Shown here piece after piece: positions 1 through 64,000 of a stretch of 64,000 nt of DNA. The notes beneath the pieces are model-generated. The model saw nothing but the letters and a program-made list of their open reading frames with translations. It did no database searches and had not been told where the DNA came from. Each line of letters opens with the position of its first letter. The stretch's first letter is position 1. The translations under genes and the position numbers were made by a program. Location: the NCBI RefSeq assembly GCF_001854225.1, contig NZ_CP015208.1:1302001-1366000 (forward strand), written 5' to 3'. This DNA comes from Candidatus Rhodoluna planktonica (GTDB taxonomy: Bacteria; Actinomycetota; Actinomycetes; Actinomycetales; Microbacteriaceae).

Positions 1-1001
1 TCGTTGCCGAATAGGGCAACTAGAGCACCGGTTACACCAGAACCAACCATGATTGATGGGATAACGCGAGCTGGATCAGCAGCAGCGAATGGGATTGCAC
101 CTTCTGAGATGAATGATGCACCTAGAAGCCATGCAGCCTTACCGTTTTCTACCTCAGACTCAGAGAATGCAGACTTACGTAGGTTGGTAGCAAGCGCTAG
201 ACCTAGTGGAGGTGTCATACCAGCAGCCATAACGATAGCCATTACCTGGAACTCAGTTGCCGATGCAGCAGCGCCAGCGGTGGCAAGACCGGTAACAGCA
301 AAGGTGTAAGCAACCTTGTTAACTGGGCCACCCATGTCGAAGGCCATCATTAGACCAAGCACTAGACCTAGAACTGCAAGACCAGCACCCGATAGGCTGC
401 CTAGCCAAGCGGTTAGACCGTTTACCAAAGCAGATACTGGAACCTTTAGAACTAGAACCATTGCTAGACCAGTGATTAGCGAGCCCAAAAGTGGGATAAC
501 TACAACTGGCATAACTGGCTTGATCCAGTTGGCAACCTTCCAGCGGCTGATCCATAGAGCAACGAAACCACCGATGAAACCACCGAGAATTGCGCCAAGG
601 AAGCCGGTGCCGGTGCCTAGTGGGTTGCCGTCAAGACCGGTAGCAAGAGCACCGGCGACGAAACCTGGAACTAGACCTGGGCGGTCAGCAATCGCGAATG
701 CGATGTAGGCAGCGAGAACTGGTACGAAGAATGCAAAAGCAGCCTTACCGAACCAGAAAATGATGAATGCCCAGTTACCAATGTTTAGCAAGTCGAAACC
801 GGTAACGGCTCCGCTTTCGTTGGTTGGTACGTTCATCTTTGCTGCATCATATGCGTGGATACCGTCGGTACCAGCAGCAGCTGCACCTAGAAGGAATCCA
901 AGGGCGATCAAAATACCACCCGCAGCAACGAATGGGATCATGTATGAAACACCGGTCATCAGCCACTGGCGGATGCGTGTTCCTGTACTTGCGTTTGACA
1001 C
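1..1001 (-). CDS. PTS fructose-type permease, EIIC subunit (3' end beyond window)
   Basis: Membrane channel subunit that moves a sugar, probably fructose, across the membrane while IIB phosphorylates it. Reading from a GTG at 1001, preceded by a strong AGGAGG, gives 333 residues open to the window edge. The N-terminal segment has a basic stretch followed by a helix ending FVAAGGILIALGF, typical of fructose IIC. Further hydrophobic segments are rich in Gly and Ala (FLGAILGGFIGGFVALW; MAFDMGGPVNKVAY; SFISEGAIPFAAADP), and the GPVNK and EGAIPFAAADP motifs are family hallmarks. The C-terminal end lies outside the window. It follows the IIA and IIB genes on the same strand after an 86-bp gap, so the three form one operon. 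Substrate identity is inferred from family resemblance. Confidence 0.93.
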   Translation of the reverse strand, partial: MSNASTGTRIRQWLMTGVSYMIPFVAAGGILIALGFLLGAAAAGTDGIHAYDAAKMNVPTNESGAVTGFDLLNIGNWAFIIFWFGKAAFAFFVPVLAAYIAFAIADRPGLVPGFVAGALATGLDGNPLGTGTGFLGAILGGFIGGFVALWISRWKVANWIKPVMPVVVIPLLGSLITGLAMVLVLKVPVSALVNGLTAWLGSLSGAGLAVLGLVLGLMMAFDMGGPVNKVAYTFAVTGLATAGAAASATEFQVMAIVMAAGMTPPLGLALATNLRKSAFSESEVENGKAAWLLGASFISEGAIPFAAADPARVIPSIMVGSGVTGALVALFGN

Positions 1002-1087
1002 TATGAGCCTCCTACTGCTCTTTTTAGTGAAATTGGAATCGCGGATTGCGATCCAAACCTGTAGAACTCGTTAGTTGTTTCAGCTAA

Positions 1088-1513
1088 TTACTTTTTGCCA
1101 AAAAGGCCGCCGAAGAGACCTTTTTTCTCGCCGCTGCTTGGCTTTTCTGCAGCCGCAGGCGCTTCGGCCTTTGGTGCTGCTTCGCCAACCTTGGCTGCAG
1201 TGCCGTTGGCAGCAGCTTCGAGAACCTGTTCGACCAGTTCGGTTGCGCTCTTGATGGCTTTAGCCACACCAACCTGGATGTATGGCTTGCCGGCGAACCG
1301 GTCGCGACCGATGACCTCTAGGTCAACGGCGAAAATTACTGCATCGGCTGAGTCGATGACATCTTGCTTGAAAGGGTTCGAGCCAGCTGAGCCCTGAGTC
1401 TCAACAAGCACTTCGTGACCTAGCTTTTTGCCAGCCTGCTCTAGTGCTTCGGCTGCCATGTAGGTGTGGGCGATGCCGGTGATGCATGAAGTGACGCAAA
1501 CAATTTTGGCCAT
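1088..1513 (-). CDS. PTS fructose-type EIIB subunit with unusual C-terminal tail
   Basis: Accepts phosphate from IIA and passes it to the incoming sugar. The 141-residue protein starts MAKIVCVTSCITGIAHT; Cys10 is the expected phosphorylated cysteine, followed by the TGIAHT signature. The IIB fold accounts for roughly residues 1-105. The rest is an Ala/Pro/Glu/Lys-rich linker ending in KKGLFGGLFGKK, which a plain IIB of about 100 residues lacks. In many bacteria IIA, IIB and IIC are fused; here they are separate, so the tail may be a leftover linker or a membrane-contact segment (inference). The start is 2 bases after the IIA stop, so translation is probably coupled. Confidence 0.92.
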   Translation of the reverse strand: MAKIVCVTSCITGIAHTYMAAEALEQAGKKLGHEVLVETQGSAGSNPFKQDVIDSADAVIFAVDLEVIGRDRFAGKPYIQVGVAKAIKSATELVEQVLEAAANGTAAKVGEAAPKAEAPAAAEKPSSGEKKGLFGGLFGKK

Positions 1514-1515
1514 GA

Positions 1516-1965
1516 TTACTGAACCTCTCGGGTAATGATCGCTGCAACTGCAGCGGGGTCTTTTTCAGCGCGAAGTGATTCGCGAAATTCTTCGTTCATA
1601 ACTTTGCGAGCGAGTTTCGACAAAATTTCGAGATGCGCGTTGCCACCAGATGCCGGAGCGGCGATTAGGAAAATCAGGTCTGACTTGCCATCGTCGGCGC
1701 CAAAGTCAACACCGGTTGGCGAGATGCCAACCGCGACCGAAGGGGTGACCACTAAATCGCTTTGAGCGTGGGGAATTGCAATACCGCCCTCAATACCCGT
1801 TGGAAAGTGTTCTTCTCGTTTCGCAACAGCTTCGAGGTATCCGTCGATTGAAGTAAGTCGTTCGTCTGCTAACAAAAGTTCAGCCAACTGGCGGGTCGCC
1901 TGCTCTTTGGTGTCGGCTTCGAGACCAACGATTACGATTTCTGGCGACGTTACGACTTTGGTCAA
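1516..1965 (-). CDS. PTS fructose-type EIIA subunit
   Basis: Cytoplasmic phosphocarrier that takes phosphate from HPr and gives it to IIB. The 149-residue sequence fits the PTS EIIA type-2 (fructose/mannitol) family; the active histidine is H66 in GGIAIPHAQSD. It is the first gene of the IIA-IIB-IIC operon and runs divergently from ptsH-ptsI, with 189 bp between them that probably hold both promoters. No 1-phosphofructokinase gene is seen in this window, though one could lie past the left edge. Confidence 0.93.
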   Translation of the reverse strand: MTKVVTSPEIVIVGLEADTKEQATRQLAELLLADERLTSIDGYLEAVAKREEHFPTGIEGGIAIPHAQSDLVVTPSVAVGISPTGVDFGADDGKSDLIFLIAAPASGGNAHLEILSKLARKVMNEEFRESLRAEKDPAAVAAIITREVQ

Positions 1966-2154
1966 CTGATACTTCCTAAGCTCTTACCTTCAATGAGTGA
2001 AATCAGATTACAACCGCTTGCAGTAGATTTCCCACAAAATAGCCCAGTAAATAAAACAAAAAAATAACGATGTTTTGTTCTAATTCCACAATTTGCCGGG
2101 GTGTATCTTTAGTACATCGAATTTTCCCGAAAGCCCTTTCCCACCGGAGTAAAG
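1966..2154. promoter_or_regulatory. Divergent promoter region between PTS operon and ptsHI
   Basis: This AT-rich 189-bp spacer separates the two divergent PTS transcription units. It contains AAAACA (2055) and TGTTTT (2071) facing each other across an A-rich core, a loose inverted repeat that could be an operator for a DeoR- or LacI-type sugar regulator. I cannot assign firm -35/-10 boxes. A GGAG motif sits just ahead of the ptsH ATG. Confidence 0.4.
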
Positions 2155-2424
2155 ATGTCAGTAATTAAAGGTGAAGTAGAAGTTCTCGACCCAATCGGTT
2201 TGCACGCCCGCCCAGCCAGCCAAATTGTGAAGTTAGTAAAAGAGTCTGAACTCGAAATCGAAATCGGTCGCGAGGGCGAAGATTTCGTGAAAGCAAACTC
2301 GGCACTGCGTCTAATGTCACTGCAAATCAAGCCAAACGAAAAGCTGATTGTCACAGTCGCTACCGATGACGAGGGCCGCGGCAACGAAATCATCATCCAG
2401 ATTCAGGAATTTCTAAAGGGCTAG
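2155..2424 (+). CDS. ptsH: Phosphocarrier protein HPr
   Basis: Small cytoplasmic phosphocarrier between Enzyme I and the sugar-specific IIA proteins. The 89 residues show the phosphorylatable His17 in the context GLHARPAS. The region corresponding to the regulatory serine site reads NSALRLMSL, so Ser49 is in the usual position for HPr kinase targets, although actinobacteria normally lack that kinase. A GGAG ribosome site precedes the ATG. ptsI starts 10 bases after the stop, so the pair is an operon, divergent from the IIA-IIB-IIC genes that it must serve. Confidence 0.96.
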   Translation: MSVIKGEVEVLDPIGLHARPASQIVKLVKESELEIEIGREGEDFVKANSALRLMSLQIKPNEKLIVTVATDDEGRGNEIIIQIQEFLKG

Positions 2425-2434
2425 GTTCTACTTC

Positions 2435-4060
2435 GTGACACTTACTCAAGGAACAGTTCTAAGCGGCTTGGGCGTAGGCCTGGCCTCGGCAACCGGCGAA
2501 GTTTTTGTGGTCAAGCCACAGGCACCACTGCCCGCTTTCAGCAAATCAACGCGCGGAGCCGAGGTTGAAACTGCCGAACTCAAAGATGCGATCGCATTCG
2601 TTTCGGCACATCTCGACGAGTTAGGTGAACGCGCCGGCGGAACTTCAGCCGAGATTTTTGAAGCTCTGAAGATGTTCCTTGAAGACGATGAACTGTTTGA
2701 CATGTCGGTCGAACACATCAATGACGGATGGGGTGCGGCCGCAGCCTATGGCAAAGCCGTAGACACTTTTGCCGAATTGATGGGCGGCGACCCAACTTTT
2801 GCCGAGCGCGTTGCCGACCTACAAGATCTTTCAAAGCGAGTTCAGGCGCGACTAGCCGGAATCGACATGGGCTTGACCTTGCCAACCAACGGTCGAATCA
2901 TTTTGGTGGGCGAAGATTTTTCACCAGCCGATACCGCACAATTTACCGATGCAGTAATTGGTGTGGTCACCATCAAGGGTGGGCCAACCTCGCACACCGC
3001 AATCATCTGCCGCTCAAAGAGCATTGCCGCCGTGGTCTCTTGTGCCGGTGCCGCCGAATTGAAAAACGGCGATCAGGTTTTGGTCGACCCGGTCGGTGAC
3101 CGAGTCGTCTTTGGCGGCGACGACACTTTGGCCACCAAGGCCATCCAATTTGTTGCAGTCAATGATGAGCCGGTGATTCCGGTTCGCGCAAACATTGGCA
3201 CCCTCGGCGATGCCGAGTCCGCTGCCCAAACCGCCGCGGTTGGCGTTGGTCTGTTTAGAACAGAATTGCTGTACCTTTCGGCAGCTACAGCGCCGACAAT
3301 TGAGCAACAGGTTGCCGAATACTCTGCAATCTTGGCGGCGGCACCAGATGGCCCAATAGTAGTTCGCACAATCGATGCCGGATCAGATAAGCCAGTTCCG
3401 TTTTTGAACATGCCGCACGAAGAAAACCCATCGCTGGGTGTTCGCGGATTCCGCCTAATTGAAGAGCACCGCGAATTCATCGAGAGTCAGCTGCGTTCAA
3501 TCGAACAAGCTCGCGTGGCCACGGGGCGCGAAGTCTGGGTGATGGCTCCGATGATTGCAACCGTTGCCGAAGCAGCGCAGTTCTGTGATCTTGCTCGTTC
3601 TATTGGCGGCTACAAAGTCGGTGTGATGGTTGAGACACCTTCTATCGCAACCGTAATTGAACAGCTTGAAGGCATAGTCGACTTTGTGTCGATTGGCACC
3701 AACGATTTGTCGCAGTACCTGTTTGCTGCTGACCGCATGAATCCATCTTTGGGTGCACTGCTAAACCACTGGCAGCCAGCACTGATTAGAACCCTTGCCC
3801 GAATTGCTGCCGGCGGTGCACAAGGCGGATTCTCGGTTGGTGTTTGCGGCGAGTCAGCATCCGACCCGACCTTTGCAGTAGTGCTAGCCGGATTGGGCAT
3901 CAACTCAGTCAGCGTTTCGAAGTCACAGGTCAACGCGGTGCGCAACGCCTTGGCCTCGCTCGATTTGGGTGCTGCCAAAGAAGTTGCGAATAAGGTGCTT
4001 GCTGCTCGTTCGGCTGAAGAAGCTAAGGCAGTTGCCCTAGAGGCGCTTGCCTCACTTTAG
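2435..4060 (+). CDS. ptsI: PTS Enzyme I (phosphoenolpyruvate-protein phosphotransferase)
   Basis: Starts the PTS phosphate relay by autophosphorylating from phosphoenolpyruvate and passing phosphate to HPr. The 541-residue protein has the N-terminal HPr-binding helical part (about 30-145), the swivelling domain with active His187 in GGPTSHTAI, and a PEP-binding TIM barrel (about 245-530) with GVGLFRTELLYL, TNDLSQYLFAADR and catalytic Cys471 in VGVCGESA. The start is a GTG 10 bases after ptsH. The length is slightly short of the 570-residue norm, but no domain is missing. The 3' end overlaps the opposite-strand lipoprotein gene by 9 bases. Confidence 0.96.
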   Translation: MTLTQGTVLSGLGVGLASATGEVFVVKPQAPLPAFSKSTRGAEVETAELKDAIAFVSAHLDELGERAGGTSAEIFEALKMFLEDDELFDMSVEHINDGWGAAAAYGKAVDTFAELMGGDPTFAERVADLQDLSKRVQARLAGIDMGLTLPTNGRIILVGEDFSPADTAQFTDAVIGVVTIKGGPTSHTAIICRSKSIAAVVSCAGAAELKNGDQVLVDPVGDRVVFGGDDTLATKAIQFVAVNDEPVIPVRANIGTLGDAESAAQTAAVGVGLFRTELLYLSAATAPTIEQQVAEYSAILAAAPDGPIVVRTIDAGSDKPVPFLNMPHEENPSLGVRGFRLIEEHREFIESQLRSIEQARVATGREVWVMAPMIATVAEAAQFCDLARSIGGYKVGVMVETPSIATVIEQLEGIVDFVSIGTNDLSQYLFAADRMNPSLGALLNHWQPALIRTLARIAAGGAQGGFSVGVCGESASDPTFAVVLAGLGINSVSVSKSQVNAVRNALASLDLGAAKEVANKVLAARSAEEAKAVALEALASL

Positions 4061-4609
4061 TCCCAACAAAATTTCGGTATAAGCAGCATCAGTTCGATAA
4101 TCGATTTCGGCTTTCCAGAAATCTGTTTCAGTGCCGCCATCGGCTCGCACAATCAAGCCATTTTCAACATAAAAATTCATTGGTAGCCACTCGGGTGCGG
4201 TAAGTGAAAAACCGCCGTCAATTAGTGCGAATTCGGTGGTGGCATCTTCAATAAGCATTTTTGCCGAACCCACCGCAAAGTAATTCACATCGGCAATCAA
4301 TTCGCTTTTTGCGGTGTCGGTTAGGTTGATGCTGGCCGATTGGTTGTCTGCTTGCGTTGGGTCAAAGTAGAGCACGAAATTATCGGTTGGGGTGGTTACC
4401 GTCTCGATGCATCCCTGGGTTTGAAGCTGGTCAAAACTTGCCGCAACGATCGACTTGGCCTCGTCAATGTTTTTGACCGCAACATCGGCTTGAGTTGTTT
4501 CGCTAGCACTACTAGATGGCTCTTGCCGCTCGGCTGCGCCGGTGCTGCAACCGGCAGCCGAAACCGAAATGAGCGCGACGAGAATAATTGCCATTGATTT
4601 TTTACCCAT
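4052..4609 (-). CDS. Predicted lipoprotein of unknown function
   Basis: This 185-residue protein begins with a lipoprotein signal peptide: basic MGKKS, a hydrophobic stretch, then the lipobox SAAGC with Cys21 as the likely lipidated residue. A Ser/Glu-rich linker follows. The rest is a mixed alpha/beta segment with no family I recognise. It is probably anchored on the outer face of the membrane. It is transcribed divergently from ldh (37 bp apart) and overlaps the end of ptsI tail-to-tail. Confidence 0.75.
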   Translation of the reverse strand: MGKKSMAIILVALISVSAAGCSTGAAERQEPSSSASETTQADVAVKNIDEAKSIVAASFDQLQTQGCIETVTTPTDNFVLYFDPTQADNQSASINLTDTAKSELIADVNYFAVGSAKMLIEDATTEFALIDGGFSLTAPEWLPMNFYVENGLIVRADGGTETDFWKAEIDYRTDAAYTEILLGLK

Positions 4610-4646
4610 ACAAAAACCCTAACTGCGTTAGTGCCATGATTGCTTT

Positions 4647-5597
4647 ATGAGCAGCACAGCACACAGCAAGGTTTCGATTATCGGTGCCGGAGCCGTCGGC
4701 GCATCAATGGCATACGCGATGTTGATTCGCGAATCAGCGCGCGAGGTAGTGCTTTACGACACCAATGAACCCAAAGTGCGGGCAGAAGTTTTAGACCTAG
4801 CGCACGGCACTCAATTCACTGGGGCCACCTCGGTCAGCGGCGGCGCCGACATATCGGTCACTGCAAATTCTGACGTAATTGTGGTTACTGCCGGAGCCAA
4901 ACAAAAACCTGGGCAAACCCGACTAGAGCTAGTTGGTGTGAATGCCGCAATCACCCGCTCACTCATCCCCCAGCTGCTTGAACATTCACCCGAAGCAATC
5001 ATCATTCTGGTGACCAACCCATGCGACGTTTTAGCTACCGTGGCGCAGCAAATTTCAGGACTGCCGGCAAACAGAGTTTTCTCTTCAGGCACGGTGCTTG
5101 ATTCTTCGAGACTTCGATGGTTACTCGGCGAGCGCCTCGGAGTAAACGCATCAAGCATCCACGCGATGATTATTGGCGAGCACGGTGACAGCGAATTTGG
5201 TCTATGGTCGCAAGCTGCAATCGGCCCAGTACCGCTGATGAATTGGCGTGACGAAAATGGTCGTGGCCTGAGCGAACTCGAATTGGATGAAATTGCGCAC
5301 TCGGTTCGAAACGCTGCGTATCAGGTAATAGAAGGCAAAGGAGCAACGAACTATGCGATTGGGCTTTCTGGTGCGCGAATTGTCGAGGCAGTGCTCTCCG
5401 ACGAAAACGCCATTTTGCCAGTGAGTTCAGTTTTGCAAAATTATCACGGCATTTCAGGCATCGCGATGTCGGTGCCTACCCTGGTAAATCGAAACGGTGC
5501 CGCCCGCGCAATTGAGGTGCCAATGACCGATGGCGAACTCGCGTTGTTTGAGCGTTCGGCTGCAGCGATACGCAATTCACTTGCCAGCATCACTTAG
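4647..5597 (+). CDS. ldh: L-lactate dehydrogenase
   Basis: NAD-dependent interconversion of pyruvate and lactate in the cytoplasm. The 316-residue protein has an N-terminal Rossmann motif (IIGAGAVGAS), the catalytic histidine H179 in IIGEHGDSE, and Arg92 in the mobile loop. The substrate-deciding position in the loop is Gln (Q86 in AKQKPG), as in lactate dehydrogenases; malate enzymes have Arg there. The ATG follows a 37-bp spacer shared with the divergent lipoprotein gene. It appears monocistronic; glutathione peroxidase begins about 50 bp later. Confidence 0.92.
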   Translation: MSSTAHSKVSIIGAGAVGASMAYAMLIRESAREVVLYDTNEPKVRAEVLDLAHGTQFTGATSVSGGADISVTANSDVIVVTAGAKQKPGQTRLELVGVNAAITRSLIPQLLEHSPEAIIILVTNPCDVLATVAQQISGLPANRVFSSGTVLDSSRLRWLLGERLGVNASSIHAMIIGEHGDSEFGLWSQAAIGPVPLMNWRDENGRGLSELELDEIAHSVRNAAYQVIEGKGATNYAIGLSGARIVEAVLSDENAILPVSSVLQNYHGISGIAMSVPTLVNRNGAARAIEVPMTDGELALFERSAAAIRNSLASIT

Positions 5598-5646
5598 AAC
5601 TTTGTTAGCCGGGAATTAGTTTGCCAAGTTAACCGTTCAAACAGGC

Positions 5647-6129
5647 ATGAGCCTGAATCTGATTGAACTCGAAATGCAAGATGGACGCCTAACCAACTTT
5701 GGCGAATTCGCTGGCAAAACCGTATTAGTTGTAAATGTCGCCTCAAAATGCGGTCTGACTCCGCAGTACGAAGCGCTTGAGGCGCTTTATAAAAAGTATG
5801 CCGATCGTGGTCTTGTTATAGTCGGCGTGCCTTCAGACACTTTCAAGCAAGAGTTTAAAGACGATGCGTCGATTGCTGAATTCTGCAGCCTGAACTACGG
5901 GGTAACTTTCCCGCTAACTAAACTTGCCAAGGTGAATGGGCGCAACCGTCATCCGCTGTTCAAAGAACTGGTCAAAGCCAAAGATGGCATGGGGCTAGCC
6001 GGGCCAGTGATGTGGAATTTTGAGAAATTCTTAGTCAGCCCAAACGGCAAGATCCAGCGCTTTCGCCCAAACATGAAGCCAGATGACCCGGCAATTGTTG
6101 CCGCTATCGAGGCCAGCCTCGGCAACTAA
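5647..6129 (+). CDS. Glutathione peroxidase family thiol peroxidase
   Basis: Reduces hydrogen or lipid peroxides; in bacteria of this type thioredoxin or mycothiol, rather than glutathione, is the usual donor (family knowledge). The 160-residue thioredoxin-fold protein has the peroxidatic Cys35 in VASKCGLTPQY and the conserved W-N pair in PVMWNFEKF. The usual NQF motif that supplies the catalytic Gln is replaced (VPSDTFKQE), as in a variant subgroup. It is the cysteine, not the selenocysteine, form. The stop overlaps the 3' end of the opposite-strand oxidoreductase gene by 4 bases. Confidence 0.88.
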   Translation: MSLNLIELEMQDGRLTNFGEFAGKTVLVVNVASKCGLTPQYEALEALYKKYADRGLVIVGVPSDTFKQEFKDDASIAEFCSLNYGVTFPLTKLAKVNGRNRHPLFKELVKAKDGMGLAGPVMWNFEKFLVSPNGKIQRFRPNMKPDDPAIVAAIEASLGN

Positions 6130-7187
6130 GCAACAGCAACGGCTGGCTGTTCGGCCAGCAATTCACGAACACGTGGAATTACCACAGTGCCGTAGAGTTC
6201 AATGCTCTTCATTAGTTTGCTGTGCGGCATTGGGCCGTTGGCATACTTTAGATCGAAACGTTGTGCACCCACCGCGGTAATTGCGTAGGCAATTTTTTGC
6301 GCGACGGTTTCTGGTGAACCAACGTAGAGCGAGCCGTACTTCACCTCTTGCAGATAGTGGTTTTTGGTGGTTGGGCCCCATCCGCGTTCACGACCGATGC
6401 GACCAAACATAGTCTCGTAGTGTGGCCATTGCGCCTCAACTGCATCGTGATCGGTTTCAGCAATGTGGCCTGGCGAGTGGATGGAAACCGGCAACTGCGG
6501 CTTACCCAACTCGTTCAAGTAGTCGCGATACAACTTTGCAAATGGCGCAAATCTTGCCGGGTCGCCACCGATAATTGCCAGTGCTAGGTTTGCTCCCAGA
6601 CGTGCCGCTCGAACAACCGATTCTGGGCTGCCACCAACGCCAACGCGCAACGGGATGGCCCCTCCCTCGGTCTTAGGGTAGACCTGCTGGTTGGTCAGGC
6701 CAGCGCGAACGCTTCCGGACCAGGTAACCGGTTGCTCTTTGAGCAACTCAACTAAAAGCTCAAGTTTCTCTTCAAAGAGGGCGTTGTAGTCGCTAAGTTC
6801 GTAGCCGAAAAGTGGAAAAGATTCGATAAACGAGCCGCGGCCAGCGGTGATTTCTGCACGGCCGTTAGACAGGCCATCGATGGTTGCAAAGGCTTGGTAA
6901 ACCCGAACCGGGTCTTCACTTGAAAGCACAGTTACACCAGAGCCAAGTTTGATGTTTTTGGTGACCGTGGCCATACCGGCGAGAACCGTGTCTGGAGAGC
7001 TCACGGCAAAGTCGTCACGGTGATGTTCGCCAACGTTGATTCCGTAAATGCCCAGCTCATCGGCCAACTTGGCCTGCTCGATCATGTTTCGAATTACTTG
7101 GCCGGCTGATTCTGGGTTGCCATTGTCATCAACGGTCATGTCGCCGAAAGTGTCGAGGCCAAATTTGATGTCTGCTGGGTTTGTCAT
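6126..7187 (-). CDS. LLM-class flavin-dependent oxidoreductase
   Basis: Luciferase-like TIM-barrel monooxygenase or oxidoreductase using FMN or F420; the actual substrate is unknown. From the ATG at 7187 the protein is 353 residues, starting MTNPADIKFGLDTFGDM. Family motifs include GVGEHHRDDF-like text (INVGEHHRDDFAVSS), the KNIKLGSGVTVLSSEDPVR segment, and GGSPESVVRAARLGANL. An open frame extends 54 codons further upstream, but that stretch runs through the rlmN terminator and 3' end, so 7187 is the better start. The gene is downstream of rlmN on the same strand, with a terminator between them. Confidence 0.85.
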   Translation of the reverse strand: MTNPADIKFGLDTFGDMTVDDNGNPESAGQVIRNMIEQAKLADELGIYGINVGEHHRDDFAVSSPDTVLAGMATVTKNIKLGSGVTVLSSEDPVRVYQAFATIDGLSNGRAEITAGRGSFIESFPLFGYELSDYNALFEEKLELLVELLKEQPVTWSGSVRAGLTNQQVYPKTEGGAIPLRVGVGGSPESVVRAARLGANLALAIIGGDPARFAPFAKLYRDYLNELGKPQLPVSIHSPGHIAETDHDAVEAQWPHYETMFGRIGRERGWGPTTKNHYLQEVKYGSLYVGSPETVAQKIAYAITAVGAQRFDLKYANGPMPHSKLMKSIELYGTVVIPRVRELLAEQPAVAVA

Positions 7188-7190
7188 GCT

Positions 7191-7228
7191 TAAAAAGTAA
7201 AACCCCAACTTGATTTTGTCAAGTGGGG
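7191..7228 (-). terminator. Rho-independent terminator of rlmN
   Basis: On the minus strand GCCCCACTTGA, loop CAAAA, TCAAGTTGGGG forms an almost perfect 11-bp stem and is followed by TTTTACTTTTT. It lies just after the rlmN stop and ahead of the oxidoreductase ATG. Confidence 0.85.
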
Positions 7229-7248
7229 CTTTACTTATTTGAAATTCT

Positions 7249-8439
7249 TTATTCGGCCGCCGCCAACTGACCGCAAGCGCCGTCAATTTCTTTGCCGCGA
7301 GTGTCACGAAGCGTGGTGGGGATACCCGCTTTTTCGAGACGGCGAACAAACTCGTTTTGCACCACGGGTTCTGAAGCAGTCCAAATAGATCCTGGGGTTG
7401 GATTCAAGGGAATTGGATTGACGTGCACCCAACCCTTGCCGCGAGCATTCAATTTTTCGGCAAGCAAATCGGCTCGCCAGCCGTGATCGTTCATGTCTTT
7501 AATCAGCGCGTACTCGATGGAAACGCGTCGACCAGTTTTTTCATAATATTCCCGAGCCGCATCAAGCGCCTCATCGACCTTCCACTTCGAATTGATCGGA
7601 ATGAGCTCGTCACGAAGTTCGTCATCGGGAGCGTGTAAAGACAGAGCAAAAGTCACCGGGATTTCTTCATCGGCTAGCTTTTTGATGGATGGCACCAAAC
7701 CAACTGTAGAGACGGTGATGTTGCGCGCCGACATTCCCAGGCCATTTGGCTGTGGCTCAACCATGGTGCGAACCGCCTGCATTAGACGGTTGTAGTTGGC
7801 CAAAGGCTCACCCATCCCCATGAAAACAATGTTGTTGACGCGAATCGGGCTGCCGTCAGGGTGAGTAGTTTTACCACCCAACTCTCCTTTGGAGATTGCC
7901 TGATTCGCGCGAACTACCTGTTCAACAATTTCGGCCGCCGACATGTTGCGAGTTAGGCCAGCTTGACCGGTGGCGCAAAATGGGCAGTTCATTCCGCAGC
8001 CAGCCTGCGAAGAAACACATAACGTTATGCGGTTCGGATACTTCATAAGAACCGATTCGACCAACGCACCGTCATGCAGACGCCACAAAAACTTGATGGT
8101 GTCACTTTTATCGGTTTTCAACCGACGAACCTCGGTCATCAACGGTGGCAAAATCCTCGCCACCAATTCGGCTCGGCCTTCGGCTGGCAGATCAGTCATC
8201 TCTGCCGGATCAGATGTGTAATGACTGAAGTAGTGGGTGGCAATTTGTTTTGCCCTAAAACCAGGCAAACCAAGCTCTTTTACCCAGGATGCGCGCTCTT
8301 CAGCAGTGAGGTCGGCAAGATGCTGTGGTGGCAGCCCTTTTTTCTTCTCGGTGAAATCAAGCAGCGGCTTACCTGCAGCGTCGCGCTTTTGAGTCCAGCC
8401 TTCTGTGACCGGGCGAACTTGCGGGCGTGACTCAACCAA
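7249..8439 (-). CDS. rlmN: 23S rRNA (adenine2503-C2)-methyltransferase RlmN
   Basis: Radical-SAM enzyme that methylates A2503 of 23S rRNA, and often A37 of some tRNAs. The 396-residue protein carries the CxxxCxxC cluster motif at C148, C152 and C155 ([13 protein letters not shown]), a Cys141 matching E. coli C118, and the methyl-carrying cysteine C389 near the end (IDGACGQLA). The start is a TTG at 8439 preceded by AGGAG. It is divergent from the sortase gene (56 bp apart). Confidence 0.95.
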
Positions 8440-8495
8440 TTGCGGCTCCTTTTTGCTTCAGGTCAAGCGTAAACCAGCCTGATTAGGATTGCCAT

Positions 8496-9149
8496 GTGAG
8501 TTTTCCTACGAAACGCCAAGCATTTTTCAGGCCGGCAAATTTGTTGGCGAGTGTGGCTATTGTCGGCGGTCTAACCATCGCCGCATCAGCTGCATGGCAA
8601 ATGTTTGCGGTCGAAGACTTGGCGGCGACGTCACAACGAAAGGCTGCCGAGGTTGAACCGCTAGTAGTCATAAAAAACACGGATGAAGTTGGCGACACTT
8701 TGAGAACCGGGGACGTCTTCGCCAAACTTATTGCTCCTCGACTCGGTTCAGACTATGTGCGGCAAATAGCGCAAGGTACCAGTGTCGAAAAAGTCTTAAA
8801 CACCATAGGTGTTGGTCACTACATTTCAACTGCGATGCCAGGTGAGGTTGGTAATTTTGCTCTGGCCGCCCACCGCGCCGGAAATGGTGGACCGTTCAGG
8901 GATATTGATAAATTTCAAGCTGGCGATTTGGTTTATGTCGAGACGACGACTGCAACCTATACCTATCGATATTTGCAAACTGCAGTGGTTGCGCCAGATG
9001 CCATAAATGTAATAGCCGCCAACCCCGAGGGGTTGACGGCCATCACATCGGCAGACAAGTTTCTAACCTTGACCACCTGCACTCCTATTTATGTCAATAC
9101 CGAGCGTCTCATCGTCTGGTTCGAACAGATTGCTGTCGCTGCCAAATAA
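8496..9149 (+). CDS. srtE: Class E sortase
   Basis: Membrane-anchored transpeptidase that cleaves LAxTG-type sorting signals and attaches surface proteins to the cell wall. The 217 residues comprise a short cytoplasmic N terminus, one membrane helix (about 15-37) and an extracellular sortase fold. Catalytic residues visible are His126 (AAHRAGNGGPF), Cys195 (TLTTCTPIY) and Arg204 (NTERLIVWFE); the TLTTC and ERLIV context fits class E. The start is a GTG. Its 3' end overlaps by 41 bases, tail-to-tail, the gene of an LAATG protein that is the obvious substrate. Confidence 0.92.
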   Translation: MSFPTKRQAFFRPANLLASVAIVGGLTIAASAAWQMFAVEDLAATSQRKAAEVEPLVVIKNTDEVGDTLRTGDVFAKLIAPRLGSDYVRQIAQGTSVEKVLNTIGVGHYISTAMPGEVGNFALAAHRAGNGGPFRDIDKFQAGDLVYVETTTATYTYRYLQTAVVAPDAINVIAANPEGLTAITSADKFLTLTTCTPIYVNTERLIVWFEQIAVAAK

Positions 9150-11946
9150 ATACAGCAGCACCAAGCGAGGCCAGTAATAATCCGAAAATCATCCAGGCCA
9201 ACTGATCAGAACCGGTTGCAGCCAACTCACCTGAACTGGCGCCGGCAACCTTGGTAGTCACTTTGCCACTTGGTGAGATAGTAGTCACGACACTGCCCTT
9301 CGAAACTGTGACAGTACCGTTCGGGCTGATGGTTACAGTACCGTCCTCGCCAGCATCCTCAATCGCCTTTTCGATTATTTCGTTCAACTTGGGGTCATCT
9401 GGCACAAGACCAACCCAGGTGAATGCATGCGACGCTACTGGAACGGTGGAAACTACCTCACCTTCGGCACTGCCTTGGCTGTCATAGGTAACTTCGAGTT
9501 TTTCAGGAACGGTGGTGACTACTTTCCAGTCACCGGCACCCAAACTTGGGAAGATGTAGAAACCATTTGCATCGGTCTGCACCACAACGGTTGCGGCACG
9601 TTTGAAGGTTTCGCCCACCGAGGCCCTAAAGCTAGCTGGAGTTGGTGTTGCTTGAACACTGGTCAACTGCAGGACCGTTAGCGTGACACCCTTCATCAGC
9701 GGCTCTTCAGGATCTTTCAAACCATCACGGTTTAGGTCAAGCCAAACAATGCCTGAAAGTGATTGGTCGGGAATAACCACATTTGGCGGCGTTACCGGCT
9801 CCTTTGGTTCTTTCTTCTCTACCTCAGGGTCGGTTCCGGTGTATTTGATTTCATCGATTTCTTTAGGATCATCGTCGACATTCTTTTGCTTCTCGAGGTC
9901 AGCCTTGATTTCCTTCTTGGACTTACCCTCTTCGCGAAGTAGGTTGTAGACAACTTGCGAATCTTGTTCGGCACAGCCCGCAACGGTTCCGTTGTAGATT
10001 GCTTGGCCGAGAGTTGTCCAGTTCAACGCCTTCCAGCGATTTTTACCGGTTGGGTCCGCTGGGATGATGTCACCCCAGTCTTTACGGTTGGCTGGATAGT
10101 TAACAGTTGAGTCAAAGACGTGGTTGCCGTCATAGATCTCATCGTGGCCATAGTGACCGGCGTTTTTATAAATCGACGATGCAGCAACGGTGATTCGACG
10201 ATATGGGTTAGTGGTCGAGTTTGTGCGGTGACAAATTGTGACTTTGTCGTTCTCTTCCTCTAGCACTTTAGCGTTCGTACCGTCGTACTTGAGCTCGTTG
10301 GTGTTGGTCTTAGTAATGGTTGGGTTTGCTGCTTCTTGCTCAGCCTCAAGTTCAGCAATTTCAGCCTTGATGTCCTTCACCGGAACACCTGATTCGCGCA
10401 AAGCGTTGTAGTAGGCCTTGGCATCGAATTTGTCGGGGCAACCAGCTGCGGTTCCGTTGTAAATAGCCTGACCTGGTGTGTTCCAGTTCAATGGCTGCCA
10501 ACGAGGTGTCACACCAGCGTTAATCGCTGCGCGGTCTGGTGGAATGATGTCGCCCCAGAGTTTGTCCTTAGCGCGCTTGTAAATACCAGGAGTGTAAACG
10601 TGCTGGTCTTGGAAAATTTCATCGTGGTGCATGTGACCCTTGGTCTTGTTCACCGAGTTGTAGTCAACAGTGATTCGCACATAAGGGTTGGTGGTGGCGT
10701 GGGTACGGTGGCAGATAGTAACCTTTCGGTCCAGCTCTGGGGTTGAGTTGTTCTGCTGTTGCACTGGGTCAGTTACCGAAATAGTTACGGTTGCAGTTGC
10801 CGTTTGACCCCCACTAGTTGCCGTAACGGTATAAGGGCTAGAAGCAGAAGCAGAGGTAGGTGTTCCGCTAATCACTCCTGTGGCTGAATTAATCGTCAGG
10901 CCTGTCGGGAGTGCTGGTGAGACCGTATATGTCGGTGCGCTGTTGAAAGCAGCATAGGTAAATGCGGGTGAATCAGTAATGGCTGAATTGGTGGTTGCCG
11001 AAATGGTCTGGCTTGCCGGGCTGATACTAGGCGAAACAGGTGTTGCGGTTGTGGTTGCAATCGAGGCACTTGCAGTTGGCATAGTTCCGGTGTAGACAAT
11101 GTTGGCGCCCGAAGCAACATACTGAATCGGTTTTATCTGCGTAGTCGCAGTGGTCGTTGCCTTCAAAGTAAATGTGTAGGTTGCAGTGTAGTAACCATCA
11201 TTCGAGGCCTGGCCTGTGTAGAAGAGACTGTTCGCCAATGACACTGTTCCAGCAACGTCAGCCCACGAAGCATCCTGTTTTAACTTGATAGCGACGCCGG
11301 TGAGGGCCCAGTTATCAGCAGGAAATGCTGAGTTAGAGATTGGTGCAAAGGAAAGCGTTCCTGCGTTACCAATCGTTCCAGTTTGCCCCTTGACAGTTGC
11401 TGTAATCGTGTCACCGACATTCGTGGGCGCAGTACCGATAGTTATCGAGTCAACTTTGTTTGAATTGTTGCGGCCGGCTGCTGGGTTTGCAGCTGAAGCG
11501 TTCAAAGTAGTGGTTCCACGACATCGTTCATTCGTTCCGTCGAATACTACATACTCGTGAGTCTGCGGAGTTGTGGCCGTTCCGGTCATTTTAGCCAGGA
11601 AGTAGGAGTGCTTTACATCTCCGGAGTTTACGGAACCGAAGTTTTGGGTTGCGGGCTGGGCTGAAGCTAGCGTGATGCGGCCGCCGGAAAAATTCTCTAA
11701 CTTTACGTTCATATTGCCGATTGCCGTTGATCCACCGGTGACTTTGTAGGCGATGTAATTCGCGTCATAACCATCGCCGAGGCCAGAGTAAAACACCGGA
11801 TCCGAAACTAGATCGACCGAAGGCAATACGCCGCCGCCACAAGCTGCTGCTTGAGCTGGTGTCTGCATACCAACGACGCCTGTGATCGCAAACAAAGCAG
11901 TGGTTGCACCGCTGACAATTTTCTTCAGTGTTTTCTTGGCACGCAT
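9109..11946 (-). CDS. LAATG cell-wall-anchored surface protein with tandem CHRT domains
   Basis: A 945-residue exported protein. Residues 1-34 are a Sec signal peptide. About 305-392 is an Ig-like putative domain of the He_PIG type (SPALPTGLTINSATGVISG). Two related ~95-residue modules at about 408-503 and 568-658 share VTICHRT, NPY.RITV, H..HDEI, WGDIIP, W.LNW and GQAIYNGT..GC. A SdrD-B-like module follows at about 727-845 (SGIVWLDLNRDGLKDPEEP). The C terminus is a sorting signal: LAATG at 908-912, a hydrophobic helix and the basic tail RRQ-type QSVRTRR. A strong AGGAGG precedes the ATG. It is probably attached to the wall by the neighbouring class E sortase. Adhesion or a metal-binding role is possible but unproven. 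Confidence 0.88.
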   Translation of the reverse strand: MRAKKTLKKIVSGATTALFAITGVVGMQTPAQAAACGGGVLPSVDLVSDPVFYSGLGDGYDANYIAYKVTGGSTAIGNMNVKLENFSGGRITLASAQPATQNFGSVNSGDVKHSYFLAKMTGTATTPQTHEYVVFDGTNERCRGTTTLNASAANPAAGRNNSNKVDSITIGTAPTNVGDTITATVKGQTGTIGNAGTLSFAPISNSAFPADNWALTGVAIKLKQDASWADVAGTVSLANSLFYTGQASNDGYYTATYTFTLKATTTATTQIKPIQYVASGANIVYTGTMPTASASIATTTATPVSPSISPASQTISATTNSAITDSPAFTYAAFNSAPTYTVSPALPTGLTINSATGVISGTPTSASASSPYTVTATSGGQTATATVTISVTDPVQQQNNSTPELDRKVTICHRTHATTNPYVRITVDYNSVNKTKGHMHHDEIFQDQHVYTPGIYKRAKDKLWGDIIPPDRAAINAGVTPRWQPLNWNTPGQAIYNGTAAGCPDKFDAKAYYNALRESGVPVKDIKAEIAELEAEQEAANPTITKTNTNELKYDGTNAKVLEEENDKVTICHRTNSTTNPYRRITVAASSIYKNAGHYGHDEIYDGNHVFDSTVNYPANRKDWGDIIPADPTGKNRWKALNWTTLGQAIYNGTVAGCAEQDSQVVYNLLREEGKSKKEIKADLEKQKNVDDDPKEIDEIKYTGTDPEVEKKEPKEPVTPPNVVIPDQSLSGIVWLDLNRDGLKDPEEPLMKGVTLTVLQLTSVQATPTPASFRASVGETFKRAATVVVQTDANGFYIFPSLGAGDWKVVTTVPEKLEVTYDSQGSAEGEVVSTVPVASHAFTWVGLVPDDPKLNEIIEKAIEDAGEDGTVTISPNGTVTVSKGSVVTTISPSGKVTTKVAGASSGELAATGSDQLAWMIFGLLLASLGAAVFIWQRQQSVRTRR

Positions 11947-12266
11947 GTAATCCTCCTGTGCAAAATCTGACCCAAGTCAAGCAGAACTATTTAGTTCGTA
12001 ACTACGAATGTTGGGGCTAACCGCACATTTTTATTTGGGGTGTTTTGGCTACCTTTTGCCGGAAAAACCAGCAGTTGCAGTTCGCTGAACGCAAAATGAC
12101 TCGCTTGTTACTGATTCGTTATCAAAACTCGGAACATTCACAGGACTTTCTAAGGTTTGTCTCTCTGTAAGCCTCACCTGCTGCGTTTATGAACCATCCG
12201 CCGCCGGCCACAATCTGGCCGACGACGGCACAGCGATGAGATATCCAAACGTTTGAAAGGCTACAA
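11947..12266. promoter_or_regulatory. Intergenic promoter region upstream of actinorhodopsin and surface protein
   Basis: This 320-bp stretch between two divergent genes has no convincing ORF. It contains a GC-rich inverted repeat (GGCCACAATCTGGCC, about 12207-12221) that may form a leader hairpin in the rhodopsin mRNA, and a perfect palindrome CAAACGTTTG at 12246-12255 just ahead of the GAAAGG ribosome site. Both opposing promoters must lie here; I cannot pick boxes with confidence. Confidence 0.5.
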
Positions 12267-13049
12267 ATGAATTCTCTTTCGTCCATCTTGGACAACAACC
12301 AGTTCAACCTTGTTTACAACATCCTCTCCTTGGGTATTGCAAGCATGGTTTTCACCTCAATCTTCTTGTTCGTTGCCCGCGAGCGAGTTGCACCTCGTTA
12401 CCGCATGGCGGTAATGATTTCGGGCACAGTTACCGCAATCGCCGCCTACCACTACTTCAGAATGTTTGACTCGTTCAACCACGCATTCGCCGGCGCCGAA
12501 GGTAACCCAGACCTATACAACGTTGGCTACCGCTACGTTGACTGGTTCCTCACAGTGCCACTGCTATTGGTTGAGACCGTCGCCGTTTTGGCTTTGGCAC
12601 GCGCAGCCCAGCGTTCAATGTTGAACCGCTTGGTTCCAGCAGCTGCAGCCATGATTGCACTTGGTTACCCAGGTGACGCAAAGCTAGACATCTTTGGCAT
12701 TGCACCTTCGGTTTGGGGTCTACTTTCGACCTTGCCATTCCTTTACATCCTTTACGTGCTGTTCATCGAGCTTGGCAAGAGCCTTGAGCGTCAGTCAGCA
12801 GAGGTTCGCAAGAAGATCTCGACTCTACGTCTAGTGCTTCTAGCAACCTGGGGTGTCTACCCAATCTCGTTCATCTTCAACATGAACTCAACCGGATTCG
12901 ACCCAGCAGGTTTCGTCGCTCGCGAAGTTGGTTACAGCATCGCCGACATCCTTGCTAAGTGTCTATTCGGTCTAATCATCTTCTCGATCGCACGTATCAA
13001 GTCGGCCGAAGATGACGCAGAATTCGCTAAGAACGAGTTCCGCGACTAA
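12267..13049 (+). CDS. actR: Actinorhodopsin, light-driven proton pump
   Basis: Seven-helix retinal protein exporting protons in light. In the 260-residue sequence the helix C motif RYVDWFLTVPLLLVE gives Arg89, proton acceptor Asp92, Thr96 and donor Glu103, the D-T-E set of proton pumps. His62 is the likely partner of Asp92. The Schiff-base lysine is K231 in SIADILAKCLFG. Leu100 sits at the spectral-tuning position that favours green light in proteorhodopsins. Glycine 151 in SVWGLLSTLPF is a candidate for the opening that admits a carotenoid antenna in xanthorhodopsin relatives, but this needs alignment. It is monocistronic, with its own terminator; retinal would come from Blh encoded at about 31 kb. 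Confidence 0.96.
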   Translation: MNSLSSILDNNQFNLVYNILSLGIASMVFTSIFLFVARERVAPRYRMAVMISGTVTAIAAYHYFRMFDSFNHAFAGAEGNPDLYNVGYRYVDWFLTVPLLLVETVAVLALARAAQRSMLNRLVPAAAAMIALGYPGDAKLDIFGIAPSVWGLLSTLPFLYILYVLFIELGKSLERQSAEVRKKISTLRLVLLATWGVYPISFIFNMNSTGFDPAGFVAREVGYSIADILAKCLFGLIIFSIARIKSAEDDAEFAKNEFRD

Positions 13050-13066
13050 ACGAGGCAACTCCTACA

Positions 13067-13100
13067 GAAAAAGACCCTCGAGAAATCGGGGGTCTTTTTC
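13067..13100 (+). terminator. Terminator of actinorhodopsin
   Basis: AAAAAGACCCTCG, short loop, CGGGGGTCTTTTT: a strong A-tract/T-tract hairpin 18 bp after the stop codon. Confidence 0.9.
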
Positions 13101-13167
13101 TATTGCCAAATCGAAAAAGTTTTTGGCTCAACACCGAATGGCAAAAATTCAATAACGAAATGAAAAC

Positions 13168-13183
13168 CTGTAATCGGTTACAG
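13168..13183. promoter_or_regulatory. LacI-family-like operator upstream of sucrose phosphorylase
   Basis: CTGTAATCGGTTACAG is a near-perfect palindrome with a central CG, the general shape of LacI-family sites. It lies about 75 bp ahead of the sucrose phosphorylase start. A related sequence occurs before the second ABC sugar operon at 22264-22277. No LacI regulator is encoded in the window. Confidence 0.6.
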
Positions 13184-13257
13184 CCAGAATCCATTAGCCT
13201 TGTAAAGGTTTCAGACTCTCAGTAACTCGAGGGTTTGCATAATTTTCGGAGGCAGTT

Positions 13258-14721
13258 TTGGGTTCAAGCATTCTCGTTTACGCAGAGCGTGTTGGCGGTA
13301 ATCTAGGCGAAATTGAGAAGTTGCTGCATGGCCCGCTGTCTGACTTCGACGGCATCCATGTTTTGCCGTTCTTTCACCCCTACGATGGCGATGATGCCGG
13401 CTTCGACCCAATCGATCACAAGATTGTTGACCCACGACTAGGCACCTGGGCTGATTTCAAGCGAATCTCAGAAACCCACGAACTCACTGCCGATCTAATC
13501 GTCAACCACGCATCAAACCTTTCACCCGAATTTCTTGACTGGCAAGCTAAAGGCGCAGCATCCGATTACGACGGCCTTTTTCTGACCTTTGATGTGGTCT
13601 TCCCAAATGGAGCAACTGAAGAGGGCATCACATCTTTTTATCGTCCAAGGCCAGGAATGCCCTTCACCGCCTACGAAGTTGATGGCAAACGCCGCTTGGT
13701 CTGGACAACATTTATGCCATCCCAGGTCGACATCGACATAAAGCATCCGCAGGGTCAGGCTTACCTGCGTTCGGTGCTAGATGCATTGGCATCCGGCGGG
13801 GTTAAGGTTGTTCGCCTCGATGCTGTTGGCTACGCGGTAAAGACTCCTGGCACCGATTCGTTCATGACCGCAGAAACCCTAAAGTTCGTCGAAGAAATTA
13901 CCGAACTTATCCACAGTTATGGCATGAGGGTCTTAGTTGAGGTTCACGCTCACTACACTCAACAACTCGACATCGCTCCACTGGTCGACCTCATTTACGA
14001 CTTTCAGACGGCTCCACTGCTGCTGCACTCATACTTCACCGGCAGTGTTGATCGCCTAGACAAATGGTTCGCAATTCGACCCAACAATTGCCTAAATGTG
14101 CTCGACACCCACGATGGCTACGGCGTCATCGACGGCGGTCCAATCGGCGAGCGCCCCGGCCTAATTACCCAGGATGAAATGGCCAACATCTTCAGGGTGG
14201 CCGAAAAGAACACCAATGGCCACAGTGCTGTCGCCTCGGTTATTCCGCAGTGGTTCTCGTTGCCGCACCAAATCAACGCAACACTGCCAAACATTGTGGC
14301 CAACGACACCGCATATGTTGGTATGCGCGCGGTGCAATTCTTCTTACCCGGTGAGCCTCAGGTTTACTACGTGGGGCTTTTCAACGGCATGGATGACCAG
14401 GAACTCTTTAGGCAAACTGGGCAGGGCCGTGATGTCAACCGCCACAACTACACCCCCGCCGAGATTTCTGCCGCTCTACAGCAGCCCGTCACCCAAGCGA
14501 TTATTGCGCTGGCTAGAGTTCGCAAAGCAAAGGCTTTCGGCGGCTCTTTTGACTGGCAAGTTACCGGAGACTCAAGCATCATGCTCAAGTGGACCAACGG
14601 TTCAGACACTGCCTCGCTTGAAATCAATACCGCGGTCGATGCTCCCTCGCTTTGCATCAAAGTGACCGAAGATTCGGTAGCGCGCGAGTTCTGTTCGGTT
14701 GAAGAGCTGGCTAAGTTCTAG
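13258..14721 (+). CDS. Sucrose phosphorylase (GH13 subfamily 18)
   Basis: Cleaves sucrose with phosphate to glucose-1-phosphate and fructose in the cytoplasm. The 487-residue protein has the family start (LPFFHPYDGDDAGFDPIDH), the nucleophile Asp188 (VVRLDAVGYAVKTPGT), the acid/base Glu228 (VLVEVHAHY) and Asp286 (LDTHDGYGV). All are offset by four residues from the well-studied bifidobacterial enzyme. Sucrose-6'-phosphate or glucosylglycerate phosphorylases are close relatives and cannot be excluded. The start is a TTG at 13258 behind a GGAGG site. The upstream palindrome suggests LacI-type control. Glucose-1-phosphate would feed the phosphoglucomutase at 56-57.8 kb, and released fructose could enter glycolysis. 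Confidence 0.88.
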   Translation: MGSSILVYAERVGGNLGEIEKLLHGPLSDFDGIHVLPFFHPYDGDDAGFDPIDHKIVDPRLGTWADFKRISETHELTADLIVNHASNLSPEFLDWQAKGAASDYDGLFLTFDVVFPNGATEEGITSFYRPRPGMPFTAYEVDGKRRLVWTTFMPSQVDIDIKHPQGQAYLRSVLDALASGGVKVVRLDAVGYAVKTPGTDSFMTAETLKFVEEITELIHSYGMRVLVEVHAHYTQQLDIAPLVDLIYDFQTAPLLLHSYFTGSVDRLDKWFAIRPNNCLNVLDTHDGYGVIDGGPIGERPGLITQDEMANIFRVAEKNTNGHSAVASVIPQWFSLPHQINATLPNIVANDTAYVGMRAVQFFLPGEPQVYYVGLFNGMDDQELFRQTGQGRDVNRHNYTPAEISAALQQPVTQAIIALARVRKAKAFGGSFDWQVTGDSSIMLKWTNGSDTASLEINTAVDAPSLCIKVTEDSVAREFCSVEELAKF

Positions 14722-14745
14722 TCAAAGCTCTTTTAGTCTTTACCT

Positions 14746-15492
14746 ATGGCTAAATTTTCAGCAATAACCCCCGAAAAGTTTTCTGCATTTGCCGCTTCGC
14801 GCCGCGTAACGCGTGCCTTCAGTGAGAAGCAAATTCCTGAAGCGGTATTGCAACAGGTGTTGGCCGACGGTATGAGTGCCCCATCCTGGTCAAATACTCG
14901 ACCGTTTGTGGTTGCAGTCGCCCAAGGCAAAGTGCGAGATGAGCTGAGTGAAGAATTTTTGCGACGCTGGGATGCGGTTAGCCGAGCTCGAGCCCAGGGT
15001 AAATGGGGCCTATTCAAACTTTGGCTAAAGCGCTACGGAATACCAACCAGCAACAAGGTTGTCGGAAAAACTTACACTCCTGATCTGCTGCCCAGAGCGC
15101 AACGTGTTGGCCGTGAACTCTACGGCTATATTGGCGTTGAACGGGGTGATGCAAAAGCGCGTGATGAGGCCTGGGCTGAAAATTATCGATTCTTCGGCGC
15201 CCCAGTTGAACTCTTTCTGTTTAACCACAAATCGCTGGGCAAATTTTCGGCAACCGACGCAGCTCTGTGGTCGCAGAACGTGATGCTCAGTGCTCATGCC
15301 CATGGCCTAGGCACCTGCCCGCAGGGAGCAGTTTCGGGTTGGGAAGATGCCGTTCGCGAAAAGTTTGATGTTCCAGACGAGTATGAGCTGCTCTGGGGTT
15401 TAGCCATTGGTTATCCGGCCGAAGCTAAAATCAACAATTTTGGCGCACATCGTATGCCGGTCGAAGAACTGCTGATTCAGCCAAAAAATTAG
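14746..15492 (+). CDS. Nitroreductase family protein
   Basis: FMN-dependent NAD(P)H oxidoreductase of the nitroreductase fold, acting on an unknown substrate. The 248-residue sequence begins with the typical ASRRVTRAFSEKQIP and contains SAPSWSNTRPFVVAV for FMN binding, LWSQNVMLSAHAHGLGTCP and the LLWGLAIGYP strand. It starts 24 bp after the sucrose phosphorylase stop, so the two could be co-transcribed, and ends at a strong terminator. Confidence 0.85.
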   Translation: MAKFSAITPEKFSAFAASRRVTRAFSEKQIPEAVLQQVLADGMSAPSWSNTRPFVVAVAQGKVRDELSEEFLRRWDAVSRARAQGKWGLFKLWLKRYGIPTSNKVVGKTYTPDLLPRAQRVGRELYGYIGVERGDAKARDEAWAENYRFFGAPVELFLFNHKSLGKFSATDAALWSQNVMLSAHAHGLGTCPQGAVSGWEDAVREKFDVPDEYELLWGLAIGYPAEAKINNFGAHRMPVEELLIQPKN

Positions 15493-15497
15493 GAAGT

Positions 15498-15529
15498 AAA
15501 AAGCCCCTGTCTGTCGACAGGGGCTTTTT
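15498..15529. terminator. Bidirectional terminator
   Basis: AAAAAGCCCCTGTC, loop TGTC, GACAGGGGCTTTTT: a perfect 14-bp stem with A and T flanks on both sides. It ends the nitroreductase on the plus strand and the ABC operon ending at 15551 on the minus strand. Confidence 0.93.
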
Positions 15530-15550
15530 GTCGCACCAACTAGGAGAAAG

Positions 15551-16441
15551 CTAGCCCTTGGTTGCGCCCAAGGTTAGACCTGAAACGAACTGCTTGCGCA
15601 AGATGAAGAACACCACCAGGGTCGGGATTGCCGCGATCATCGCACCGGCCGCTAACAGGTTGTAGTCGGTGACGAATTCACCCTGCAATCGACCCAGAGC
15701 CGAGGTGATTGGTCGCTTACTGTCTGTCGACATAAGCACCAAAGCCCAGAAGAAGTCGTTGTAAATCCAGGTGGTCATTAGCACACCGAGCGATGCTAGC
15801 GGTGGGCGAAGTAGTGGCAACATCACCCGGAAGAAGTGGGTGAAAACCGATGCGCCGTCTACCTGCGCCGACTCAGAAATCTCTTTCGGGATGGTCTTCA
15901 TGTATGAAGAAAGCACGAAGGTTGCGAAACCCATCTGGAAGGCCACGTGGATTAGCACAACACCCCAAGGGTTGTCGTAGAGAACTCGACGGTCGCCAAC
16001 CAAGTCACCGAAGGCTAAATACATCTTGAACACTGGGATGAAGACCAGCTGCGCAGGAAGCATGTTGCCGGCGGTGAACAATAGCAACATGGCTACGTTG
16101 AACTTGAAGCTGTAGCGAGTTACAACGAATGCCATTAGCGAACCAAATAGCAAAGTCAGGAATACCGCAGGCACAGTAATCATCGCGGTGTTCCAGAAGT
16201 AAGTTGGCAGCTCCATGCGGCTGATCGCCTCGCCGTAGTTGTCGAGGTTCAACTGCTGTGGCCACGAAAGCAAACCGTTTAGACGTATTTCCTTGTATGG
16301 GCGAAGCGATGAAAACAGGGTCCAGACAATTGGAAATAGCCAGACCAGCGCAAATATGCCGATAAAGATTGAGATGATGTTGTCTTTGACTTTTTGACGG
16401 TCGCGGAACTTTTGAGCTTTTTCTGAATCGATAGTGCTCAT
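15551..16441 (-). CDS. ABC sugar transporter permease (MalG type)
   Basis: Inner membrane subunit of a carbohydrate importer (CUT1). The 296 residues include about six membrane helices and the cytoplasmic EAA loop that contacts the ATPase (EISESAQVDGASVFTHFFRVMLP in part). Its ATG overlaps the stop of the upstream MalF-type gene (ATGA), so translation is coupled. It is the last gene of the operon with the binding protein and partner permease; no ATPase gene follows before the terminator. Confidence 0.92.
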   Translation of the reverse strand: MSTIDSEKAQKFRDRQKVKDNIISIFIGIFALVWLFPIVWTLFSSLRPYKEIRLNGLLSWPQQLNLDNYGEAISRMELPTYFWNTAMITVPAVFLTLLFGSLMAFVVTRYSFKFNVAMLLLFTAGNMLPAQLVFIPVFKMYLAFGDLVGDRRVLYDNPWGVVLIHVAFQMGFATFVLSSYMKTIPKEISESAQVDGASVFTHFFRVMLPLLRPPLASLGVLMTTWIYNDFFWALVLMSTDSKRPITSALGRLQGEFVTDYNLLAAGAMIAAIPTLVVFFILRKQFVSGLTLGATKG

Positions 16442-17352
16442 CGTACGTCCTCCTTAAACTGCTGACGGAGGTAGGCAATGATCGGAATGATCGATAGCAA
16501 GAAGAGGATTACCGCGTAGGCTGCACCCTTCATAGATGCGCCTTCACCGGCAATGTTCTCGAATACCAATACACCCAAGATCGGCACGCCACCACGGCCA
16601 CCGTAGATGATGTAAATCATGTCGAATGCTCGAAGCGATTCGATGATGGTGATAACAATCACGATGATGTTCACCGGAGCCATGGCCGGGAAAATCACTT
16701 TTCTAAATGTCTGCCACTCGGTGGCGCCATCGATTGACGCTGCTTCGCGAAGCGCTGCATCAATGGCCTTTAGTCCTGCTAAGTAAAGCAACATGATGTA
16801 GCCGATGTGACGCCATGAACCCATGATGAGCAGTACCCAAAGGTTGTATTTGTCGTCACCGAAGAATGAAATAGCCTCAGATATTGGCAAGCCCAACAAA
16901 CCGTTGATGAAGCCATCTGGGCGAAGTAGGAAGTTCCAGATGATACCGATAACTGCCATCGAAAGAACTACCGGAAGGTAGTAGGCCGATTGGTAAAATT
17001 GGTGACCGCGAATTTGTCGGTCGATTTGATAAGCAAGCAAGATGCCCAGCGGGGTAGCAATCAAGCCAAACCACAAAAGCCAAGCTACGTTGACTCCCAG
17101 TGCCTGCCAGAAACGGGGCGTCTCAAAGAAGATGTTGTAGTAGTTGTCTAGACCTGCCCACTTAATGTCTTCAATTCGAATACCGGTCCAGAAGGTGAAC
17201 GAAAGAGCGATGGTAAGGATCGCTGGAATCCAGACCAAAAGCAAGTGGAAGAAAGTTGGGATGCCAATAAACACACCCAGTGTGAGTCTGTCTTTGGCAG
17301 AGAAAGTACGACGGCGACGAGCCGTCTCCTGGTTCGTCGCCGTCGTCTTCAT
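16438..17352 (-). CDS. ABC sugar transporter permease (MalF type)
   Basis: Partner permease of the CUT1 importer, 304 residues, with a basic cytoplasmic N terminus, six predicted helices and the EAA motif (LREAASIDGATEWQTFRKVIFP). It lies between the binding-protein gene (36-bp gap) and the MalG-type gene (4-base overlap). The substrate cannot be read from the sequence; nearby sucrose phosphorylase and GH32-like genes point to sucrose or related glycosides. Confidence 0.92.
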   Translation of the reverse strand: MKTTATNQETARRRRTFSAKDRLTLGVFIGIPTFFHLLLVWIPAILTIALSFTFWTGIRIEDIKWAGLDNYYNIFFETPRFWQALGVNVAWLLWFGLIATPLGILLAYQIDRQIRGHQFYQSAYYLPVVLSMAVIGIIWNFLLRPDGFINGLLGLPISEAISFFGDDKYNLWVLLIMGSWRHIGYIMLLYLAGLKAIDAALREAASIDGATEWQTFRKVIFPAMAPVNIIVIVITIIESLRAFDMIYIIYGGRGGVPILGVLVFENIAGEGASMKGAAYAVILFLLSIIPIIAYLRQQFKEDVR

Positions 17353-17388
17353 TTTTATACCTCTAGTTTGTTACTCAGTTGTTGCGAA

Positions 17389-18699
17389 TTAAGCCAGTGG
17401 AGGAAGTGCATCCCATGCTGACTGTAGAGACTCAAGCATGCTGTCTACGCTGCTTGGGTCTTTGAACCAGCCCTGAAGAGCTGGGCCAACTACTGGGCCA
17501 GCGAAGTCTGGGCGGGTGTCGCGGTCTAGGAACTGAGTGATGTACTTTGCTTCGTTCATAACAGCAAGCTGTTGAGTCTGGAAGGCATCGTAGGTTGAGA
17601 CATCTTGACCCTTGTTTGCTGAGGTCATTGGGATGCCGGTCGCAAGCATTGCGTTTACACCCTCGATGTCACCAGCGAACTTGATTAGGCCCTTGCCACC
17701 TTCGTTGTTTGCACCGTTCTTGGCTACACAGAAGCCGTCGATTGGAGCGTCGATGGTGTCGCGACCGTGCTCTGGGTTGATCTCTGGGAATGGAACAATC
17801 CAGAGGTCTTCGTAGTCTGCGTCGCTCTGCTCTTTGAAGTTAGCGCCGAACCATGAACCGTTGAAGAAGAAGCCAGCTTCCTTCTTGAGAAGCAGCTGCA
17901 TAGCGCCGTCCCACTCAAGGTCGTTGACGTTGTTGTTCATGTATGGAAGTAGCTTCTCCCAGTGAGCGAAGACGTCCTTCACGCGTGCGTCGGTCCACTT
18001 CTCACGACCACCTAGTAGGTCGACGTGGAACTGGTAACCGTTGATACGTGCGTTCAAGATGTCGAAGGTTCCCATAGCTTCCCAGCCACCCTTGTCAGCT
18101 GCAGCTAGACCAATTAGGCCCTTTGCCTTTAGCTCTTCAAGTGCTGCAAGGAACTGGTCCCAGGTGGTGATGCTTTCTGGGTCCATGCCGATGTCAGCCA
18201 TCATTGACTTGCGGAAGTGAAGACCCCATGGGTACCAGCTCTGTGGCACGAAGTACTGCTTGCCATCTAGACCGGTTGCAGCGATCTTGTATGACTCGTT
18301 GTACTGGTCGCCAATTTCATCCCAGACGTCAGAGATGTCTACTAGTAGACCCTGCTGAGCGAAGAACTGCATACGGTATCCAGCCATCCACTGGAATACG
18401 TCGTCTGGGGTTCCCTGTAGGTACTGTGACAAGTTGTTCTGGAAAGCGTTTGATTCGGTTGCGTTGTAGGTAACCTCAACGCCGGTCTTCTTGGTGTAAG
18501 CGTCAACAAGACCCTTTAGCTGCTTGGTTGGTGATTCGTCAACGGTGCGGGCACCGAAAGCGACCGGACCGGTGTTGGTTGATGCGGCTGGAGCACAGCC
18601 CGCAAGCATTGAGGCACCTGCGATACCTAGACCAGCGGCAGAAGCACCTTTGAGTACTGCACGACGGTCAAATTCTTTACCCGAGATTTTCTCTAGCAA
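17389..18699 (-). CDS. ABC sugar-binding lipoprotein (Tat-type signal)
   Basis: Extracellular solute-binding protein, 436 residues, family 1. The N terminus has a twin-arginine motif (DRRAVLKG; Arg12-Arg13), a hydrophobic segment and the lipobox LAGC with Cys35, indicating a Tat-exported lipoprotein. The mature part shows the usual binding-protein pattern (VDAYTKKTGVEVTYN near the start, FFFNGSWFG in the middle). The start is TTG at 18699 behind AGGAGGATGAA; the ATG inside that Shine-Dalgarno run hits a stop after two codons. It is the first gene of the three-gene operon. Confidence 0.92.
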   Translation of the reverse strand: MLEKISGKEFDRRAVLKGASAAGLGIAGASMLAGCAPAASTNTGPVAFGARTVDESPTKQLKGLVDAYTKKTGVEVTYNATESNAFQNNLSQYLQGTPDDVFQWMAGYRMQFFAQQGLLVDISDVWDEIGDQYNESYKIAATGLDGKQYFVPQSWYPWGLHFRKSMMADIGMDPESITTWDQFLAALEELKAKGLIGLAAADKGGWEAMGTFDILNARINGYQFHVDLLGGREKWTDARVKDVFAHWEKLLPYMNNNVNDLEWDGAMQLLLKKEAGFFFNGSWFGANFKEQSDADYEDLWIVPFPEINPEHGRDTIDAPIDGFCVAKNGANNEGGKGLIKFAGDIEGVNAMLATGIPMTSANKGQDVSTYDAFQTQQLAVMNEAKYITQFLDRDTRPDFAGPVVGPALQGWFKDPSSVDSMLESLQSAWDALPPLA

Positions 18700-19007
18700 T
18701 TCATCCTCCTAATAAATGGATTGATACCCAAAGAATAGACCGCCCTTGGTAACAAAAAGCACAAAAGCGATAACAGATTTATCACAAAATAACATTTTTG
18801 AACAAAAGTTTTCAGAACAGGGCTGGGCACCCTTATTTTTCAGGGTTTTACGTTTGTTATTTGACAAAAAACTCAAGCGATTGAAAACGCTTACTCTGCC
18901 GACGGTGCGAGTTTGATAACGCCCGGGTCTGATCGATACAGTCGCGCACTCATGACAAATGAAAAAGGGGCTCCCGCCAGCGCCGGGAGCCCCTTCAGAA
19001 TCGCTTG
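18700..19007. promoter_or_regulatory. Promoter/operator region of first ABC operon, with cre-like site at 18882-18895
   Basis: A 308-bp gene-free stretch. TGAAAACGCTTACT at 18882-18895 matches the LacI/CcpA-type consensus (TGWAANCGNTNWCA) at all but the last base, suggesting sugar-responsive control of the minus-strand operon starting at 18699. The part nearest the gene is very AT-rich. The right end holds the terminator of the second ABC operon. No other ORF is seen. Confidence 0.55.
18961..18993 (-). terminator. Terminator of second ABC sugar operon
   Basis: On the minus strand GGGGCTCCCG, a 7-base loop, CGGGAGCCCC and then TTTTTC: a perfect 10-bp GC-rich stem shortly after the permease stop at 19008. 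Confidence 0.93.
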
Positions 19008-19844
19008 CTATTTCACCGCACCGGCAGAGATACCGGCAATAATGTGCTTTTGCATTGCGAAGTAGAAGATGATGATTGGCACAACTGATAGCAGTAGACC
19101 CGCCATAGCTTGACCGTAGTTCGACGAGTACATTCCGTAGAAGATGTAGGTCGAAAGCGGCAAAGTGCGAGACTCTTGAACCAAAACCAGAGATGGCAGC
19201 AAGAAGTCATTCCAAATCCACAAGGCTTGCAAAATGGCTACGGTTGCCGTTACCGGAGTCAACATCGGGAAGATGATGCGTCGGAAAACGGTGAAGTCGC
19301 TGGCGCCGTCAATCATGGCTGCTTCATCCAGTTCAAAAGGAATGTTCGAGATAAAGCCGTGGTACAGGAAGGTACACATGGCCACACCGAAACCGACATA
19401 GAAGAAGACCAGGCCGTGCGCACTGAGCATGTCTAGCGCAGCTACCGGACCCTTGTTTCCGTATAGACCAATGAAAGGAATCATTAGGGACTGGAACGGA
19501 ACAATCATCGAAGCAACTAGAACCAAGAAAATCGCCTTAGACAGCTTGGTCTTTTTGCGTGCCAGGTAGTAGGCAAGCATCGACGAGGTAACGATGATAG
19601 CCAAAACACTGAACACGGTGATGATGATCGAGTTAGTGAGTGCCTGGAAGTAGTCCATCTTTTTGATGGCTTGCTCGAAGTTGTCAAGATCGAACTCAAC
19701 CGGCAGCGAAAGTGCATTCTTTAGGATTGCGCTCTTTGGTTTGAAAGAGTTAATTGCAACCAAGAAAAACGGAAAGATGTAAAGCGCAGCAAGGAGTGCC
19801 GCTGTTACGAAGGCGACTTTGCGCCAAACCTTTACCGCGATCAT
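19008..19844 (-). CDS. ABC sugar transporter permease (MalG type), second system
   Basis: Membrane subunit of a second CUT1 importer, 278 residues with about six helices and the EAA loop (FELDEAAMIDGASDFTVFRR). It overlaps the upstream permease gene by four bases. It is last in its operon and followed by a strong terminator, again with no ATPase gene. Confidence 0.92.
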   Translation of the reverse strand: MIAVKVWRKVAFVTAALLAALYIFPFFLVAINSFKPKSAILKNALSLPVEFDLDNFEQAIKKMDYFQALTNSIIITVFSVLAIIVTSSMLAYYLARKKTKLSKAIFLVLVASMIVPFQSLMIPFIGLYGNKGPVAALDMLSAHGLVFFYVGFGVAMCTFLYHGFISNIPFELDEAAMIDGASDFTVFRRIIFPMLTPVTATVAILQALWIWNDFLLPSLVLVQESRTLPLSTYIFYGMYSSNYGQAMAGLLLSVVPIIIFYFAMQKHIIAGISAGAVK

Positions 19845-20710
19845 CGCTGGACCTCCAAGCGCTTGCTAATTGCCACTTGAGTTAACGCCGCTAAAGCAAC
19901 AACCAAGAACATAACTACTGCTTTGGCCTGACCGGTCGCGAAGTAGCCGAAATCGAAGGCTTCTGTGTAAACGTGCATCGAGATTAGCTCGGTTGAACGG
20001 TATGGTCCACCACCGGTCAAAGCTAGGTTTACGTCGTAAGCCATGAATGCATTTCGCAATGTCAAGAACAGCGAAATGGTGAAAGCTTGAGCCATCAACG
20101 GAAGTTTAATGGCCCACAAAGTGCGGAAAGCCGACGCTCCATCAATTTTTGCGGCCTCTAGAACATCCTGTTCGATGCTCATCAAACCAGTGATGTAAAT
20201 GATCATCACGTAGCCCGAAGACTGCCAAACGGTAACGATGATTAGAGCCCAAAATGCAGTGCCAGGGTCGGTGAGCCACGAGGTCTTGAAGACATCGCCC
20301 CACTCGAAAGTTTTGTTCATGTTGGTGAGGGCACGTTCAAAGATGAACTGCCAGATAACACCAAGGATTACGCCACCGATTAGGTTCGGTACGAAAAAGA
20401 TAGTTCTAAAAATGTTTGCGCCGCGCATTTTGACGGTGACTAGCAGCGCCAGACCGAAGCCAACAAGGTTGACCAAAATAACCGAGACGATTACGAAACC
20501 GAAGGTGAATAACAGGGTCTGCCAAAAACGCTCATCTTGAAAAGAAGCGATGTAGTTGTCTAGACCGACAAACTTGGTTGACTCAAAGCCGTCCCAGTCT
20601 GTGAAGGTGTTCATCAAACCTTGGATGAACGGGATGATAAGCACCGCAACAAAGGCGCCGAGAGGGAAAAGGGCGAAAATCGCGAATTTCTTTAGTTCCC
20701 TGAGATTCAT
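19841..20710 (-). CDS. ABC sugar transporter permease (MalF type), second system
   Basis: Membrane subunit of the second importer. I start it at the ATG at 20710 (MNLRELKKFAIFALFPLG), which has GGAG a few bases upstream. The longer frame, to 20764, would begin inside a strong hairpin. This gives 289 residues with six helices and an EAA motif (LEAAKIDGASAFRTLWAIKLP). It lies downstream of the binding-protein gene across the intercistronic hairpin and overlaps the MalG-type gene by four bases. Confidence 0.9.
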   Translation of the reverse strand: MNLRELKKFAIFALFPLGAFVAVLIIPFIQGLMNTFTDWDGFESTKFVGLDNYIASFQDERFWQTLLFTFGFVIVSVILVNLVGFGLALLVTVKMRGANIFRTIFFVPNLIGGVILGVIWQFIFERALTNMNKTFEWGDVFKTSWLTDPGTAFWALIIVTVWQSSGYVMIIYITGLMSIEQDVLEAAKIDGASAFRTLWAIKLPLMAQAFTISLFLTLRNAFMAYDVNLALTGGGPYRSTELISMHVYTEAFDFGYFATGQAKAVVMFLVVALAALTQVAISKRLEVQR

Positions 20711-20752
20711 GAGCTCCAGCTTTCTCAAGTTTCTTGGTGATTCATTGAGAGT

Positions 20753-20787
20753 CTTGTGGCCCAAGCCTAGTTGGCTTGGGCCACAAG
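20753..20787 (-). other. Intercistronic hairpin between binding protein and permease genes
   Basis: CTTGTGGCCCAAGCC and GGCTTGGGCCACAAG form a perfect 15-bp stem around a 5-base loop. There is no T-tract in the direction of transcription, so it is probably not a full terminator. A stem at this place usually protects the upstream binding-protein mRNA or reduces downstream expression (inference from other ABC operons). Confidence 0.88.
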
Positions 20788-20817
20788 ATTCAATCAGTTA
20801 GTCGAGTTGACTAGCGA

Positions 20818-22134
20818 CTAGCGCCAGGTCTTCTCAACGCCGTTCCAAGCCTTCTCGAATTCAGCTGAGAAAGCTGCACGATCTGACTTGCCGGTTAGGT
20901 ACTTCTGAGCAGCGTCACCGTATAGGTTCTGGCCACCAGCTGGGTAGTAGCTGTTCATCCACTCAAGGGTCTTACCTGCTGAAATGTACTCAGCGATCTC
21001 GTTAGCCATGTAAGTGGTTGGCGCGACGGTGAAGTCCTTGTAGACAGGGATGAAGCTCATGTTGTCGTCGGCAATGCTGCCGGCGTAGTGCAACTGACCC
21101 TCAGGAGTGGTGATCAACCAGGTTAGGAAGTCGATTGCGCCAGCGCGCTCTTCTTCGGTTGACTGCTCGGTGTCGATGGTGAAGTAGAAAGGAACACCAA
21201 CAGAGATGCGGTCGTTACCGTAGGCACCGGCCTCGTTGCTGATTGGTAGAGGCATTACACCGTATGAACCTTCTGGGTCGTTCTGTAGAAGGTTAGGCTC
21301 TGCCCAGTTACCCATGAACCAGAAACCAACTTCACCTGAAGATAGGTCAAGAACTGCGTCATCGTAGTTGTCTAGCAATGGTGCGCCAGCGTTCTTGTCG
21401 TACTTCTTTAGAAGGTCGAAGGTGTCTAGCCAGTTGTTCCAGGTTGCGTCTTTGTCTAGGTCTAGAGTGCCGTCGGCTAGGCCGTCGAATACTGCTAGGC
21501 GAGCCTCGCGGTCTTCAGAAACGGTAGCGAAGTACTTGTTGGTCAAGTGAGCACCAAGTGACCACCATAGACCTGAGAAGTGAACAGCCTTTTTGCCGGT
21601 TGCCTCAATCTTCTTGAATGCAGCCTCAAGGTCTGAACGGGTTGCGATTGCCTTAGGGTCAACGCCAGCCTCGTCTAGAACTGCCTTGTTGTATAGCAAA
21701 CCGAAAGCTTCAGCGGTTACTGGGATACCAACCTGCTTGCCGCCGATGTTACCTGCGGTTAGGGTGCCCTCTGCTGCTAGACCTGCAAGGTCTGAGCCGG
21801 TCCAGTCGTATAGCTTGTCGGCCATGTCAGGAAGTTCCTGAAGCATGGTCATTACAACAGGTGCGTTACCTGCTGCGTAAAGAGTGGTTAGGTTAGCGAG
21901 TAGCGAGTCGCCTTCGCCGGCGATTGACTCGATAACGTAGCAGTTCTGTGAGGCGTTGTAGTCGTCTACAGCAGCCAAGAACTGGTCTTGGATTTCTACC
22001 TTGATGGTACCTAGCCAGGTAACGGTAGTTGGGGTTGCACATTCGCCGCCAGCGTTGTTTTCAGCTGGTGCACAAGCTGCAAGCGATGTTGCCAAACCTG
22101 CTGCAACAACAGCAGCCATTAGCTTTTTGATCAA
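20818..22134 (-). CDS. ABC sugar-binding lipoprotein, second system
   Basis: Extracellular binding protein of 438 residues. It has a lipoprotein signal (MIKKLMAAVVAAGLATSLAAC, shown as basic start, hydrophobic core and Cys21) followed by family 1 solute-binding text such as VTWLGTIKVE and VGFWFMGNWAEP. The start is TTG at 22134 with TAGGAG in front. It begins the binding protein-permease-permease operon and follows the GH32-like gene on the same strand. Confidence 0.92.
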   Translation of the reverse strand: MIKKLMAAVVAAGLATSLAACAPAENNAGGECATPTTVTWLGTIKVEIQDQFLAAVDDYNASQNCYVIESIAGEGDSLLANLTTLYAAGNAPVVMTMLQELPDMADKLYDWTGSDLAGLAAEGTLTAGNIGGKQVGIPVTAEAFGLLYNKAVLDEAGVDPKAIATRSDLEAAFKKIEATGKKAVHFSGLWWSLGAHLTNKYFATVSEDREARLAVFDGLADGTLDLDKDATWNNWLDTFDLLKKYDKNAGAPLLDNYDDAVLDLSSGEVGFWFMGNWAEPNLLQNDPEGSYGVMPLPISNEAGAYGNDRISVGVPFYFTIDTEQSTEEERAGAIDFLTWLITTPEGQLHYAGSIADDNMSFIPVYKDFTVAPTTYMANEIAEYISAGKTLEWMNSYYPAGGQNLYGDAAQKYLTGKSDRAAFSAEFEKAWNGVEKTWR

Positions 22135-22263
22135 TTTTTCTCCTATAACTTCTGGAGGCTGTTATGAAGTGTGGATGGCACCCCAGCAACCTCGAGTTGT
22201 GTAAGCCAAAGGCATTGCTGCCTATTTGTCTCATGTAGAAACATACATAAGGGTTTGTCGTTT

Positions 22264-22277
22264 TGGTAGCGATTACA
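22264..22277. promoter_or_regulatory. LacI-family-like operator upstream of second ABC operon
   Basis: TGGTAGCGATTACA resembles, in reverse complement, the palindrome ahead of sucrose phosphorylase (11 of 14 positions shared with TGTAATCGGTTACA) and has the same central CG. It lies about 130 bp before the binding-protein start, between that gene and the GH32-like gene. Confidence 0.45.
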
Positions 22278-22308
22278 TTTATTGTTGCCAATTTGGAATA
22301 AAACGAAT

Positions 22309-23259
22309 TTACCGAGGCACTATTCCAAGGATTGGATCGGCGGTTACTGGGATGGGATCAGAGAGCTCACCAACAAACTTGCCCTCTATTTCATTGATAA
22401 ATCCCATCAAATACCACTTTTCGTCCGGCCCGAAAATCAGGCGACCGGCGTAAACAATTTTTTCTGTAAACGCTTGCGCTTTTCTGAAATCAACGTCCTT
22501 TATTCCAGATGTAACCGGCAGCGAATATGTGGTGTCGATTTTGCCGAACTTGGCAACGTTTTCCTCACCTAGTTCTCGCCAACCACAACAGAACAGCAAA
22601 ATAGGAACACCGTCGACAATTTCGTACTGAAACACTTCCATTTGGCCAAAACCCTGATCAGGTTGCGAAAGTGGCTGTTGCACCGACCAGGTGATTAGAT
22701 CGGCTGATGTCGCGTGGCCAATTACGCCTCGGGTTTTGGGGTTGCCGCTTTTGCTGCGCGCTGTAATCAGCATTTGCCAGGTGGTTTCGCCAGGAAAGCG
22801 AAAAACCCAAGGATCACGCCAGGCCTCATCGCCCCAAACCGTTAGGTCGAGTTTTTCATACCACTCACCATCTGCTTCAACTAAAGCTTCGGTTGAAACT
22901 TTTTCCCAGTTGATTAGGTCATCCGAGCGAGCCGCACCGATGCGCTGCGTCAGACCACCATCCTCGCGCGCTGAGCCGGTATAAAACATCCACCATTTGC
23001 CAGCATCATCTTTGATTACGCTGCCGGTCCAAGTGGTCCAAGAATCAAAGGCATTCTCTTCGGATGGCGCCAAGGCGTCAGGCAATACCGTCCAGTTCAC
23101 TAAATCTTTAGAAACTGCATGGCCGACGTATGGGTTGCGATGGCGGCGGTTAGGGTCGACCAGTCCCCTTGACGCACAAAGATAAAAAGCATGATAGGTG
23201 TCACCGTCTTTTACATACCAACTGTCCCAGATCCAACGATCAGGTAATTTCAAGGCCAT
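22309..23259 (-). CDS. GH32-like glycoside hydrolase (five-bladed propeller)
   Basis: Probable cytoplasmic fructosidase or invertase-type hydrolase, 316 residues; there is no signal peptide. The sequence follows the GH32/43/68 propeller order: a WIWDSWYV opening strand where the nucleophile Asp would sit, TWTGSVIKDDAGKWWMFYTGS, the stabilising WRDPWVF (RDP motif) and GQMEVFQYE with the probable acid/base Glu. The C-terminal beta-sandwich of classical GH32 enzymes is missing, so this is a short propeller-only form. Its place before a sugar ABC operon and near sucrose phosphorylase supports fructoside use. Exact specificity is unknown. Confidence 0.78.
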   Translation of the reverse strand: MALKLPDRWIWDSWYVKDGDTYHAFYLCASRGLVDPNRRHRNPYVGHAVSKDLVNWTVLPDALAPSEENAFDSWTTWTGSVIKDDAGKWWMFYTGSAREDGGLTQRIGAARSDDLINWEKVSTEALVEADGEWYEKLDLTVWGDEAWRDPWVFRFPGETTWQMLITARSKSGNPKTRGVIGHATSADLITWSVQQPLSQPDQGFGQMEVFQYEIVDGVPILLFCCGWRELGEENVAKFGKIDTTYSLPVTSGIKDVDFRKAQAFTEKIVYAGRLIFGPDEKWYLMGFINEIEGKFVGELSDPIPVTADPILGIVPR

Positions 23260-23316
23260 TTGCGACTCCTAGTGCATGAGATAAACACGCCAATAATAGG
23301 CCATTAGGCTGGTTGC

Positions 23317-24156
23317 ATGTTGCGCCGACTGCTTATCATCTCTCGCCCTGTGCTGTGGATTAACACCATCGGCACGACAGTGATGGGCATGTGGTTGGCC
23401 GGATACCTTTTTGACTGGCGAATCATCCCCATTTTGATCTGGGTTACTTTTCCATTCAATTTGCTGATTTACGGCATCAACGACATTTTCGATCAAGAGA
23501 CCGACAACATTAACGCTCGCAAGGGTGGCTATGAAGGCGCACACATCTACCCGAATGAGGTCAAACCTATTTGGTGGGGTGTGGCGCTAACCAACATCCC
23601 GTTCTTGATTTATTTTGCGATCACGCTGCCCTGGCAAGCGGTGGCTTGGATGATTGCCTACAGCCTGTTTTTCACTTTCTATTCGGCACCTCCGCTTCGC
23701 CTAAAAGCACGTGCCTATCTCGACAGCTTTTCAAACACCGACTATGCCTTTCCGCTCGCCTTCGTGCCGTTGGCACTTGGTAAAGAGCCGGTCTGGCTGG
23801 CGGTTTTTGCGCTAATGGCCTGGTCGATTGCGAAGCATGCCTACGACGCAATCCAAGATATTCCCGAAGATTCAGACACCGGAATTGTCACCACCGCGGT
23901 TCACCTCGGAGTTCGCAAAACCCTGGTTTGGTCAGGTTTCTGGTGGCTAGTTTCGACAGTGCTTTTTGCCCTGGTAAATATTCCGGTGGCGATCGTCAAC
24001 CTACTTATCGCCGGTTTCCTAGTTGTAAAAGTTTGGCAAAAACCCGAGCCAAAAGTGGCCCACGACCTTTACATCTACTCGATTTTGTTTCCTTATGTAG
24101 CCGGAGCAGTCGCGGGTGTGCAACTAGTCGCCGCGATCGTTTTCGGAATTTACTAG
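23317..24156 (+). CDS. UbiA-family prenyltransferase, lycopene elongase-like
   Basis: Membrane prenyltransferase, 279 residues with about eight helices. The first aspartate-rich motif, NDIFDQETD at 55-63, and a second Asp-rich loop (DAIQDIPEDSDTG) bind the prenyl diphosphate. The N terminus SRPVLWINT and the position 12 bp before crtI match the CrtEb/LbtBC type that adds C5 units to lycopene to make C45/C50 carotenoids. A quinone or other lipid prenyltransferase is the alternative. The start is the ATG at 23317; no clear ribosome site is visible. It is divergent from the GH32-like gene. Confidence 0.75.
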   Translation: MLRRLLIISRPVLWINTIGTTVMGMWLAGYLFDWRIIPILIWVTFPFNLLIYGINDIFDQETDNINARKGGYEGAHIYPNEVKPIWWGVALTNIPFLIYFAITLPWQAVAWMIAYSLFFTFYSAPPLRLKARAYLDSFSNTDYAFPLAFVPLALGKEPVWLAVFALMAWSIAKHAYDAIQDIPEDSDTGIVTTAVHLGVRKTLVWSGFWWLVSTVLFALVNIPVAIVNLLIAGFLVVKVWQKPEPKVAHDLYIYSILFPYVAGAVAGVQLVAAIVFGIY

Positions 24157-24168
24157 GACAGTTACCGA

Positions 24169-25578
24169 ATGAAAAAAGCGGTCGTTTTAGGAGCTGGGAT
24201 TTCGGGTCTAGCCAGTGCAGGGTTGCTAGCTCAAGCGGGCTATCAGGTGACTGTGCTTGAGCGAAATACTTGGATTGGCGGTAAGAGTCGACGCGTCGAA
24301 GTTGCTGGGCAACGCATGGATACCGGACCTGCGCTGGTAACTTTTCCTGAGGTCTGGCAACAGTATTTGCAAACTTATGATTCGCTCGGTTCAGTCAAGT
24401 CAGCTGAGGTTGCCAAAGTTGAGTTCACTCAGTTGGCTGAAATTGGTCGCTACTTTTATAAGAACCACGAAACCGTTTTGCCGGTGTTGGAAAACCACCA
24501 CTGGTATGAAGCTTGGTCCAAATTCAAAGCACAGCACGACCAGGTTACAAAGTCGATTTCTACCTTGCTCACAGCTCATCCATTTGATCCAAAAGCCATG
24601 CCGGCTCTAACCAACATGCTCAAGGTTTACGGATTTCGTATAACTACATCGAGCTACATGAACTCACTTACCTGGATGCCCCAAGGTTTGCGCGAAGTGA
24701 TTGCGATTCACACTTTGAATGCTGGAGTTTCACCACGTCGTACCTTGGCTATTTACGCGTCAATGACCGCGGCTATGGCCTCGCAGGGAATCTCGGTTCC
24801 AGTTGGTGGCGTAAATGAATTGCCGCAGGCGCTGGCTAAACTAGCCCAGGCTGCGGGGGCCGAAATTCGCCTCGGTGAAAAAGTTGTTTCGGTTCGCAAA
24901 GGTTTGGTGCAAACTGAAACTGAAAGCTTCGCCGCAGATGTTGTGGTCAGCTCGCTCGACCCCGAAGTGCTGGGCCGATTGATGGGCAAACCTGCAAAGC
25001 CGGCACCCGGTGCTCGTTCATGCTCGGGGGTCGCGATTTATGCAGTACTGAAGAAGCCCTTGCCCGTGGGTACTGTCACCCATTCGGTAGTGATGCCAGA
25101 CGAGCCCGAAGAACTTTATCGATCTCTAGAAGCTGGGGTTCCGCCGCAACAAACCATGGCGTTTGTGAACTATTACCGAGCCGGTGAAATTTACCCGAAT
25201 GAAAAACCCACAGTCGCAGTGCTGCTAACTGCTCCGGCAGATGGCAAAAAATATGACATCAACAGCGACTGGGTGCGCGCTGAAATCAATCGAATTTCAA
25301 AAGTAATGAAACTTGATTCGCCTATTGATGAACTGTTCGAAGACCACATCGTGCTGACCCCCGAATACTTTGGTGAGTGGGGCGCAGCGCTCGGTGCTCT
25401 CTACGGCAAGACTCGACCACTTTGGCAATCTGGCCCATTCCATGTTCCGCAACATCACAATATTTTTAGACCATGGCTCTGGCGAGTTGGCGCATCAGTC
25501 CACCCCGGTGGCGGCATTCCGGCTGTGCTCGGAGGCACTTTACTTTCGCTTCGAAAGTTACTGAAGAAAAAGATTTAG
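24169..25578 (+). CDS. crtI: Phytoene desaturase family protein
   Basis: FAD-dependent desaturase converting phytoene to lycopene, or a related carotenoid oxidoreductase. The 469-residue protein has the N-terminal dinucleotide fold (VVLGAGISGLASAGLLAQAG), ERNTWIGGKSRR and MDTGPALVTFP, and a C-terminal FAD-binding signature (GASVHPGGGIPAVLGG). It is probably in an operon with the prenyltransferase gene. crtE and crtB for phytoene synthesis are not in the window. Its stop overlaps the opposite DCC gene by four bases. Confidence 0.86.
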   Translation: MKKAVVLGAGISGLASAGLLAQAGYQVTVLERNTWIGGKSRRVEVAGQRMDTGPALVTFPEVWQQYLQTYDSLGSVKSAEVAKVEFTQLAEIGRYFYKNHETVLPVLENHHWYEAWSKFKAQHDQVTKSISTLLTAHPFDPKAMPALTNMLKVYGFRITTSSYMNSLTWMPQGLREVIAIHTLNAGVSPRRTLAIYASMTAAMASQGISVPVGGVNELPQALAKLAQAAGAEIRLGEKVVSVRKGLVQTETESFAADVVVSSLDPEVLGRLMGKPAKPAPGARSCSGVAIYAVLKKPLPVGTVTHSVVMPDEPEELYRSLEAGVPPQQTMAFVNYYRAGEIYPNEKPTVAVLLTAPADGKKYDINSDWVRAEINRISKVMKLDSPIDELFEDHIVLTPEYFGEWGAALGALYGKTRPLWQSGPFHVPQHHNIFRPWLWRVGASVHPGGGIPAVLGGTLLSLRKLLKKKI

Positions 25579-25949
25579 CGCGGCAATTTGCAGGCTGGTG
25601 TTCCGCCGGGCAAGCGATGGCGATATTTGGCAACTAGTCGATAGCTCGGCGCAGCCAACCAACTTAGTGGCGGATACATGAGCGCAACACCGATTGCGCG
25701 CAAAACCCGGCTTTTCTGAGCGATCAGGATCTGGGCAAATGCTTCGTGGCCACCGAACGACTTACCGCCGGACACAAAATAAACCTGACTCGCAGTTTGC
25801 TTTTCGGTCAGACCGAAACGAGTGACGTCGGTTAGCTGCCAGGCGTGAATTTCGATTGGGCTTGAAGAACGTTGAGCGATGAAGTTTGCTGTCGAAGTGC
25901 AGAAGCCGCAATCGCCATCAAAAATAAGGGTTCCAGTGCGGCCATCCAT
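25575..25949 (-). CDS. DCC-family thiol-disulfide oxidoreductase-like protein
   Basis: Small 124-residue protein of the DCC (DUF393) family, thioredoxin-like, named for the DxxCxxC motif seen here as DGDCGFCTS near residue 15. The middle has FGGHEAFAQIL and the end a hydrophobic stretch followed by a basic segment. The family's substrates are not established. It lies just downstream of the SOUL gene on the same strand (4-bp gap), so the two form a pair, possibly linked to redox or heme handling. Confidence 0.82.
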   Translation of the reverse strand: MDGRTGTLIFDGDCGFCTSTANFIAQRSSSPIEIHAWQLTDVTRFGLTEKQTASQVYFVSGGKSFGGHEAFAQILIAQKSRVLRAIGVALMYPPLSWLAAPSYRLVAKYRHRLPGGTPACKLPR

Positions 25950-25953
25950 GTTC

Positions 25954-26475
25954 TTAGCGTAAACCGCTCTCGACCATCAGCAGCACTTCGTTGCGCCTCA
26001 AAAACCCAGGCTTCCAGGGTGGGTCGAACCTCGCAAAATACGGTTCACCGATCGGTTGCAAACCTTCACGTTTAACCGCAGCGAGTAGCAGCTCGGCTTT
26101 TTTATTGAGAAGTTGCTGACTCCATGATCCGCTGAACTTTATTACTGCAGCCAAGTGACCGGGCACTGCCTTGATAGTTACCGGCGAATTGGTTGGGTTT
26201 GGCAAATCTTCGAGACGAAAGTTCTGCGGCATTACAAAAGAAACCAGATGGCGATTGGTTGAAACAGATTCCTGCAGCACCGGAGCGGTCATGGCAATTT
26301 GCTTCGACTGAGAGTTGCCACCCGAGATGTAGTTGAACAGCGGATAGAAACCACTGTTGGTGACCGAGGTGAAATCACCATCGGTCGAAACCTGAGCCAA
26401 AACATGGTCGGGGTATTGACGCAATTCAAAATCGCCGAATTGCCGAACCACTTCAAACGGTAATTCTTCAGCCAT
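25954..26475 (-). CDS. SOUL heme-binding family protein
   Basis: A 173-residue protein of the SOUL/p22HBP family, small soluble proteins that bind heme or porphyrins in some members. Visible signatures are LRQYPDHVLAQV near the start, FNYISGGN, QIAMTAPV and VSFVMPQNF in the core, and YFARFDPPWKPGFLRRNEV at the end. The start is an ATG. It is divergent from a small membrane-protein gene with 44 bp between them. Its role here is unknown. Confidence 0.87.
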   Translation of the reverse strand: MAEELPFEVVRQFGDFELRQYPDHVLAQVSTDGDFTSVTNSGFYPLFNYISGGNSQSKQIAMTAPVLQESVSTNRHLVSFVMPQNFRLEDLPNPTNSPVTIKAVPGHLAAVIKFSGSWSQQLLNKKAELLLAAVKREGLQPIGEPYFARFDPPWKPGFLRRNEVLLMVESGLR

Positions 26476-26519
26476 ACTCGAAGGGTATCAATACAGTCAA
26501 CGGTGACGAGGATGAATCA

Positions 26520-26903
26520 GTGAGCAGCTCAAAATCAATAAAGCGCACCCGAATGGTGTTGAAGACCGGTTCTCTAATCTTTGGGCTTAGCGCTCTACTA
26601 CTGCTTGTTGCCCCAGCATTTTTTAACGAGCTACTTGGACTGGCGACCACGCCATCGCTGGAATGGGCCATGCGAATGATCGGCATAACCCTGGTCGCCC
26701 TTGCCGGCAACATGTTTTCCGTGGCGAGCAGAGGCACCGACAAATCGGCCGATTTTTCGGGTTGGGTCATGCTGGTTTCCGCATTTGCGCTCGGGGTACT
26801 GACCCTGGTGATTCCGGCACAACTCACCTGGTTTTCAATCGGTTATGCACTAATCGGATTCGCTTTCTCACTGGCTTACCTTTGGGCCAAAATCAGTCGT
26901 TAG
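26520..26903 (+). CDS. Small four-helix membrane protein, unknown function
   Basis: A 127-residue hydrophobic protein with about four predicted membrane helices (around 14-36, 47-66, 77-98, 103-124) and a basic N terminus. The likely start is the GTG at 26520 behind GAGG; a methionine at residue 12 is an alternative. I do not recognise a family. It precedes another membrane-protein gene by 21 bp, so they may be co-transcribed. Confidence 0.7.
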   Translation: MSSSKSIKRTRMVLKTGSLIFGLSALLLLVAPAFFNELLGLATTPSLEWAMRMIGITLVALAGNMFSVASRGTDKSADFSGWVMLVSAFALGVLTLVIPAQLTWFSIGYALIGFAFSLAYLWAKISR

Positions 26904-26924
26904 AAAATCACCGGAAAGTAAAGT

Positions 26925-27569
26925 GTGGCTATGAGTTTGATGAAGATTGTTTCGGTGTTGCGCCTCTTGGTTGCAGCCGCAGTTTTGGGCAGCATTGTTT
27001 GGCAAGTTACCGACCGCATTGCGAACAACGTTTTTAGACCTGATGAGTACTTCTCGTACTTCAGTATTCAAAGCTCGATTTTGGTGGGCGCGGTTTTGCT
27101 CTGGAGCGCCCACACCGCTTGGCACGGTATAGCCGAATCTAAATTCCACGTCATTGCTCGACTTAGCGTGACGGCCTACTACATCCTGGTTTCGCTGGCC
27201 TACAACCTACTGTTGCGCGGGGAACCAAACGATGTGCGCGATGGCGATTATGATTGGCCGGTTTTGCCGAATGAGATTATTCACGTCTGGGGGCCAATCG
27301 CGGTAGCCCTTGGTTGGCTGCTGATTCAGGGAGATATTCGACTAAAGATTCGGGCCGCATTTTGGGTAGCCGTTTACCCGCTGCTGTGGCTGGGTTTTTC
27401 GGTTGTGCGCGGCACCCTCACCGGCTGGTGGCCATACTGGTTTATTGACCCAACCGGAGACGGTGGCGTCTCTGGCATGCTCACCTACATCGGAGCAATT
27501 ACTGTTTTCTTGATTGTTCTGGGAATGCTGCTACTTGCGCTCACCCGCATTGCGCCAAGAACTAAATGA
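26925..27569 (+). CDS. Pr6Pr-family membrane protein
   Basis: A 214-residue protein with about six membrane helices. The pattern YFSYFSIQSSILVG, LPNEIIHVWGPI and YPLLWLGFSVVRGTLTGWW is typical of Pr6Pr proteins, related to the FAR-17a/AIG1 fold; their biochemical role in bacteria is unknown. The start is GTG 26925 or ATG 26931. The last 39 bases overlap the end of the opposite-strand photolyase-like gene. Confidence 0.8.
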   Translation: MAMSLMKIVSVLRLLVAAAVLGSIVWQVTDRIANNVFRPDEYFSYFSIQSSILVGAVLLWSAHTAWHGIAESKFHVIARLSVTAYYILVSLAYNLLLRGEPNDVRDGDYDWPVLPNEIIHVWGPIAVALGWLLIQGDIRLKIRAAFWVAVYPLLWLGFSVVRGTLTGWWPYWFIDPTGDGGVSGMLTYIGAITVFLIVLGMLLLALTRIAPRTK

Positions 27570-28721
27570 TTTAACCGACTTCGCATGCGGCTTTCTGAGC
27601 CACGGGTAAGGGTGCACCTCGGCCAGGTTTTCAAACTTTTTGAAACTTGGCACCGGGGCATAGGTAACTGCCACGTCGTTTTGGCGCGCGAAATCAACCG
27701 GATTACCTAGGTAAACCTGAAGGTCGCGACGCTGGGCCAAATCTTGCAAAGTCTCCAGGTAAAAATAAATTCGCTTCGACGAGAGCTGGAGTTTTTGTAG
27801 CGCGGGGCCGTTGAAAACAAATACAGCCGGCAAATCTGGATGCGCCGCCAGCGCCGGATCAGCATCGCCAAGCGAATCGATAGTTAGCAAAACCTGAGCT
27901 GGTTTGCGTTTGCTAATCACCTCGGTGGGTCCGGTGGTTTTGGCGACATCGGGATCGGCAAGCAGCAGCAGATCGGGTGTTTTTTCGCGAAGTTCGACTT
28001 CGGCAGGAAAATTCTCAATTGGGCAGTTTTTGGCGAGCGGGCAGCTTCGGCATAGTTGCGGGGCGCGTTTCTCTACTTGCCAACGAGCGAAACCGTAAGG
28101 TTTACCGGTGCCGGTTCCGACAGTCCATTGCCAGCCGAGCAAGTTGGCCGCACGCGATCCGTCTAGCAGTTCTCGGTACATTCGCTCTTGACCGTGCAAC
28201 CAGCCCATTCCATTTCGCACAGTCCAATGCGAGGCGAGCCACATCCGCGTTTGGTTAACTAACCAGCCATCTTGAGTAAGTTCGTCGAGAACAAAATCGG
28301 TGCAGGCCAGACCCTCAGGCCAGCCATCGCCAGGCCTATCCCAGACTTGTTCAAATCGAAGATTTTGAAACAGTCGTGTGCCGATTCGGGCATACAGGTG
28401 ACGGGCATATTCTTGCCACAGCAACTCGTCACGAAACTTTTCTCGATCTTGAAAATGGGCTTTTGAAACGTGATTCCAAACCCTCTGCAGGGATAGCAAA
28501 TTGTGCCTAATGTAAGGCGACAAAACTGATGCACCGCGTTTATCAAGTGGCAAAACTTCAGAGCGATTCTTGGCATAGCCAGTGATGTCTAATTGAGCCA
28601 GCGCGGCATCGGCTGCGGTTTGACCGCCACTGATTGAACTGCGACCGCCACCCGAATGTAAGCCCTCAAAATGCCGCTTGACTAAATCTTCGGCCTCACC
28701 TTTTAGGTCTAGTTTGATCAC
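27531..28721 (-). CDS. Photolyase/cryptochrome-like flavoprotein with reversed domain order
   Basis: A 396-residue protein. Residues about 60-220 match the FAD-binding helical domain of photolyases: LSPYIRHNLLS, ELLWQEYARHLY, LDELTQDGWLVNQTRMWLAS and DGSRAANLLGWQWTVGTG. Normally this domain is C-terminal. Here it comes first, followed by a cysteine cluster (C224, C227, C233 in CRSCPLAKNCP), and only then by a segment (about 274-365) resembling the photolyase N-terminal alpha/beta antenna domain (DADPALAAHPDLPAVFVFN; SSKRIYFYLETLQDLAQRRD). The order is therefore permuted. It may repair DNA, sense blue light or do something else. The start is a GTG preceded by CTAAGG. It lies amid carotenoid genes and 26 bp from a DUF429 gene on the same strand. 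Confidence 0.82.
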   Translation of the reverse strand: MIKLDLKGEAEDLVKRHFEGLHSGGGRSSISGGQTAADAALAQLDITGYAKNRSEVLPLDKRGASVLSPYIRHNLLSLQRVWNHVSKAHFQDREKFRDELLWQEYARHLYARIGTRLFQNLRFEQVWDRPGDGWPEGLACTDFVLDELTQDGWLVNQTRMWLASHWTVRNGMGWLHGQERMYRELLDGSRAANLLGWQWTVGTGTGKPYGFARWQVEKRAPQLCRSCPLAKNCPIENFPAEVELREKTPDLLLLADPDVAKTTGPTEVISKRKPAQVLLTIDSLGDADPALAAHPDLPAVFVFNGPALQKLQLSSKRIYFYLETLQDLAQRRDLQVYLGNPVDFARQNDVAVTYAPVPSFKKFENLAEVHPYPWLRKPHAKSVKSFSSWRNAGERK

Positions 28722-28747
28722 CCTTAGCCCAACCGACTTTCAACCAT

Positions 28748-29491
28748 TCAAAATTCCAACAACTGGGTGATTGGGTTTTTCGGTAGATGAATCCAGCCTT
28801 CAATTTTCGCAACCGCAACTTGGCTGGCACTGGGCGCAGTTGATTGCCCCATAGCTGATGCCCTGGCAGCTAACGAAGCAATTACAGCGTCAAAGGCATC
28901 ACAGGACGAAACCATCATTTCGATGAAATTTGCCAGATCGAGGCCAGGCAAGTTTTGCTGCAACCTAGCAATGAGTTTTTGCCTAATCTGCGCCGAGGTT
29001 CGGTAGCCGGCAGTTTCAAACTGCCACAATCGAAGGCTCGCCCCCGGGTAGATTTCGACTATCTTGCCAAAACCAGCGCGATCGATATCTATGCCTTGCT
29101 CTTGTAGCTTCGAAAGCAGCCCAGCAGCCCGCATTGCTGTTAATCCAAGTCGATCAGTTGCCACGCTCAACGGCCACCGACCGGTAATTCTTCGGACTTC
29201 GCGATCTGATTCTCGAAAGCTAATCTGCCGTCGCCAATCAATGCCACCATCAATTATCGGTTTCGCCTCGACTAGCTGGGCGTATCTATTGAGAAACTCG
29301 ATGAACTCTACTGGCCAGCCAAGCGCACAATCGATACCCAGTTTGTCCACTAGATTCGAAAGTTCAATCACTCGTGTATCGGCAACCCCTAACTCAAGAC
29401 TTAGCAGCCTTGCGCTGTTAGGTTGCCAATCGATGACTGCCAAGGAAGTGGCAGCGGGTTGGGCGGCTAAATCTAGGCCGGCAGTTAGCAT
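28748..29491 (-). CDS. DUF429 family protein
   Basis: A 247-residue protein of the DUF429 family, predicted RNase H-like nuclease fold of unknown function. Visible marks are GLDLAAQPAATSLAVIDW at the start, IDCALGWPVEFIEFL, TDREVRR-type text (ESDREVRRITGRWPLSVATD), a CDAFDAVIASLAARA helix and a closing EGWIHLP. It is immediately upstream of the photolyase-like gene on the same strand and probably co-transcribed. A joint role in DNA or RNA damage is a guess only. Confidence 0.82.
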   Translation of the reverse strand: MLTAGLDLAAQPAATSLAVIDWQPNSARLLSLELGVADTRVIELSNLVDKLGIDCALGWPVEFIEFLNRYAQLVEAKPIIDGGIDWRRQISFRESDREVRRITGRWPLSVATDRLGLTAMRAAGLLSKLQEQGIDIDRAGFGKIVEIYPGASLRLWQFETAGYRTSAQIRQKLIARLQQNLPGLDLANFIEMMVSSCDAFDAVIASLAARASAMGQSTAPSASQVAVAKIEGWIHLPKNPITQLLEF

Positions 29492-29570
29492 GGCTCAAGA
29501 TTATCTTTTGCCTTGGGACGATTTTCACGGTTAGCGCAGTTGAAAGTGGCATACAGACAACGGATGTGAA

Positions 29571-30215
29571 ATGCAAAAAATAAAAGTTGATGTCTGGTCA
29601 GACATCGCCTGCCCTTGGTGCTACATCGGAAAGCGAAAACTGGAAGCTGCTGTTGGCGAGTTTCAGGCGAGTGGCGGTGAAGTTGAAGTCGAATATCACA
29701 GCTTTTTGCTGAACCCCGACATGCCGGTCGACTACCAAGGGGGCCAGGCTGAATATCTTTCGAAACACAAAGGCTTACCGCTAGCCCAGGTTTCACAGAT
29801 GAGCGAACGCATAACGCAGATTGCCGCATCGGTTGGTTTGAAATACGACTTTGAAAACCAAATCATGACCAACACGACAATGGCGCATCGACTGTTACAC
29901 CTTGCCAAAGAACAGGGCTTACAGCACCAAATGAAAGAGCGCCTAATGGCTGCACACTTTGTTGAAGCAAAACACGTTGGCACAATCGAATCGCTGGCCG
30001 ACCTTGCTGCCGAAGTTGGACTTAGTCGCGGCGATGTTGTCTCTGCCCTTGAATCAAACGCCTACCAGCAAGCCGTCGAAAATGACATCAGCGCTGCCAA
30101 AGACATGGGCATTACCGGTGTTCCGTTCTTTGTGATCAACCAAAAATACGGAATTTCAGGCGCGCAAGATTCAATGGTGCTACTGGATGCGTTCAAACAG
30201 GTAGCGGCTGAGTAA
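29571..30215 (+). CDS. DsbA-family oxidoreductase, FrnE-like
   Basis: A cytoplasmic DsbA/FrnE-type thioredoxin-fold protein of 214 residues. The active site is C14-P-W-C17 in DIACPWCYIGKRKLE, and the cis-proline loop reads TGVPFFVIN. There is no signal peptide. Relatives act in disulfide exchange and oxidative stress or polyketide steps; the role here is open. It is monocistronic, convergent with the DUF2200 gene 16 bp beyond its stop. Confidence 0.9.
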   Translation: MQKIKVDVWSDIACPWCYIGKRKLEAAVGEFQASGGEVEVEYHSFLLNPDMPVDYQGGQAEYLSKHKGLPLAQVSQMSERITQIAASVGLKYDFENQIMTNTTMAHRLLHLAKEQGLQHQMKERLMAAHFVEAKHVGTIESLADLAAEVGLSRGDVVSALESNAYQQAVENDISAAKDMGITGVPFFVINQKYGISGAQDSMVLLDAFKQVAAE

Positions 30216-30231
30216 ATTCGAAACTACAGAT

Positions 30232-30576
30232 TTACCTGCGCAGAACCTTCTCTAAAGGCCTTCCCTTAGCAAGTTCGTCAACGAGTTTGTCGAGATAGCG
30301 GATTTTCTTCATTAAGGGATCAGCAATCTCTTCAATTCGAACACCGCAAATGACTCCGGTAATTCTTTCGGCCAAAGGGTTTATGTCAGCTGAATTAAAG
30401 AAGTCGGCAAAATTCGTTTTATTTGCCAGATGCGCGGCCAATTGTTTTTTATCAAACCCGGTCAGCCATTCAATAGCCTGATCGAGTTGAGCGACATCTC
30501 TACTTTTGCGTTCGAGTTTGGCGACATACAAGACGTAAACATCTGCAAAAGGTGTCGAGTAAATGCGATGCACCAC
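30232..30576 (-). CDS. DUF2200 family protein
   Basis: A 114-residue protein matching the DUF2200 family: HRIYSTPFADVYVLYVAKLERK at the start (shown partly), IEWLTGFDKKQL, ITGVICGVRIEEI and the ending IRYLDKLVDELAKGRPLEK. An open frame runs 29 codons further, but family proteins begin just before HRIY. The GTG at 30576, whose first base overlaps the TAG stop of blh and which follows GAGG, is the sensible start. Function unknown. It is translationally coupled to blh. Confidence 0.85.
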   Translation of the reverse strand: MVHRIYSTPFADVYVLYVAKLERKSRDVAQLDQAIEWLTGFDKKQLAAHLANKTNFADFFNSADINPLAERITGVICGVRIEEIADPLMKKIRYLDKLVDELAKGRPLEKVLRR

Positions 30577-31526
30577 TAGAGCCTCAGCGCTTTCAGGTCG
30601 AGTCGCAAAGTGAGCGCCATGTGGGGCACAGTAAGCGCCCAAATAACTACCAAAAGGTACCAAAGCAATTGTTGACTTAGGTCAAAGCCTCGACTTATGC
30701 CCAAAAATATAGTGAATGCCAAAACTGCTGCAAGTGCCGGGGCACCAGCCAAAACTGAAACGCCAAATGCATTCCAGCTTTTGTCTTTGCGGTGTTGCAC
30801 CTGTGCTTTTTCAAATTCCAAACTTAGACGACCAGTGTGGCGAAGCGCATGCCAAAGTCCGAAGTAAAAAGCAAAAGCGACCAGTGGTGGGGCGCTCAAA
30901 ACCAGAGTGAGTAAAAGTGCTAAATCAATTGCTTCTTGAATTCGCTGGGTAATCAACATCCAGATTATTGACGCGGCGGCAACCACAATCATCAAAGCAA
31001 AGAGAGCCGGCGCAAATGCCCCTGCCCAGTCGATTAATTTTGGGTTCACTGCGGCGAGCGCCTCGGTGCTTTGCTGCGAGACCAACGGAATTACCACCGG
31101 TGTAAAGCCGGACGCCACAATGTAAGCGGCCTTTGGAAACTTTTTGACACCCAGCTGGCGGGCATCCAATTCTGAGATAAAGGCCGCATCACCCAAACCA
31201 AAATGGATGGCGCTCATCAGAACCACTGCCTGAAAGCCAATCAAATTTGCACTCAGGATTGCCCAAATTGCTACACCAACAACACCGAGGTATGCGGTGA
31301 GAAAAAGAGCCATCTTCAGCGAAGCAAGTTTGGGAACGGTAATTAGATGATCAACTGCACCGTGCGGAATACCTATAGTTAGTGCAGCGAGGGCCAAGAC
31401 AATCTGCAACTCGAGTGCGATGCCGCCAAATGGTAAAAAGACCAAAGCGACAACTACCCCGAACAGTATGCAGTAGCGTGAGATTGCTCTGAGGTTATTT
31501 AGCAGCTTGGTCTCAGAAAGTACCAT
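30576..31526 (-). CDS. blh: Brp/Blh-type beta-carotene 15,15'-dioxygenase
   Basis: Membrane enzyme that cleaves beta-carotene into two retinal molecules, supplying the chromophore for the actinorhodopsin. The 316 residues have many helices and the histidine motifs of this family: GIPHGAVDH (H55, H60), SAIHFGLGD (H108), FGLWHALRH (H226, H230) and TVPHM (H302), expected to hold the catalytic iron. The ATG at 31526 is only 31 bp from the divergent lycopene cyclase start. Together with the cyclase it makes the local retinal pathway. Confidence 0.94.
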   Translation of the reverse strand: MVLSETKLLNNLRAISRYCILFGVVVALVFLPFGGIALELQIVLALAALTIGIPHGAVDHLITVPKLASLKMALFLTAYLGVVGVAIWAILSANLIGFQAVVLMSAIHFGLGDAAFISELDARQLGVKKFPKAAYIVASGFTPVVIPLVSQQSTEALAAVNPKLIDWAGAFAPALFALMIVVAAASIIWMLITQRIQEAIDLALLLTLVLSAPPLVAFAFYFGLWHALRHTGRLSLEFEKAQVQHRKDKSWNAFGVSVLAGAPALAAVLAFTIFLGISRGFDLSQQLLWYLLVVIWALTVPHMALTLRLDLKALRL

Positions 31527-31557
31527 GCTTTTGAGTCTAGACCTAAGGAGTTTTCAG

Positions 31558-31911
31558 TTGTTTGGTCACTGGTCTTACTTGGTGATGCTGGGCTTCGTTG
31601 TTGTCGCCTCTTTTTGGCTTGAATTTGCCTTCAGACTTCGAGTGCTTCGTGACCCAAAAAGGCTGCTAAAAACTTTGGTGCTAACCATTCCACTGTTCAT
31701 CGCCTGGGATGCGTATGCGATTGCCAATGACCACTGGTTCTTTTCGAAAGAGCAAACCATCGGTATCTTTGGGCCATTCGGCATCCCTCTTGAAGAGTAT
31801 TTATTTTTCATCGTCGTACCTATTGCCGGGCTGCTAACCCTCGAAGGCGTTAGTAACTTTTTGCCTACAGTGAAACGCTGGCTCAGATATTTGAAGAGGA
31901 ATGAAGCGTGA
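31558..31911 (+). CDS. crtYc: Lycopene cyclase subunit, CrtYc/CrtYe type
   Basis: First half of the heterodimeric actinobacterial lycopene cyclase, a 117-residue membrane protein with three helices. The PLEEYLFFIVVP motif (family P.EE..FF) is visible. I place the start at TTG 31558, seven bases after a clear AAGGAG. The frame is open to a TTG at 31507, but using it would overlap the divergent blh start and leave the good ribosome site unused. It overlaps the next subunit by four bases (GTGA). Beta-ring (Yc/Yd) rather than epsilon-ring (Ye/Yf) activity is inferred from the neighbouring blh, which needs beta-carotene. Confidence 0.88.
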   Translation: MFGHWSYLVMLGFVVVASFWLEFAFRLRVLRDPKRLLKTLVLTIPLFIAWDAYAIANDHWFFSKEQTIGIFGPFGIPLEEYLFFIVVPIAGLLTLEGVSNFLPTVKRWLRYLKRNEA

Positions 31912-32225
31912 TTACCTACACTCTGCTTTCGGCAGTTGTTCTAATTGCAGTTTTTGTTTTTGGAGTAGCCGTTTTGAAAACCGAACTTTTCTCTTCGAGC
32001 AAATTCTGGATTGCTTATTCAATCGTGGTGTTCTTCCAGTTGCTAACGAACGGTTACCTGACCAGTCAAGAGATTGTGACCTACAATCCCGAGGTGATTA
32101 CCGGCACGAGGATTGCCTTCGCACCAATTGAAGACTTATTTTTCGGGTTCGCCCTGGTAACGCTGACTATGTTCATCTGGGAACGAATTGGGTCAAGCAA
32201 AAAAGTTGACAAAGCTTCGAAATAA
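31908..32225 (+). CDS. crtYd: Lycopene cyclase subunit, CrtYd/CrtYf type
   Basis: Second cyclase subunit, 105 residues with three helices. The signature RIAFAPIEDLFFGFALV matches the conserved P.ED..FGF segment of these subunits. It starts at a GTG overlapping the first subunit's stop, so the two are made together. The basic tail KKVDKASK is cytoplasmic. Confidence 0.88.
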   Translation: MITYTLLSAVVLIAVFVFGVAVLKTELFSSSKFWIAYSIVVFFQLLTNGYLTSQEIVTYNPEVITGTRIAFAPIEDLFFGFALVTLTMFIWERIGSSKKVDKASK

Positions 32226-32308
32226 GCATCGCTGGCAAGCGTGTAACAGATGTTCGTGACTCAATGAACTTGTGTTCTGGCTGCTAAGTTCTTGATGAGG
32301 GAGGAAGC

Positions 32309-32968
32309 ATGGCCAGGGGTTTGAGGATTCTCTATATCGAGAATGACGAAGCACTATTGGGCTTACTCGGCAACTCGCTCTCGGTGCATCCCGAAATTGA
32401 GATCTTGGCTAAAGCCAGTTCATCAAACCAAGCATTCAAAATAGCCGGAGAACAACAATTTGACGCAGCCCTTGTCGACATCTCTCTGGGGCCAGAGTCA
32501 ATATCCGGTGTTGAATTAGCGATTCGACTTCGTGAAAGAAACGAACACCTGGGCATTGTTTTGCTCTCACAAAACATCACCAAAAACTACCTCAGCAATC
32601 TTCCCGGGCAGTTCGATTACGGTTGGGCAGCTATCCAAAAATCTGCAACGTTATCAATTGATTATTTGGTCGAGGTTTTGAAGGCGACGGCCAAAGGACT
32701 GACCGTATCTGACTCGAATACGCACATCGAAGCTTTGGAAAGTGACAACCTGAGTAGTAAATTGAGCACCCGACAGCGACAAGTAATTGGGCTAGCTGCC
32801 ACCGGTCTTGATGCTACAGAAATTGCCAAACAACTCTCACTAGCGCCCGTGACGGTTCGCCAAGAATTATCAAAGTGCTACAAGATTTTGATCCCAAACC
32901 CTAAACCGGGCACCGACCTTAGAACCGCAGCGGTCTTGCGTTACCTACGAGAAACTCGCGAACTTTAG
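32309..32968 (+). CDS. LuxR-type (NarL) response regulator
   Basis: A 219-residue response regulator. The receiver domain (about 5-125) has the phosphorylated Asp57 in ALVDISLG and the conserved Lys in AIQKSA. The C-terminal LuxR helix-turn-helix (about 150-210) reads LSTRQRQVIGLAATGLDATEIAKQL in part. GGGAGG precedes the ATG. Three bases separate it from the sensor kinase gene. Being next to the cyclase and blh genes, it may control pigment or surface genes (inference). The inverted repeat at 34071-34100 is a candidate site. Confidence 0.9.
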   Translation: MARGLRILYIENDEALLGLLGNSLSVHPEIEILAKASSSNQAFKIAGEQQFDAALVDISLGPESISGVELAIRLRERNEHLGIVLLSQNITKNYLSNLPGQFDYGWAAIQKSATLSIDYLVEVLKATAKGLTVSDSNTHIEALESDNLSSKLSTRQRQVIGLAATGLDATEIAKQLSLAPVTVRQELSKCYKILIPNPKPGTDLRTAAVLRYLRETREL

Positions 32969-32971
32969 CCC

Positions 32972-34063
32972 ATGAGTAAAATTTGGCCCGGCTTCAATTT
33001 GGCATTTCAATCGTGGCCAATTCGGCCAATGCCAACGGTAATTGTGCTAACCATTTTTCAAATTCTGGTGAATTTTGCGGTGTTGGCTGCAGCTGCTCGA
33101 GCCCAAGGAACAACCGTAAAATTAATTCAACTTTTAGTCACAGGGCCTTCAGTTCTGCTGGGTTTTATCTTCGGGCTAGTTGTTCTCAGTATTTTCAAAC
33201 GTCTCACCGAGAAATTTCCTCAACAAAGCACTGCTCTGTATTGGCTGGGTGGTGCCTTTTTTGGTGCGGCAATGTCACTGGCGAGAATACTTTCAATCAG
33301 TGACCTAACTCCCGAGTATTGGAAAGACCCGGCGACGGCGGTTCGAGTTTTTATCGGTGCATCAATGCTTTTCCTAACGGTGCAAGTGAGCCTGGGTGTT
33401 TCTAATGCTCGACTGGCTGAACAGGTAGCAGTCGCGGAGGCAGCTAAGGCCTCTCTTGAGGTGCAGCGCGGAAAACTAATTTCGGCGCAGGAGGATGTTC
33501 GCCGCCAGATTGCCGATTTCCTGCATGATCGACTGCAATCTGATTTAGTTCTTTTGGGTATTCAGATGCAGCGGTTTATCGAAAAACTAAGTGACAAAGA
33601 TCGCTCTGTGGCTCAGGCATACATTGAAGAAATAGAGCGCATTCGCCAGTTTGATGTGCGTAGTGTCTCAAAGCAATTAGCTCCCGAACTTACCGGCCCG
33701 TTTTTGCGACCGGCCCTAGAAGATTTGCTTTCCAGCTACTTGAATGTCATCGAGGTGCAACTGAAGCTAAGCGAGCACGGCAATCTGACCCCACAGTTGA
33801 AGTTGGCCTGCTACCGAATTGTCGAACAGGGCCTTTTGAACGCTGCGAAACACGCCGCCGCAGATCAGGTATCGATAACAGTGATTGAGAATTCGAACCA
33901 GCTTGAAATTCTGGTAAAAAATAATGGCGTTCTGCTCCAGCCAAATCCGGTGGCCGGGGCAGGGTTTGCGATTATCGAAGACTGGGTCGGCCAGTTTGAT
34001 GGCACCTGGTCTCTTAGCAGTGCAGAGAATCAAACAGTTCTTGCGGTGACCCTGCGCTTTTAA
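32972..34063 (+). CDS. Sensor histidine kinase (HisKA_3-type)
   Basis: A 363-residue membrane sensor. About four membrane helices fill residues 20-145, a short coiled region follows, then the dimerisation domain with phospho-accepting His185 in ADFLHDRLQSDL. The ATP-binding domain includes EQGLLNAAKHAA and GAGFAIIEDWVG. No PAS, GAF or other light-binding domain is visible, so the signal is probably sensed in or near the membrane. It is paired with the upstream response regulator. Confidence 0.9.
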   Translation: MSKIWPGFNLAFQSWPIRPMPTVIVLTIFQILVNFAVLAAAARAQGTTVKLIQLLVTGPSVLLGFIFGLVVLSIFKRLTEKFPQQSTALYWLGGAFFGAAMSLARILSISDLTPEYWKDPATAVRVFIGASMLFLTVQVSLGVSNARLAEQVAVAEAAKASLEVQRGKLISAQEDVRRQIADFLHDRLQSDLVLLGIQMQRFIEKLSDKDRSVAQAYIEEIERIRQFDVRSVSKQLAPELTGPFLRPALEDLLSSYLNVIEVQLKLSEHGNLTPQLKLACYRIVEQGLLNAAKHAAADQVSITVIENSNQLEILVKNNGVLLQPNPVAGAGFAIIEDWVGQFDGTWSLSSAENQTVLAVTLRF

Positions 34064-34070
34064 TTCAAAA

Positions 34071-34100
34071 TGTTCGGATATACACATGTATGTCCGGACA
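34071..34100. promoter_or_regulatory. 30-bp inverted repeat between histidine kinase and secreted-protein gene
   Basis: TGTTCGGATATACA, CA, TGTATGTCCGGACA: arms of 14 bp matching at 12 positions, with the two mismatches able to form G-U pairs in RNA. It starts 7 bp after the kinase stop and about 100 bp before the secreted protein's ATG. It may be an operator, for example for the adjacent response regulator, or a weak terminator; no T-run follows. Confidence 0.6.
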
Positions 34101-34197
34101 ATGAACAGTTGAATGCTCCAAACCAAATTTCCCCTGATTCTGCCTACCATTCGCCTAACCGAAGGTTTCGGATTTGCAGATGATTTCAGGGGTAGAG

Positions 34198-36768
34198 ATG
34201 AAATTCAAGGCAATTATTACCGCTCTAGTTTTGGCTTTATTGCAAGCGCTGGTGCCGACTGCGGCAACTGCTAGTGCCCCACAACCGCCAGCCGGTCCGG
34301 TTTTTAATCAGGTTCAACTAAAAGTTTTGGCCGACAACGACTTCGCTGTTTTTATGGGTAACGACCAGGAGATTACCCGTCTCTTTTATCAAAACAACGT
34401 CGACTGGCCCAGCCAAGTAAACAACATTCAGACCCTGGATGTGTATCCGCTAGCCGGTGAGACTTTCATCTACATCATCCCGATGGGTGGTAACTCTCCC
34501 TTCTACACACAGGCAAGCGGAAACATGGGTGGAGAGGAAGACTGGAATGGTGTGCTCAACAACATCCCCCTACTTGACTACCCTGGGGGGCAAGTAGCAG
34601 TCGGTCGAAGTGTTAATGATGCCCGTGACATTTACCACTCTGGCTACCTGGTATTTCACAAACACTTTGCCAACTACGAAACTTCTGCAAATGCGATTGC
34701 TTCGGGAACATATTCTGTCTCACTAGCAGACGCGCAAGCAGCGAGCCAAAACTTGGTCTGGAGTGCGGCAACCAGAAACGATCATCCACTGATTCCAAAC
34801 CCCAAACCCGCCTGTTCAGTCTCTTGCTCTGGCTCAAGATTCTCGCCTGCAATACCTGACGGAGCTTGGGATATCCCAGACGCGACAGCGGCCATGTTTA
34901 GGTATCCACTGACCAACGCCAACCTACCGGTCTCACCTGGAGACCGCTCAGTAACTGTCACCTGGAAGGATCCGGCGGCAGGCGGAGCAGTTGACAATTA
35001 CCTAATTGAGTACAAAGAAACCAGTCAGCCCGACTCTTCTTATAAAGTTTTCGGCACCGTGCCTGGCACCTCAAGAACCTCAACAGTTACAGGTCTAACC
35101 AATGGAACCGCGTATACGTTGCGGGTTACCGCAAATAACAGCGCTGGCTCTGCCTCATCGTACGGTCGATCGGTGGTTCCTACTGGAACACCGGATCGGC
35201 CATCAAACCAAAGTTATGCTGCTGGTGACGGGTCGGTTTCAATCAATTTCAGTCCGCCAGAAAATGATGGCGGTGCCGCGGTAACCAACTACGCCTACAC
35301 CATCAATGACGGGGTTACCTGGATCACCCGCAACCCAGCCTCAACGGCCTCACCAATCACCATTCCAGGATTAACAAATGGGGTTACCTATCAGGTGAAG
35401 CTGCGCGCGATTAATCCATTCGGTGCCGGATCGGCATCTTTGCCAATCACGGTAAAAGCAGGAATCGTTCAAGAGCGAACCCTCACCTACGAAGCGGGTA
35501 CTTTAGCCCCGGTTACGGGCATGCCGTCTGGAGCAACGCTTACCGCCGGGGCGACATTCACCGTTCCCCCTGGTCCGGCCAGACATAACTTCACTTTCAC
35601 CGGGTGGAAAGAGGGGAACACCTCGTATGCGCCCGGTGCCACTTACACCGTAGGTGCAACCAACCCAACTCTTACAGCTCAGTGGGTTCAAAACTCACTT
35701 CTTGGCGTCACGCCTGGAAGCAGATCGAAGGTGCTTACCTGGAATATTGTTGATGGTCAAAGTATTGACCTGACGGTGGCCGCTGGTAGTGACAACTCGG
35801 TTCGGATCCAAATTCCGCAAGGCGCATTGGCGGCCGGAACCGAGGTTATTTTCTGGCGTTTACTCGATGACCAATTGGCTAAATCAAAAATCGATAATCA
35901 GCGTGATTACTTCGTAAACCTTGCCGTAACCTGGTCAAAGGGCGACGATGTCAGTACGCCAAAAATAGTCGAAGATGCGAGCACGCCTATTGTTTTGACG
36001 CTAATGAACTCATCCATTGTTGCCGGCGCTACAGCTTGGCAAATTGTTGGTGATTCGGTTCGGGAAATTGGCAAGGCTGAGCGAGCCGGAGAACTGATAC
36101 TTCGTTTCACCGAAGACCCGGTAATCACCGCCGCAAATGTGCCACCAACACCAACCTTCAGCGCCCCAGTGTCAACCGCTGATGGCTTTGAAGTAAACAT
36201 CACAAACTATGATGCAAACGTGACATGGGAGACCCCCACTGTTTCAGCAGGAGCTGTGACGATCGTTAGCACAACTGGGTCTATTCGAAAGTTGTTAGTC
36301 ACCGGGCTAGGCGATGGACAATCAGCAACCATCACGCAGCGCACTCTGCTGAGCGGCGTTTACCAAACTGGACGTGTAACCGGAGCGTCAATTTCTACTG
36401 CACCTCCGGCAACAAATAACGCAACTCCGGTTCCGGTTCCGGTTAGTGAACAAACTCCTGTGGTGAAAGCCAAAAAGACTTTGATAATCAATGGATTTGC
36501 CGGAGGCTCTTGGAAACTCACCAAGAGCGGCAAGCGTTTGCTTGATGCTTTACTGACCAAAAATGCCACGGCAATTTCCTGCGTGGGAAACACTATGGGT
36601 CCAACAGTGCTAAAGGTAGACCGTAATTTGGCAACAAGGCGAGCAACAGAAGTTTGCAACTATATTGCTGCCAGAGCTGGCGAGGCCGTTTCAATTAAGG
36701 CCGTTGGCAAAACTACAAAAGTGAATAGCAGCAAATACCGTCGAGTGCTGGTCAACCTCGTGTACTAG
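34198..36768 (+). CDS. Secreted multidomain protein: Fn3 domains, InlB-type repeat, OmpA-like C terminus
   Basis: An 856-residue exported protein starting at ATG 34198 behind AGGGGTAGAG; the frame extends eight codons upstream without a better site. The signal peptide is residues 1-26, roughly. An N-terminal region of about 210 residues (with FYTQASGNMGGEEDW and YHSGYLVFHKHF) is not a family I know. Two fibronectin-III domains follow (TGLTNGTAYTLRVTANNSAG; PGLTNGVTYQVKLRAINPFG), then an InlB/Flg_new repeat (FTFTGWKEGNTSYAPGATYT), an uncharacterised beta-rich region, and a C terminus with OmpA-like text (NLATRRATEVCNYI, YRRVLVNLVY). There is no sorting signal. It is probably secreted or wall-associated via the OmpA-like domain. 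Confidence 0.82.
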   Translation: MKFKAIITALVLALLQALVPTAATASAPQPPAGPVFNQVQLKVLADNDFAVFMGNDQEITRLFYQNNVDWPSQVNNIQTLDVYPLAGETFIYIIPMGGNSPFYTQASGNMGGEEDWNGVLNNIPLLDYPGGQVAVGRSVNDARDIYHSGYLVFHKHFANYETSANAIASGTYSVSLADAQAASQNLVWSAATRNDHPLIPNPKPACSVSCSGSRFSPAIPDGAWDIPDATAAMFRYPLTNANLPVSPGDRSVTVTWKDPAAGGAVDNYLIEYKETSQPDSSYKVFGTVPGTSRTSTVTGLTNGTAYTLRVTANNSAGSASSYGRSVVPTGTPDRPSNQSYAAGDGSVSINFSPPENDGGAAVTNYAYTINDGVTWITRNPASTASPITIPGLTNGVTYQVKLRAINPFGAGSASLPITVKAGIVQERTLTYEAGTLAPVTGMPSGATLTAGATFTVPPGPARHNFTFTGWKEGNTSYAPGATYTVGATNPTLTAQWVQNSLLGVTPGSRSKVLTWNIVDGQSIDLTVAAGSDNSVRIQIPQGALAAGTEVIFWRLLDDQLAKSKIDNQRDYFVNLAVTWSKGDDVSTPKIVEDASTPIVLTLMNSSIVAGATAWQIVGDSVREIGKAERAGELILRFTEDPVITAANVPPTPTFSAPVSTADGFEVNITNYDANVTWETPTVSAGAVTIVSTTGSIRKLLVTGLGDGQSATITQRTLLSGVYQTGRVTGASISTAPPATNNATPVPVPVSEQTPVVKAKKTLIINGFAGGSWKLTKSGKRLLDALLTKNATAISCVGNTMGPTVLKVDRNLATRRATEVCNYIAARAGEAVSIKAVGKTTKVNSSKYRRVLVNLVY

Positions 36769-36790
36769 AAATCACACACTCGCGGAATTG

Positions 36791-36820
36791 AAAAGGCCCC
36801 CAATGTTGGGGGCCTTTTTC
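36791..36820 (+). terminator. Terminator of the secreted-protein gene
   Basis: AAAAGGCCCCC, AATGTT loop, GGGGGCCTTTTTC: a strong hairpin with T-tract about 20 bp after the stop. Confidence 0.92.
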
Positions 36821-36905
36821 TTTCAAATAGACCAAGAGATTTTTACGTGCTCGATAGTTACCCTTAGAACCAAAGTGCCTGAGGCTAAAGTGAAGAAAAA
36901 GCAGA

Positions 36906-37919
36906 TTGGTGAACCAGTTGAACGAGACAAGCGGTCCTTCCCACAAGACGCGTGTGGCAAGAACTGCATTGGCAGAGCGCAGCCTGTCAATCGACAGGTT
37001 CAGGGGGGTGCTGGTCATCATGATGGTGATCGGCGACTATCTCAGTGGCATCCAGTGGGTTCCAGCTTTTCTAAAACATGCGCCCGATGTCGGGTTTACG
37101 ATTGCCGACACAGTCGCACCAGCGTTCGTTTTTGTGATCGGCTTGAATTACGGCACATCCTTTAATCGAAGATTCGCCCACGACCCAGTAGCTGCTTACC
37201 GGCATTTCATTGTGCGCTACCTCTCCCTGGTGGGCATTGGTGCAATCATCTCGATCGGTTCCCTAGTGGTGGGTGACACTCCAGGCTGGGGTGTCCTGCT
37301 CTCACTAGGTGTTGCAGGCCTAATCAATTTGATTTTTATCCGCATCCCCACTTGGGGCCGCTTAGTTATTGGCACAATCATGCTGATCGGCTATCAAATT
37401 CTCTTGGATGCGTCCATGTTGCAAAGTGTGCTGGAAGGATCACACGGTGGCCCGTTCGGTGCAATTTCGTGGGCCGCACTGTTGGTGCTTTCAACCGCGG
37501 TTGCTGACATTTGGCGCAAGGATCAAAAGCAATACCTTGTGGCAATCTCAACTTTGACTGTGGCGGCAATCGTTTCATCGGTTGTTGTTCCGGTAAGCAA
37601 ACATCGAGTTTCGCTTAGTTTTGTTTTGCTCACTTTGGCAATCAGTGCAGCCGCATTACTAATTTCCGAATTGATCTCACAAAACTATCCGGACAAACGC
37701 GGTTTTCTATGCTGGTGGGGTGAGAACGCTCTTGCGCTCTACATTTTGCACCTTCTGATTCTTGCTGTCGTGGTCTTGCCACCAATTGACTGGTGGTATG
37801 TCAACGTGCCGTGGTCGGTTGCCCTTGCGCAACTGGTTGCGATTCTCACCTTCATGACACTGCTGGCAATCTGGATGAAGCGTTGGCGTCAAAATGCCAG
37901 ATCGAGAAAAAGCCGATGA
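36906..37919 (+). CDS. Multi-pass membrane protein, heparan-glucosaminide acetyltransferase/DUF1624-like
   Basis: A protein of up to 337 residues with about ten hydrophobic helices. The opening RSLSIDRFRGVLVIMMVIGDYL and the following ADTVAPAFVFVIGLNYG resemble the DUF1624/heparan-alpha-glucosaminide N-acetyltransferase group of membrane acyltransferases, which transfer acetyl groups across the membrane; the substrate is unknown. The start is uncertain: TTG 36906, GTG 36909 or a later GTG. The stop overlaps the ATG of a small HhH gene (ATGA), so the two are coupled. Confidence 0.7.
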   Translation: MVNQLNETSGPSHKTRVARTALAERSLSIDRFRGVLVIMMVIGDYLSGIQWVPAFLKHAPDVGFTIADTVAPAFVFVIGLNYGTSFNRRFAHDPVAAYRHFIVRYLSLVGIGAIISIGSLVVGDTPGWGVLLSLGVAGLINLIFIRIPTWGRLVIGTIMLIGYQILLDASMLQSVLEGSHGGPFGAISWAALLVLSTAVADIWRKDQKQYLVAISTLTVAAIVSSVVVPVSKHRVSLSFVLLTLAISAAALLISELISQNYPDKRGFLCWWGENALALYILHLLILAVVVLPPIDWWYVNVPWSVALAQLVAILTFMTLLAIWMKRWRQNARSRKSR

Positions 37920-38131
37920 TCGACTACGAAAAGTTCGACAGTGAGTGGCGCAAGATTGGGCTTAGCGGCCCCGCCAGAAGAGCACTAGTAGACGCCAAGC
38001 TTTATAAAGTTTCAGACCTGCGCAAAATTACTCTTGAAGAACTTCAATCGATGCATGGCTTAGGCAAATCTTCGATTGCTCGCATTCGGCAAATTATGGC
38101 TGCTAAGAAAATCAGTTTTCTTCGAAGTTAA
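37916..38131 (+). CDS. Small helix-hairpin-helix protein
   Basis: A 71-residue protein starting at ATG 37916, overlapping the membrane-protein stop by four bases. The segment LSGPARRALVDAKLYKVSDLRKIT, then EELQSMHGLGKSSIARIRQIM, resembles two HhH motifs and recalls the C-terminal domain of RNA polymerase alpha. A nucleic-acid-binding role is likely; the partner is unknown. It lies directly outside the displaced tRNA fragment that bounds the heme cluster. Confidence 0.75.
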   Translation: MIDYEKFDSEWRKIGLSGPARRALVDAKLYKVSDLRKITLEELQSMHGLGKSSIARIRQIMAAKKISFLRS

Positions 38132-38142
38132 ATTTGTGCAAA

Positions 38143-38177
38143 GAAAAACCCGGCACTCTCAATTGAGAACCGGGGTT
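38143..38177 (-). terminator. Terminator downstream of the displaced tRNA-Arg fragment
   Basis: On the minus strand AACCCCGG, an inner palindrome TCTCAATTGAGA, CCGGGTT and then TTTTCTTTG: a hairpin with T-tract. It follows the tRNA 3' fragment, as a tRNA terminator would. It probably now ends the hemE-hemH operon and may also stop the converging HhH gene. Confidence 0.75.
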
Positions 38178-38217
38178 GGCGCGCTTGGAGGGAATCGAAC
38201 CCCCAACCTTCTGATCC
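38176..38217 (-). repeat. Displaced 3' half of tRNA-Arg (candidate attachment site, copy 1)
   Basis: 42 bp identical, except for one base in the T-loop, to 48610-48651 of the intact tRNA-Arg gene, in the same orientation, 10434 bp away. It covers CCA, acceptor 3' strand, T-arm and anticodon-stem 3' strand up to the last anticodon base. Beyond it the sequence diverges completely and cannot form a tRNA. This is the usual core of a tyrosine-recombinase att site. Confidence 0.88.
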
Positions 38218-38307
38218 TCAGTTATGTTGTAATACCTCTATATAAAGCCTGAGTGGCAATGTGCCCCAGTATTTTATTAGTCAAGCCACCCTTTGCATAT
38301 ATGCCCA

Positions 38308-38348
38308 TTTCCGTCCGTTTCCGTCCATTGAACGGAATATAAACGGAA
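38308..38348. repeat. Tandem and inverted short repeats beside the tRNA fragment
   Basis: Two direct copies of TTTCCGTCC (38308 and 38318) are followed by two copies of AACGGAA (38331 and 38342), which are close to the reverse complement of the first motif. They lie in the 140-bp gene-free strip between the displaced tRNA end and the 3' end of hemH. Their arrangement resembles arm-type integrase sites, but no integrase gene is present. Confidence 0.55.
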
Positions 38349-38358
38349 CCTTGAGGGT

Positions 38359-39456
38359 TTATCCAATAACAGGTAACTCCCTGCGCAGGTTTGGGCAGCA
38401 ATTCATCGCACATTTGTCTGACCACGGGCCAAGTGCCGAAAGTGCAGCTTTTTCTCCACCCGCGAGGCGCTCAAGAACCAAATCTGCAATGCCATCGACG
38501 AACTCCGGAGCAACGCCTGAAGTTACAACACGAGCGAACTTTAGTTCGCGTTCATCCGCCGTTTCTTTGGCTTCGTTGTCGAGATCCCAAATAACCTCGA
38601 CGTGGTCACTCACGAAACCAATTGGAACAACAATCACACCTTTTGCCCCAGCATCAGCAGCATCGTTAATTGCATCATTTACGTCTGGCTCAAGCCAAGG
38701 CACTGATGGCGAACCAGAACGTGACTGATAGACAAGCGACCAGTCTGGCAGGGTCTCGCCCAGCTTCAGTTCGACAATATTCATCGTCACCTCAGCAGCT
38801 GCTAAGTGTTGGGCCGCATAGGCACCGCCTTCTGCGTCGATTTTGGCAAACTCTTCTCGTCGAGATTCTGGGCCTGAAGTTGTGCCCATTGCAGTCGGGA
38901 TTGAGTGTGTCGCAAACATAATCTTTATGTCTGAGGTGCCCAGGCCACTTTCGCGCATTTTGCGAATCTGGTCTGCAAGATCATCGGCAATTGGGGCGAT
39001 GAATCCAGGGTGGTCGAAATAGTGACGAACTTTGTCAATGTTCAGTTTGCCGACCAAGCCAGTCTCTTCAAGCGCACCCGCAAGATTCTCTCGATACTGG
39101 CGGCAACCCGAATATGAGGAGTATGCGCTGGTGACCCAAGCAAGCACATTGCGGTGGCCGTCTTCATACATTTGTTTCACAACGTCAGCAAAAAACGGAT
39201 GTGAATTTCTGTTGCCCCAATAAATCGGAACGTCGATTCCGCGCTTTGGAAAGTGCTCACGCATCGCAGCCAACAGAGCTCGGTTCTGTTCGTTGATTGG
39301 GCTCACTCCACCTAGAGCCAGATAGTGGTGCGAAACCTCTTCGAGTCTTTCGCGGGGCACGCCGCGACCGGCAGTGACTCGCTCAAGATATGGCATCACC
39401 TCTTCTGGCCCTTCTGGGCCACCGAAAGAGGTTAGGAGAATTGCGTCGTATGTCAT
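38359..39456 (-). CDS. hemH: Coproporphyrin ferrochelatase (CpfC/HemH)
   Basis: Inserts iron into coproporphyrin III in the actinobacterial heme route. The 365-residue protein has the ferrochelatase opening (ILLTSFGGPEGPEEV), the HSIPTAM histidine region and the catalytic-side motif GFVSDHVEVIWDLDNEA. Cysteines at 118 and, near the C terminus, 349, 353 and 354 (DKCAMNCCP) are placed like the [2Fe-2S] ligands of actinobacterial ferrochelatases. Its ATG overlaps the hemQ stop by one base. It is the last gene of the hemE-hemY-hemQ-hemH operon. Confidence 0.95.
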   Translation of the reverse strand: MTYDAILLTSFGGPEGPEEVMPYLERVTAGRGVPRERLEEVSHHYLALGGVSPINEQNRALLAAMREHFPKRGIDVPIYWGNRNSHPFFADVVKQMYEDGHRNVLAWVTSAYSSYSGCRQYRENLAGALEETGLVGKLNIDKVRHYFDHPGFIAPIADDLADQIRKMRESGLGTSDIKIMFATHSIPTAMGTTSGPESRREEFAKIDAEGGAYAAQHLAAAEVTMNIVELKLGETLPDWSLVYQSRSGSPSVPWLEPDVNDAINDAADAGAKGVIVVPIGFVSDHVEVIWDLDNEAKETADERELKFARVVTSGVAPEFVDGIADLVLERLAGGEKAALSALGPWSDKCAMNCCPNLRRELPVIG

Positions 39457-40139
39457 TAGAAATCCTTAATTAGGTTTGCTGTGTCAATTAGTCGGCCGGT
39501 GAAAAATGGAAGTTCCTCGCGCACGTGCATGCGAGCTTTTGTATATCTAAGGTCGCGCATCATGTCGACGATTTCGTGAAGTTCGTTTGATTCGAGCGCC
39601 AAGAGCCATTCATAATCACCGAGGGCAAATGCCGCAACGGTGCTTGAGGTGATTCCCTCGTATTTGTGACCAGCCACTCCGTGCTCAATCAGCATTTCCC
39701 GTCGCTCTTGCTCTGGAATTAGATACCAGTCATATGAGCGAACAAACGGATACATGCAAAGCCACTTTTTAGGCTCTTTGCCAAGCATGAATCCGGGAAC
39801 GTGCTGCCGATTGAACTCAGCTGGCCTGTGCAAACCCATTCCTGCCCAGTGAGACTTGAAGGCGGTGCCGAATTTCAGCTGGCTGAATTCTCGAAGTGCC
39901 TGTTGAACCAACTCAGCTTCACTGGCGTGCAGCCAAAGCAATAGTTCGCTGTCGCCCCTAAAGCCACGGATGTCATAGGCCCCGCGAAAGGTGATGTCTC
40001 TCTTCTCGAGACTTGCAAGCCAATCCTGGTATTCGTTGGCCGCCTGCTCACCCGCGTCGGGAGTTTCGATTAATTTGAATGCGCTCCAATTTGTATATCG
40101 AATCGTGTGGTTGATTGCGTCAAATTTTGACTGATTCAT
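39456..40139 (-). CDS. hemQ: Coproheme decarboxylase (ChdC/HemQ)
   Basis: Final step of the coproporphyrin-dependent pathway: two decarboxylations of coproheme to heme b. The 227-residue protein shows PFVRSYDWYLIPEQERREM with the probable catalytic Tyr136, then IEHGVAGHKY with the likely proximal heme ligand His153. It overlaps the 3' end of hemY by 20 bases and abuts hemH. Its presence shows the pathway is not the protoporphyrin-dependent one. Confidence 0.94.
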   Translation of the reverse strand: MNQSKFDAINHTIRYTNWSAFKLIETPDAGEQAANEYQDWLASLEKRDITFRGAYDIRGFRGDSELLLWLHASEAELVQQALREFSQLKFGTAFKSHWAGMGLHRPAEFNRQHVPGFMLGKEPKKWLCMYPFVRSYDWYLIPEQERREMLIEHGVAGHKYEGITSSTVAAFALGDYEWLLALESNELHEIVDMMRDLRYTKARMHVREELPFFTGRLIDTANLIKDF

Positions 40140-41463
40140 TGCCCATCCTCTCGTGGTGATCTCTGATGATGCCTAAAAGCCCGTTGCCGCTGATGAAGCT
40201 GCCGCACACCTCAACCCCGAGATTCTCCGCATGGGTCTGGAGTTGTGCTGAAAAGTTTTTGACTTCTTCGCTTGGTCGATAGAGTGCGCTCGGCCATCGG
40301 ACAGTGCGCATCGATTTGAATCTGATGTCTGAGACGCCATAAATATCTGAGGCCTCGAGCCTCACACGTTCGAACAATTCCTCATCGGCCACGCCAATCG
40401 CCGATTCGCGTCGAGCCCTGCCGAGACTGAAGCGAATGAGATGTTCGTTGCTCGCCAAGTCGTTCGAAATCCATTTCCATTTTGCATTTAAGTGGGTTGT
40501 CGCCTTGGTCATATAGCCGCTGCTTGCGCTGACTAGGGCGCCGCTACCCAGTGGCAATCCATTTAATTGATTTGATTCAACCGAAGCGATGACGAGAGTC
40601 GAATCAACCTGAGCTTCGAGAGAATCGTCAGATGGCAATTTGAACAACTTTTGGGCAGCAACAAGTGATGTCGCCAAAGTGATTTTCTGATTTGAGAACT
40701 CATCGAGATCTGAGACCACTCGATCGAATTCGAAGTGAACGCCCATCTGTTTTAGGCGGTTGGTCATTTCTTCAACCAATCGGAAAACGCCGCCTTCATA
40801 ACCGGCGACAGCCGAACCGGGCCTATCAACATTGCCGCGCAATGCAGAGGCAGCTTCAGTAAGCGAACCGGTTTCTTGAAAACTGGCAATCAGTGCCGGC
40901 AAGGTTGCACGAACATTGAGATCACGGGCTGAAGATCCGTGAATCCCAGCTATAACTGGGTCAACAAGCTTGTCAACAAATTCTGAACCCAGTCGCAGTT
41001 CTACCAATTGAGCTATGGTCATTGCCGCTAATTCATCTGACTTAGGCGGGCTCACTGAGTCTAGTTTTCTGGCGAGATCTAGTGCCGCTTTCGAGATTAT
41101 TTCGTCCAATTCAACATCGTTCAATGAGGCTGGAATTCCGAAGTATCCGTGTGGAATTTTGTATTTTTGCTCGCTGGAATTCACAATTCGAGCATCATTT
41201 CTAGACGGATAGGCGACCTTGTCACCAACGCCCAGATCGTTGACGAGTCGCTCGAAGCCAGCACCCGCAATCGAAAAAGATTCGGCACCCGAGTCAACCT
41301 TGATCGATCCTTTGTTGATTGGCATTTCGACTTGCTGAATTAGCCCGCCGGCACTAGTTGCCGAATCAAAAACTGCGACTGTTTCACCGCGACCCACTGC
41401 ACGAAAGGCGGCGAGCAAACCCGAGAACCCGGCACCGATTACAACGCGATCGAATTTATTCAT
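40120..41463 (-). CDS. hemY: Coproporphyrinogen III oxidase, FAD-dependent (CgoX/HemY)
   Basis: Oxidises coproporphyrinogen III to coproporphyrin III using FAD. From the ATG at 41463 the protein has 447 residues, beginning with MNKFDRVVIGAGFSGLLAAF, a dinucleotide-binding fold, followed by FDSATSAGGLIQQ. The frame is open to 41490, but 41463 gives the family start and falls 4 bp after the hemE stop. The middle has DPVIAGIHGSSARDLNVRATLP, typical of HemY/HemG-like oxidases. Confidence 0.92.
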   Translation of the reverse strand: MNKFDRVVIGAGFSGLLAAFRAVGRGETVAVFDSATSAGGLIQQVEMPINKGSIKVDSGAESFSIAGAGFERLVNDLGVGDKVAYPSRNDARIVNSSEQKYKIPHGYFGIPASLNDVELDEIISKAALDLARKLDSVSPPKSDELAAMTIAQLVELRLGSEFVDKLVDPVIAGIHGSSARDLNVRATLPALIASFQETGSLTEAASALRGNVDRPGSAVAGYEGGVFRLVEEMTNRLKQMGVHFEFDRVVSDLDEFSNQKITLATSLVAAQKLFKLPSDDSLEAQVDSTLVIASVESNQLNGLPLGSGALVSASSGYMTKATTHLNAKWKWISNDLASNEHLIRFSLGRARRESAIGVADEELFERVRLEASDIYGVSDIRFKSMRTVRWPSALYRPSEEVKNFSAQLQTHAENLGVEVCGSFISGNGLLGIIRDHHERMGNESVKI

Positions 41464-41467
41464 GGAA

Positions 41468-42547
41468 TCAAGATGTGTGAGCGTGAACAAATTCGACGAT
41501 TTTTGTGAGCACTTCTGGGTTGGTTTCGGCTGGCACTCCGTGCCCGAGGTTCACAACGTGACCAATAGCAGATTCGCCATCCGCTATCACTTCACGAAGG
41601 TGCTGCTCAAGATCAATCCAATCGTCGGTCAATCTATCTGTGTCGATGTTCCCCTGAACTGCCACCTCGCCACCCAGAAGTTCGCTTGCCTCGGCTAGCG
41701 AAGTGGCGCTGTCCACGCCAATTACAGTCGCACCTACTTGATGCATGTCCTTCAGAATCGACTTAGTTCCAACACCAAAATGGATGCGCGGAACCGGCTG
41801 CCCGGTCGAGTCAACGAGCTGCTGAAGCTGGTCGAAAAGACGCTGGGAATATGGCATTGCGAACTCTCGGTATTCAGCTTCGGTCAGGCGGCCTGCCCAG
41901 CTATCAAATACTTGAAGGGCGCTCGCACCAGCCTCAACCTGCGCCACTATGAACTGCGCCGTTACGTCGGCACACCATTTCAAGATTCTTGCCCAGAGTT
42001 CGGGCTCGTTGCGCATCATGCTCCGAGACTTTGGCAAGTCTTTCGACGGGCCGCCTTCAATTAGGTAGGAGGCCAGCGTAAATGGCGCGCCGCCAAACGC
42101 AATAAGTGGCGTTTTGCCAAGTTCCGCGACTAGACGCTCTACAGATTTGACGATTGGCGAGAATGCCTCGACAGGAATTAGTCGGAGTTCCTCAACCTGA
42201 GCCTTGGTTGCAATTGGCCGAGTTATTACTGGACCAACGCCAGCTTTGATATCGACATCGATGCCAGCCAGTTTTAGCGGGATAACAATGTCAGAAAAGA
42301 AAATCGCTGCATCTACATTGTGGCGTCTCACCGGCTGCAAGGTAATTTCCACTACCAGGTCAGGATTTAGGCAGCTATCCAACATCGGGATTCCCTCACG
42401 GAGCTTGCGATACTCGGGCAGCGATCTGCCGGCCTGGCGCATAAACCAAATTGGCAGCGGTGATGTTCGGCGCCCACGAAGGTTTGAAATCAACGCCGAA
42501 TTATCGGTCAGTCCAGCGTTCAATGGATGCAGAGGGCTTAGAGTCAC
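41468..42547 (-). CDS. hemE: Uroporphyrinogen decarboxylase
   Basis: Removes four carboxyl groups from uroporphyrinogen III to give coproporphyrinogen III. The 359-residue protein has the signature PIWFMRQAGRSLPEYR near residue 32, AIFFSDIVIPLKLAGID in the active site and IHFGVGTKSILKDM. The start is a GTG at 42547, facing hemA across 72 bp that contain a strong palindrome. It is first in the four-gene minus-strand operon. Confidence 0.95.
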   Translation of the reverse strand: MTLSPLHPLNAGLTDNSALISNLRGRRTSPLPIWFMRQAGRSLPEYRKLREGIPMLDSCLNPDLVVEITLQPVRRHNVDAAIFFSDIVIPLKLAGIDVDIKAGVGPVITRPIATKAQVEELRLIPVEAFSPIVKSVERLVAELGKTPLIAFGGAPFTLASYLIEGGPSKDLPKSRSMMRNEPELWARILKWCADVTAQFIVAQVEAGASALQVFDSWAGRLTEAEYREFAMPYSQRLFDQLQQLVDSTGQPVPRIHFGVGTKSILKDMHQVGATVIGVDSATSLAEASELLGGEVAVQGNIDTDRLTDDWIDLEQHLREVIADGESAIGHVVNLGHGVPAETNPEVLTKIVEFVHAHTS

Positions 42548-42580
42548 GACACAATTATCAAAAGAACTACAGTCAAAAAA

Positions 42581-42595
42581 CTGACACAGTGTCAG
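42581..42595. promoter_or_regulatory. Perfect palindrome in the hemE-hemA divergent promoter
   Basis: CTGACACAGTGTCAG is a perfect 7+1+7 palindrome, the size and shape of a TetR-family operator. On the plus strand CTGACA (42581-42586) is a good -35 box, 18 bp before TGTTAT (42605-42610) as -10 box. Transcription would then start near 42617, almost at the hemA start codon. A regulator bound here could block both operons. The TetR gene at the end of the hemA operon is the natural candidate. Confidence 0.75.
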
Positions 42596-42619
42596 GTAGG
42601 CACTTGTTATTTTTTGAGT

Positions 42620-43894
42620 GTGGCTCTTGTTTACCTAGGAACAGATTTTCGCGACACCGCTTTAGCCAGCCTCGAGCATTTCGAGCGTTCAGCTGATGAG
42701 ATCCTCGTAGCCCTCAAATCTGATGGCTCTCCCCTGGATGGTGTCGCAGTTCTGGCTACCTGCAACCGCTTTGAAGTCTATTTCGAAGCCTCAGAGTTTC
42801 ATTCATCCGTTGATTTCGCTAGCGAAGTAATCGCCAATAAATTGAATAAGACTACTGACGAGATTAAAGGCACTCTCAAAGTTCTGTATGCAGATGCTGT
42901 GCCAAAGCATTTGTTTTCTGTGGCAGCCGGCCTTAGCTCGATGATTGTCGGCGAACAAGAAATAGCAGGGCAGGTAAAACGCTCGCTTGGAAAAGCTCAC
43001 CGCTTGGGTTTTTCGTCTAAGGCTTTAAATCAACTGTTTCAAAAGGCTTCGTCAGTGGCAAAACTTGTTACTAACACAACGAACTTAGGGGCCTCTGGTC
43101 GTTCAGTTATCACAACTGCGCTAGAGCTTGCCGACAAAAAATTGCAAGGACTTTCAGGCAAAACCGCTTTGTTGGTTGGCACCGGAGCCTATTCTCGAGT
43201 TTCGCTAGCCGCTATGGAACGACAAGGTGTTGAGAAAATTTATGTTTTCTCGAGAGCTGGGCGTGCTGAAAAATTTGCCGAGACTCACCACACGCAGCCG
43301 ATATCGAAGGCTGATTTGGTCGAAACTATGGCAAAGGTTGATCTCGTTGTTTGTGCGAGCGGAAACACTGATCCCGCTATAGATTTGCAACTTTCGAAAG
43401 AGGTGGCCGACCTTCGTGCCAGAAGAGGGATCAGGCAAGATCTAATTTTGATCGATGTGGCCTTAAGTCGCGATGTAGAGCCCTTGGTCGGGTCAGTAGC
43501 CGGGATGTTTGTCATCGACCTTGAGGAACTAAAGCAACATGCACCCAAGGAACATCGCGAAACCATAAAGAGCGCGGAGGCAATTGTGAATGCTGCTGCG
43601 GCTGAATTCGAAGAACAGTCGGCGTCGAATTCCGTCGACCTAGTCTTGGCCGCACTGCATGCTCACGTAGGGATTTGGGTGGACCGAGAAGTTGACGCCG
43701 TCCGCAGAAAATCTGGAGATGATGCAGCTGTGGATGTTGAGAAATCACTTCGAAGAGTGGCCAACGCTCTGCTTCACGCCCCTTCAGTCAAGGCCAAAGA
43801 GTTGGCTATGGCGGGCAACCATGAGGACTACATTCGCGCAGTGAAATTGCTCTTTGACATTCAGATTGGTGATCGGTCAGATGAAGAAAACTAA
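42620..43894 (+). CDS. hemA: Glutamyl-tRNA reductase
   Basis: First step of C5 heme synthesis: reduces glutamyl-tRNA to glutamate-1-semialdehyde. The protein (424 residues from GTG 42620) has the catalytic cysteine in VAVLATCNRFEVYFE, the GLSSMIVGEQEIAGQVK segment and an NADPH-binding fold (ALLVGTGAYSRV). The frame is also open from TTG 42614. A -10 box ends at about 42610, and no ribosome site is visible, so a leaderless mRNA starting at GTG is plausible. It heads the hemA-C-D-B-L operon. Confidence 0.93.
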   Translation: MALVYLGTDFRDTALASLEHFERSADEILVALKSDGSPLDGVAVLATCNRFEVYFEASEFHSSVDFASEVIANKLNKTTDEIKGTLKVLYADAVPKHLFSVAAGLSSMIVGEQEIAGQVKRSLGKAHRLGFSSKALNQLFQKASSVAKLVTNTTNLGASGRSVITTALELADKKLQGLSGKTALLVGTGAYSRVSLAAMERQGVEKIYVFSRAGRAEKFAETHHTQPISKADLVETMAKVDLVVCASGNTDPAIDLQLSKEVADLRARRGIRQDLILIDVALSRDVEPLVGSVAGMFVIDLEELKQHAPKEHRETIKSAEAIVNAAAAEFEEQSASNSVDLVLAALHAHVGIWVDREVDAVRRKSGDDAAVDVEKSLRRVANALLHAPSVKAKELAMAGNHEDYIRAVKLLFDIQIGDRSDEEN

Positions 43895-44813
43895 ATTGCG
43901 TGTAGGAACTCGAGGCAGCCTGCTGGCCCTAACCCAAACGCGAATTTTTACTGGCGAGCTAACGCGACTTCACCCAGAGATTGAGATTGAAGAGGTTCTT
44001 ATTCAAACTCATGGCGATTTGAGCACTGAACCACTTAGTGAGTCCAAAACTCCCGGTGTGTTTGTCAATGCGCTGCGAGACGCATTGTTAAATTTCCAAG
44101 TTGATTTCATAGTCCATTCAATGAAAGACCTTCCGGCAAATCCGCATCCGGCGATTGCCACTGCGTGCGTGCCAAGTCGTCAAGATTCTCGTGACGGTTT
44201 AGTTAGCAAAAACAATCTTCGATTAGACGAGCTCCCATCGGGCGCAATTGTTGGCACCTCATCCCCTAGGCGCGCGGCAAGCATCCGTCAGAGTCGGCCC
44301 GACCTAGTCATTGCCGATATTCGCGGAAACATCGACACCCGAATCGCCAAGGTTCAGGGCGGAGAATATGATGCCACGCTGCTTGCTATGGCCGGCCTGA
44401 ACCGGATCGACAAATCTGATGCTGTCTGCGAAATATTTGAGACCGAGAATTTTGTGCCTGCCGCTGGTCAGGGGGCCCTATCAATTGAATGTCGATGGGG
44501 CGATTCAGACTTGATATCGCTTCTCGCAGAGCTTGATGACGCAGAGACACGTCTAGTCACAACTGCTGAACGATCGGTTCTGAGTGGGCTAGAGGCAGGC
44601 TGCGCAACGGCCATTGGCGCGAGCGCTAAATATGTTGATGGCACCTTAATCCTGATGACAGAACTAGCCGTCGAGAGCACTGGCGAATCTCAACTTGTTA
44701 AAAGAAGTGCCCACTCGTCACTTGACGATATTGAAGCAGCAACGAGGCTTGGACATGAGGCGGCGAAGGAATTGCTAGGCGGCGACTTGGCAAGGAAAGC
44801 GGCCTGGAAATGA
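43881..44813 (+). CDS. hemC: Porphobilinogen deaminase (hydroxymethylbilane synthase)
   Basis: Joins four porphobilinogens into hydroxymethylbilane. From ATG 43881 the protein has 310 residues, starting KKTKLRVGTRGSLLALTQT. Visible signatures are HSMKDLPANPHP, GTSSPRRAASIRQSRPD, IRGNIDTRIAKV and, for the dipyrromethane cofactor, the cysteine in LEAGCATAIGA. The start overlaps the end of hemA by 14 bases; a longer frame to 43854 is less likely. It overlaps hemD by four bases. Confidence 0.94.
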   Translation: MKKTKLRVGTRGSLLALTQTRIFTGELTRLHPEIEIEEVLIQTHGDLSTEPLSESKTPGVFVNALRDALLNFQVDFIVHSMKDLPANPHPAIATACVPSRQDSRDGLVSKNNLRLDELPSGAIVGTSSPRRAASIRQSRPDLVIADIRGNIDTRIAKVQGGEYDATLLAMAGLNRIDKSDAVCEIFETENFVPAAGQGALSIECRWGDSDLISLLAELDDAETRLVTTAERSVLSGLEAGCATAIGASAKYVDGTLILMTELAVESTGESQLVKRSAHSSLDDIEAATRLGHEAAKELLGGDLARKAAWK

Positions 44814-45568
44814 CCGTCCTATTGATTCGCGCAAATAGGAATGACATTGATGCTCAACATTTGGCTGCCCTGGGAATTAGTTCGCGAGTCGACCCATACC
44901 TTCGAATCTCATCGGTCAAGAACATAGCCGGTGCGATGCGCATGCTCAGTGAGCTCGACGATGCTAAGAAATCAACCGCGCGACCAACTTGGCTAGCAAT
45001 TACCTCCACGAATGCGCTGTCTTATTTTGATGACCTGTTGCCGGAACACGAGCTTGATCGAATCTTTGATAAAAACAGCAATGTGAAGTTTGCTGCGATT
45101 GGCAACCAAACCAGCTCACAGTTGATTGCTAGAGGTGCAACCGAGGTTTTGCAGCCTGTTAATGCGAATTCAGAGTCTCTGGCAGACCTAATGTGCAAAG
45201 GCACGGCGGGTACGGTCGTTATTCCCAGCGGCTCAATAGCTATGGAAACCCTTGCTAATCGTTTAGCGGATAGCGGATTCAAGATCGTATCCGAGGTCGT
45301 TTATGAGACGAGTTTTGTATCTGAATCCCCAGTCTCGGTTGACGAAGTTCGTGACGGCATGTTCGACGCTGTCTTGTTGAGGTCGCCTAGTGCAGCACGT
45401 GCATTCGAACAATTCAACCCAAATGCTTCGGTGAAAGTAATTTGCGCTGGTGAGGCGACGGCCATTCAAGCCCAAAAGCTTGGACTAAACGTGGCGGCTG
45501 TTTCTGCCGGGCCAGACCCGCAATTAGTTGCCCAAACAATCGCAAAAGTAATAGGAAGTCAAAAGTGA
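44810..45568 (+). CDS. hemD: Uroporphyrinogen-III synthase
   Basis: Closes and inverts hydroxymethylbilane to uroporphyrinogen III. The 252-residue protein is poorly conserved, as is normal for HemD, but the two-domain pattern (WLAITSTNALSYF early; DAVLLRSPSAARAFEQF later) and the position between hemC and hemB, overlapping each by four bases, make the call secure. No methyltransferase domain is fused. Confidence 0.88.
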   Translation: MTVLLIRANRNDIDAQHLAALGISSRVDPYLRISSVKNIAGAMRMLSELDDAKKSTARPTWLAITSTNALSYFDDLLPEHELDRIFDKNSNVKFAAIGNQTSSQLIARGATEVLQPVNANSESLADLMCKGTAGTVVIPSGSIAMETLANRLADSGFKIVSEVVYETSFVSESPVSVDEVRDGMFDAVLLRSPSAARAFEQFNPNASVKVICAGEATAIQAQKLGLNVAAVSAGPDPQLVAQTIAKVIGSQK

Positions 45569-46539
45569 TTGAACGCCCACGCAGACTGAGAGTCAACGAA
45601 GCGATGAGAGATCTTGTTGCCGATGTAACCCTCGAGCCAAAGAACTTGATGTTACCGATTTTTGTAAAGGAAGGTCTCGAGGCACCTCGATCCATTGAAG
45701 GCATGGCAGATGTTCTGCAACATACAGAACAATCATTTTTGGACGTTCTCGATGACGCTATTGGTGCAGGCATTAAGTCGGTCATGTTTTTTGCCGTGCC
45801 AAAAATTAGAGATGCCAAAGGCAGCCAAGCAACAGCAGAGAATGGGATCTTGAGCCGAGTAATTAGATCAGCTCGTGCACACGTGGGTAATGATTTGGTT
45901 CTAGTTGCAGATCTATGTCTAGATGAATTTACCGATCATGGGCACTGCGGTGTGCTTGATAATCAGGGCTTAATTGACAACGATTCAACACTGATTCGCT
46001 ATGCCGATATGGGCCTAGTTTTAGCAGCTGCGGGGGCCGATCTGCTCGGCACCAGCGGCATGATGGATGGACAGGTTGCTTCAATTCGTAAAGCCCTTGA
46101 CTTGCGCGGCTTTGAGAACACCGGCATTCTCGCCTACTCGGCCAAATACGCCTCGGGTTTTTATGGTCCATTTCGAAATGCGGTTGAATCTGCACTCGAT
46201 GGTGATCGAAAGACGTATCAGCAGGATTACCGACGCACTCGCGAGGGTCTGGCTGAAGTGGAACTCGATTTAGCAGAGGGGGCGGATCTCATCATGGTCA
46301 AGCCAGCGCTGGTTTACCTAGATGTAATCGCAAAGGCAGCCGCTGTAAGCAATAGGCCGGTTGCGGCCTACCTGGTTTCTGGTGAATACGCGATGGTAGA
46401 AGCTTCCGCCAAGGCTGGAGTCATTGACAGAGAGTTAGCGATTTTCGAAATCCTATATTCCATTCGACGGGCTGGGGCTCAGATCATTTGCACATACTGG
46501 GCACTTGAATTCGCTAAAAAACTGAAAGAGCAACGATGA
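45565..46539 (+). CDS. hemB: Porphobilinogen synthase (delta-aminolevulinate dehydratase)
   Basis: Condenses two aminolevulinates to porphobilinogen. The 324-residue protein has the two active lysines K194 (YSAKYASGFYGPF) and K246 (IMVKPALVYLD). The metal loop reads DLCLDEFTDHGHCG: C118 and C128 are present, but the middle zinc cysteine is Asp120, unlike the three-cysteine zinc form (CxC...C). It may use a mixed or magnesium-type site. The start is GTG, overlapping hemD by four bases; hemL overlaps its end by four. Confidence 0.94.
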   Translation: MIERPRRLRVNEAMRDLVADVTLEPKNLMLPIFVKEGLEAPRSIEGMADVLQHTEQSFLDVLDDAIGAGIKSVMFFAVPKIRDAKGSQATAENGILSRVIRSARAHVGNDLVLVADLCLDEFTDHGHCGVLDNQGLIDNDSTLIRYADMGLVLAAAGADLLGTSGMMDGQVASIRKALDLRGFENTGILAYSAKYASGFYGPFRNAVESALDGDRKTYQQDYRRTREGLAEVELDLAEGADLIMVKPALVYLDVIAKAAAVSNRPVAAYLVSGEYAMVEASAKAGVIDRELAIFEILYSIRRAGAQIICTYWALEFAKKLKEQR

Positions 46540-47837
46540 GCAACACTCTTGGATCTGAGCAGTGGCACGAGCGTGCCAAGAAACTTATTCCAGGCGGTGT
46601 GAGCTCGCCAGTCAGAGCATTTACGTCAGTTGGCGGAACTCCTCGATACTACGTTCGCGGCGAGGGTTCAAAAATTTGGGACATCGATGGAAACGAGTAC
46701 GTCGACCTTGTCAACTCTTGGGGACCCATGATTCTTGGACATGCACACCCTCAGGTTGTCTCGAAGGTGTCGCAAGCCGTAGAAAATTCATTTTCATTCG
46801 GAGCTCCTGGGCCAGGCGAGGTTTTGCTTGCTGAGGAAATCAGTCTTCGAGTGCCGGCTTGTGAACGTGTGCGATTTGTTTCAAGCGGCACCGAGGCGGT
46901 TATGACGGCCGTTCGCCTGGCGAGGGCCGCGACGCATAGGAATTTGATAGTCAAGTTTGCTGGCTGCTACCACGGCCACAGCGATGCCTTGTTGGTTCAG
47001 GCCGGATCAGGAATTGCGACACTCGGCCTGCCAAATTCACCTGGCGTGACCGCGGGTCAGGCGCAAGACACCGTCGTTTTGGAATACAACAATGCGCTGC
47101 AGTTGGAGGAACTTTTTACTGAACGCGGTGAGCAGATTGCTGCAGTTATTACCGAGCCAACGCCAGCCAACATGGGAGTTGTTCCTCCGGAACAAGGTTT
47201 CAACAAACTGATTGCCGATACCGCTCACAAATATGGCGCGTTGATGATTCTCGATGAGGTTATGACCGGTTTTAGAGTTTCAAAAGGTGGATGGTGGGGC
47301 AAGTTTGCTGCCACTGAAGACTGGACTCCCGACATCTTCACATTTGGAAAGGTTATTGGCGGAGGCATGCCCCTGGCTGCGCTTGGTGGCTCAGCCAAAA
47401 TAATGGAGCTCTTGGCCCCGACTGGTTCGGTCTATCAAGCGGGAACTCTCAGTGGAAACCCGGTTGCAACGGCAGCCGGATTAGCGACGCTAGAACTTTG
47501 TGACGAAAGCCTTTACGACACTCTTGACTTGAGGGCTCGTCAGGTAGGTGAGGGCATATCTGATGCTTTGACGCGAGCAGGTGTCGGCCACAGTTATCAG
47601 ACCGGCGGAAACCTGTTCTCTTTCTTCTTCACTCCAAATCGTGTTAGAAATTTCTCTGAGGCTCAGTTGCAAAATACCGAGGTATTCGCAAAGTTCTTCC
47701 ATTCCTTGCTAGATCAGGGCGTCTCAGTTCCTCCTTCTGCCTATGAGGCATGGTTTGTCTCTGGCGCGATCACAGACCTCGATGTTGAAAGAATTATCGA
47801 GGCTGCTGCGATAGCTGCAAAAGTTGCCGCAAGCTAA
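46536..47837 (+). CDS. hemL: Glutamate-1-semialdehyde 2,1-aminomutase
   Basis: PLP enzyme that makes 5-aminolevulinate from glutamate-1-semialdehyde. The 433-residue protein contains SSGTEAVMTAVRLARAAT for phosphate binding, LDEVMTGFRVSKGGWWG and the PLP lysine K272 in FTFGKVIGGGMPL. It is the last pathway gene in the hemA operon, coupled to hemB by a 4-base overlap. TetR follows 53 bp later on the same strand. Confidence 0.95.
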   Translation: MSNTLGSEQWHERAKKLIPGGVSSPVRAFTSVGGTPRYYVRGEGSKIWDIDGNEYVDLVNSWGPMILGHAHPQVVSKVSQAVENSFSFGAPGPGEVLLAEEISLRVPACERVRFVSSGTEAVMTAVRLARAATHRNLIVKFAGCYHGHSDALLVQAGSGIATLGLPNSPGVTAGQAQDTVVLEYNNALQLEELFTERGEQIAAVITEPTPANMGVVPPEQGFNKLIADTAHKYGALMILDEVMTGFRVSKGGWWGKFAATEDWTPDIFTFGKVIGGGMPLAALGGSAKIMELLAPTGSVYQAGTLSGNPVATAAGLATLELCDESLYDTLDLRARQVGEGISDALTRAGVGHSYQTGGNLFSFFFTPNRVRNFSEAQLQNTEVFAKFFHSLLDQGVSVPPSAYEAWFVSGAITDLDVERIIEAAAIAAKVAAS

Positions 47838-47890
47838 CTCACGTTAGATTCATTGCCGATTCGCGATCGCCGATGTAACCTTTATTGGTT

Positions 47891-48451
47891 ATGGTCACAG
47901 CAAAATCCGATGAGCGCCGAAAGGCGATTTTGCGCGCATCCATAGACCTTGTTTCAGAGCATGGAGCCGAATGGCTGACCATGGCTCGAATAGGTGAGGC
48001 TACGGGCTTATCTCGCTCTGCCATCTATCAATATTTTGAATCCAAAGATCACGTCTTGGGTGAACTATTGATCGATGACATGGCAGATCTAAGTAATGAA
48101 ATAGACCGGATTGTGGCGTCCGTCAATGATCCAATGGAGCAAATTCGAATCTGGATTCACTATTCACTCGCCCACCTTGCGAGTGCAGACCACCTAGTAG
48201 TGCGTGAAATTTCGATGACCCACCTTCGAGAAGAGCAGCGTGGCGAACTAATGGCTATGCACGGGTTCTTCTTGACGACTCTGCACTCACCGCTAATTCA
48301 ACTTGGAGTTTCTGACCCCACGTCTCTAGGAAGCATGATTTTTGGTGCTGTGAACAGTGCGGCCCAGAGAATCTACTCGGGCAAATCTTTTATTCATGAG
48401 GCAGCAACTCTCGAGAAGTTTGTGATTGCGGGCATCGAAGCCGCTATCTAA
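47891..48451 (+). CDS. TetR-family regulator, candidate heme-gene regulator
   Basis: A protein of 186 residues starting at ATG 47891 (TTG 47885 also possible). The N-terminal helix-turn-helix is clear: RRKAILRASIDLVSEHGAEW, then GEATGLSRSAIYQYFESKDH. The C-terminal ligand domain is not assignable. It closes the hemA-hemL transcription unit and precedes a strong terminator, so it may be co-expressed with the heme genes and bind the palindrome between hemE and hemA (inference). Heme or a porphyrin could be the ligand. Confidence 0.85.
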   Translation: MVTAKSDERRKAILRASIDLVSEHGAEWLTMARIGEATGLSRSAIYQYFESKDHVLGELLIDDMADLSNEIDRIVASVNDPMEQIRIWIHYSLAHLASADHLVVREISMTHLREEQRGELMAMHGFFLTTLHSPLIQLGVSDPTSLGSMIFGAVNSAAQRIYSGKSFIHEAATLEKFVIAGIEAAI

Positions 48452-48464
48452 ACCGCATATCTAT

Positions 48465-48502
48465 AAATGAAAAGAGACCCATTTCTGGGTCTCTTTTCAT
48501 TT
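48465..48502 (+). terminator. Strong terminator after the hem-TetR operon
   Basis: AAATGAAAAGAGACCC, loop ATTTCT, GGGTCTCTTTTCATTT: a perfect 16-bp stem 13 bp after the TetR stop, with T-rich 3' arm. Confidence 0.92.
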
Positions 48503-48582
48503 GGTGTGCTTGAACGGGTGAGGTCAAAGGCGGCTCGCGAACAAGCGAGTCGACCGACCGAAGAGTCCCGACAAGCGCAAAA

Positions 48583-48604
48583 AAGCCCCGCGATTGCGGG
48601 GCTT
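48583..48604 (-). terminator. Terminator of tRNA-Arg
   Basis: On the minus strand AAGCCCCGC, loop AATC, GCGGGGCTT, followed by TTTT. It lies a few bases after the tRNA CCA end. Confidence 0.9.
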
Positions 48605-48609
48605 CTTAG

Positions 48610-48651
48610 TTGGCGCGCTTGGAGGGACTCGAACCCCCAACCTTCTGATCC
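48610..48651 (-). repeat. 3' half of intact tRNA-Arg (candidate attachment site, copy 2)
   Basis: The partner of 38176-38217: 41 of 42 bases identical, same orientation. It covers the tRNA from the CCA end to the anticodon. Because this copy is part of a whole tRNA, the element would have entered from the 3' side, carrying a replacement tRNA end. Confidence 0.88.
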
Positions 48652-48686
48652 GTAGTCAGATGCTCTATCCGTTGAGCTACAAGCGC
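48614..48686 (-). tRNA. tRNA-Arg (anticodon ACG)
   Basis: A 73-nt cloverleaf on the minus strand with CCA encoded at 48611-48613. The acceptor stem is GCGCTTG/CAAGCGC, the anticodon arm TCTGA-CTACGGA-TCAGA with anticodon ACG (cgt at 48651-48653), and the T-loop TTCGAGT. It decodes CGN arginine codons, with A34 modified to inosine. It has its own terminator. Confidence 0.97.
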
Positions 48687-48802
48687 ATTGCGTTGAGATT
48701 CAAGCGCAGGTTTCTGAACCAAAGGCCCAGACAACTTTGACAGTCTAGCCGACTGCGGTGAGGTTGTAAACCGGCGGTGCTGCTAGCACCGGGCATCCGT
48801 GG

Positions 48803-48894
<92 letters not shown>

Positions 48895-48920
48895 ACGGAC
48901 TTGAATAGTCTAGGCGAAAA

Positions 48921-50579
48921 CTATTTGGTAAGCCAAACGGTGGTGTTTGGCCCAATTTTGCCATCGACTAGCGGCTGGCTGGTAAGAACAACATTTCCGG
49001 CCGGTAACTTCACCAACTTCTCTCCAAAGTTTGTAATTGACTGCCATCCGTTTGGTCGAACAAAATGCACAACCTTGTTGTTGAAAATGTGGTTGACCCA
49101 ACGAAGTTCTTCAACAGTTTGCAGCTTGCGACGCAAGCTCAATGCCTGTCGATACAGTTCGAGAGTTGAACCTTCGACTCCGTCTTGCTTGTCAACTGCA
49201 ACATCAGCAAACCAGGATGGCTGCGGCAAGTGCGAACCGCCGGGTCCGAAGCCAAACGAGGTGCCAGAGGCAGACCAAGGCAGAGGCACGCGGCAACCAT
49301 CGCGGCTTAGTGCTTTGCCTGGGTTTCTAAACCATTGCGGATCTTGCATGCGCTCACTTGGAATATTGAGTGGCTCGTGCAAACCAAGTTCTTCACCTTG
49401 GTACAAGTAGGTAGACCCGGGCAAAGCCAAAATCAACATGGTAGCGGCGCGTGCCCGCTCAAGCCCTTGCTTGAAGTTGATTTTAGATTCGCGATCTGGG
49501 CTCAAAAACCATTCGGTCAGATTTGTGCCATTTGGCAGACCGAAACGTGTGGCGTGACGGATTACATCGTGATTCGAAAAAACCCAGGTTGTTGATGAAC
49601 CATAAGATTTAGCCGATTTTAAGTTGTAATCGATAATCTCTTTGAACTTTTTGGCCCGCCAAGGTGCGCCCAACAAATCAAAACTGAAAGCCTGACCCAA
49701 CCCCTTTTCGCTGGCGTAGGCAGCTCGTCGATTTGCGTGCACCCAGGCCTCGGCTACAGCAACTCGCGGTGGGTCATACTGATTGAAAACTTTTCGCCAT
49801 TCGGCATAGATTTCGTGAACCTCATCACGGTCGAATAAGTCATCGGTGCCATCGTTTTTCATAACCTCGAGGTCAAAGGCTAAACGGTTTGGCAAGTGCC
49901 CGCCTTTAAGGTTCTTAACCAGCGCGTGCGCCACGTCTACTCGATAGCCGTCGACACCACGGTCTGACCAGAAGCGCAAAGTTTTCAAAAAGTCTTCGCG
50001 CACCTCAGGGTTATCCCAATTGAAATCTGGCTGTTCCTTGGCAAAAAGATGCATGTACCATTGCCCAGGTTTACCATCTGGTTCAGTGATGCGGGTCCAG
50101 CCGGTGGGGCCGAAATGGCTTACCAGTTCTGAGGGCCTAATCTCACCATGCTCGCCTTTGCCGTCTCTAAAAATGTAACGCTCGCGCTCGGTCGAACCCG
50201 GTGCGGCTTTTAGGGCAGCCTGAAACCAAGGGTGCAGGTCGGAAGAATGATTAGGCACTATGTCGACAAAAATACGAATTTCGTTGCGGTGCAATTCGTT
50301 GACCATCTCGTCGAATTCGGTGAGGGTTCCGATCCGCGGGTCAACGTCGCGATAGTCAGCAACGTCATAGCCGCCATCGGCGAGAGCCGAAGGATAAAAA
50401 GGTGAAAGCCAAACAGCGTCAACACCTAGTTTTTTCAAATAAGGAATGCGGCTGATGATTCCTTTTAGGTCACCAATTCCATCGCCGTTTTCATCAGCAA
50501 AACTGCGCGGATAAATCTGGTAGACAACTGCTTGACGCCACCAATCGGCAGGCCCTGTTAGGAAGGTGTATTCGCTCAT
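48921..50579 (-). CDS. Alpha-glucosidase (GH13)
   Basis: Cytoplasmic GH13 enzyme hydrolysing short alpha-glucosides such as maltose, isomaltose or sucrose. The 552-residue protein opens with WWRQAVVYQIYPRSFADENG. Catalytic residues are Asp215 (GVDGYRVDVAHAL), Glu277 (VAVAEAWVHA) and Asp338 (FSNHDVIRHATRFG). There is no signal peptide. The C-terminal beta domain is present. It is monocistronic, close to two tRNA genes. Confidence 0.9.
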   Translation of the reverse strand: MSEYTFLTGPADWWRQAVVYQIYPRSFADENGDGIGDLKGIISRIPYLKKLGVDAVWLSPFYPSALADGGYDVADYRDVDPRIGTLTEFDEMVNELHRNEIRIFVDIVPNHSSDLHPWFQAALKAAPGSTERERYIFRDGKGEHGEIRPSELVSHFGPTGWTRITEPDGKPGQWYMHLFAKEQPDFNWDNPEVREDFLKTLRFWSDRGVDGYRVDVAHALVKNLKGGHLPNRLAFDLEVMKNDGTDDLFDRDEVHEIYAEWRKVFNQYDPPRVAVAEAWVHANRRAAYASEKGLGQAFSFDLLGAPWRAKKFKEIIDYNLKSAKSYGSSTTWVFSNHDVIRHATRFGLPNGTNLTEWFLSPDRESKINFKQGLERARAATMLILALPGSTYLYQGEELGLHEPLNIPSERMQDPQWFRNPGKALSRDGCRVPLPWSASGTSFGFGPGGSHLPQPSWFADVAVDKQDGVEGSTLELYRQALSLRRKLQTVEELRWVNHIFNNKVVHFVRPNGWQSITNFGEKLVKLPAGNVVLTSQPLVDGKIGPNTTVWLTK

Positions 50580-50636
50580 CCGAGAATTCTATCTATGTGG
50601 TGGGGTGTCAGTTCTAACTCGAGCTAGTTGTGGTTT

Positions 50637-51866
50637 TTAGCTGGAGCAAGTTGTTGTTGCTGCGTTTGTGCCTCGAGCCCACTCTGGCAAAACATCGCTC
50701 TCGGCATCTGCCGAAACTGAAGGTGAAGGCGAAGGTGTTTCGCCATCTTTCACAATTGCACCAGAGCCGGTGTTAGCTTTTGCCAAAATAAGCGGCTCGT
50801 CATTTCGAATCTTTTCAAACAGGATGTTGGCCTGCTCATAAATAGGAGCAACGCGACCCGAATATGGTGCCGGCAAACCGCCACGCGCAGGAACCTGCAA
50901 GAAAGTTATTTTGTCGAGGTCAACGTTTCGCAGAGCAGAAGCTATTGCCACCATCACGTTAAGGTCGGTCAGACTCTCGCTGAGCTTCATGTTTCGTGCA
51001 GCAGCATTTGCCAAAGAGTAGAGCCTTACTGGGTCTGTTAGAACACCTTCAGATTTCACTTTTCGCACCAGTGAGGTTAGAAACGTTTGCTGGTTTGAAA
51101 TGCGACTGAGGTCTGAGCCATCGCCAACACCGTGTCGGGTGCGCAGGTACTGAAGTGCTTGTTTGCCCTGCAAACTGTATTCACCGGGCTCTAAGTAAAG
51201 CTTGGTGTAAGGGTCAGAAATTGGCTCGGCCACACAAACATCGACTCCGCCGATGGCCGTTGACATCTCGATGACACCTTTGAAATCAATCATGGCCAAA
51301 TAGGGGATGTCGACGCCGGTGAGTTTTTCAACAGTCAGCAGGGTGCATCCTGGGCCGCCATTCGCGATAGTCGCATTTATTTGGCCAAGGCTCTGCGGAA
51401 GATAACCTGGGCCGCCGGAAGTGCTTGGGCAAGCAGGCCACTCGACTAGCAGGTCTCGCGGAAAACTAAGGGCAACTGCGTTTTTACGATCTTCAGAAAC
51501 GTGCAGCAAGATGATTACGTCAGCCAGTTCTGATGTGTCGTTGCCATAGCCGCCACCCTGACCTTTTCGGGTGTCACTGCCAACCAACAGCATGTTTAGC
51601 GGGCCCTTTAGGTCTTCGGCAGTAATAGGTTTTGCGCCAGCCAAGGTGATTCCATTGGCTTTAATCGAGTTGCTAAGTTCCCAGGCGGAAACGCCGACCA
51701 CGGCAATTGCTGCACCGGTAATCGCACCAACCAGTTTGAAGAATAAACCCCAAAACCCTTGAGCTTTAGTCTGAACTTTGATGCGACCGTGCCTGGCGAA
51801 ACCTTTTCGTTTTGGTTTGCGCTTATCGCGACGCGAAGTTTCAAGCGGTAACGGATTTTCAGACAT
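50637..51866 (-). CDS. LytR-CpsA-Psr (LCP) family cell-wall ligase
   Basis: Membrane-anchored enzyme that transfers anionic glycopolymers from lipid carrier to peptidoglycan or arabinogalactan-like polymers. The 409 residues start with a basic cytoplasmic tail, one membrane helix (about 35-60), then the LCP domain: LLVGSDTRKGQGG, ADVIILLHVSEDRKNAVALSFPRD in part, GGVDVCVAEPI and LQYLRTRHGVGDGSDLSR, which holds the conserved arginines. A Ser/Pro-rich tail follows. It is monocistronic. Confidence 0.92.
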   Translation of the reverse strand: MSENPLPLETSRRDKRKPKRKGFARHGRIKVQTKAQGFWGLFFKLVGAITGAAIAVVGVSAWELSNSIKANGITLAGAKPITAEDLKGPLNMLLVGSDTRKGQGGGYGNDTSELADVIILLHVSEDRKNAVALSFPRDLLVEWPACPSTSGGPGYLPQSLGQINATIANGGPGCTLLTVEKLTGVDIPYLAMIDFKGVIEMSTAIGGVDVCVAEPISDPYTKLYLEPGEYSLQGKQALQYLRTRHGVGDGSDLSRISNQQTFLTSLVRKVKSEGVLTDPVRLYSLANAAARNMKLSESLTDLNVMVAIASALRNVDLDKITFLQVPARGGLPAPYSGRVAPIYEQANILFEKIRNDEPLILAKANTGSGAIVKDGETPSPSPSVSADAESDVLPEWARGTNAATTTCSS

Positions 51867-51985
51867 TAGTTTCTAAGTTTAAGAGACAGAACCTGGATGC
51901 GATAGAGCTCTCAAAGAATTGTCAGGAATTGGAAATGGGGCGATCGGCTATCGAGAAACTAACAACTTGTCGCATACAAAAGCAA

Positions 51986-52011
51986 AAACCCGCCGAAGTT
52001 TCGACGGGTTT
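51986..52011 (-). terminator. Terminator of tRNA-Ser (TGA)
   Basis: On the minus strand AAACCCGTCGAA, tiny loop, TTCGGCGGGTTT, then TTGC TTTTG. It is placed right after the tRNA 3' end. The plus strand also carries T-rich flanks, so it may work both ways. Confidence 0.8.
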
Positions 52012-52022
52012 CTTTTTGCTGG

Positions 52023-52107
52023 CGGAGGCCGTGGGATTCGAACCCACGAGACATTGCTGCCCACTGGTTTTCAAGACCAGCTCCATCGGCCACTCGGACA
52101 GACCTCC
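52023..52107 (-). tRNA. tRNA-Ser (anticodon TGA)
   Basis: An 85-nt cloverleaf on the minus strand with CCA encoded (52020-52022). The acceptor stem is GGAGGTC/GGCCTCC with one G-T pair, the anticodon arm CTGGT-CTTGAAA-ACCAG gives anticodon TGA, and the variable arm is long. Confidence 0.97.
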
Positions 52108-52124
52108 GCGTAAGAGTTTAGTGG

Positions 52125-52964
52125 CTAGCCGCGCGAGAACAAAATGCCCTCGAAATCGGCCAGCACATTAGCTACTCCCTCATCTTCGACCGACGAGGTA
52201 ATTGCGGTTGCCGCCAGTTTGACCGCCTCGGGCGCTTGCCCCATGGCAAAAGCCAAACCGCCGCGCTCGCGAGCCCAATCAAACATTGGGATGTCGTTAT
52301 GTCCATCACCCATGACAATAACTTGATCGGCCCGGATGCCAAGTTGCTGCCTTTGCTTCTCGAGACCCGAAGCTTTAGTAACACCCTTAGGGGCAATGTC
52401 GAGCCAGGCGGTATAGCCGATTGCATATGAAACCGACTGCAACCCAACTCGACTGATGACATCGCTAAAAGATTCAACATCGTGACCAGGCGACAAGACC
52501 ACAACGCGAGAAACCGGATGACTTTTTAGGTCGTGCAAGTCGGTTTCGTTATTGATATCGCCAAGTGCGTATTCGGGAAAAGGTCGGTGAAAACGATACG
52601 AGCCATCAACATCTTCAACGGCAAAATGCGCGTCGGGAAGATGCTCGATGAGTTGATCGAGAATTTCGGTTGGGTCGAAAGTAATTACCTCGTGCGGTTT
52701 AAATCCTCGTTCGTGATGATCGGCCAACTCGATAGTTACAGCGCCGTTAGAGCAAACGGCAAACCCCTGGTTGATACCTACTTCACGCACCACCGGAAAA
52801 GCATTCGCTGCACTGCGACCGGTGGCAATGATCACCTCGTGGCCAAGCGATCGAATTCGTTGAACTTCACTGACCACGCGCGGAGCCAAATAGCCGTTGT
52901 CGTGCACCAGCGTGCCATCGATATCGATGGCAATCAGCCAGCGATCGTCAGCGGCTAGGGGCAT
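52125..52964 (-). CDS. HAD-superfamily phosphatase, Cof type
   Basis: A 279-residue Cof-type HAD hydrolase, likely a sugar- or flavin-phosphate phosphatase. Motif I is [10 protein letters not shown] with nucleophile Asp, motif II IIATGRS, and motif [15 protein letters not shown]. The substrate is not predictable. Its start overlaps the end of serS by 17 bases, so it is co-transcribed downstream of serS. Confidence 0.9.
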
Positions 52965-54216
52965 TGATTACCTCTGCGCCGCCAAGGTAAGGTCGCAACG
53001 CCTCTGGAATGCGAACCGAACCATCTGCCTGCTGATGATTTTCCAGGATGGCCACCAACCAGCGGGTGGTCGCCAAAGTTCCGTTTAGGGTTGCAGCAAC
53101 ACCGGTTTTGCCATCGGCTTTGCGATAACGAACGTTTAGGCGACGACCCTGGAATGTCGTGCAGTTCGAGGTCGAAGTTAGTTCGCGATAGGTTCCCTGG
53201 GTTGGCACCCAGGCCTCAGCATCAAATTTGCGAGCAGCGCTGGAACCCAAATCACCGGCAGCGGTATCGATCACCCGGTAAGGCAGTTCGCAAGCCTGCA
53301 ACATGGCCTCTTGAAAACTCAACAGCTTCTCGTGCTCTGCTTCAGAATCGGCCGGATCAATGTAGCTAAACATTTCGAGCTTATTGAACTGGTGCACGCG
53401 CAAAATACCTCGGGTGTCTTTTCCATGGCTGCCAGCCTCGCGTCGATAGCAGGTGCTCCATCCGGCGTAACGCAATGGCCCATTCGATAGGTCGATGATT
53501 TCATCGCGGTGGTAGCCGGCTAGGGCAACCTCTGAGGTGCCGGTCAAATACAGTTCATCGGCTGGCAGGTAGTAAATCTCATCGGCGTGAGCGCCTAAGA
53601 AACCGGTGCCGGCCATAACCTCTGGGCGAACCAGAGTTGGGGTGATCAACGCCGTGAAGTTGTGCTTGGTGGCGTAATCGAGGGCCATGTTCATCAAGGC
53701 CAACTCGAGACGGGCGCCCCAGCCTTTCAAAAAGTAGAAACGGGAACCAGAGATTTTGGCGCCGCGCTCTATGTCGATGATGTCGAGTAGCTCACCTAGA
53801 GCAACGTGATCGCGAGCCTCAAAATCGAATTTGGGTTTAGAACCAACTTCTTTGACAACTACATAGTCGTCTTCACCCCCGGTTGGCACACCCTCGATAA
53901 CGACGTTTTCAATTTTCCAAAGGATGGCATCGAGTACAGCTGAAGCATCGTTGGCAGCAGCGTCGGCTGCTTTTACCTTGGCCGCTAACTCTTGTGCTTG
54001 GGTAACTAGAGCCTGCTTCTCTTCTTTTGGTGCTGCGGCAACTAATTTTCCGAACGCATTCTGCTCGGCTCGCAACGCCTCAAAATCTTGCAGCGCCTTG
54101 CGCCATGCATTGTCGGCAGCAACTGCCTGGTCGACCAATGTTTCGTCGGCCAAACGGGCGCGCTGTGACGCCTTGATGGCATCCGGGTTTTCTCTAAGCA
54201 GATTTAGGTCAATCAC
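52948..54216 (-). CDS. serS: Seryl-tRNA synthetase
   Basis: Charges tRNA-Ser, two of which are encoded nearby. The start is GTG 54216, giving the family N terminus [18 protein letters not shown] and 422 residues; the open frame continues upstream without reason. An N-terminal coiled-coil arm (about 30-100) grips the long variable arm of tRNA-Ser. Class II motifs include [34 protein letters not shown] and [10 protein letters not shown]. It is divergent from the lipid kinase gene (37 bp). Confidence 0.95.
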
Positions 54217-54253
54217 GCGCTTAAGCCTACCTTTTCGAATTACGCTGAAGGGT

Positions 54254-55219
54254 ATGGCCAACAAGCGTGCGGCGGTTATTTATTATCCGGGTCGCATCGA
54301 TCGAAGACGATTGATGGGCCTGATTCACGCAAATCTGTTGCCGGCTGGATGGGAACCAACGCTCTGGTTTCGAACTACTCCCCAAGAACATGGCGGGGTT
54401 CAAGCCCAGCGAGCAATTGCGCAAAACGTCACACACATTTTGGTAGCCGGTGGTGACGGCACAGTTCGTGAGGTGCTCGAGGCCGTGGCTAATTCGGGTT
54501 CGGCAGAAAAAGTCACAGTCGGAATTTTGCCCAGCGGCACCGGTAACGTGTTGGCGCGCAACCTTAGGCTCGAACTGAATGATCTGGCGACCGCGGTGCG
54601 ACGGGGTCTTTTAGGCAATCGACACCCGATGGATATGGGCCTCGCCCGCATCATCGGAGCTGATGGGGTCAGAACCGAAATGCTTTTTGCCGTGATGGCC
54701 GGAGTGGGTTTAGACGCCAAAATTATGCAGCGCACCGACACCGCAAAAAAACGAAAATACGGTTGGGTCGCCTACATCGAAGGTGGATTCAAGTCGCTGC
54801 CATTGCAGTACGCAAAATTGCGAATCAGATGCGATGCCAACGAGCCAAAAACGCTGCGAGTGCTAACGCTGCTGGTGGGCAATGCCGGTTGGTTGCCCGG
54901 CAACCTTGGGCTAATGCCCGATGCTTCACTTGACGATGGTCGGCTCGACGTAGCGGCTATCGCCCCGCGACGCGCGTGGGAGTGGGTCGACTTTTGGTCG
55001 CGCGTGGGTTTTGCCAATAAGTATGTGCGACCAAATCGTGTTGGCCGGCAACTGCTAGATGCCACCGCAAATGTGAAGACTTTAGAAAACATGCGCGGCG
55101 CAAAAATTAGGGTTACCCCCGAATCACCGATTTACATGCAACTCGACGGCGATCCTTTTGGAGAGATCAGTGAAGTTGAATTCGAGGTAGTTCCGCGGGC
55201 GGTCGTCATCCGCAGTTAG
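54254..55219 (+). CDS. Diacylglycerol/lipid kinase family protein
   Basis: A 321-residue DAGK-catalytic-domain protein that probably phosphorylates a membrane lipid. From ATG 54254 it starts [17 protein letters not shown]. The kinase marks are [15 protein letters not shown] and [14 protein letters not shown], and a C-terminal beta domain ends LDGDPFGEI. The frame stays open 110 codons upstream only because it shadows serS. It is convergent with pheA. Confidence 0.9.
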
Positions 55220-55222
55220 GTG

Positions 55223-56173
55223 CTATTTGCCGGCCTTCAGCTGCTTCAGCCAGGAGGCTGCGTCGGCGAACTCGACATTTGAGTTATTACCCTCGTGCAC
55301 TGATTTTTGTTTGTCAGCTCGAGGGTATGAACCCAAGAACAATACCTTGGGGCTGAAACGATGCAGACCCATCAACGCCTCAGAAACTGCTGAATCAGCG
55401 ATGTGACCCTGGGCATCGATGTTGAAACGGTAGCGACCGAGGCGATCACCAATCGGGCGCGACTCAATTCGCGAAAGGTTGACACCGCGGGCGGCAAACT
55501 GCTCGAGCATTTCAAGCAATGCACCAGGGCGATCAGTAGGCAATTCAACAATTACCGAGGTCTTATCTCTTCCGGTTGGCTCAGGCATTGGCCCAGCCAA
55601 ACCGATTTGAATGAAGCGAGTTTGAGCGTTCTTGTTCTCGCCGATATTTCGAGCCAGAGTTTTAAGCCCATAATGCTTGACGATGGTGGGGGCAGCTACC
55701 GCAGCATCGGCAAAATCATTGTCCAGCAAGGCAGCAGCAGCGGCCGCGGTTGATGTAGCCGGCAGATGTGCGTGCTGGCTGAGGTTAGCGCTTAGCCAGG
55801 CTCTCGTTTGAGCGTAAGCAACCGGATGCGTCGAGACTGTGCGAACATCTTTGAGCACGGTGCCCGGGCGGGCAACCAGGTCGAAAGTTACCGGCACTAA
55901 ATATTCGCCGTAGATTCGAACATTTTCTGTAATTGCTAAAGCATCAGCGGTGGCTGAAACTCCACCCTCAACCGAATTTTCAACCGGGATAATCGCGCGA
56001 AAAGCTCGCCCAGAAATCACATCGTCGATTGCCTCTTGCACGTGGGCTACCGAACGGTGGTTTGCTCCCTTAGCTTCAGCGACCTGAGCAAGGGCAAGTT
56101 CGGTGAAGGTACCTTCTGGGCCCAGGTATGAATAGGTCTTCTTTGCTGAAGTGTTACTCGCTCGAGGTGACAT
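55223..56173 (-). CDS. pheA: Prephenate dehydratase
   Basis: Converts prephenate to phenylpyruvate for phenylalanine synthesis. The 316-residue protein has the catalytic domain (YSYLGPEGTFTELAL; VENSVEGGV; NAQTRFIQIG, where the usual TRF motif is present) and a C-terminal ACT domain with GALLEMLEQFAARGVNLSRIES in part, for feedback inhibition by phenylalanine. There is no chorismate mutase fusion. It is divergent from pgm by 29 bp. Confidence 0.93.
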   Translation of the reverse strand: MSPRASNTSAKKTYSYLGPEGTFTELALAQVAEAKGANHRSVAHVQEAIDDVISGRAFRAIIPVENSVEGGVSATADALAITENVRIYGEYLVPVTFDLVARPGTVLKDVRTVSTHPVAYAQTRAWLSANLSQHAHLPATSTAAAAAALLDNDFADAAVAAPTIVKHYGLKTLARNIGENKNAQTRFIQIGLAGPMPEPTGRDKTSVIVELPTDRPGALLEMLEQFAARGVNLSRIESRPIGDRLGRYRFNIDAQGHIADSAVSEALMGLHRFSPKVLFLGSYPRADKQKSVHEGNNSNVEFADAASWLKQLKAGK

Positions 56174-56202
56174 AAGTAAAGGTTAACGACCAAAATGGGT
56201 TT

Positions 56203-57825
56203 ATGAGTGAGCGCGCAGGCCAAAAAGCCCAACAATCTGATTTGGTAAACATCGACAAGTTGTTGGCCGCCTATTTCGAAATTACGCCGGATGTGACCGT
56301 CGCCGAGCAAAAAGTTACCTTTGGTACTTCGGGGCACCGCGGCACCGCTTTAAATGGCAGTTTTAACGAAGTGCATATTGCGGCTATCACTCAAGCGGTT
56401 GTGGAATACCGTGCGACGCAAAATATTCACGGGCCAATCTATGTGGGTAAAGATACGCATGCGCTTTCGGGGCCGGCCGAACAAACCGTGCTCGAGGTTC
56501 TTGCCGGCAACAACATCATTGCGATGGTCGATGCTGAAGACCGTTATGTGCCAACTCCCGCCGTCTCGGTAGCAATCATCAATCACAATGCAGGCAAGCC
56601 AGTAGGCGATTCGCATTTGGCCGACGGTCTGGTGATTACCCCGAGCCACAACCCACCAACCGATGGTGGAATCAAATACAACCCACCACACGGTGGCCCG
56701 GCAGATTCTGATGCCACCAACTGGATTGCCGAACGTGCTAACCAAATAATTTTGAACAGCTCAACCGAGGTGCGAAGGGCAAAGCCAGCAACCACAAAAT
56801 TCCACTTCCGCGATAACTATGTTTCGCAATTGGCCGAGGTGTTGAACTTGGATGCGATTCGCGATGCCGGAGTTACCATCGGTGCCGACCCGATGGGTGG
56901 CGCCTCGGTTGACTACTGGGGTGCAATAGCTGAGCGCTATGCCCTGCAACTCACCGTGGTAAACCCCGAGGTCGATTTTCAGTTTGGTTTCATGACTCTC
57001 GACTGGGATGAAAAAATTCGTATGGACTGCTCGAGCCCATACTCGATGGCCTCGCTAATCGAGGGTCGCAACCGCTACGACATATCGACCGGCAATGATG
57101 CCGATGCCGATCGCCACGGAATTGTCACTCGTGATGGCGGTTTGATGAACCCAAACCATTTCTTGGCAGTTTCAATTGACTACCTCTTCCGTCACCGCCC
57201 AAACTGGTCGCCTGACGCAGCTGTTGGAAAAACCATGGTCTCTTCATCAATCATCAACCGCGTTGTGAAAGATCTGAATCGCAAACTGATCGAGGTTCCG
57301 GTTGGATTCAAGTGGTTTGTGCCTGGGCTCATCGATGGCTCGGTTGGTTTCGGCGGTGAAGAATCCGCCGGGGCATCATTCTTGCGAATGGATGGCAATG
57401 CCTGGTCGACCGACAAAGATGGTTTGATTTTGGCACTGCTCGCCTCTGAAATTACCGCTGTCACCGGAAAAACCCCAAGCCAGCACTATGTTGACCTCAC
57501 CGAGAAATATGGTGCGCCGGCTTACGAGCGTATTGATGCGGCCGCAACCCTAGAGCAGAAGGCGAAGTTGGCAAAACTAGCAGCCGATGCTGTGAACGCC
57601 AGCGAATTAGCGGGTGAAAAAATCACCGCGATTCTTACTCATGCCCCGGGCAACGGAGCCGCACTCGGCGGTTTGAAAGTGGAGACCGAAAATGCGTGGT
57701 TTGCCGCGAGACCTTCGGGCACCGAAAACGTCTACAAAATTTACGGCGAATCGTTTAGGGGCGACGCTCACCTTCGACAAGTTCAGGCCGAGGCGAAAGA
57801 CCTTGTTGATTCGGTGCTTGGTTAG
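56203..57825 (+). CDS. pgm: Phosphoglucomutase (alpha-D-glucose phosphate-specific)
   Basis: Interconverts glucose-1-phosphate and glucose-6-phosphate, joining the sucrose phosphorylase product to glycolysis. The 540-residue protein starts near FGTSGHRGTALNGSFNE, with phosphoserine S148 in VITPSHNPPTDGG, the metal-binding GNDADADRHGIV, the sugar-binding GFGGEESAGASF and the phosphate-binding RPSGTENVYKIYGE. It is monocistronic. Confidence 0.95.
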   Translation: MSERAGQKAQQSDLVNIDKLLAAYFEITPDVTVAEQKVTFGTSGHRGTALNGSFNEVHIAAITQAVVEYRATQNIHGPIYVGKDTHALSGPAEQTVLEVLAGNNIIAMVDAEDRYVPTPAVSVAIINHNAGKPVGDSHLADGLVITPSHNPPTDGGIKYNPPHGGPADSDATNWIAERANQIILNSSTEVRRAKPATTKFHFRDNYVSQLAEVLNLDAIRDAGVTIGADPMGGASVDYWGAIAERYALQLTVVNPEVDFQFGFMTLDWDEKIRMDCSSPYSMASLIEGRNRYDISTGNDADADRHGIVTRDGGLMNPNHFLAVSIDYLFRHRPNWSPDAAVGKTMVSSSIINRVVKDLNRKLIEVPVGFKWFVPGLIDGSVGFGGEESAGASFLRMDGNAWSTDKDGLILALLASEITAVTGKTPSQHYVDLTEKYGAPAYERIDAAATLEQKAKLAKLAADAVNASELAGEKITAILTHAPGNGAALGGLKVETENAWFAARPSGTENVYKIYGESFRGDAHLRQVQAEAKDLVDSVLG

Positions 57826-57909
57826 ACGACGGCTCACTGCACACTAAAGTCGGTCACGTTGACCCCGGCCTACTTCGGCGACAGCGAACTTAGTGCGGCG
57901 TGGCCGAGC

Positions 57910-58743
57910 CTAGTACGTAGGCGCAGCTGGCAACCTTAGGTAGCGTTCATAAACCGCTACCCGCAAGTTTTTCATCTCGGCGGCAATTTGTACGCCAACA
58001 TAGCGCAGATGCCAAGGCTCAAATTGGTAACCGGTATAGTCGGTCTGCCCCTTTGGGTATCTAATGATGAAGCCGTACTGCCAAGCGTTTGCCGCGAGCC
58101 ATTTGCCGGCTTTGGTATTGGCAAAGCAGATTTGAATTACGCAACCTTGGCCAGCCGCACTAACGTCGACCGCCAGTCCAGTCTGATGTTCTGAATAACC
58201 CGGACGAGCGGCGAGCGCCTCACCCGCAACTAACCCAAGTCGGGCAACTTGATTGCGATGAATAAAAACCTGAGTTGAGTAGGCGCGGAAACTACTGTTC
58301 ACCAGCAAGGTGCCGGCGCCGGCAGCTTTCATAGCCTTGGCTAATTTGATGAAGTTTGGAGCAGCCGCTTTATGCATTCGACCCCCGGGAATATTGCGTA
58401 GCCAAGTCGCACGATCGGCTGGGTTATCGAGCCAATCAATGATGGTGAGTGGGGTTTGTTTGTTCACCAGCAAGGTCACCGATGAGGGAGTGGAAAGGTC
58501 TAATCCGCGTCCCGGTATTGATGGGGTGGTAGGAAGAGGCTGGGGGCTTGCCGATGTCGATGGGTTGGGCGAGTTTGATGGTGATGGTGAAGCCGACGGG
58601 CTTACCCCAACGCTCGGGCTAGCACTGGGTGAGGCTGAAGGGGTCGCATCAACTGCACTTGCAGAATTTGAAACAAAAAGCAGCACAAAAACCGCTGGAA
58701 TAGTTAGAAAGACTTTCCAATTTAAGGGTTTAGGCTGATACAC
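57910..58743 (-). CDS. Secreted D,D-carboxypeptidase (VanY/M15 family)
   Basis: Zinc peptidase that trims D-Ala from cell-wall peptides. The 277 residues start with a signal peptide or anchor (about 8-30), followed by a low-complexity Ser/Pro/Ala linker (about 33-75) made of PSASPS-type units. The M15B domain then has SFRAYSTQ, the zinc motif SEHQTGLAVDVS and the second zinc motif EPWHLRYVG. It is divergent from the MFS gene by 38 bp. Confidence 0.92.
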   Translation of the reverse strand: MYQPKPLNWKVFLTIPAVFVLLFVSNSASAVDATPSASPSASPSVGVSPSASPSPSNSPNPSTSASPQPLPTTPSIPGRGLDLSTPSSVTLLVNKQTPLTIIDWLDNPADRATWLRNIPGGRMHKAAAPNFIKLAKAMKAAGAGTLLVNSSFRAYSTQVFIHRNQVARLGLVAGEALAARPGYSEHQTGLAVDVSAAGQGCVIQICFANTKAGKWLAANAWQYGFIIRYPKGQTDYTGYQFEPWHLRYVGVQIAAEMKNLRVAVYERYLRLPAAPTY

Positions 58744-58781
58744 GAATTACAGCCTAACTTTCAAAATCAAAGAGAGCTCTT

Positions 58782-60446
58782 ATGTCGCGTGAAAAACGCA
58801 AAGCGGCAGCAGCTGAGTCTGCCAAAACCGGAGTTATGACCCCGGCCCAAATCAAACTAGTTTTAGTTGGCCTAATGGCCGGAATGTTCCTATCGGCACT
58901 TGACCAAAGCGTGGTTGGCAGTGCAATGCGCACCATAGCCGACGACCTTAAAGGTCTTGAGTTGCAGGCTTGGGCCACCACTGCCTACCTCATCACATCA
59001 ACCGTCACCACACCTATTTACGGCAAGCTCGGTGACATCTTTGGTCGCCGGGTGCTATTTATCTCGGCCATTGCAATCTTTATCGCTGGATCGGTTGGCG
59101 CCGGTTTCGCGGCAAGCATGTTTGAACTTGCCGCCTGGCGTGCAATTCAAGGTTTGGGTGCCGGCGGTTTGTTCTCGCTTGCTTTGACAATCTTGGCCGA
59201 CATCGTTCCACCTCGTGAACGTGCTCGCTATCAGGGCATGTTTTTGGCCGTGTTCGGAACATCTTCGGTAGTTGGCCCGCTCGTGGGAGGCTTGTTTGCC
59301 GGTATCGATCAACTTTTGTTCATCGACGGCTGGCGCTGGGTGTTCCTTATCAATCTCCCGATTGGCATTTTGGCACTGCTCGCAGTTGTCGCATTTCTGC
59401 ACGTGCCTCACACCCCGGTGAAAGCTCGAATCGACTGGTGGGGTGCGGTGACAATCATCGTCGGTGTTGTTCCGTTGCTGCTTTTGGCAGAACAGGGTCG
59501 AGAGTGGGGGTGGGCATCACCTTTGGCGCTCTCGATGTTGGCGCTTGCCATCGTTGGAATCGCCTCGTTCATATCAATCGAACGACGAATGGGTGATGCA
59601 GCGCTGTTACCGCTCAAACTATTTAGCAGCAAAGCATTCAGCATGAGCATCATCGTGGGCATCGTTATCGGTGTTGGCATGTTCGGTGGCATGCTCACCC
59701 TGCCGCTCATACTTCAGATTGTTCAGGGTGCAACGCCAACTGAGGCGGGCTTCTTGATGTTGCCGATGGTTGCTGGAATCATGACTGCAACTGTGACTTC
59801 TGGGCAGATCACCAGTCGAACCGGAAAATACAAGATTTTTGTAATTATCGGCACCGCCCTGATGACGATTGCATATGCCTATCTGTCTCAGATGAAAGCC
59901 GATTGGCAAATCTGGCAAATTTCAATCGGCATGGTGATCCTCGGTTTGGGTCTAGGTCAGTTGATGCAGACTTTGATGCTAGCCACGCAGGCTTCAGTTC
60001 AACCAAAAGATATCGGTGTGGCTACCTCATCACAGACCTTCTTCAGGCAGATGGGTGGAACTGCTGGTGTAGCAGTATTTATGTCGGTGCTTTTCAGCGC
60101 ACTTGCTGACAAGGGTGCCCAAATCGGTGAGCAGATCAAGACCGTGATCACGGCAAACCCTGAATTAATGGCCGACCCTCGAAACGCTATTTTGGCTCAG
60201 GCTGGCCCAGAAGGTTTGGGCGAATTGGTGAACACCGATTCTTCATTCCTTCAGGTAATTTCACCCGAGATTGCTCAACCAATTTTGGTGGCCTTTACCG
60301 AATCGGCAGTTTTGGTGTTTGGCATTGCAGCCGTTATTTCGGCTATTGCTTTTGCTCTCTCGTTCTTCTTGCCAGAACTTGAGCTCAGTTCGAAATCTGG
60401 AATGCAGCAGCAGGCCGAATCAAATGCCGCTGCCGCGATGCACTAA
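58782..60446 (+). CDS. MFS drug exporter, DHA2 (EmrB/QacA) family
   Basis: A 554-residue proton-driven exporter with about 14 membrane helices. Family marks are FLSALDQSVVGSAMRTIADDL in helix 1, GKLGDIFGRRVLF in the loop between helices 2 and 3, and the antiporter motif C, GTSSVVGPLVGGLFAG. The substrate is unknown. It ends about 55 bp before a terminator; the thiamine riboswitch lies directly beyond. Confidence 0.92.
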   Translation: MSREKRKAAAAESAKTGVMTPAQIKLVLVGLMAGMFLSALDQSVVGSAMRTIADDLKGLELQAWATTAYLITSTVTTPIYGKLGDIFGRRVLFISAIAIFIAGSVGAGFAASMFELAAWRAIQGLGAGGLFSLALTILADIVPPRERARYQGMFLAVFGTSSVVGPLVGGLFAGIDQLLFIDGWRWVFLINLPIGILALLAVVAFLHVPHTPVKARIDWWGAVTIIVGVVPLLLLAEQGREWGWASPLALSMLALAIVGIASFISIERRMGDAALLPLKLFSSKAFSMSIIVGIVIGVGMFGGMLTLPLILQIVQGATPTEAGFLMLPMVAGIMTATVTSGQITSRTGKYKIFVIIGTALMTIAYAYLSQMKADWQIWQISIGMVILGLGLGQLMQTLMLATQASVQPKDIGVATSSQTFFRQMGGTAGVAVFMSVLFSALADKGAQIGEQIKTVITANPELMADPRNAILAQAGPEGLGELVNTDSSFLQVISPEIAQPILVAFTESAVLVFGIAAVISAIAFALSFFLPELELSSKSGMQQQAESNAAAAMH

Positions 60447-60498
60447 AAACCGAACTCGGCGGATTTTACTGCTTGCTTCCTCAGCTACAAGAGATGAG

Positions 60499-60522
60499 AC
60501 CCTCGCTTCGGCGGGGGTTTCG
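60499..60522 (+). terminator. Terminator after MFS exporter gene
   Basis: ACCCTCGC, loop TTCG, GCGGGGGT followed by TTCGCTTTATGCTTTT: a stable tetraloop hairpin with a moderately T-rich tail. Confidence 0.8.
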
Positions 60523-60538
60523 CTTTATGCTTTTATTA

Positions 60539-60638
60539 CACGGGAGCTCGGTAAACCGGGCTGAGAGGAAAACTAAGTAGTTTTCGACCGTCAACCTGAT
60601 CTGGGTAATGCCAGCGCAGGGAGATTCTCTAACCCGTG
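60539..60638 (+). ncRNA. TPP riboswitch (THI element)
   Basis: The conserved THI-box blocks are in order: CACGGG for stem P1, ACCGGGCTGAGA, then GACCG, AACCTGATCTGGGTAAT, GCCAGCGCAGGGA and the closing CCCGTG. It lies 30 bp ahead of the thiB GTG, whose AGGAGG is at 60655-60660. Binding of thiamine pyrophosphate is expected to lower expression of the thiamine importer; no separate terminator stem is obvious after P1, so control is probably at translation. Confidence 0.95.
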
Positions 60639-60668
60639 CCCATTTGATTGCATCAGGAGGGCACGAAA

Positions 60669-61682
60669 GTGCGAAAGAAACTTATTTTAGGTATCGCGGC
60701 CGGTTTGGCGATTGCGGTTTCACTTACTATTGCGCTGGCCAATTTTGGTGGTGGGGTTTTCAACCGGGCCGGTAAAGAACTTGTGGTGGTCACCCACGAT
60801 TCTGCGGTTTTCAGCGAGGAATTGCTGGCCAAATTTAAAGCCGACACCGGCATCACAGTAACTCAGCTAAAAGCCGGCGACACCGGTTCGATGGTTAACA
60901 AACTCATTCTCACCAAGGATGAGCCAATCGGCGACCTAGTCTACGGAGTGGACAACACCTTTGAATCGTTAGCGGTAGGTGCCGGAATTTTTGACGATTA
61001 CGGCTTCGAGACCGATTCGCCGCTGCATGAAATTAACTTTGGCGATGTTTGCTTCAACTATGACAAAGCCTGGTTTGCCGAACGTTCCATCACACCACCA
61101 AGTTCAATCGATCAGTTGGTCCAACCCCAGTACCGTGGGCTCACAGTGGTGACAAATCCGAACACTTCATCTCCGGGTTTGGCTTTGCTGGCGGCAACAA
61201 TTTCAAAGTTTGGTGAGTCGGGATCACAAACCTGGTGGCAGCAGATGAAAGCAAACGGGGTTAAAGTTTCAGGCGGTTGGGAAGATGCCTACTTCACAGA
61301 TTTTTCTGGTTCGAGTGGTGCTGGAAATTATCCAATCGTGTTGAGTTACTCATCTTCGCCAGCTTTTGAAATTCGCGAAAACGGTGAGTCGGGCAGTGCC
61401 TCAATTCTTGACGGTTGCTTCAGACAGTATGAATCAGCGGCAATTTTGAAAGGTACAAAAAATAAAGCTGGCGCTTGGCAGTTCATCAAATTTATGCAGA
61501 GTGTCGAGTTTCAAGAAACCCTGCCTGAAACCATGTATGTCTACCCTGCCGTGATGGGCGTTGCTTTGCCGACCGATTGGGCCAAGTGGGCAACTGTTGC
61601 CCCGAACCCGGTAGGCGGCGAACTTGATATTGCAGCTAATCGTGAAAAGTGGCTGGCCCAGTGGTCAGAAATCTTTGGCTAA
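60669..61682 (+). CDS. thiB: Thiamine ABC transporter substrate-binding protein
   Basis: Extracellular binding protein for thiamine or its phosphates, 337 residues from GTG 60669, which follows AGGAGG; the seven-codon longer frame would use up the ribosome site. An N-terminal membrane segment (about 8-26) lacks a lipobox cysteine, so it is either a signal peptide or an anchor. The body matches ThiB: VVVTHDSAVFSEELLAKF, YGVDNTFESLA and LTVVTNPNTSSPGLALL. The TPP riboswitch upstream confirms the ligand class. Confidence 0.93.
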   Translation: MRKKLILGIAAGLAIAVSLTIALANFGGGVFNRAGKELVVVTHDSAVFSEELLAKFKADTGITVTQLKAGDTGSMVNKLILTKDEPIGDLVYGVDNTFESLAVGAGIFDDYGFETDSPLHEINFGDVCFNYDKAWFAERSITPPSSIDQLVQPQYRGLTVVTNPNTSSPGLALLAATISKFGESGSQTWWQQMKANGVKVSGGWEDAYFTDFSGSSGAGNYPIVLSYSSSPAFEIRENGESGSASILDGCFRQYESAAILKGTKNKAGAWQFIKFMQSVEFQETLPETMYVYPAVMGVALPTDWAKWATVAPNPVGGELDIAANREKWLAQWSEIFG

Positions 61683-63319
61683 CTAACCGTTTACGGCTGC
61701 CCCGGGTCGCACTCTGGGCAGTGCCGCTGTGCTTCGTTGCGGTGTTTTTTTATTGGCCTGCAGTCAGACTGGTTTCACTAGGTACCGGCGGTGAAATGTG
61801 GTCGGTCCTGGCCGAACCAAAAACTCTGGCAGCGGCCTGGTTCACTGTTTGGCAGGCTGCGTTATCGACCGCGATCAGCATCGCATTGGCTATTCCGGCA
61901 GCGCTAATTTTTTATCGGCGCAGTTTTGCCGGGCAAAAATTCTGGTTGGCCTTGCTCACTTTGCCCATGGTGCTACCAAGCATCGTGGTTGCCATCATGT
62001 TTGCCAGTCACCGCGAATTTCATCAGGTTTATCAGCAGCTGGGTTTTGGATGGTTCTACGAAAATCCGCATTACTGGATTGTTGCAGCCCATATTTTCTT
62101 CAACTTTTCGCTAGCACTTCGAGCTATCGGCTCGGCTTGGAGCAGCGTTGAACAGGACATCGAAAATGCCGCTGAACTTGACGGTGCAGGCCGATTTAGG
62201 GTGCTGCTGCAAATTTCTCTACCGCAATTGCGAACCGCAATTTTTTCGGTAGCAGCGCTTGTTTTTCTTTACTGCACCACCAGTTTCGGAATCGTTTTGG
62301 TTCTGGGTGACGGGCTGGTGCACTCAATCGAAACCGAGATTGCTACCGCTGCGCTGCAGTTTTTAGATTTGGAAAAAGCGGCAACTCTGGCTCTGCTTCA
62401 GACCGTGATTTCACTAATCGCTTTTTTGGTCAGTACTCGATTTGGCAGCGGTCAAGTATCACTAGAAAGCATCGATGCAGATCAGCAGCGACCGAAAATA
62501 ACCAGCCGAGACTGGGCCGCTACCTGGCCAACCGCAATAGTGGCCATTGCCTTAATTTTGGTGCCCATGCTGGGTTTGGTAGGTCGAGCCTTTCTCGTTG
62601 ACGGTTCGGTGAGCCTGCAAAATTTCATCAACCTGCTCGGTCGCGGCGAGCGCCAGTTACTGAACATCAGCGTTGTTGCAGCCGCGGGCAATTCGCTGCG
62701 CAACCTTTTAGTTGCCACGATGCTGGCACTAATCATTGGCTTCATAGCTGCGTATTTACTTAGCCGAACAGGTCGCGAGGCTGACAGCCCCTGGCTAACC
62801 CGGTCGCTAGATTTTGCCCTGCTGCTTCCTGTCGGTGTTTCTGCGGTGGTGTTGGGTCTGGGTTATCTAGTCACATTCTCAACTCCGCCGATCGCCTTAC
62901 GATCATCCTGGTTAGTTTTACCTTTGGTGCAAGCGCTGATGGCCGTCCCGCTAATTATTCGAGTTGTTTACCCGGCGCTAATCGGCATTGATCGCCAACA
63001 ACTCGAGTCGGCGGAACTTGATGGCGCTTCGGCCTGGCTGCGCTTTAGCTTGATTGAACTCGGCATCGTGCGGCAGGCGGTGATCACCGCAGTCGCATTC
63101 ACGATGATTGTTTCGCTAGGTGAATTCGGGGCGGCCACCTTGCTAACCTTTGGCGATCAGGCTACTTTGCCAACCGTGTTGTATCAGTTGATAAGCAGAC
63201 CGGGCGGTCAAAACTTTGGCATGGCCATGGCCACCGCATCTTTGATTTTGCTGGTGAGTTTTAGTTTGATTGCACTTGCAGCTCGAAAGCAATCTTGGCG
63301 TCGCTCAGGCGCTTCGTAA
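61649..63319 (+). CDS. thiP: Thiamine ABC transporter permease
   Basis: A 556-residue fused double permease with about twelve helices, the usual ThiP layout. The two cytoplasmic EAA-type loops are IENAAELDGAGRFRVLLQISLP and LESAELDGASAWLRFSLIELG. The frame overlaps the end of thiB by 34 bases when started at GTG 61649; GTG 61661 is an alternative. It is in one unit with thiB. No thiQ ATPase gene follows. The 3' end overlaps the convergent methyltransferase gene by 59 bases. Confidence 0.92.
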   Translation: MAGPVVRNLWLTNRLRLPRVALWAVPLCFVAVFFYWPAVRLVSLGTGGEMWSVLAEPKTLAAAWFTVWQAALSTAISIALAIPAALIFYRRSFAGQKFWLALLTLPMVLPSIVVAIMFASHREFHQVYQQLGFGWFYENPHYWIVAAHIFFNFSLALRAIGSAWSSVEQDIENAAELDGAGRFRVLLQISLPQLRTAIFSVAALVFLYCTTSFGIVLVLGDGLVHSIETEIATAALQFLDLEKAATLALLQTVISLIAFLVSTRFGSGQVSLESIDADQQRPKITSRDWAATWPTAIVAIALILVPMLGLVGRAFLVDGSVSLQNFINLLGRGERQLLNISVVAAAGNSLRNLLVATMLALIIGFIAAYLLSRTGREADSPWLTRSLDFALLLPVGVSAVVLGLGYLVTFSTPPIALRSSWLVLPLVQALMAVPLIIRVVYPALIGIDRQQLESAELDGASAWLRFSLIELGIVRQAVITAVAFTMIVSLGEFGAATLLTFGDQATLPTVLYQLISRPGGQNFGMAMATASLILLVSFSLIALAARKQSWRRSGAS

Positions 63320-64000
63320 TCACCTGAATTGATTCGGGGTTTTTATCAACCAGGATGAACCTGCGGCCCAACTCGGCGGCAACCACTCCGGTAGTTCCCG
63401 ATCCGCCAAAAAAGTCGAGCACTAAATCGCCCGGTTTCGACGAAGCCTGAATTATTCGCCGCAAAATGCCTTTTGGCTTTTGGGTCGGATAGCCGGTTTT
63501 TTCTTTGCCGGTTGGCGAAACAATGGTGTGCCACCAAACATCGGTTGGTAGTTTGCCAAGCTTGGCTTTCGCCTCAGTAACCAATCCGGGCGCCATATAA
63601 GGCTCGCGGTCAACCGACTTCGAGTCGAAGAAGTAAGCCTTAGGGTCCTTGACATAAACCAAAATAGTGTCGTGCTTCGCTGGCCAGCGAGTCTTACTTT
63701 TGGCCCCGTAGTCGTAAGCCCAAATGATCTCGTTCAAAAAACACTCACGGCCGAAAAGCGCATCGAGCAGCACTTTGGCATAGTGCGCCTCGCGATAATC
63801 GAGGTGCAAATAGAGCGTGCCTGTTTCGCCAAGCAGGCGCCAGGCTTGCTCCAGTCTTGGCTCTAGAAAACTCCAGTAATCGGCAAATTCGTCGTCGTAA
63901 CTGAGCACGGTGGTTTTGATGGTTTCATAGCGCTGACCTTTGAAACCAACTCGGTTTCCGCTTTCACTGCGCCTGGTTACCTGGTCACCGCGCTTTTGCA
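63261..64000 (-). CDS. Site-specific DNA methyltransferase (5' end beyond window)
   Basis: The C-terminal 246 codons or so of an N4/N6 amino-methyltransferase. The frame is open to the right edge, where it reads QKRGDQVTRRSESGNRVGF, so the GTG at 63908 is not the true start. The SAM-binding motif I, LDFFGGSGTTGVVAAE, is near the C terminus, implying that the catalytic DPPY-type motif lies in the missing N-terminal part (beta-class order). TQKP precedes it (TGYPTQKPKGILRR). The recognition sequence is unknown; no restriction enzyme gene is visible. Confidence 0.88.
   Translation of the reverse strand, partial: QKRGDQVTRRSESGNRVGFKGQRYETIKTTVLSYDDEFADYWSFLEPRLEQAWRLLGETGTLYLHLDYREAHYAKVLLDALFGRECFLNEIIWAYDYGAKSKTRWPAKHDTILVYVKDPKAYFFDSKSVDREPYMAPGLVTEAKAKLGKLPTDVWWHTIVSPTGKEKTGYPTQKPKGILRRIIQASSKPGDLVLDFFGGSGTTGVVAAELGRRFILVDKNPESIQVITKRLSDAKIAFELQVQSN

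Follow-up and report, generated by a model that had tools for sequence, protein, structure and literature searches.

Heme-synthesis genes of Candidatus Rhodoluna planktonica lie in an island bounded by tRNA-Arg(ACG) and its displaced 3′ half

The heme gene block and its tRNA-Arg boundaries

The stretch of DNA analyzed here (the window, 64 kb) comes from the complete 1,424,506-bp chromosome of Candidatus Rhodoluna planktonica (genus Rhodoluna; G000 in our genome set). It contains a 10.4-kb hem block of nine heme genes and one TetR gene, in which hemH, hemQ, hemY, and hemE lie on one strand and hemA, hemC, hemD, hemB, hemL, and the TetR gene on the opposite strand. The features of the block and its surroundings, in window coordinates and with the basis of each assignment, are as follows.

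37901..38131, plus strand: small helix-hairpin-helix-like (HhH) gene, far-side flank of the island (weak RNA_pol_A_CTD match, below cut-off)
38140..38175, minus strand: genus-type tRNA-Arg terminator behind the displaced half (score against the genus consensus)
38176..38217, minus strand: displaced tRNA-Arg 3′ half, anticodon loop to 3′ end, distal island boundary (BLAST/repeat search)
38218..38358, minus strand: conserved distal element end, in which a pair of TTCCGTT boxes occupies 38331-38348 (alignment to congener ends)
38359..39456, minus strand: hemH, ferrochelatase, with congener-like phylogeny (NCBIfam, trees)
39456..40139, minus strand: hemQ, HemQ_actino heme synthase (NCBIfam)
40120..41490, minus strand: hemY/hemG-type (copro)porphyrinogen oxidase (Pfam, conserved cluster place)
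41468..42547, minus strand: hemE, uroporphyrinogen decarboxylase (NCBIfam)
42614..43894, plus strand: hemA, glutamyl-tRNA reductase (NCBIfam)
43854..44813, plus strand: hemC, hydroxymethylbilane synthase, for which the true start may lie downstream of the listed TTG (NCBIfam)
44810..45568, plus strand: hemD, uroporphyrinogen-III synthase (PF02602)
45565..46539, plus strand: hemB, porphobilinogen synthase (NCBIfam)
46536..47837, plus strand: hemL, glutamate-1-semialdehyde aminomutase (NCBIfam)
47885..48451, plus strand: TetR-family regulator accompanying the hem genes (Pfam TetR_N)
48452..48610, no strand assigned: proximal island end containing two stems that resemble terminators, the stem next to the tRNA being unlike the genus type (sequence)
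48611..48686, minus strand: intact tRNA-Arg(ACG), proximal island end (ARAGORN)

Seven of the heme genes (hemH, hemQ, hemE, hemA, hemC, hemB, and hemL) passed the NCBIfam cut-offs. The products of hemD and hemY fell below these cut-offs, yet passed Pfam HEM4 (PF02602) and Pfam Amino_oxidase, respectively, and the place of hemY in the cluster is conserved; the regulator passed Pfam TetR_N. With hemY and hemD assigned through Pfam and cluster position, the gene set of the coproporphyrin-dependent pathway with HemQ is complete, and its predicted products should lead from glutamyl-tRNA to heme b by this route. The original prediction, that nine heme genes and a TetR gene lie between the repeats with almost nothing else, was borne out by these matches, as the DNA inside the repeats but outside the gene block amounts to 141 bp on the hemH side and 159 bp on the TetR side.

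The repeat itself (38175-38217 versus 48609-48651) is direct, identical at 42 of 43 positions, and was recovered by plus-strand self-BLAST with an E value of 3e-13. No same-strand repeat of the window is stronger, and only one other pair was found there (E value of 1e-6); the tRNA region used as a query against the whole genome gave two matches, the intact tRNA and the displaced half. ARAGORN, self-BLAST, and the genome search thus agree with the predicted arrangement, with an intact tRNA-Arg(ACG) as one copy and its 3′ half as the other, in the same orientation and at opposite ends of the block. In tRNA-targeted islands of tyrosine integrases, the 3′ half of the tRNA is duplicated, the intact tRNA stands at one end, and the native terminator is found at the displaced half.

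A characteristic terminator stands behind tRNA-Arg in many genomes of the genus. To score terminators, a consensus was taken by eye from the tRNA-Arg loci of the genus, against which the maximum of 500 random segments was 12. The sequence behind the displaced copy in G000 scored 15 and that behind the intact copy 6, which is the swap expected from integration; the native post-tRNA sequence has moved to the displaced half, and the terminator that had been predicted behind the left copy is of the genus type. Across the genus, scores of at least 13 were obtained for 15 of 36 intact copies (35 of them long enough for scoring) and for 12 of 20 displaced copies. The same swap was found in G071, G005, G001, G011, and G021, with exceptions: 8 of the 20 displaced copies have no genus-type terminator, G006 and G065 have one behind both kinds of copy, and in G080 the pattern is reversed.

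Integrative elements at tRNA-Arg in the genus

Displaced tRNA-Arg 3′ parts were found on the contig of the tRNA in 13 of the 36 genus genomes examined (G000 included), always on the 3′ side and on the tRNA strand. This count is a lower bound, since many tRNA-Arg loci are short or lie at contig ends. In G071, G001, and G005, the DNA that separates the tRNA from its displaced half encodes a tyrosine integrase (PF00589 with PF14659); in G007, such an integrase adjoins tRNA-Arg. What these elements carry differs: the G071 element also encodes type I restriction genes and a primase-polymerase, and that of R. lacicola (G006) carries fatty-acid oxidation genes, with no PF00589 match inside. In G017, a near relative of G071, the site is empty for the 14.1-kb G071 element (48 bp overlap), and what follows the G017 tRNA is 85% identical, over 79 bp, to what follows the displaced half of G000. 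Within the genus, tRNA-Arg is a hotspot of integration.

The distal end of the G000 island belongs to this family of elements. Over 129 bp, it matched ends in G006 (92%), G071 (91%), G005 (87%), and G001 (72%), or 91, 90, 85, and 69% when compared pairwise on the alignment; each match adjoins a displaced tRNA-Arg half, and no further match was found among the loci compared. Within this end lies the paired box TTCCGTTTATATTCCGTT, of which no instance appeared in 100 shuffles of the window, and the paired-box pattern occurred in 10 of 360 loci, all belonging to G000, G006, G071, G005, and G001. It is the distal end alone that the island has in common with the integrase-bearing elements of this site; the proximal 159 bp of the hem block had no homologue among the loci and element ends compared. 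No integrase gene lies between the G000 repeats. The PF00589 genes of the genome number two, each of them hundreds of kilobases away, and the site itself thus yielded no integrase.

A possible phage link of the distal end was considered and dropped. A 21-base piece occurs exactly in two IMG/VR contigs, at a gene end before a tail-fibre gene, but the two contigs are identical around the match, and no other close copy was seen in the stretches compared; the match is probably due to chance.

Relatives lacking hem genes had been expected to show an exactly empty site, in which the HhH gene immediately adjoins tRNA-Arg, and none was seen among the congeners. The two genes are about 5 to 28 kb apart in the eight draft congeners that have both on one contig, and are far apart in the complete G006 genome; no hem-less genome was found in which tRNA-Arg joins the left flank of G000 directly. 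Nearest to empty is the hem-less G070, where tRNA-Arg is followed by the genus terminator and, about 1.5 kb further, by a homologue of the DUF5009-like gene. For the site, G017 and G071 form an empty/occupied pair; for the hem block itself, the comparison extends to the matching flank in G017 and the near-empty G070. Composition was also tried as a sign of foreign DNA and set aside: GC content is 50.6% in the block, with flanks of 50.7% and 52.4%, and GC3 is 49 versus 53.5. Neither gives a clear signal, so that the suggested comparison of block and flanks revealed nothing unusual.

Distribution and origin of the heme genes

Heme genes are patchy in Rhodoluna, as had been supposed, and absent from most relatives of G000. 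Among 67 genus genomes, many of which are incomplete drafts, hemE was found in 5 and hemH in 4, while COX1 (heme-copper oxidase) was found in 62; among the 22 genomes with at least 90% completeness and at most 5% contamination, the counts were 4 for hemE and 22 for COX1. Given this disparity, most Rhodoluna appear to need heme yet cannot make it, judging from gene content. Heme auxotrophy has been reported in freshwater bacteria, including Planktophila and Rhodoluna (PMC12381374). In the family as sampled, hemE is present in 252 of 299 genomes, and in Aurantimicrobium (g80) in 7 of 8.

Gene trees place most of the block outside the genus. The genome database groups G000 with Rhodoluna, and in the serS tree it falls in a fully supported clade of Rhodoluna and g34 rows, separate from g80. 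In contrast, a joint tree of hemQ, hemE, hemB, hemL, hemC, hemA, and hemY (a quick tree of 25 of 29 taxa, four being dropped for too few genes) places G000 inside g80 with SH-aLRT supports of 99 and 100, and a single Rhodoluna hem clade was rejected (log-likelihood 287 worse, AU p of 7e-7, 20 taxa). The hemE product is 66-70% identical to those of g80 and 61-62% to those of congeners. Gene organization gives a similar picture: a TetR gene stands beside hemL in the 11 clusters of g80, g34, g88, and g51, and was not found by BLAST in the hem loci of Rhodoluna congeners; hemC and hemD are separate in G000, as in these four groups and in two other actinobacterial clusters. The exception is hemH, which is 82-86% identical to congeners versus 75% to g80 and groups with congeners at moderate support (82/91), placing a phylogenetic switch near the hemQ/hemH border. 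Since the seven genes group with g80 and hemH with congeners, the block does not come from a single source, and on these trees the island is composite. The predicted conflict between hem trees and kinship thus stands for the seven genes jointly and fails for hemH.

The same cargo lies beside a different tRNA in Aurantimicrobium. In six of its seven hem-positive genomes, the block sits between an intact tRNA-Phe(GAA) and a displaced 3′ half, and is inverted relative to G000, with hemH and not TetR facing the intact tRNA. The hemH end is 72-74 bp from tRNA-Phe in five of the six (1.2 kb in G382), and in every one of the six, 134-148 bp lie between the TetR end and the displaced half. A hem-less tRNA-Phe site was sought in Aurantimicrobium G354, where no tRNA-Phe was found within 60 kb near serS.

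R. lacicola (G006) has another hem type. Its genes are part of a tRNA-Ser(GGA) array, where a 22-bp copy of the tRNA 3′ end flanks them on either side, and the remnant of an integrase adjoins tRNA-Ser. In its hem-less sister G029, the flanks are 0.4 kb apart around an intact tRNA-Ser, versus 28 kb in G006. A simple tRNA-Ser insertion was rejected, because the inner displaced copy retains its native downstream sequence and the hem genes lie beyond it, so that the order of pieces is not that of one simple insertion. We claim nothing more here than that hem genes are present in this array and missing from the sister.

A scan for tRNA-half brackets in 19 hem-positive genomes of the group gave 8 positives (G006 included) and 11 negatives, in two of which the cluster is cut by a contig end; G015, with a hem contig of 3 kb, was left out. 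The negatives include G017 and G071, whose hem genes showed no tRNA bracket in a scan that omitted 7.1 kb between two G071 loci. Among 34 hem loci of other actinobacteria, hand-picked from a larger set, no bracket was found, and just 3 of these stretches (about 17-21 kb) contain any tRNA gene. The E-value limit was 1e-4 for the controls and 0.05 in the group, and all eight positives would pass 1e-4.

Interpretation of the island and related systems

We consider it very probable that the hem block is the cargo of an integrative element targeted to tRNA-Arg(ACG). This reading follows from the following observations: (i) the tRNA is paired with a displaced half that carries the genus terminator, (ii) the distal end is that of an integrase-bearing family, (iii) the joint tree places seven of the hem genes outside the genus, and (iv) tRNA-Phe brackets the same block in six of seven hem-positive Aurantimicrobium genomes. 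Against it stand the lack of an integrase at the site, the unshared proximal end, the congener-like hemH, the ordinary GC content, the exceptions to the terminator swap, the failure to find a hem-less genome with tRNA-Arg joined to the G000 left flank, and the 11 of 19 loci that are unbracketed. The G000 island is best read as a relic, an integrase-less tRNA-Arg element with horizontally acquired heme synthesis, and the island proposed in the original prediction is in this form both supported and extended, by the distal-end family, the integrase-bearing elements, and the hem trees.

The most serious competitor is that an older element without this hem set made the displaced half, and that the hem genes later replaced its interior through homologous recombination or transformation. 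This would suit the proximal end, which is unlike those of relatives, the lack of an integrase, and the local look of hemH and the distal end beside a foreign remainder, and R. lacicola and A. photophilum have been reported to undergo natural transformation with double homologous recombination (PMC11577799). However, only the hem block is present between the ends, and the same block is bracketed by a different tRNA in another genus; we regard such a replacement as possible but rather unlikely.

Far less probable is vertical inheritance, in which the Rhodoluna ancestor already possessed this hem cluster, later losses removed it from most lineages, and the tRNA fragment is a scar of unrelated origin. 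The broadly hem-positive family and the clustering of G000 hemH with congeners would fit such a history, but one Rhodoluna hem clade is rejected, the TetR gene beside hemL is common to g80, g34, g88, and g51 and not to congeners, and 141 bp separate hemH from the supposed scar, which bears an element-family end. That the repeat is no attachment site at all, and arose by chance or as a remnant of a tRNA duplication, we consider extremely improbable. Partial tRNA duplications do occur; the displaced parts in 13 of 36 genus genomes, however, all lie 3′ of the gene on the same strand, and the G017/G071 pair refutes this explanation at the site, unless the copy in G000 had another origin than the one in G071.

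If the hem block is indeed the cargo of a tRNA-Arg element, an integrase, since lost or acting in trans, would have recombined the hem-bearing element with the anticodon-loop/3′ half of tRNA-Arg. As the gene set should yield heme b, gain of the island would turn the lineage heme-prototrophic, in a genus mostly with a heme-copper oxidase and without hemE. With no integrase and a changed proximal end, the island is probably fixed today. Because the local look of hemH and the distal end contrasts with an Aurantimicrobium-like remainder, later homologous recombination probably reshaped it. Natural transformation with double homologous recombination, known from reports on R. lacicola and A. photophilum (PMC11577799), is a possible route both for the entry of the hem genes and for the hemH mosaic.

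A broader proposal, which we offer tentatively and would not press as far as the cargo reading, is that heme synthesis may be a portable module of planktonic Microbacteriaceae. It would travel across genera as a ten-gene, cargo-only cassette of about 10.3 kb that integrates at tRNA genes with an integrase in trans (tRNA-Arg here, tRNA-Phe in Aurantimicrobium, and a tRNA-Ser array for the R. lacicola version), switching its hosts between heme auxotrophy and prototrophy.

The island resembles several known systems. With the tRNA islands of tyrosine integrases it shares the duplicated 3′ half, the position of the terminator, and a conserved end with repeated boxes; unlike them, it has no integrase and carries an entire cofactor pathway with hardly anything besides. 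Tycheposons, found in Prochlorococcus and reported in Methylopumilus/OM43, are likewise tRNA-linked islands of genome-streamlined plankton with metabolic cargo, described as large and as having a xerD-type recombinase and a conserved part (PMC10872708); in Methylophilaceae, hemABEKL are named among the genes of a tRNA-Met-linked island (PMC10872708). The G000 island differs in that no tyrosine recombinase is found in it, and in being a complete 10.4-kb pathway that is exactly bounded, patchy across species, and associated with a different tRNA from one genus to another. Compared with actinobacterial coproporphyrin-dependent clusters, it has the same hem genes with HemQ_actino, in the gene order of g80, g34, g88, and g51, but here the set is on an element, whereas none of the 34 control loci is tRNA-bracketed. 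Among the papers searched, no description was found of actinobacteria that carry their complete hem set in a tRNA island, exactly bounded and patchy as here.

The patchiness of heme auxotrophy thereby gains a candidate physical carrier in the form of a bounded element, the presence or absence of which would decide heme synthesis in cells that have a heme-copper oxidase. This suggests that a pathway usually regarded as core is traded among streamlined plankton, and the natural transformability of R. lacicola and A. photophilum (PMC11577799) makes the idea testable.

tRNA-Arg elements in Rhodoluna congeners

In R. lacicola (G006), the tRNA-Arg element (L078:7893-15388) carries fatty-acid oxidation genes as its cargo and shares its distal end with the hem island, and no match to the tyrosine integrase family PF00589 was found within it. 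At its proximal end, a repeat of an apparent tRNA-Pro piece was observed.

Displaced tRNA-Arg 3' parts follow one another in two further genomes, three in G011 (L087) and four in G072 (L090, whose contig lacks the intact tRNA-Arg), which suggests that islands accumulated in tandem.

Arrangement of hemC and hemD

In three hem-positive congeners, a single open frame matches both hemC and hemD:

L079:6114-7790, joint hemC/hemD open frame, G006
L081:27-1748, joint hemC/hemD open frame, G017
L220:6142-7863, joint hemC/hemD open frame, G071

Candidatus Rhodoluna planktonica differs, its hemC and hemD being separate genes. Elsewhere in the window, positions 12267-13049 encode a putative microbial rhodopsin-like protein.

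Hem clusters near tRNA genes in other genera

Two hem clusters of genus g34 have a tRNA-Ser gene near their TetR end, its 3' end being 0.7 kb away in one (L211:15405-16767) and 1.7 kb in the other (L317:7944-10254), and a displaced half was absent from the stretch of sequence examined. In g88 (G155, L214:12083-13303), tRNA-Phe immediately adjoins the hem cluster, as in Aurantimicrobium; no displaced half was found at this cluster. Pontimonas (G118, L312:995-3421) carries tRNA-Met and two displaced 3' parts ~20 kb from its hem cluster.
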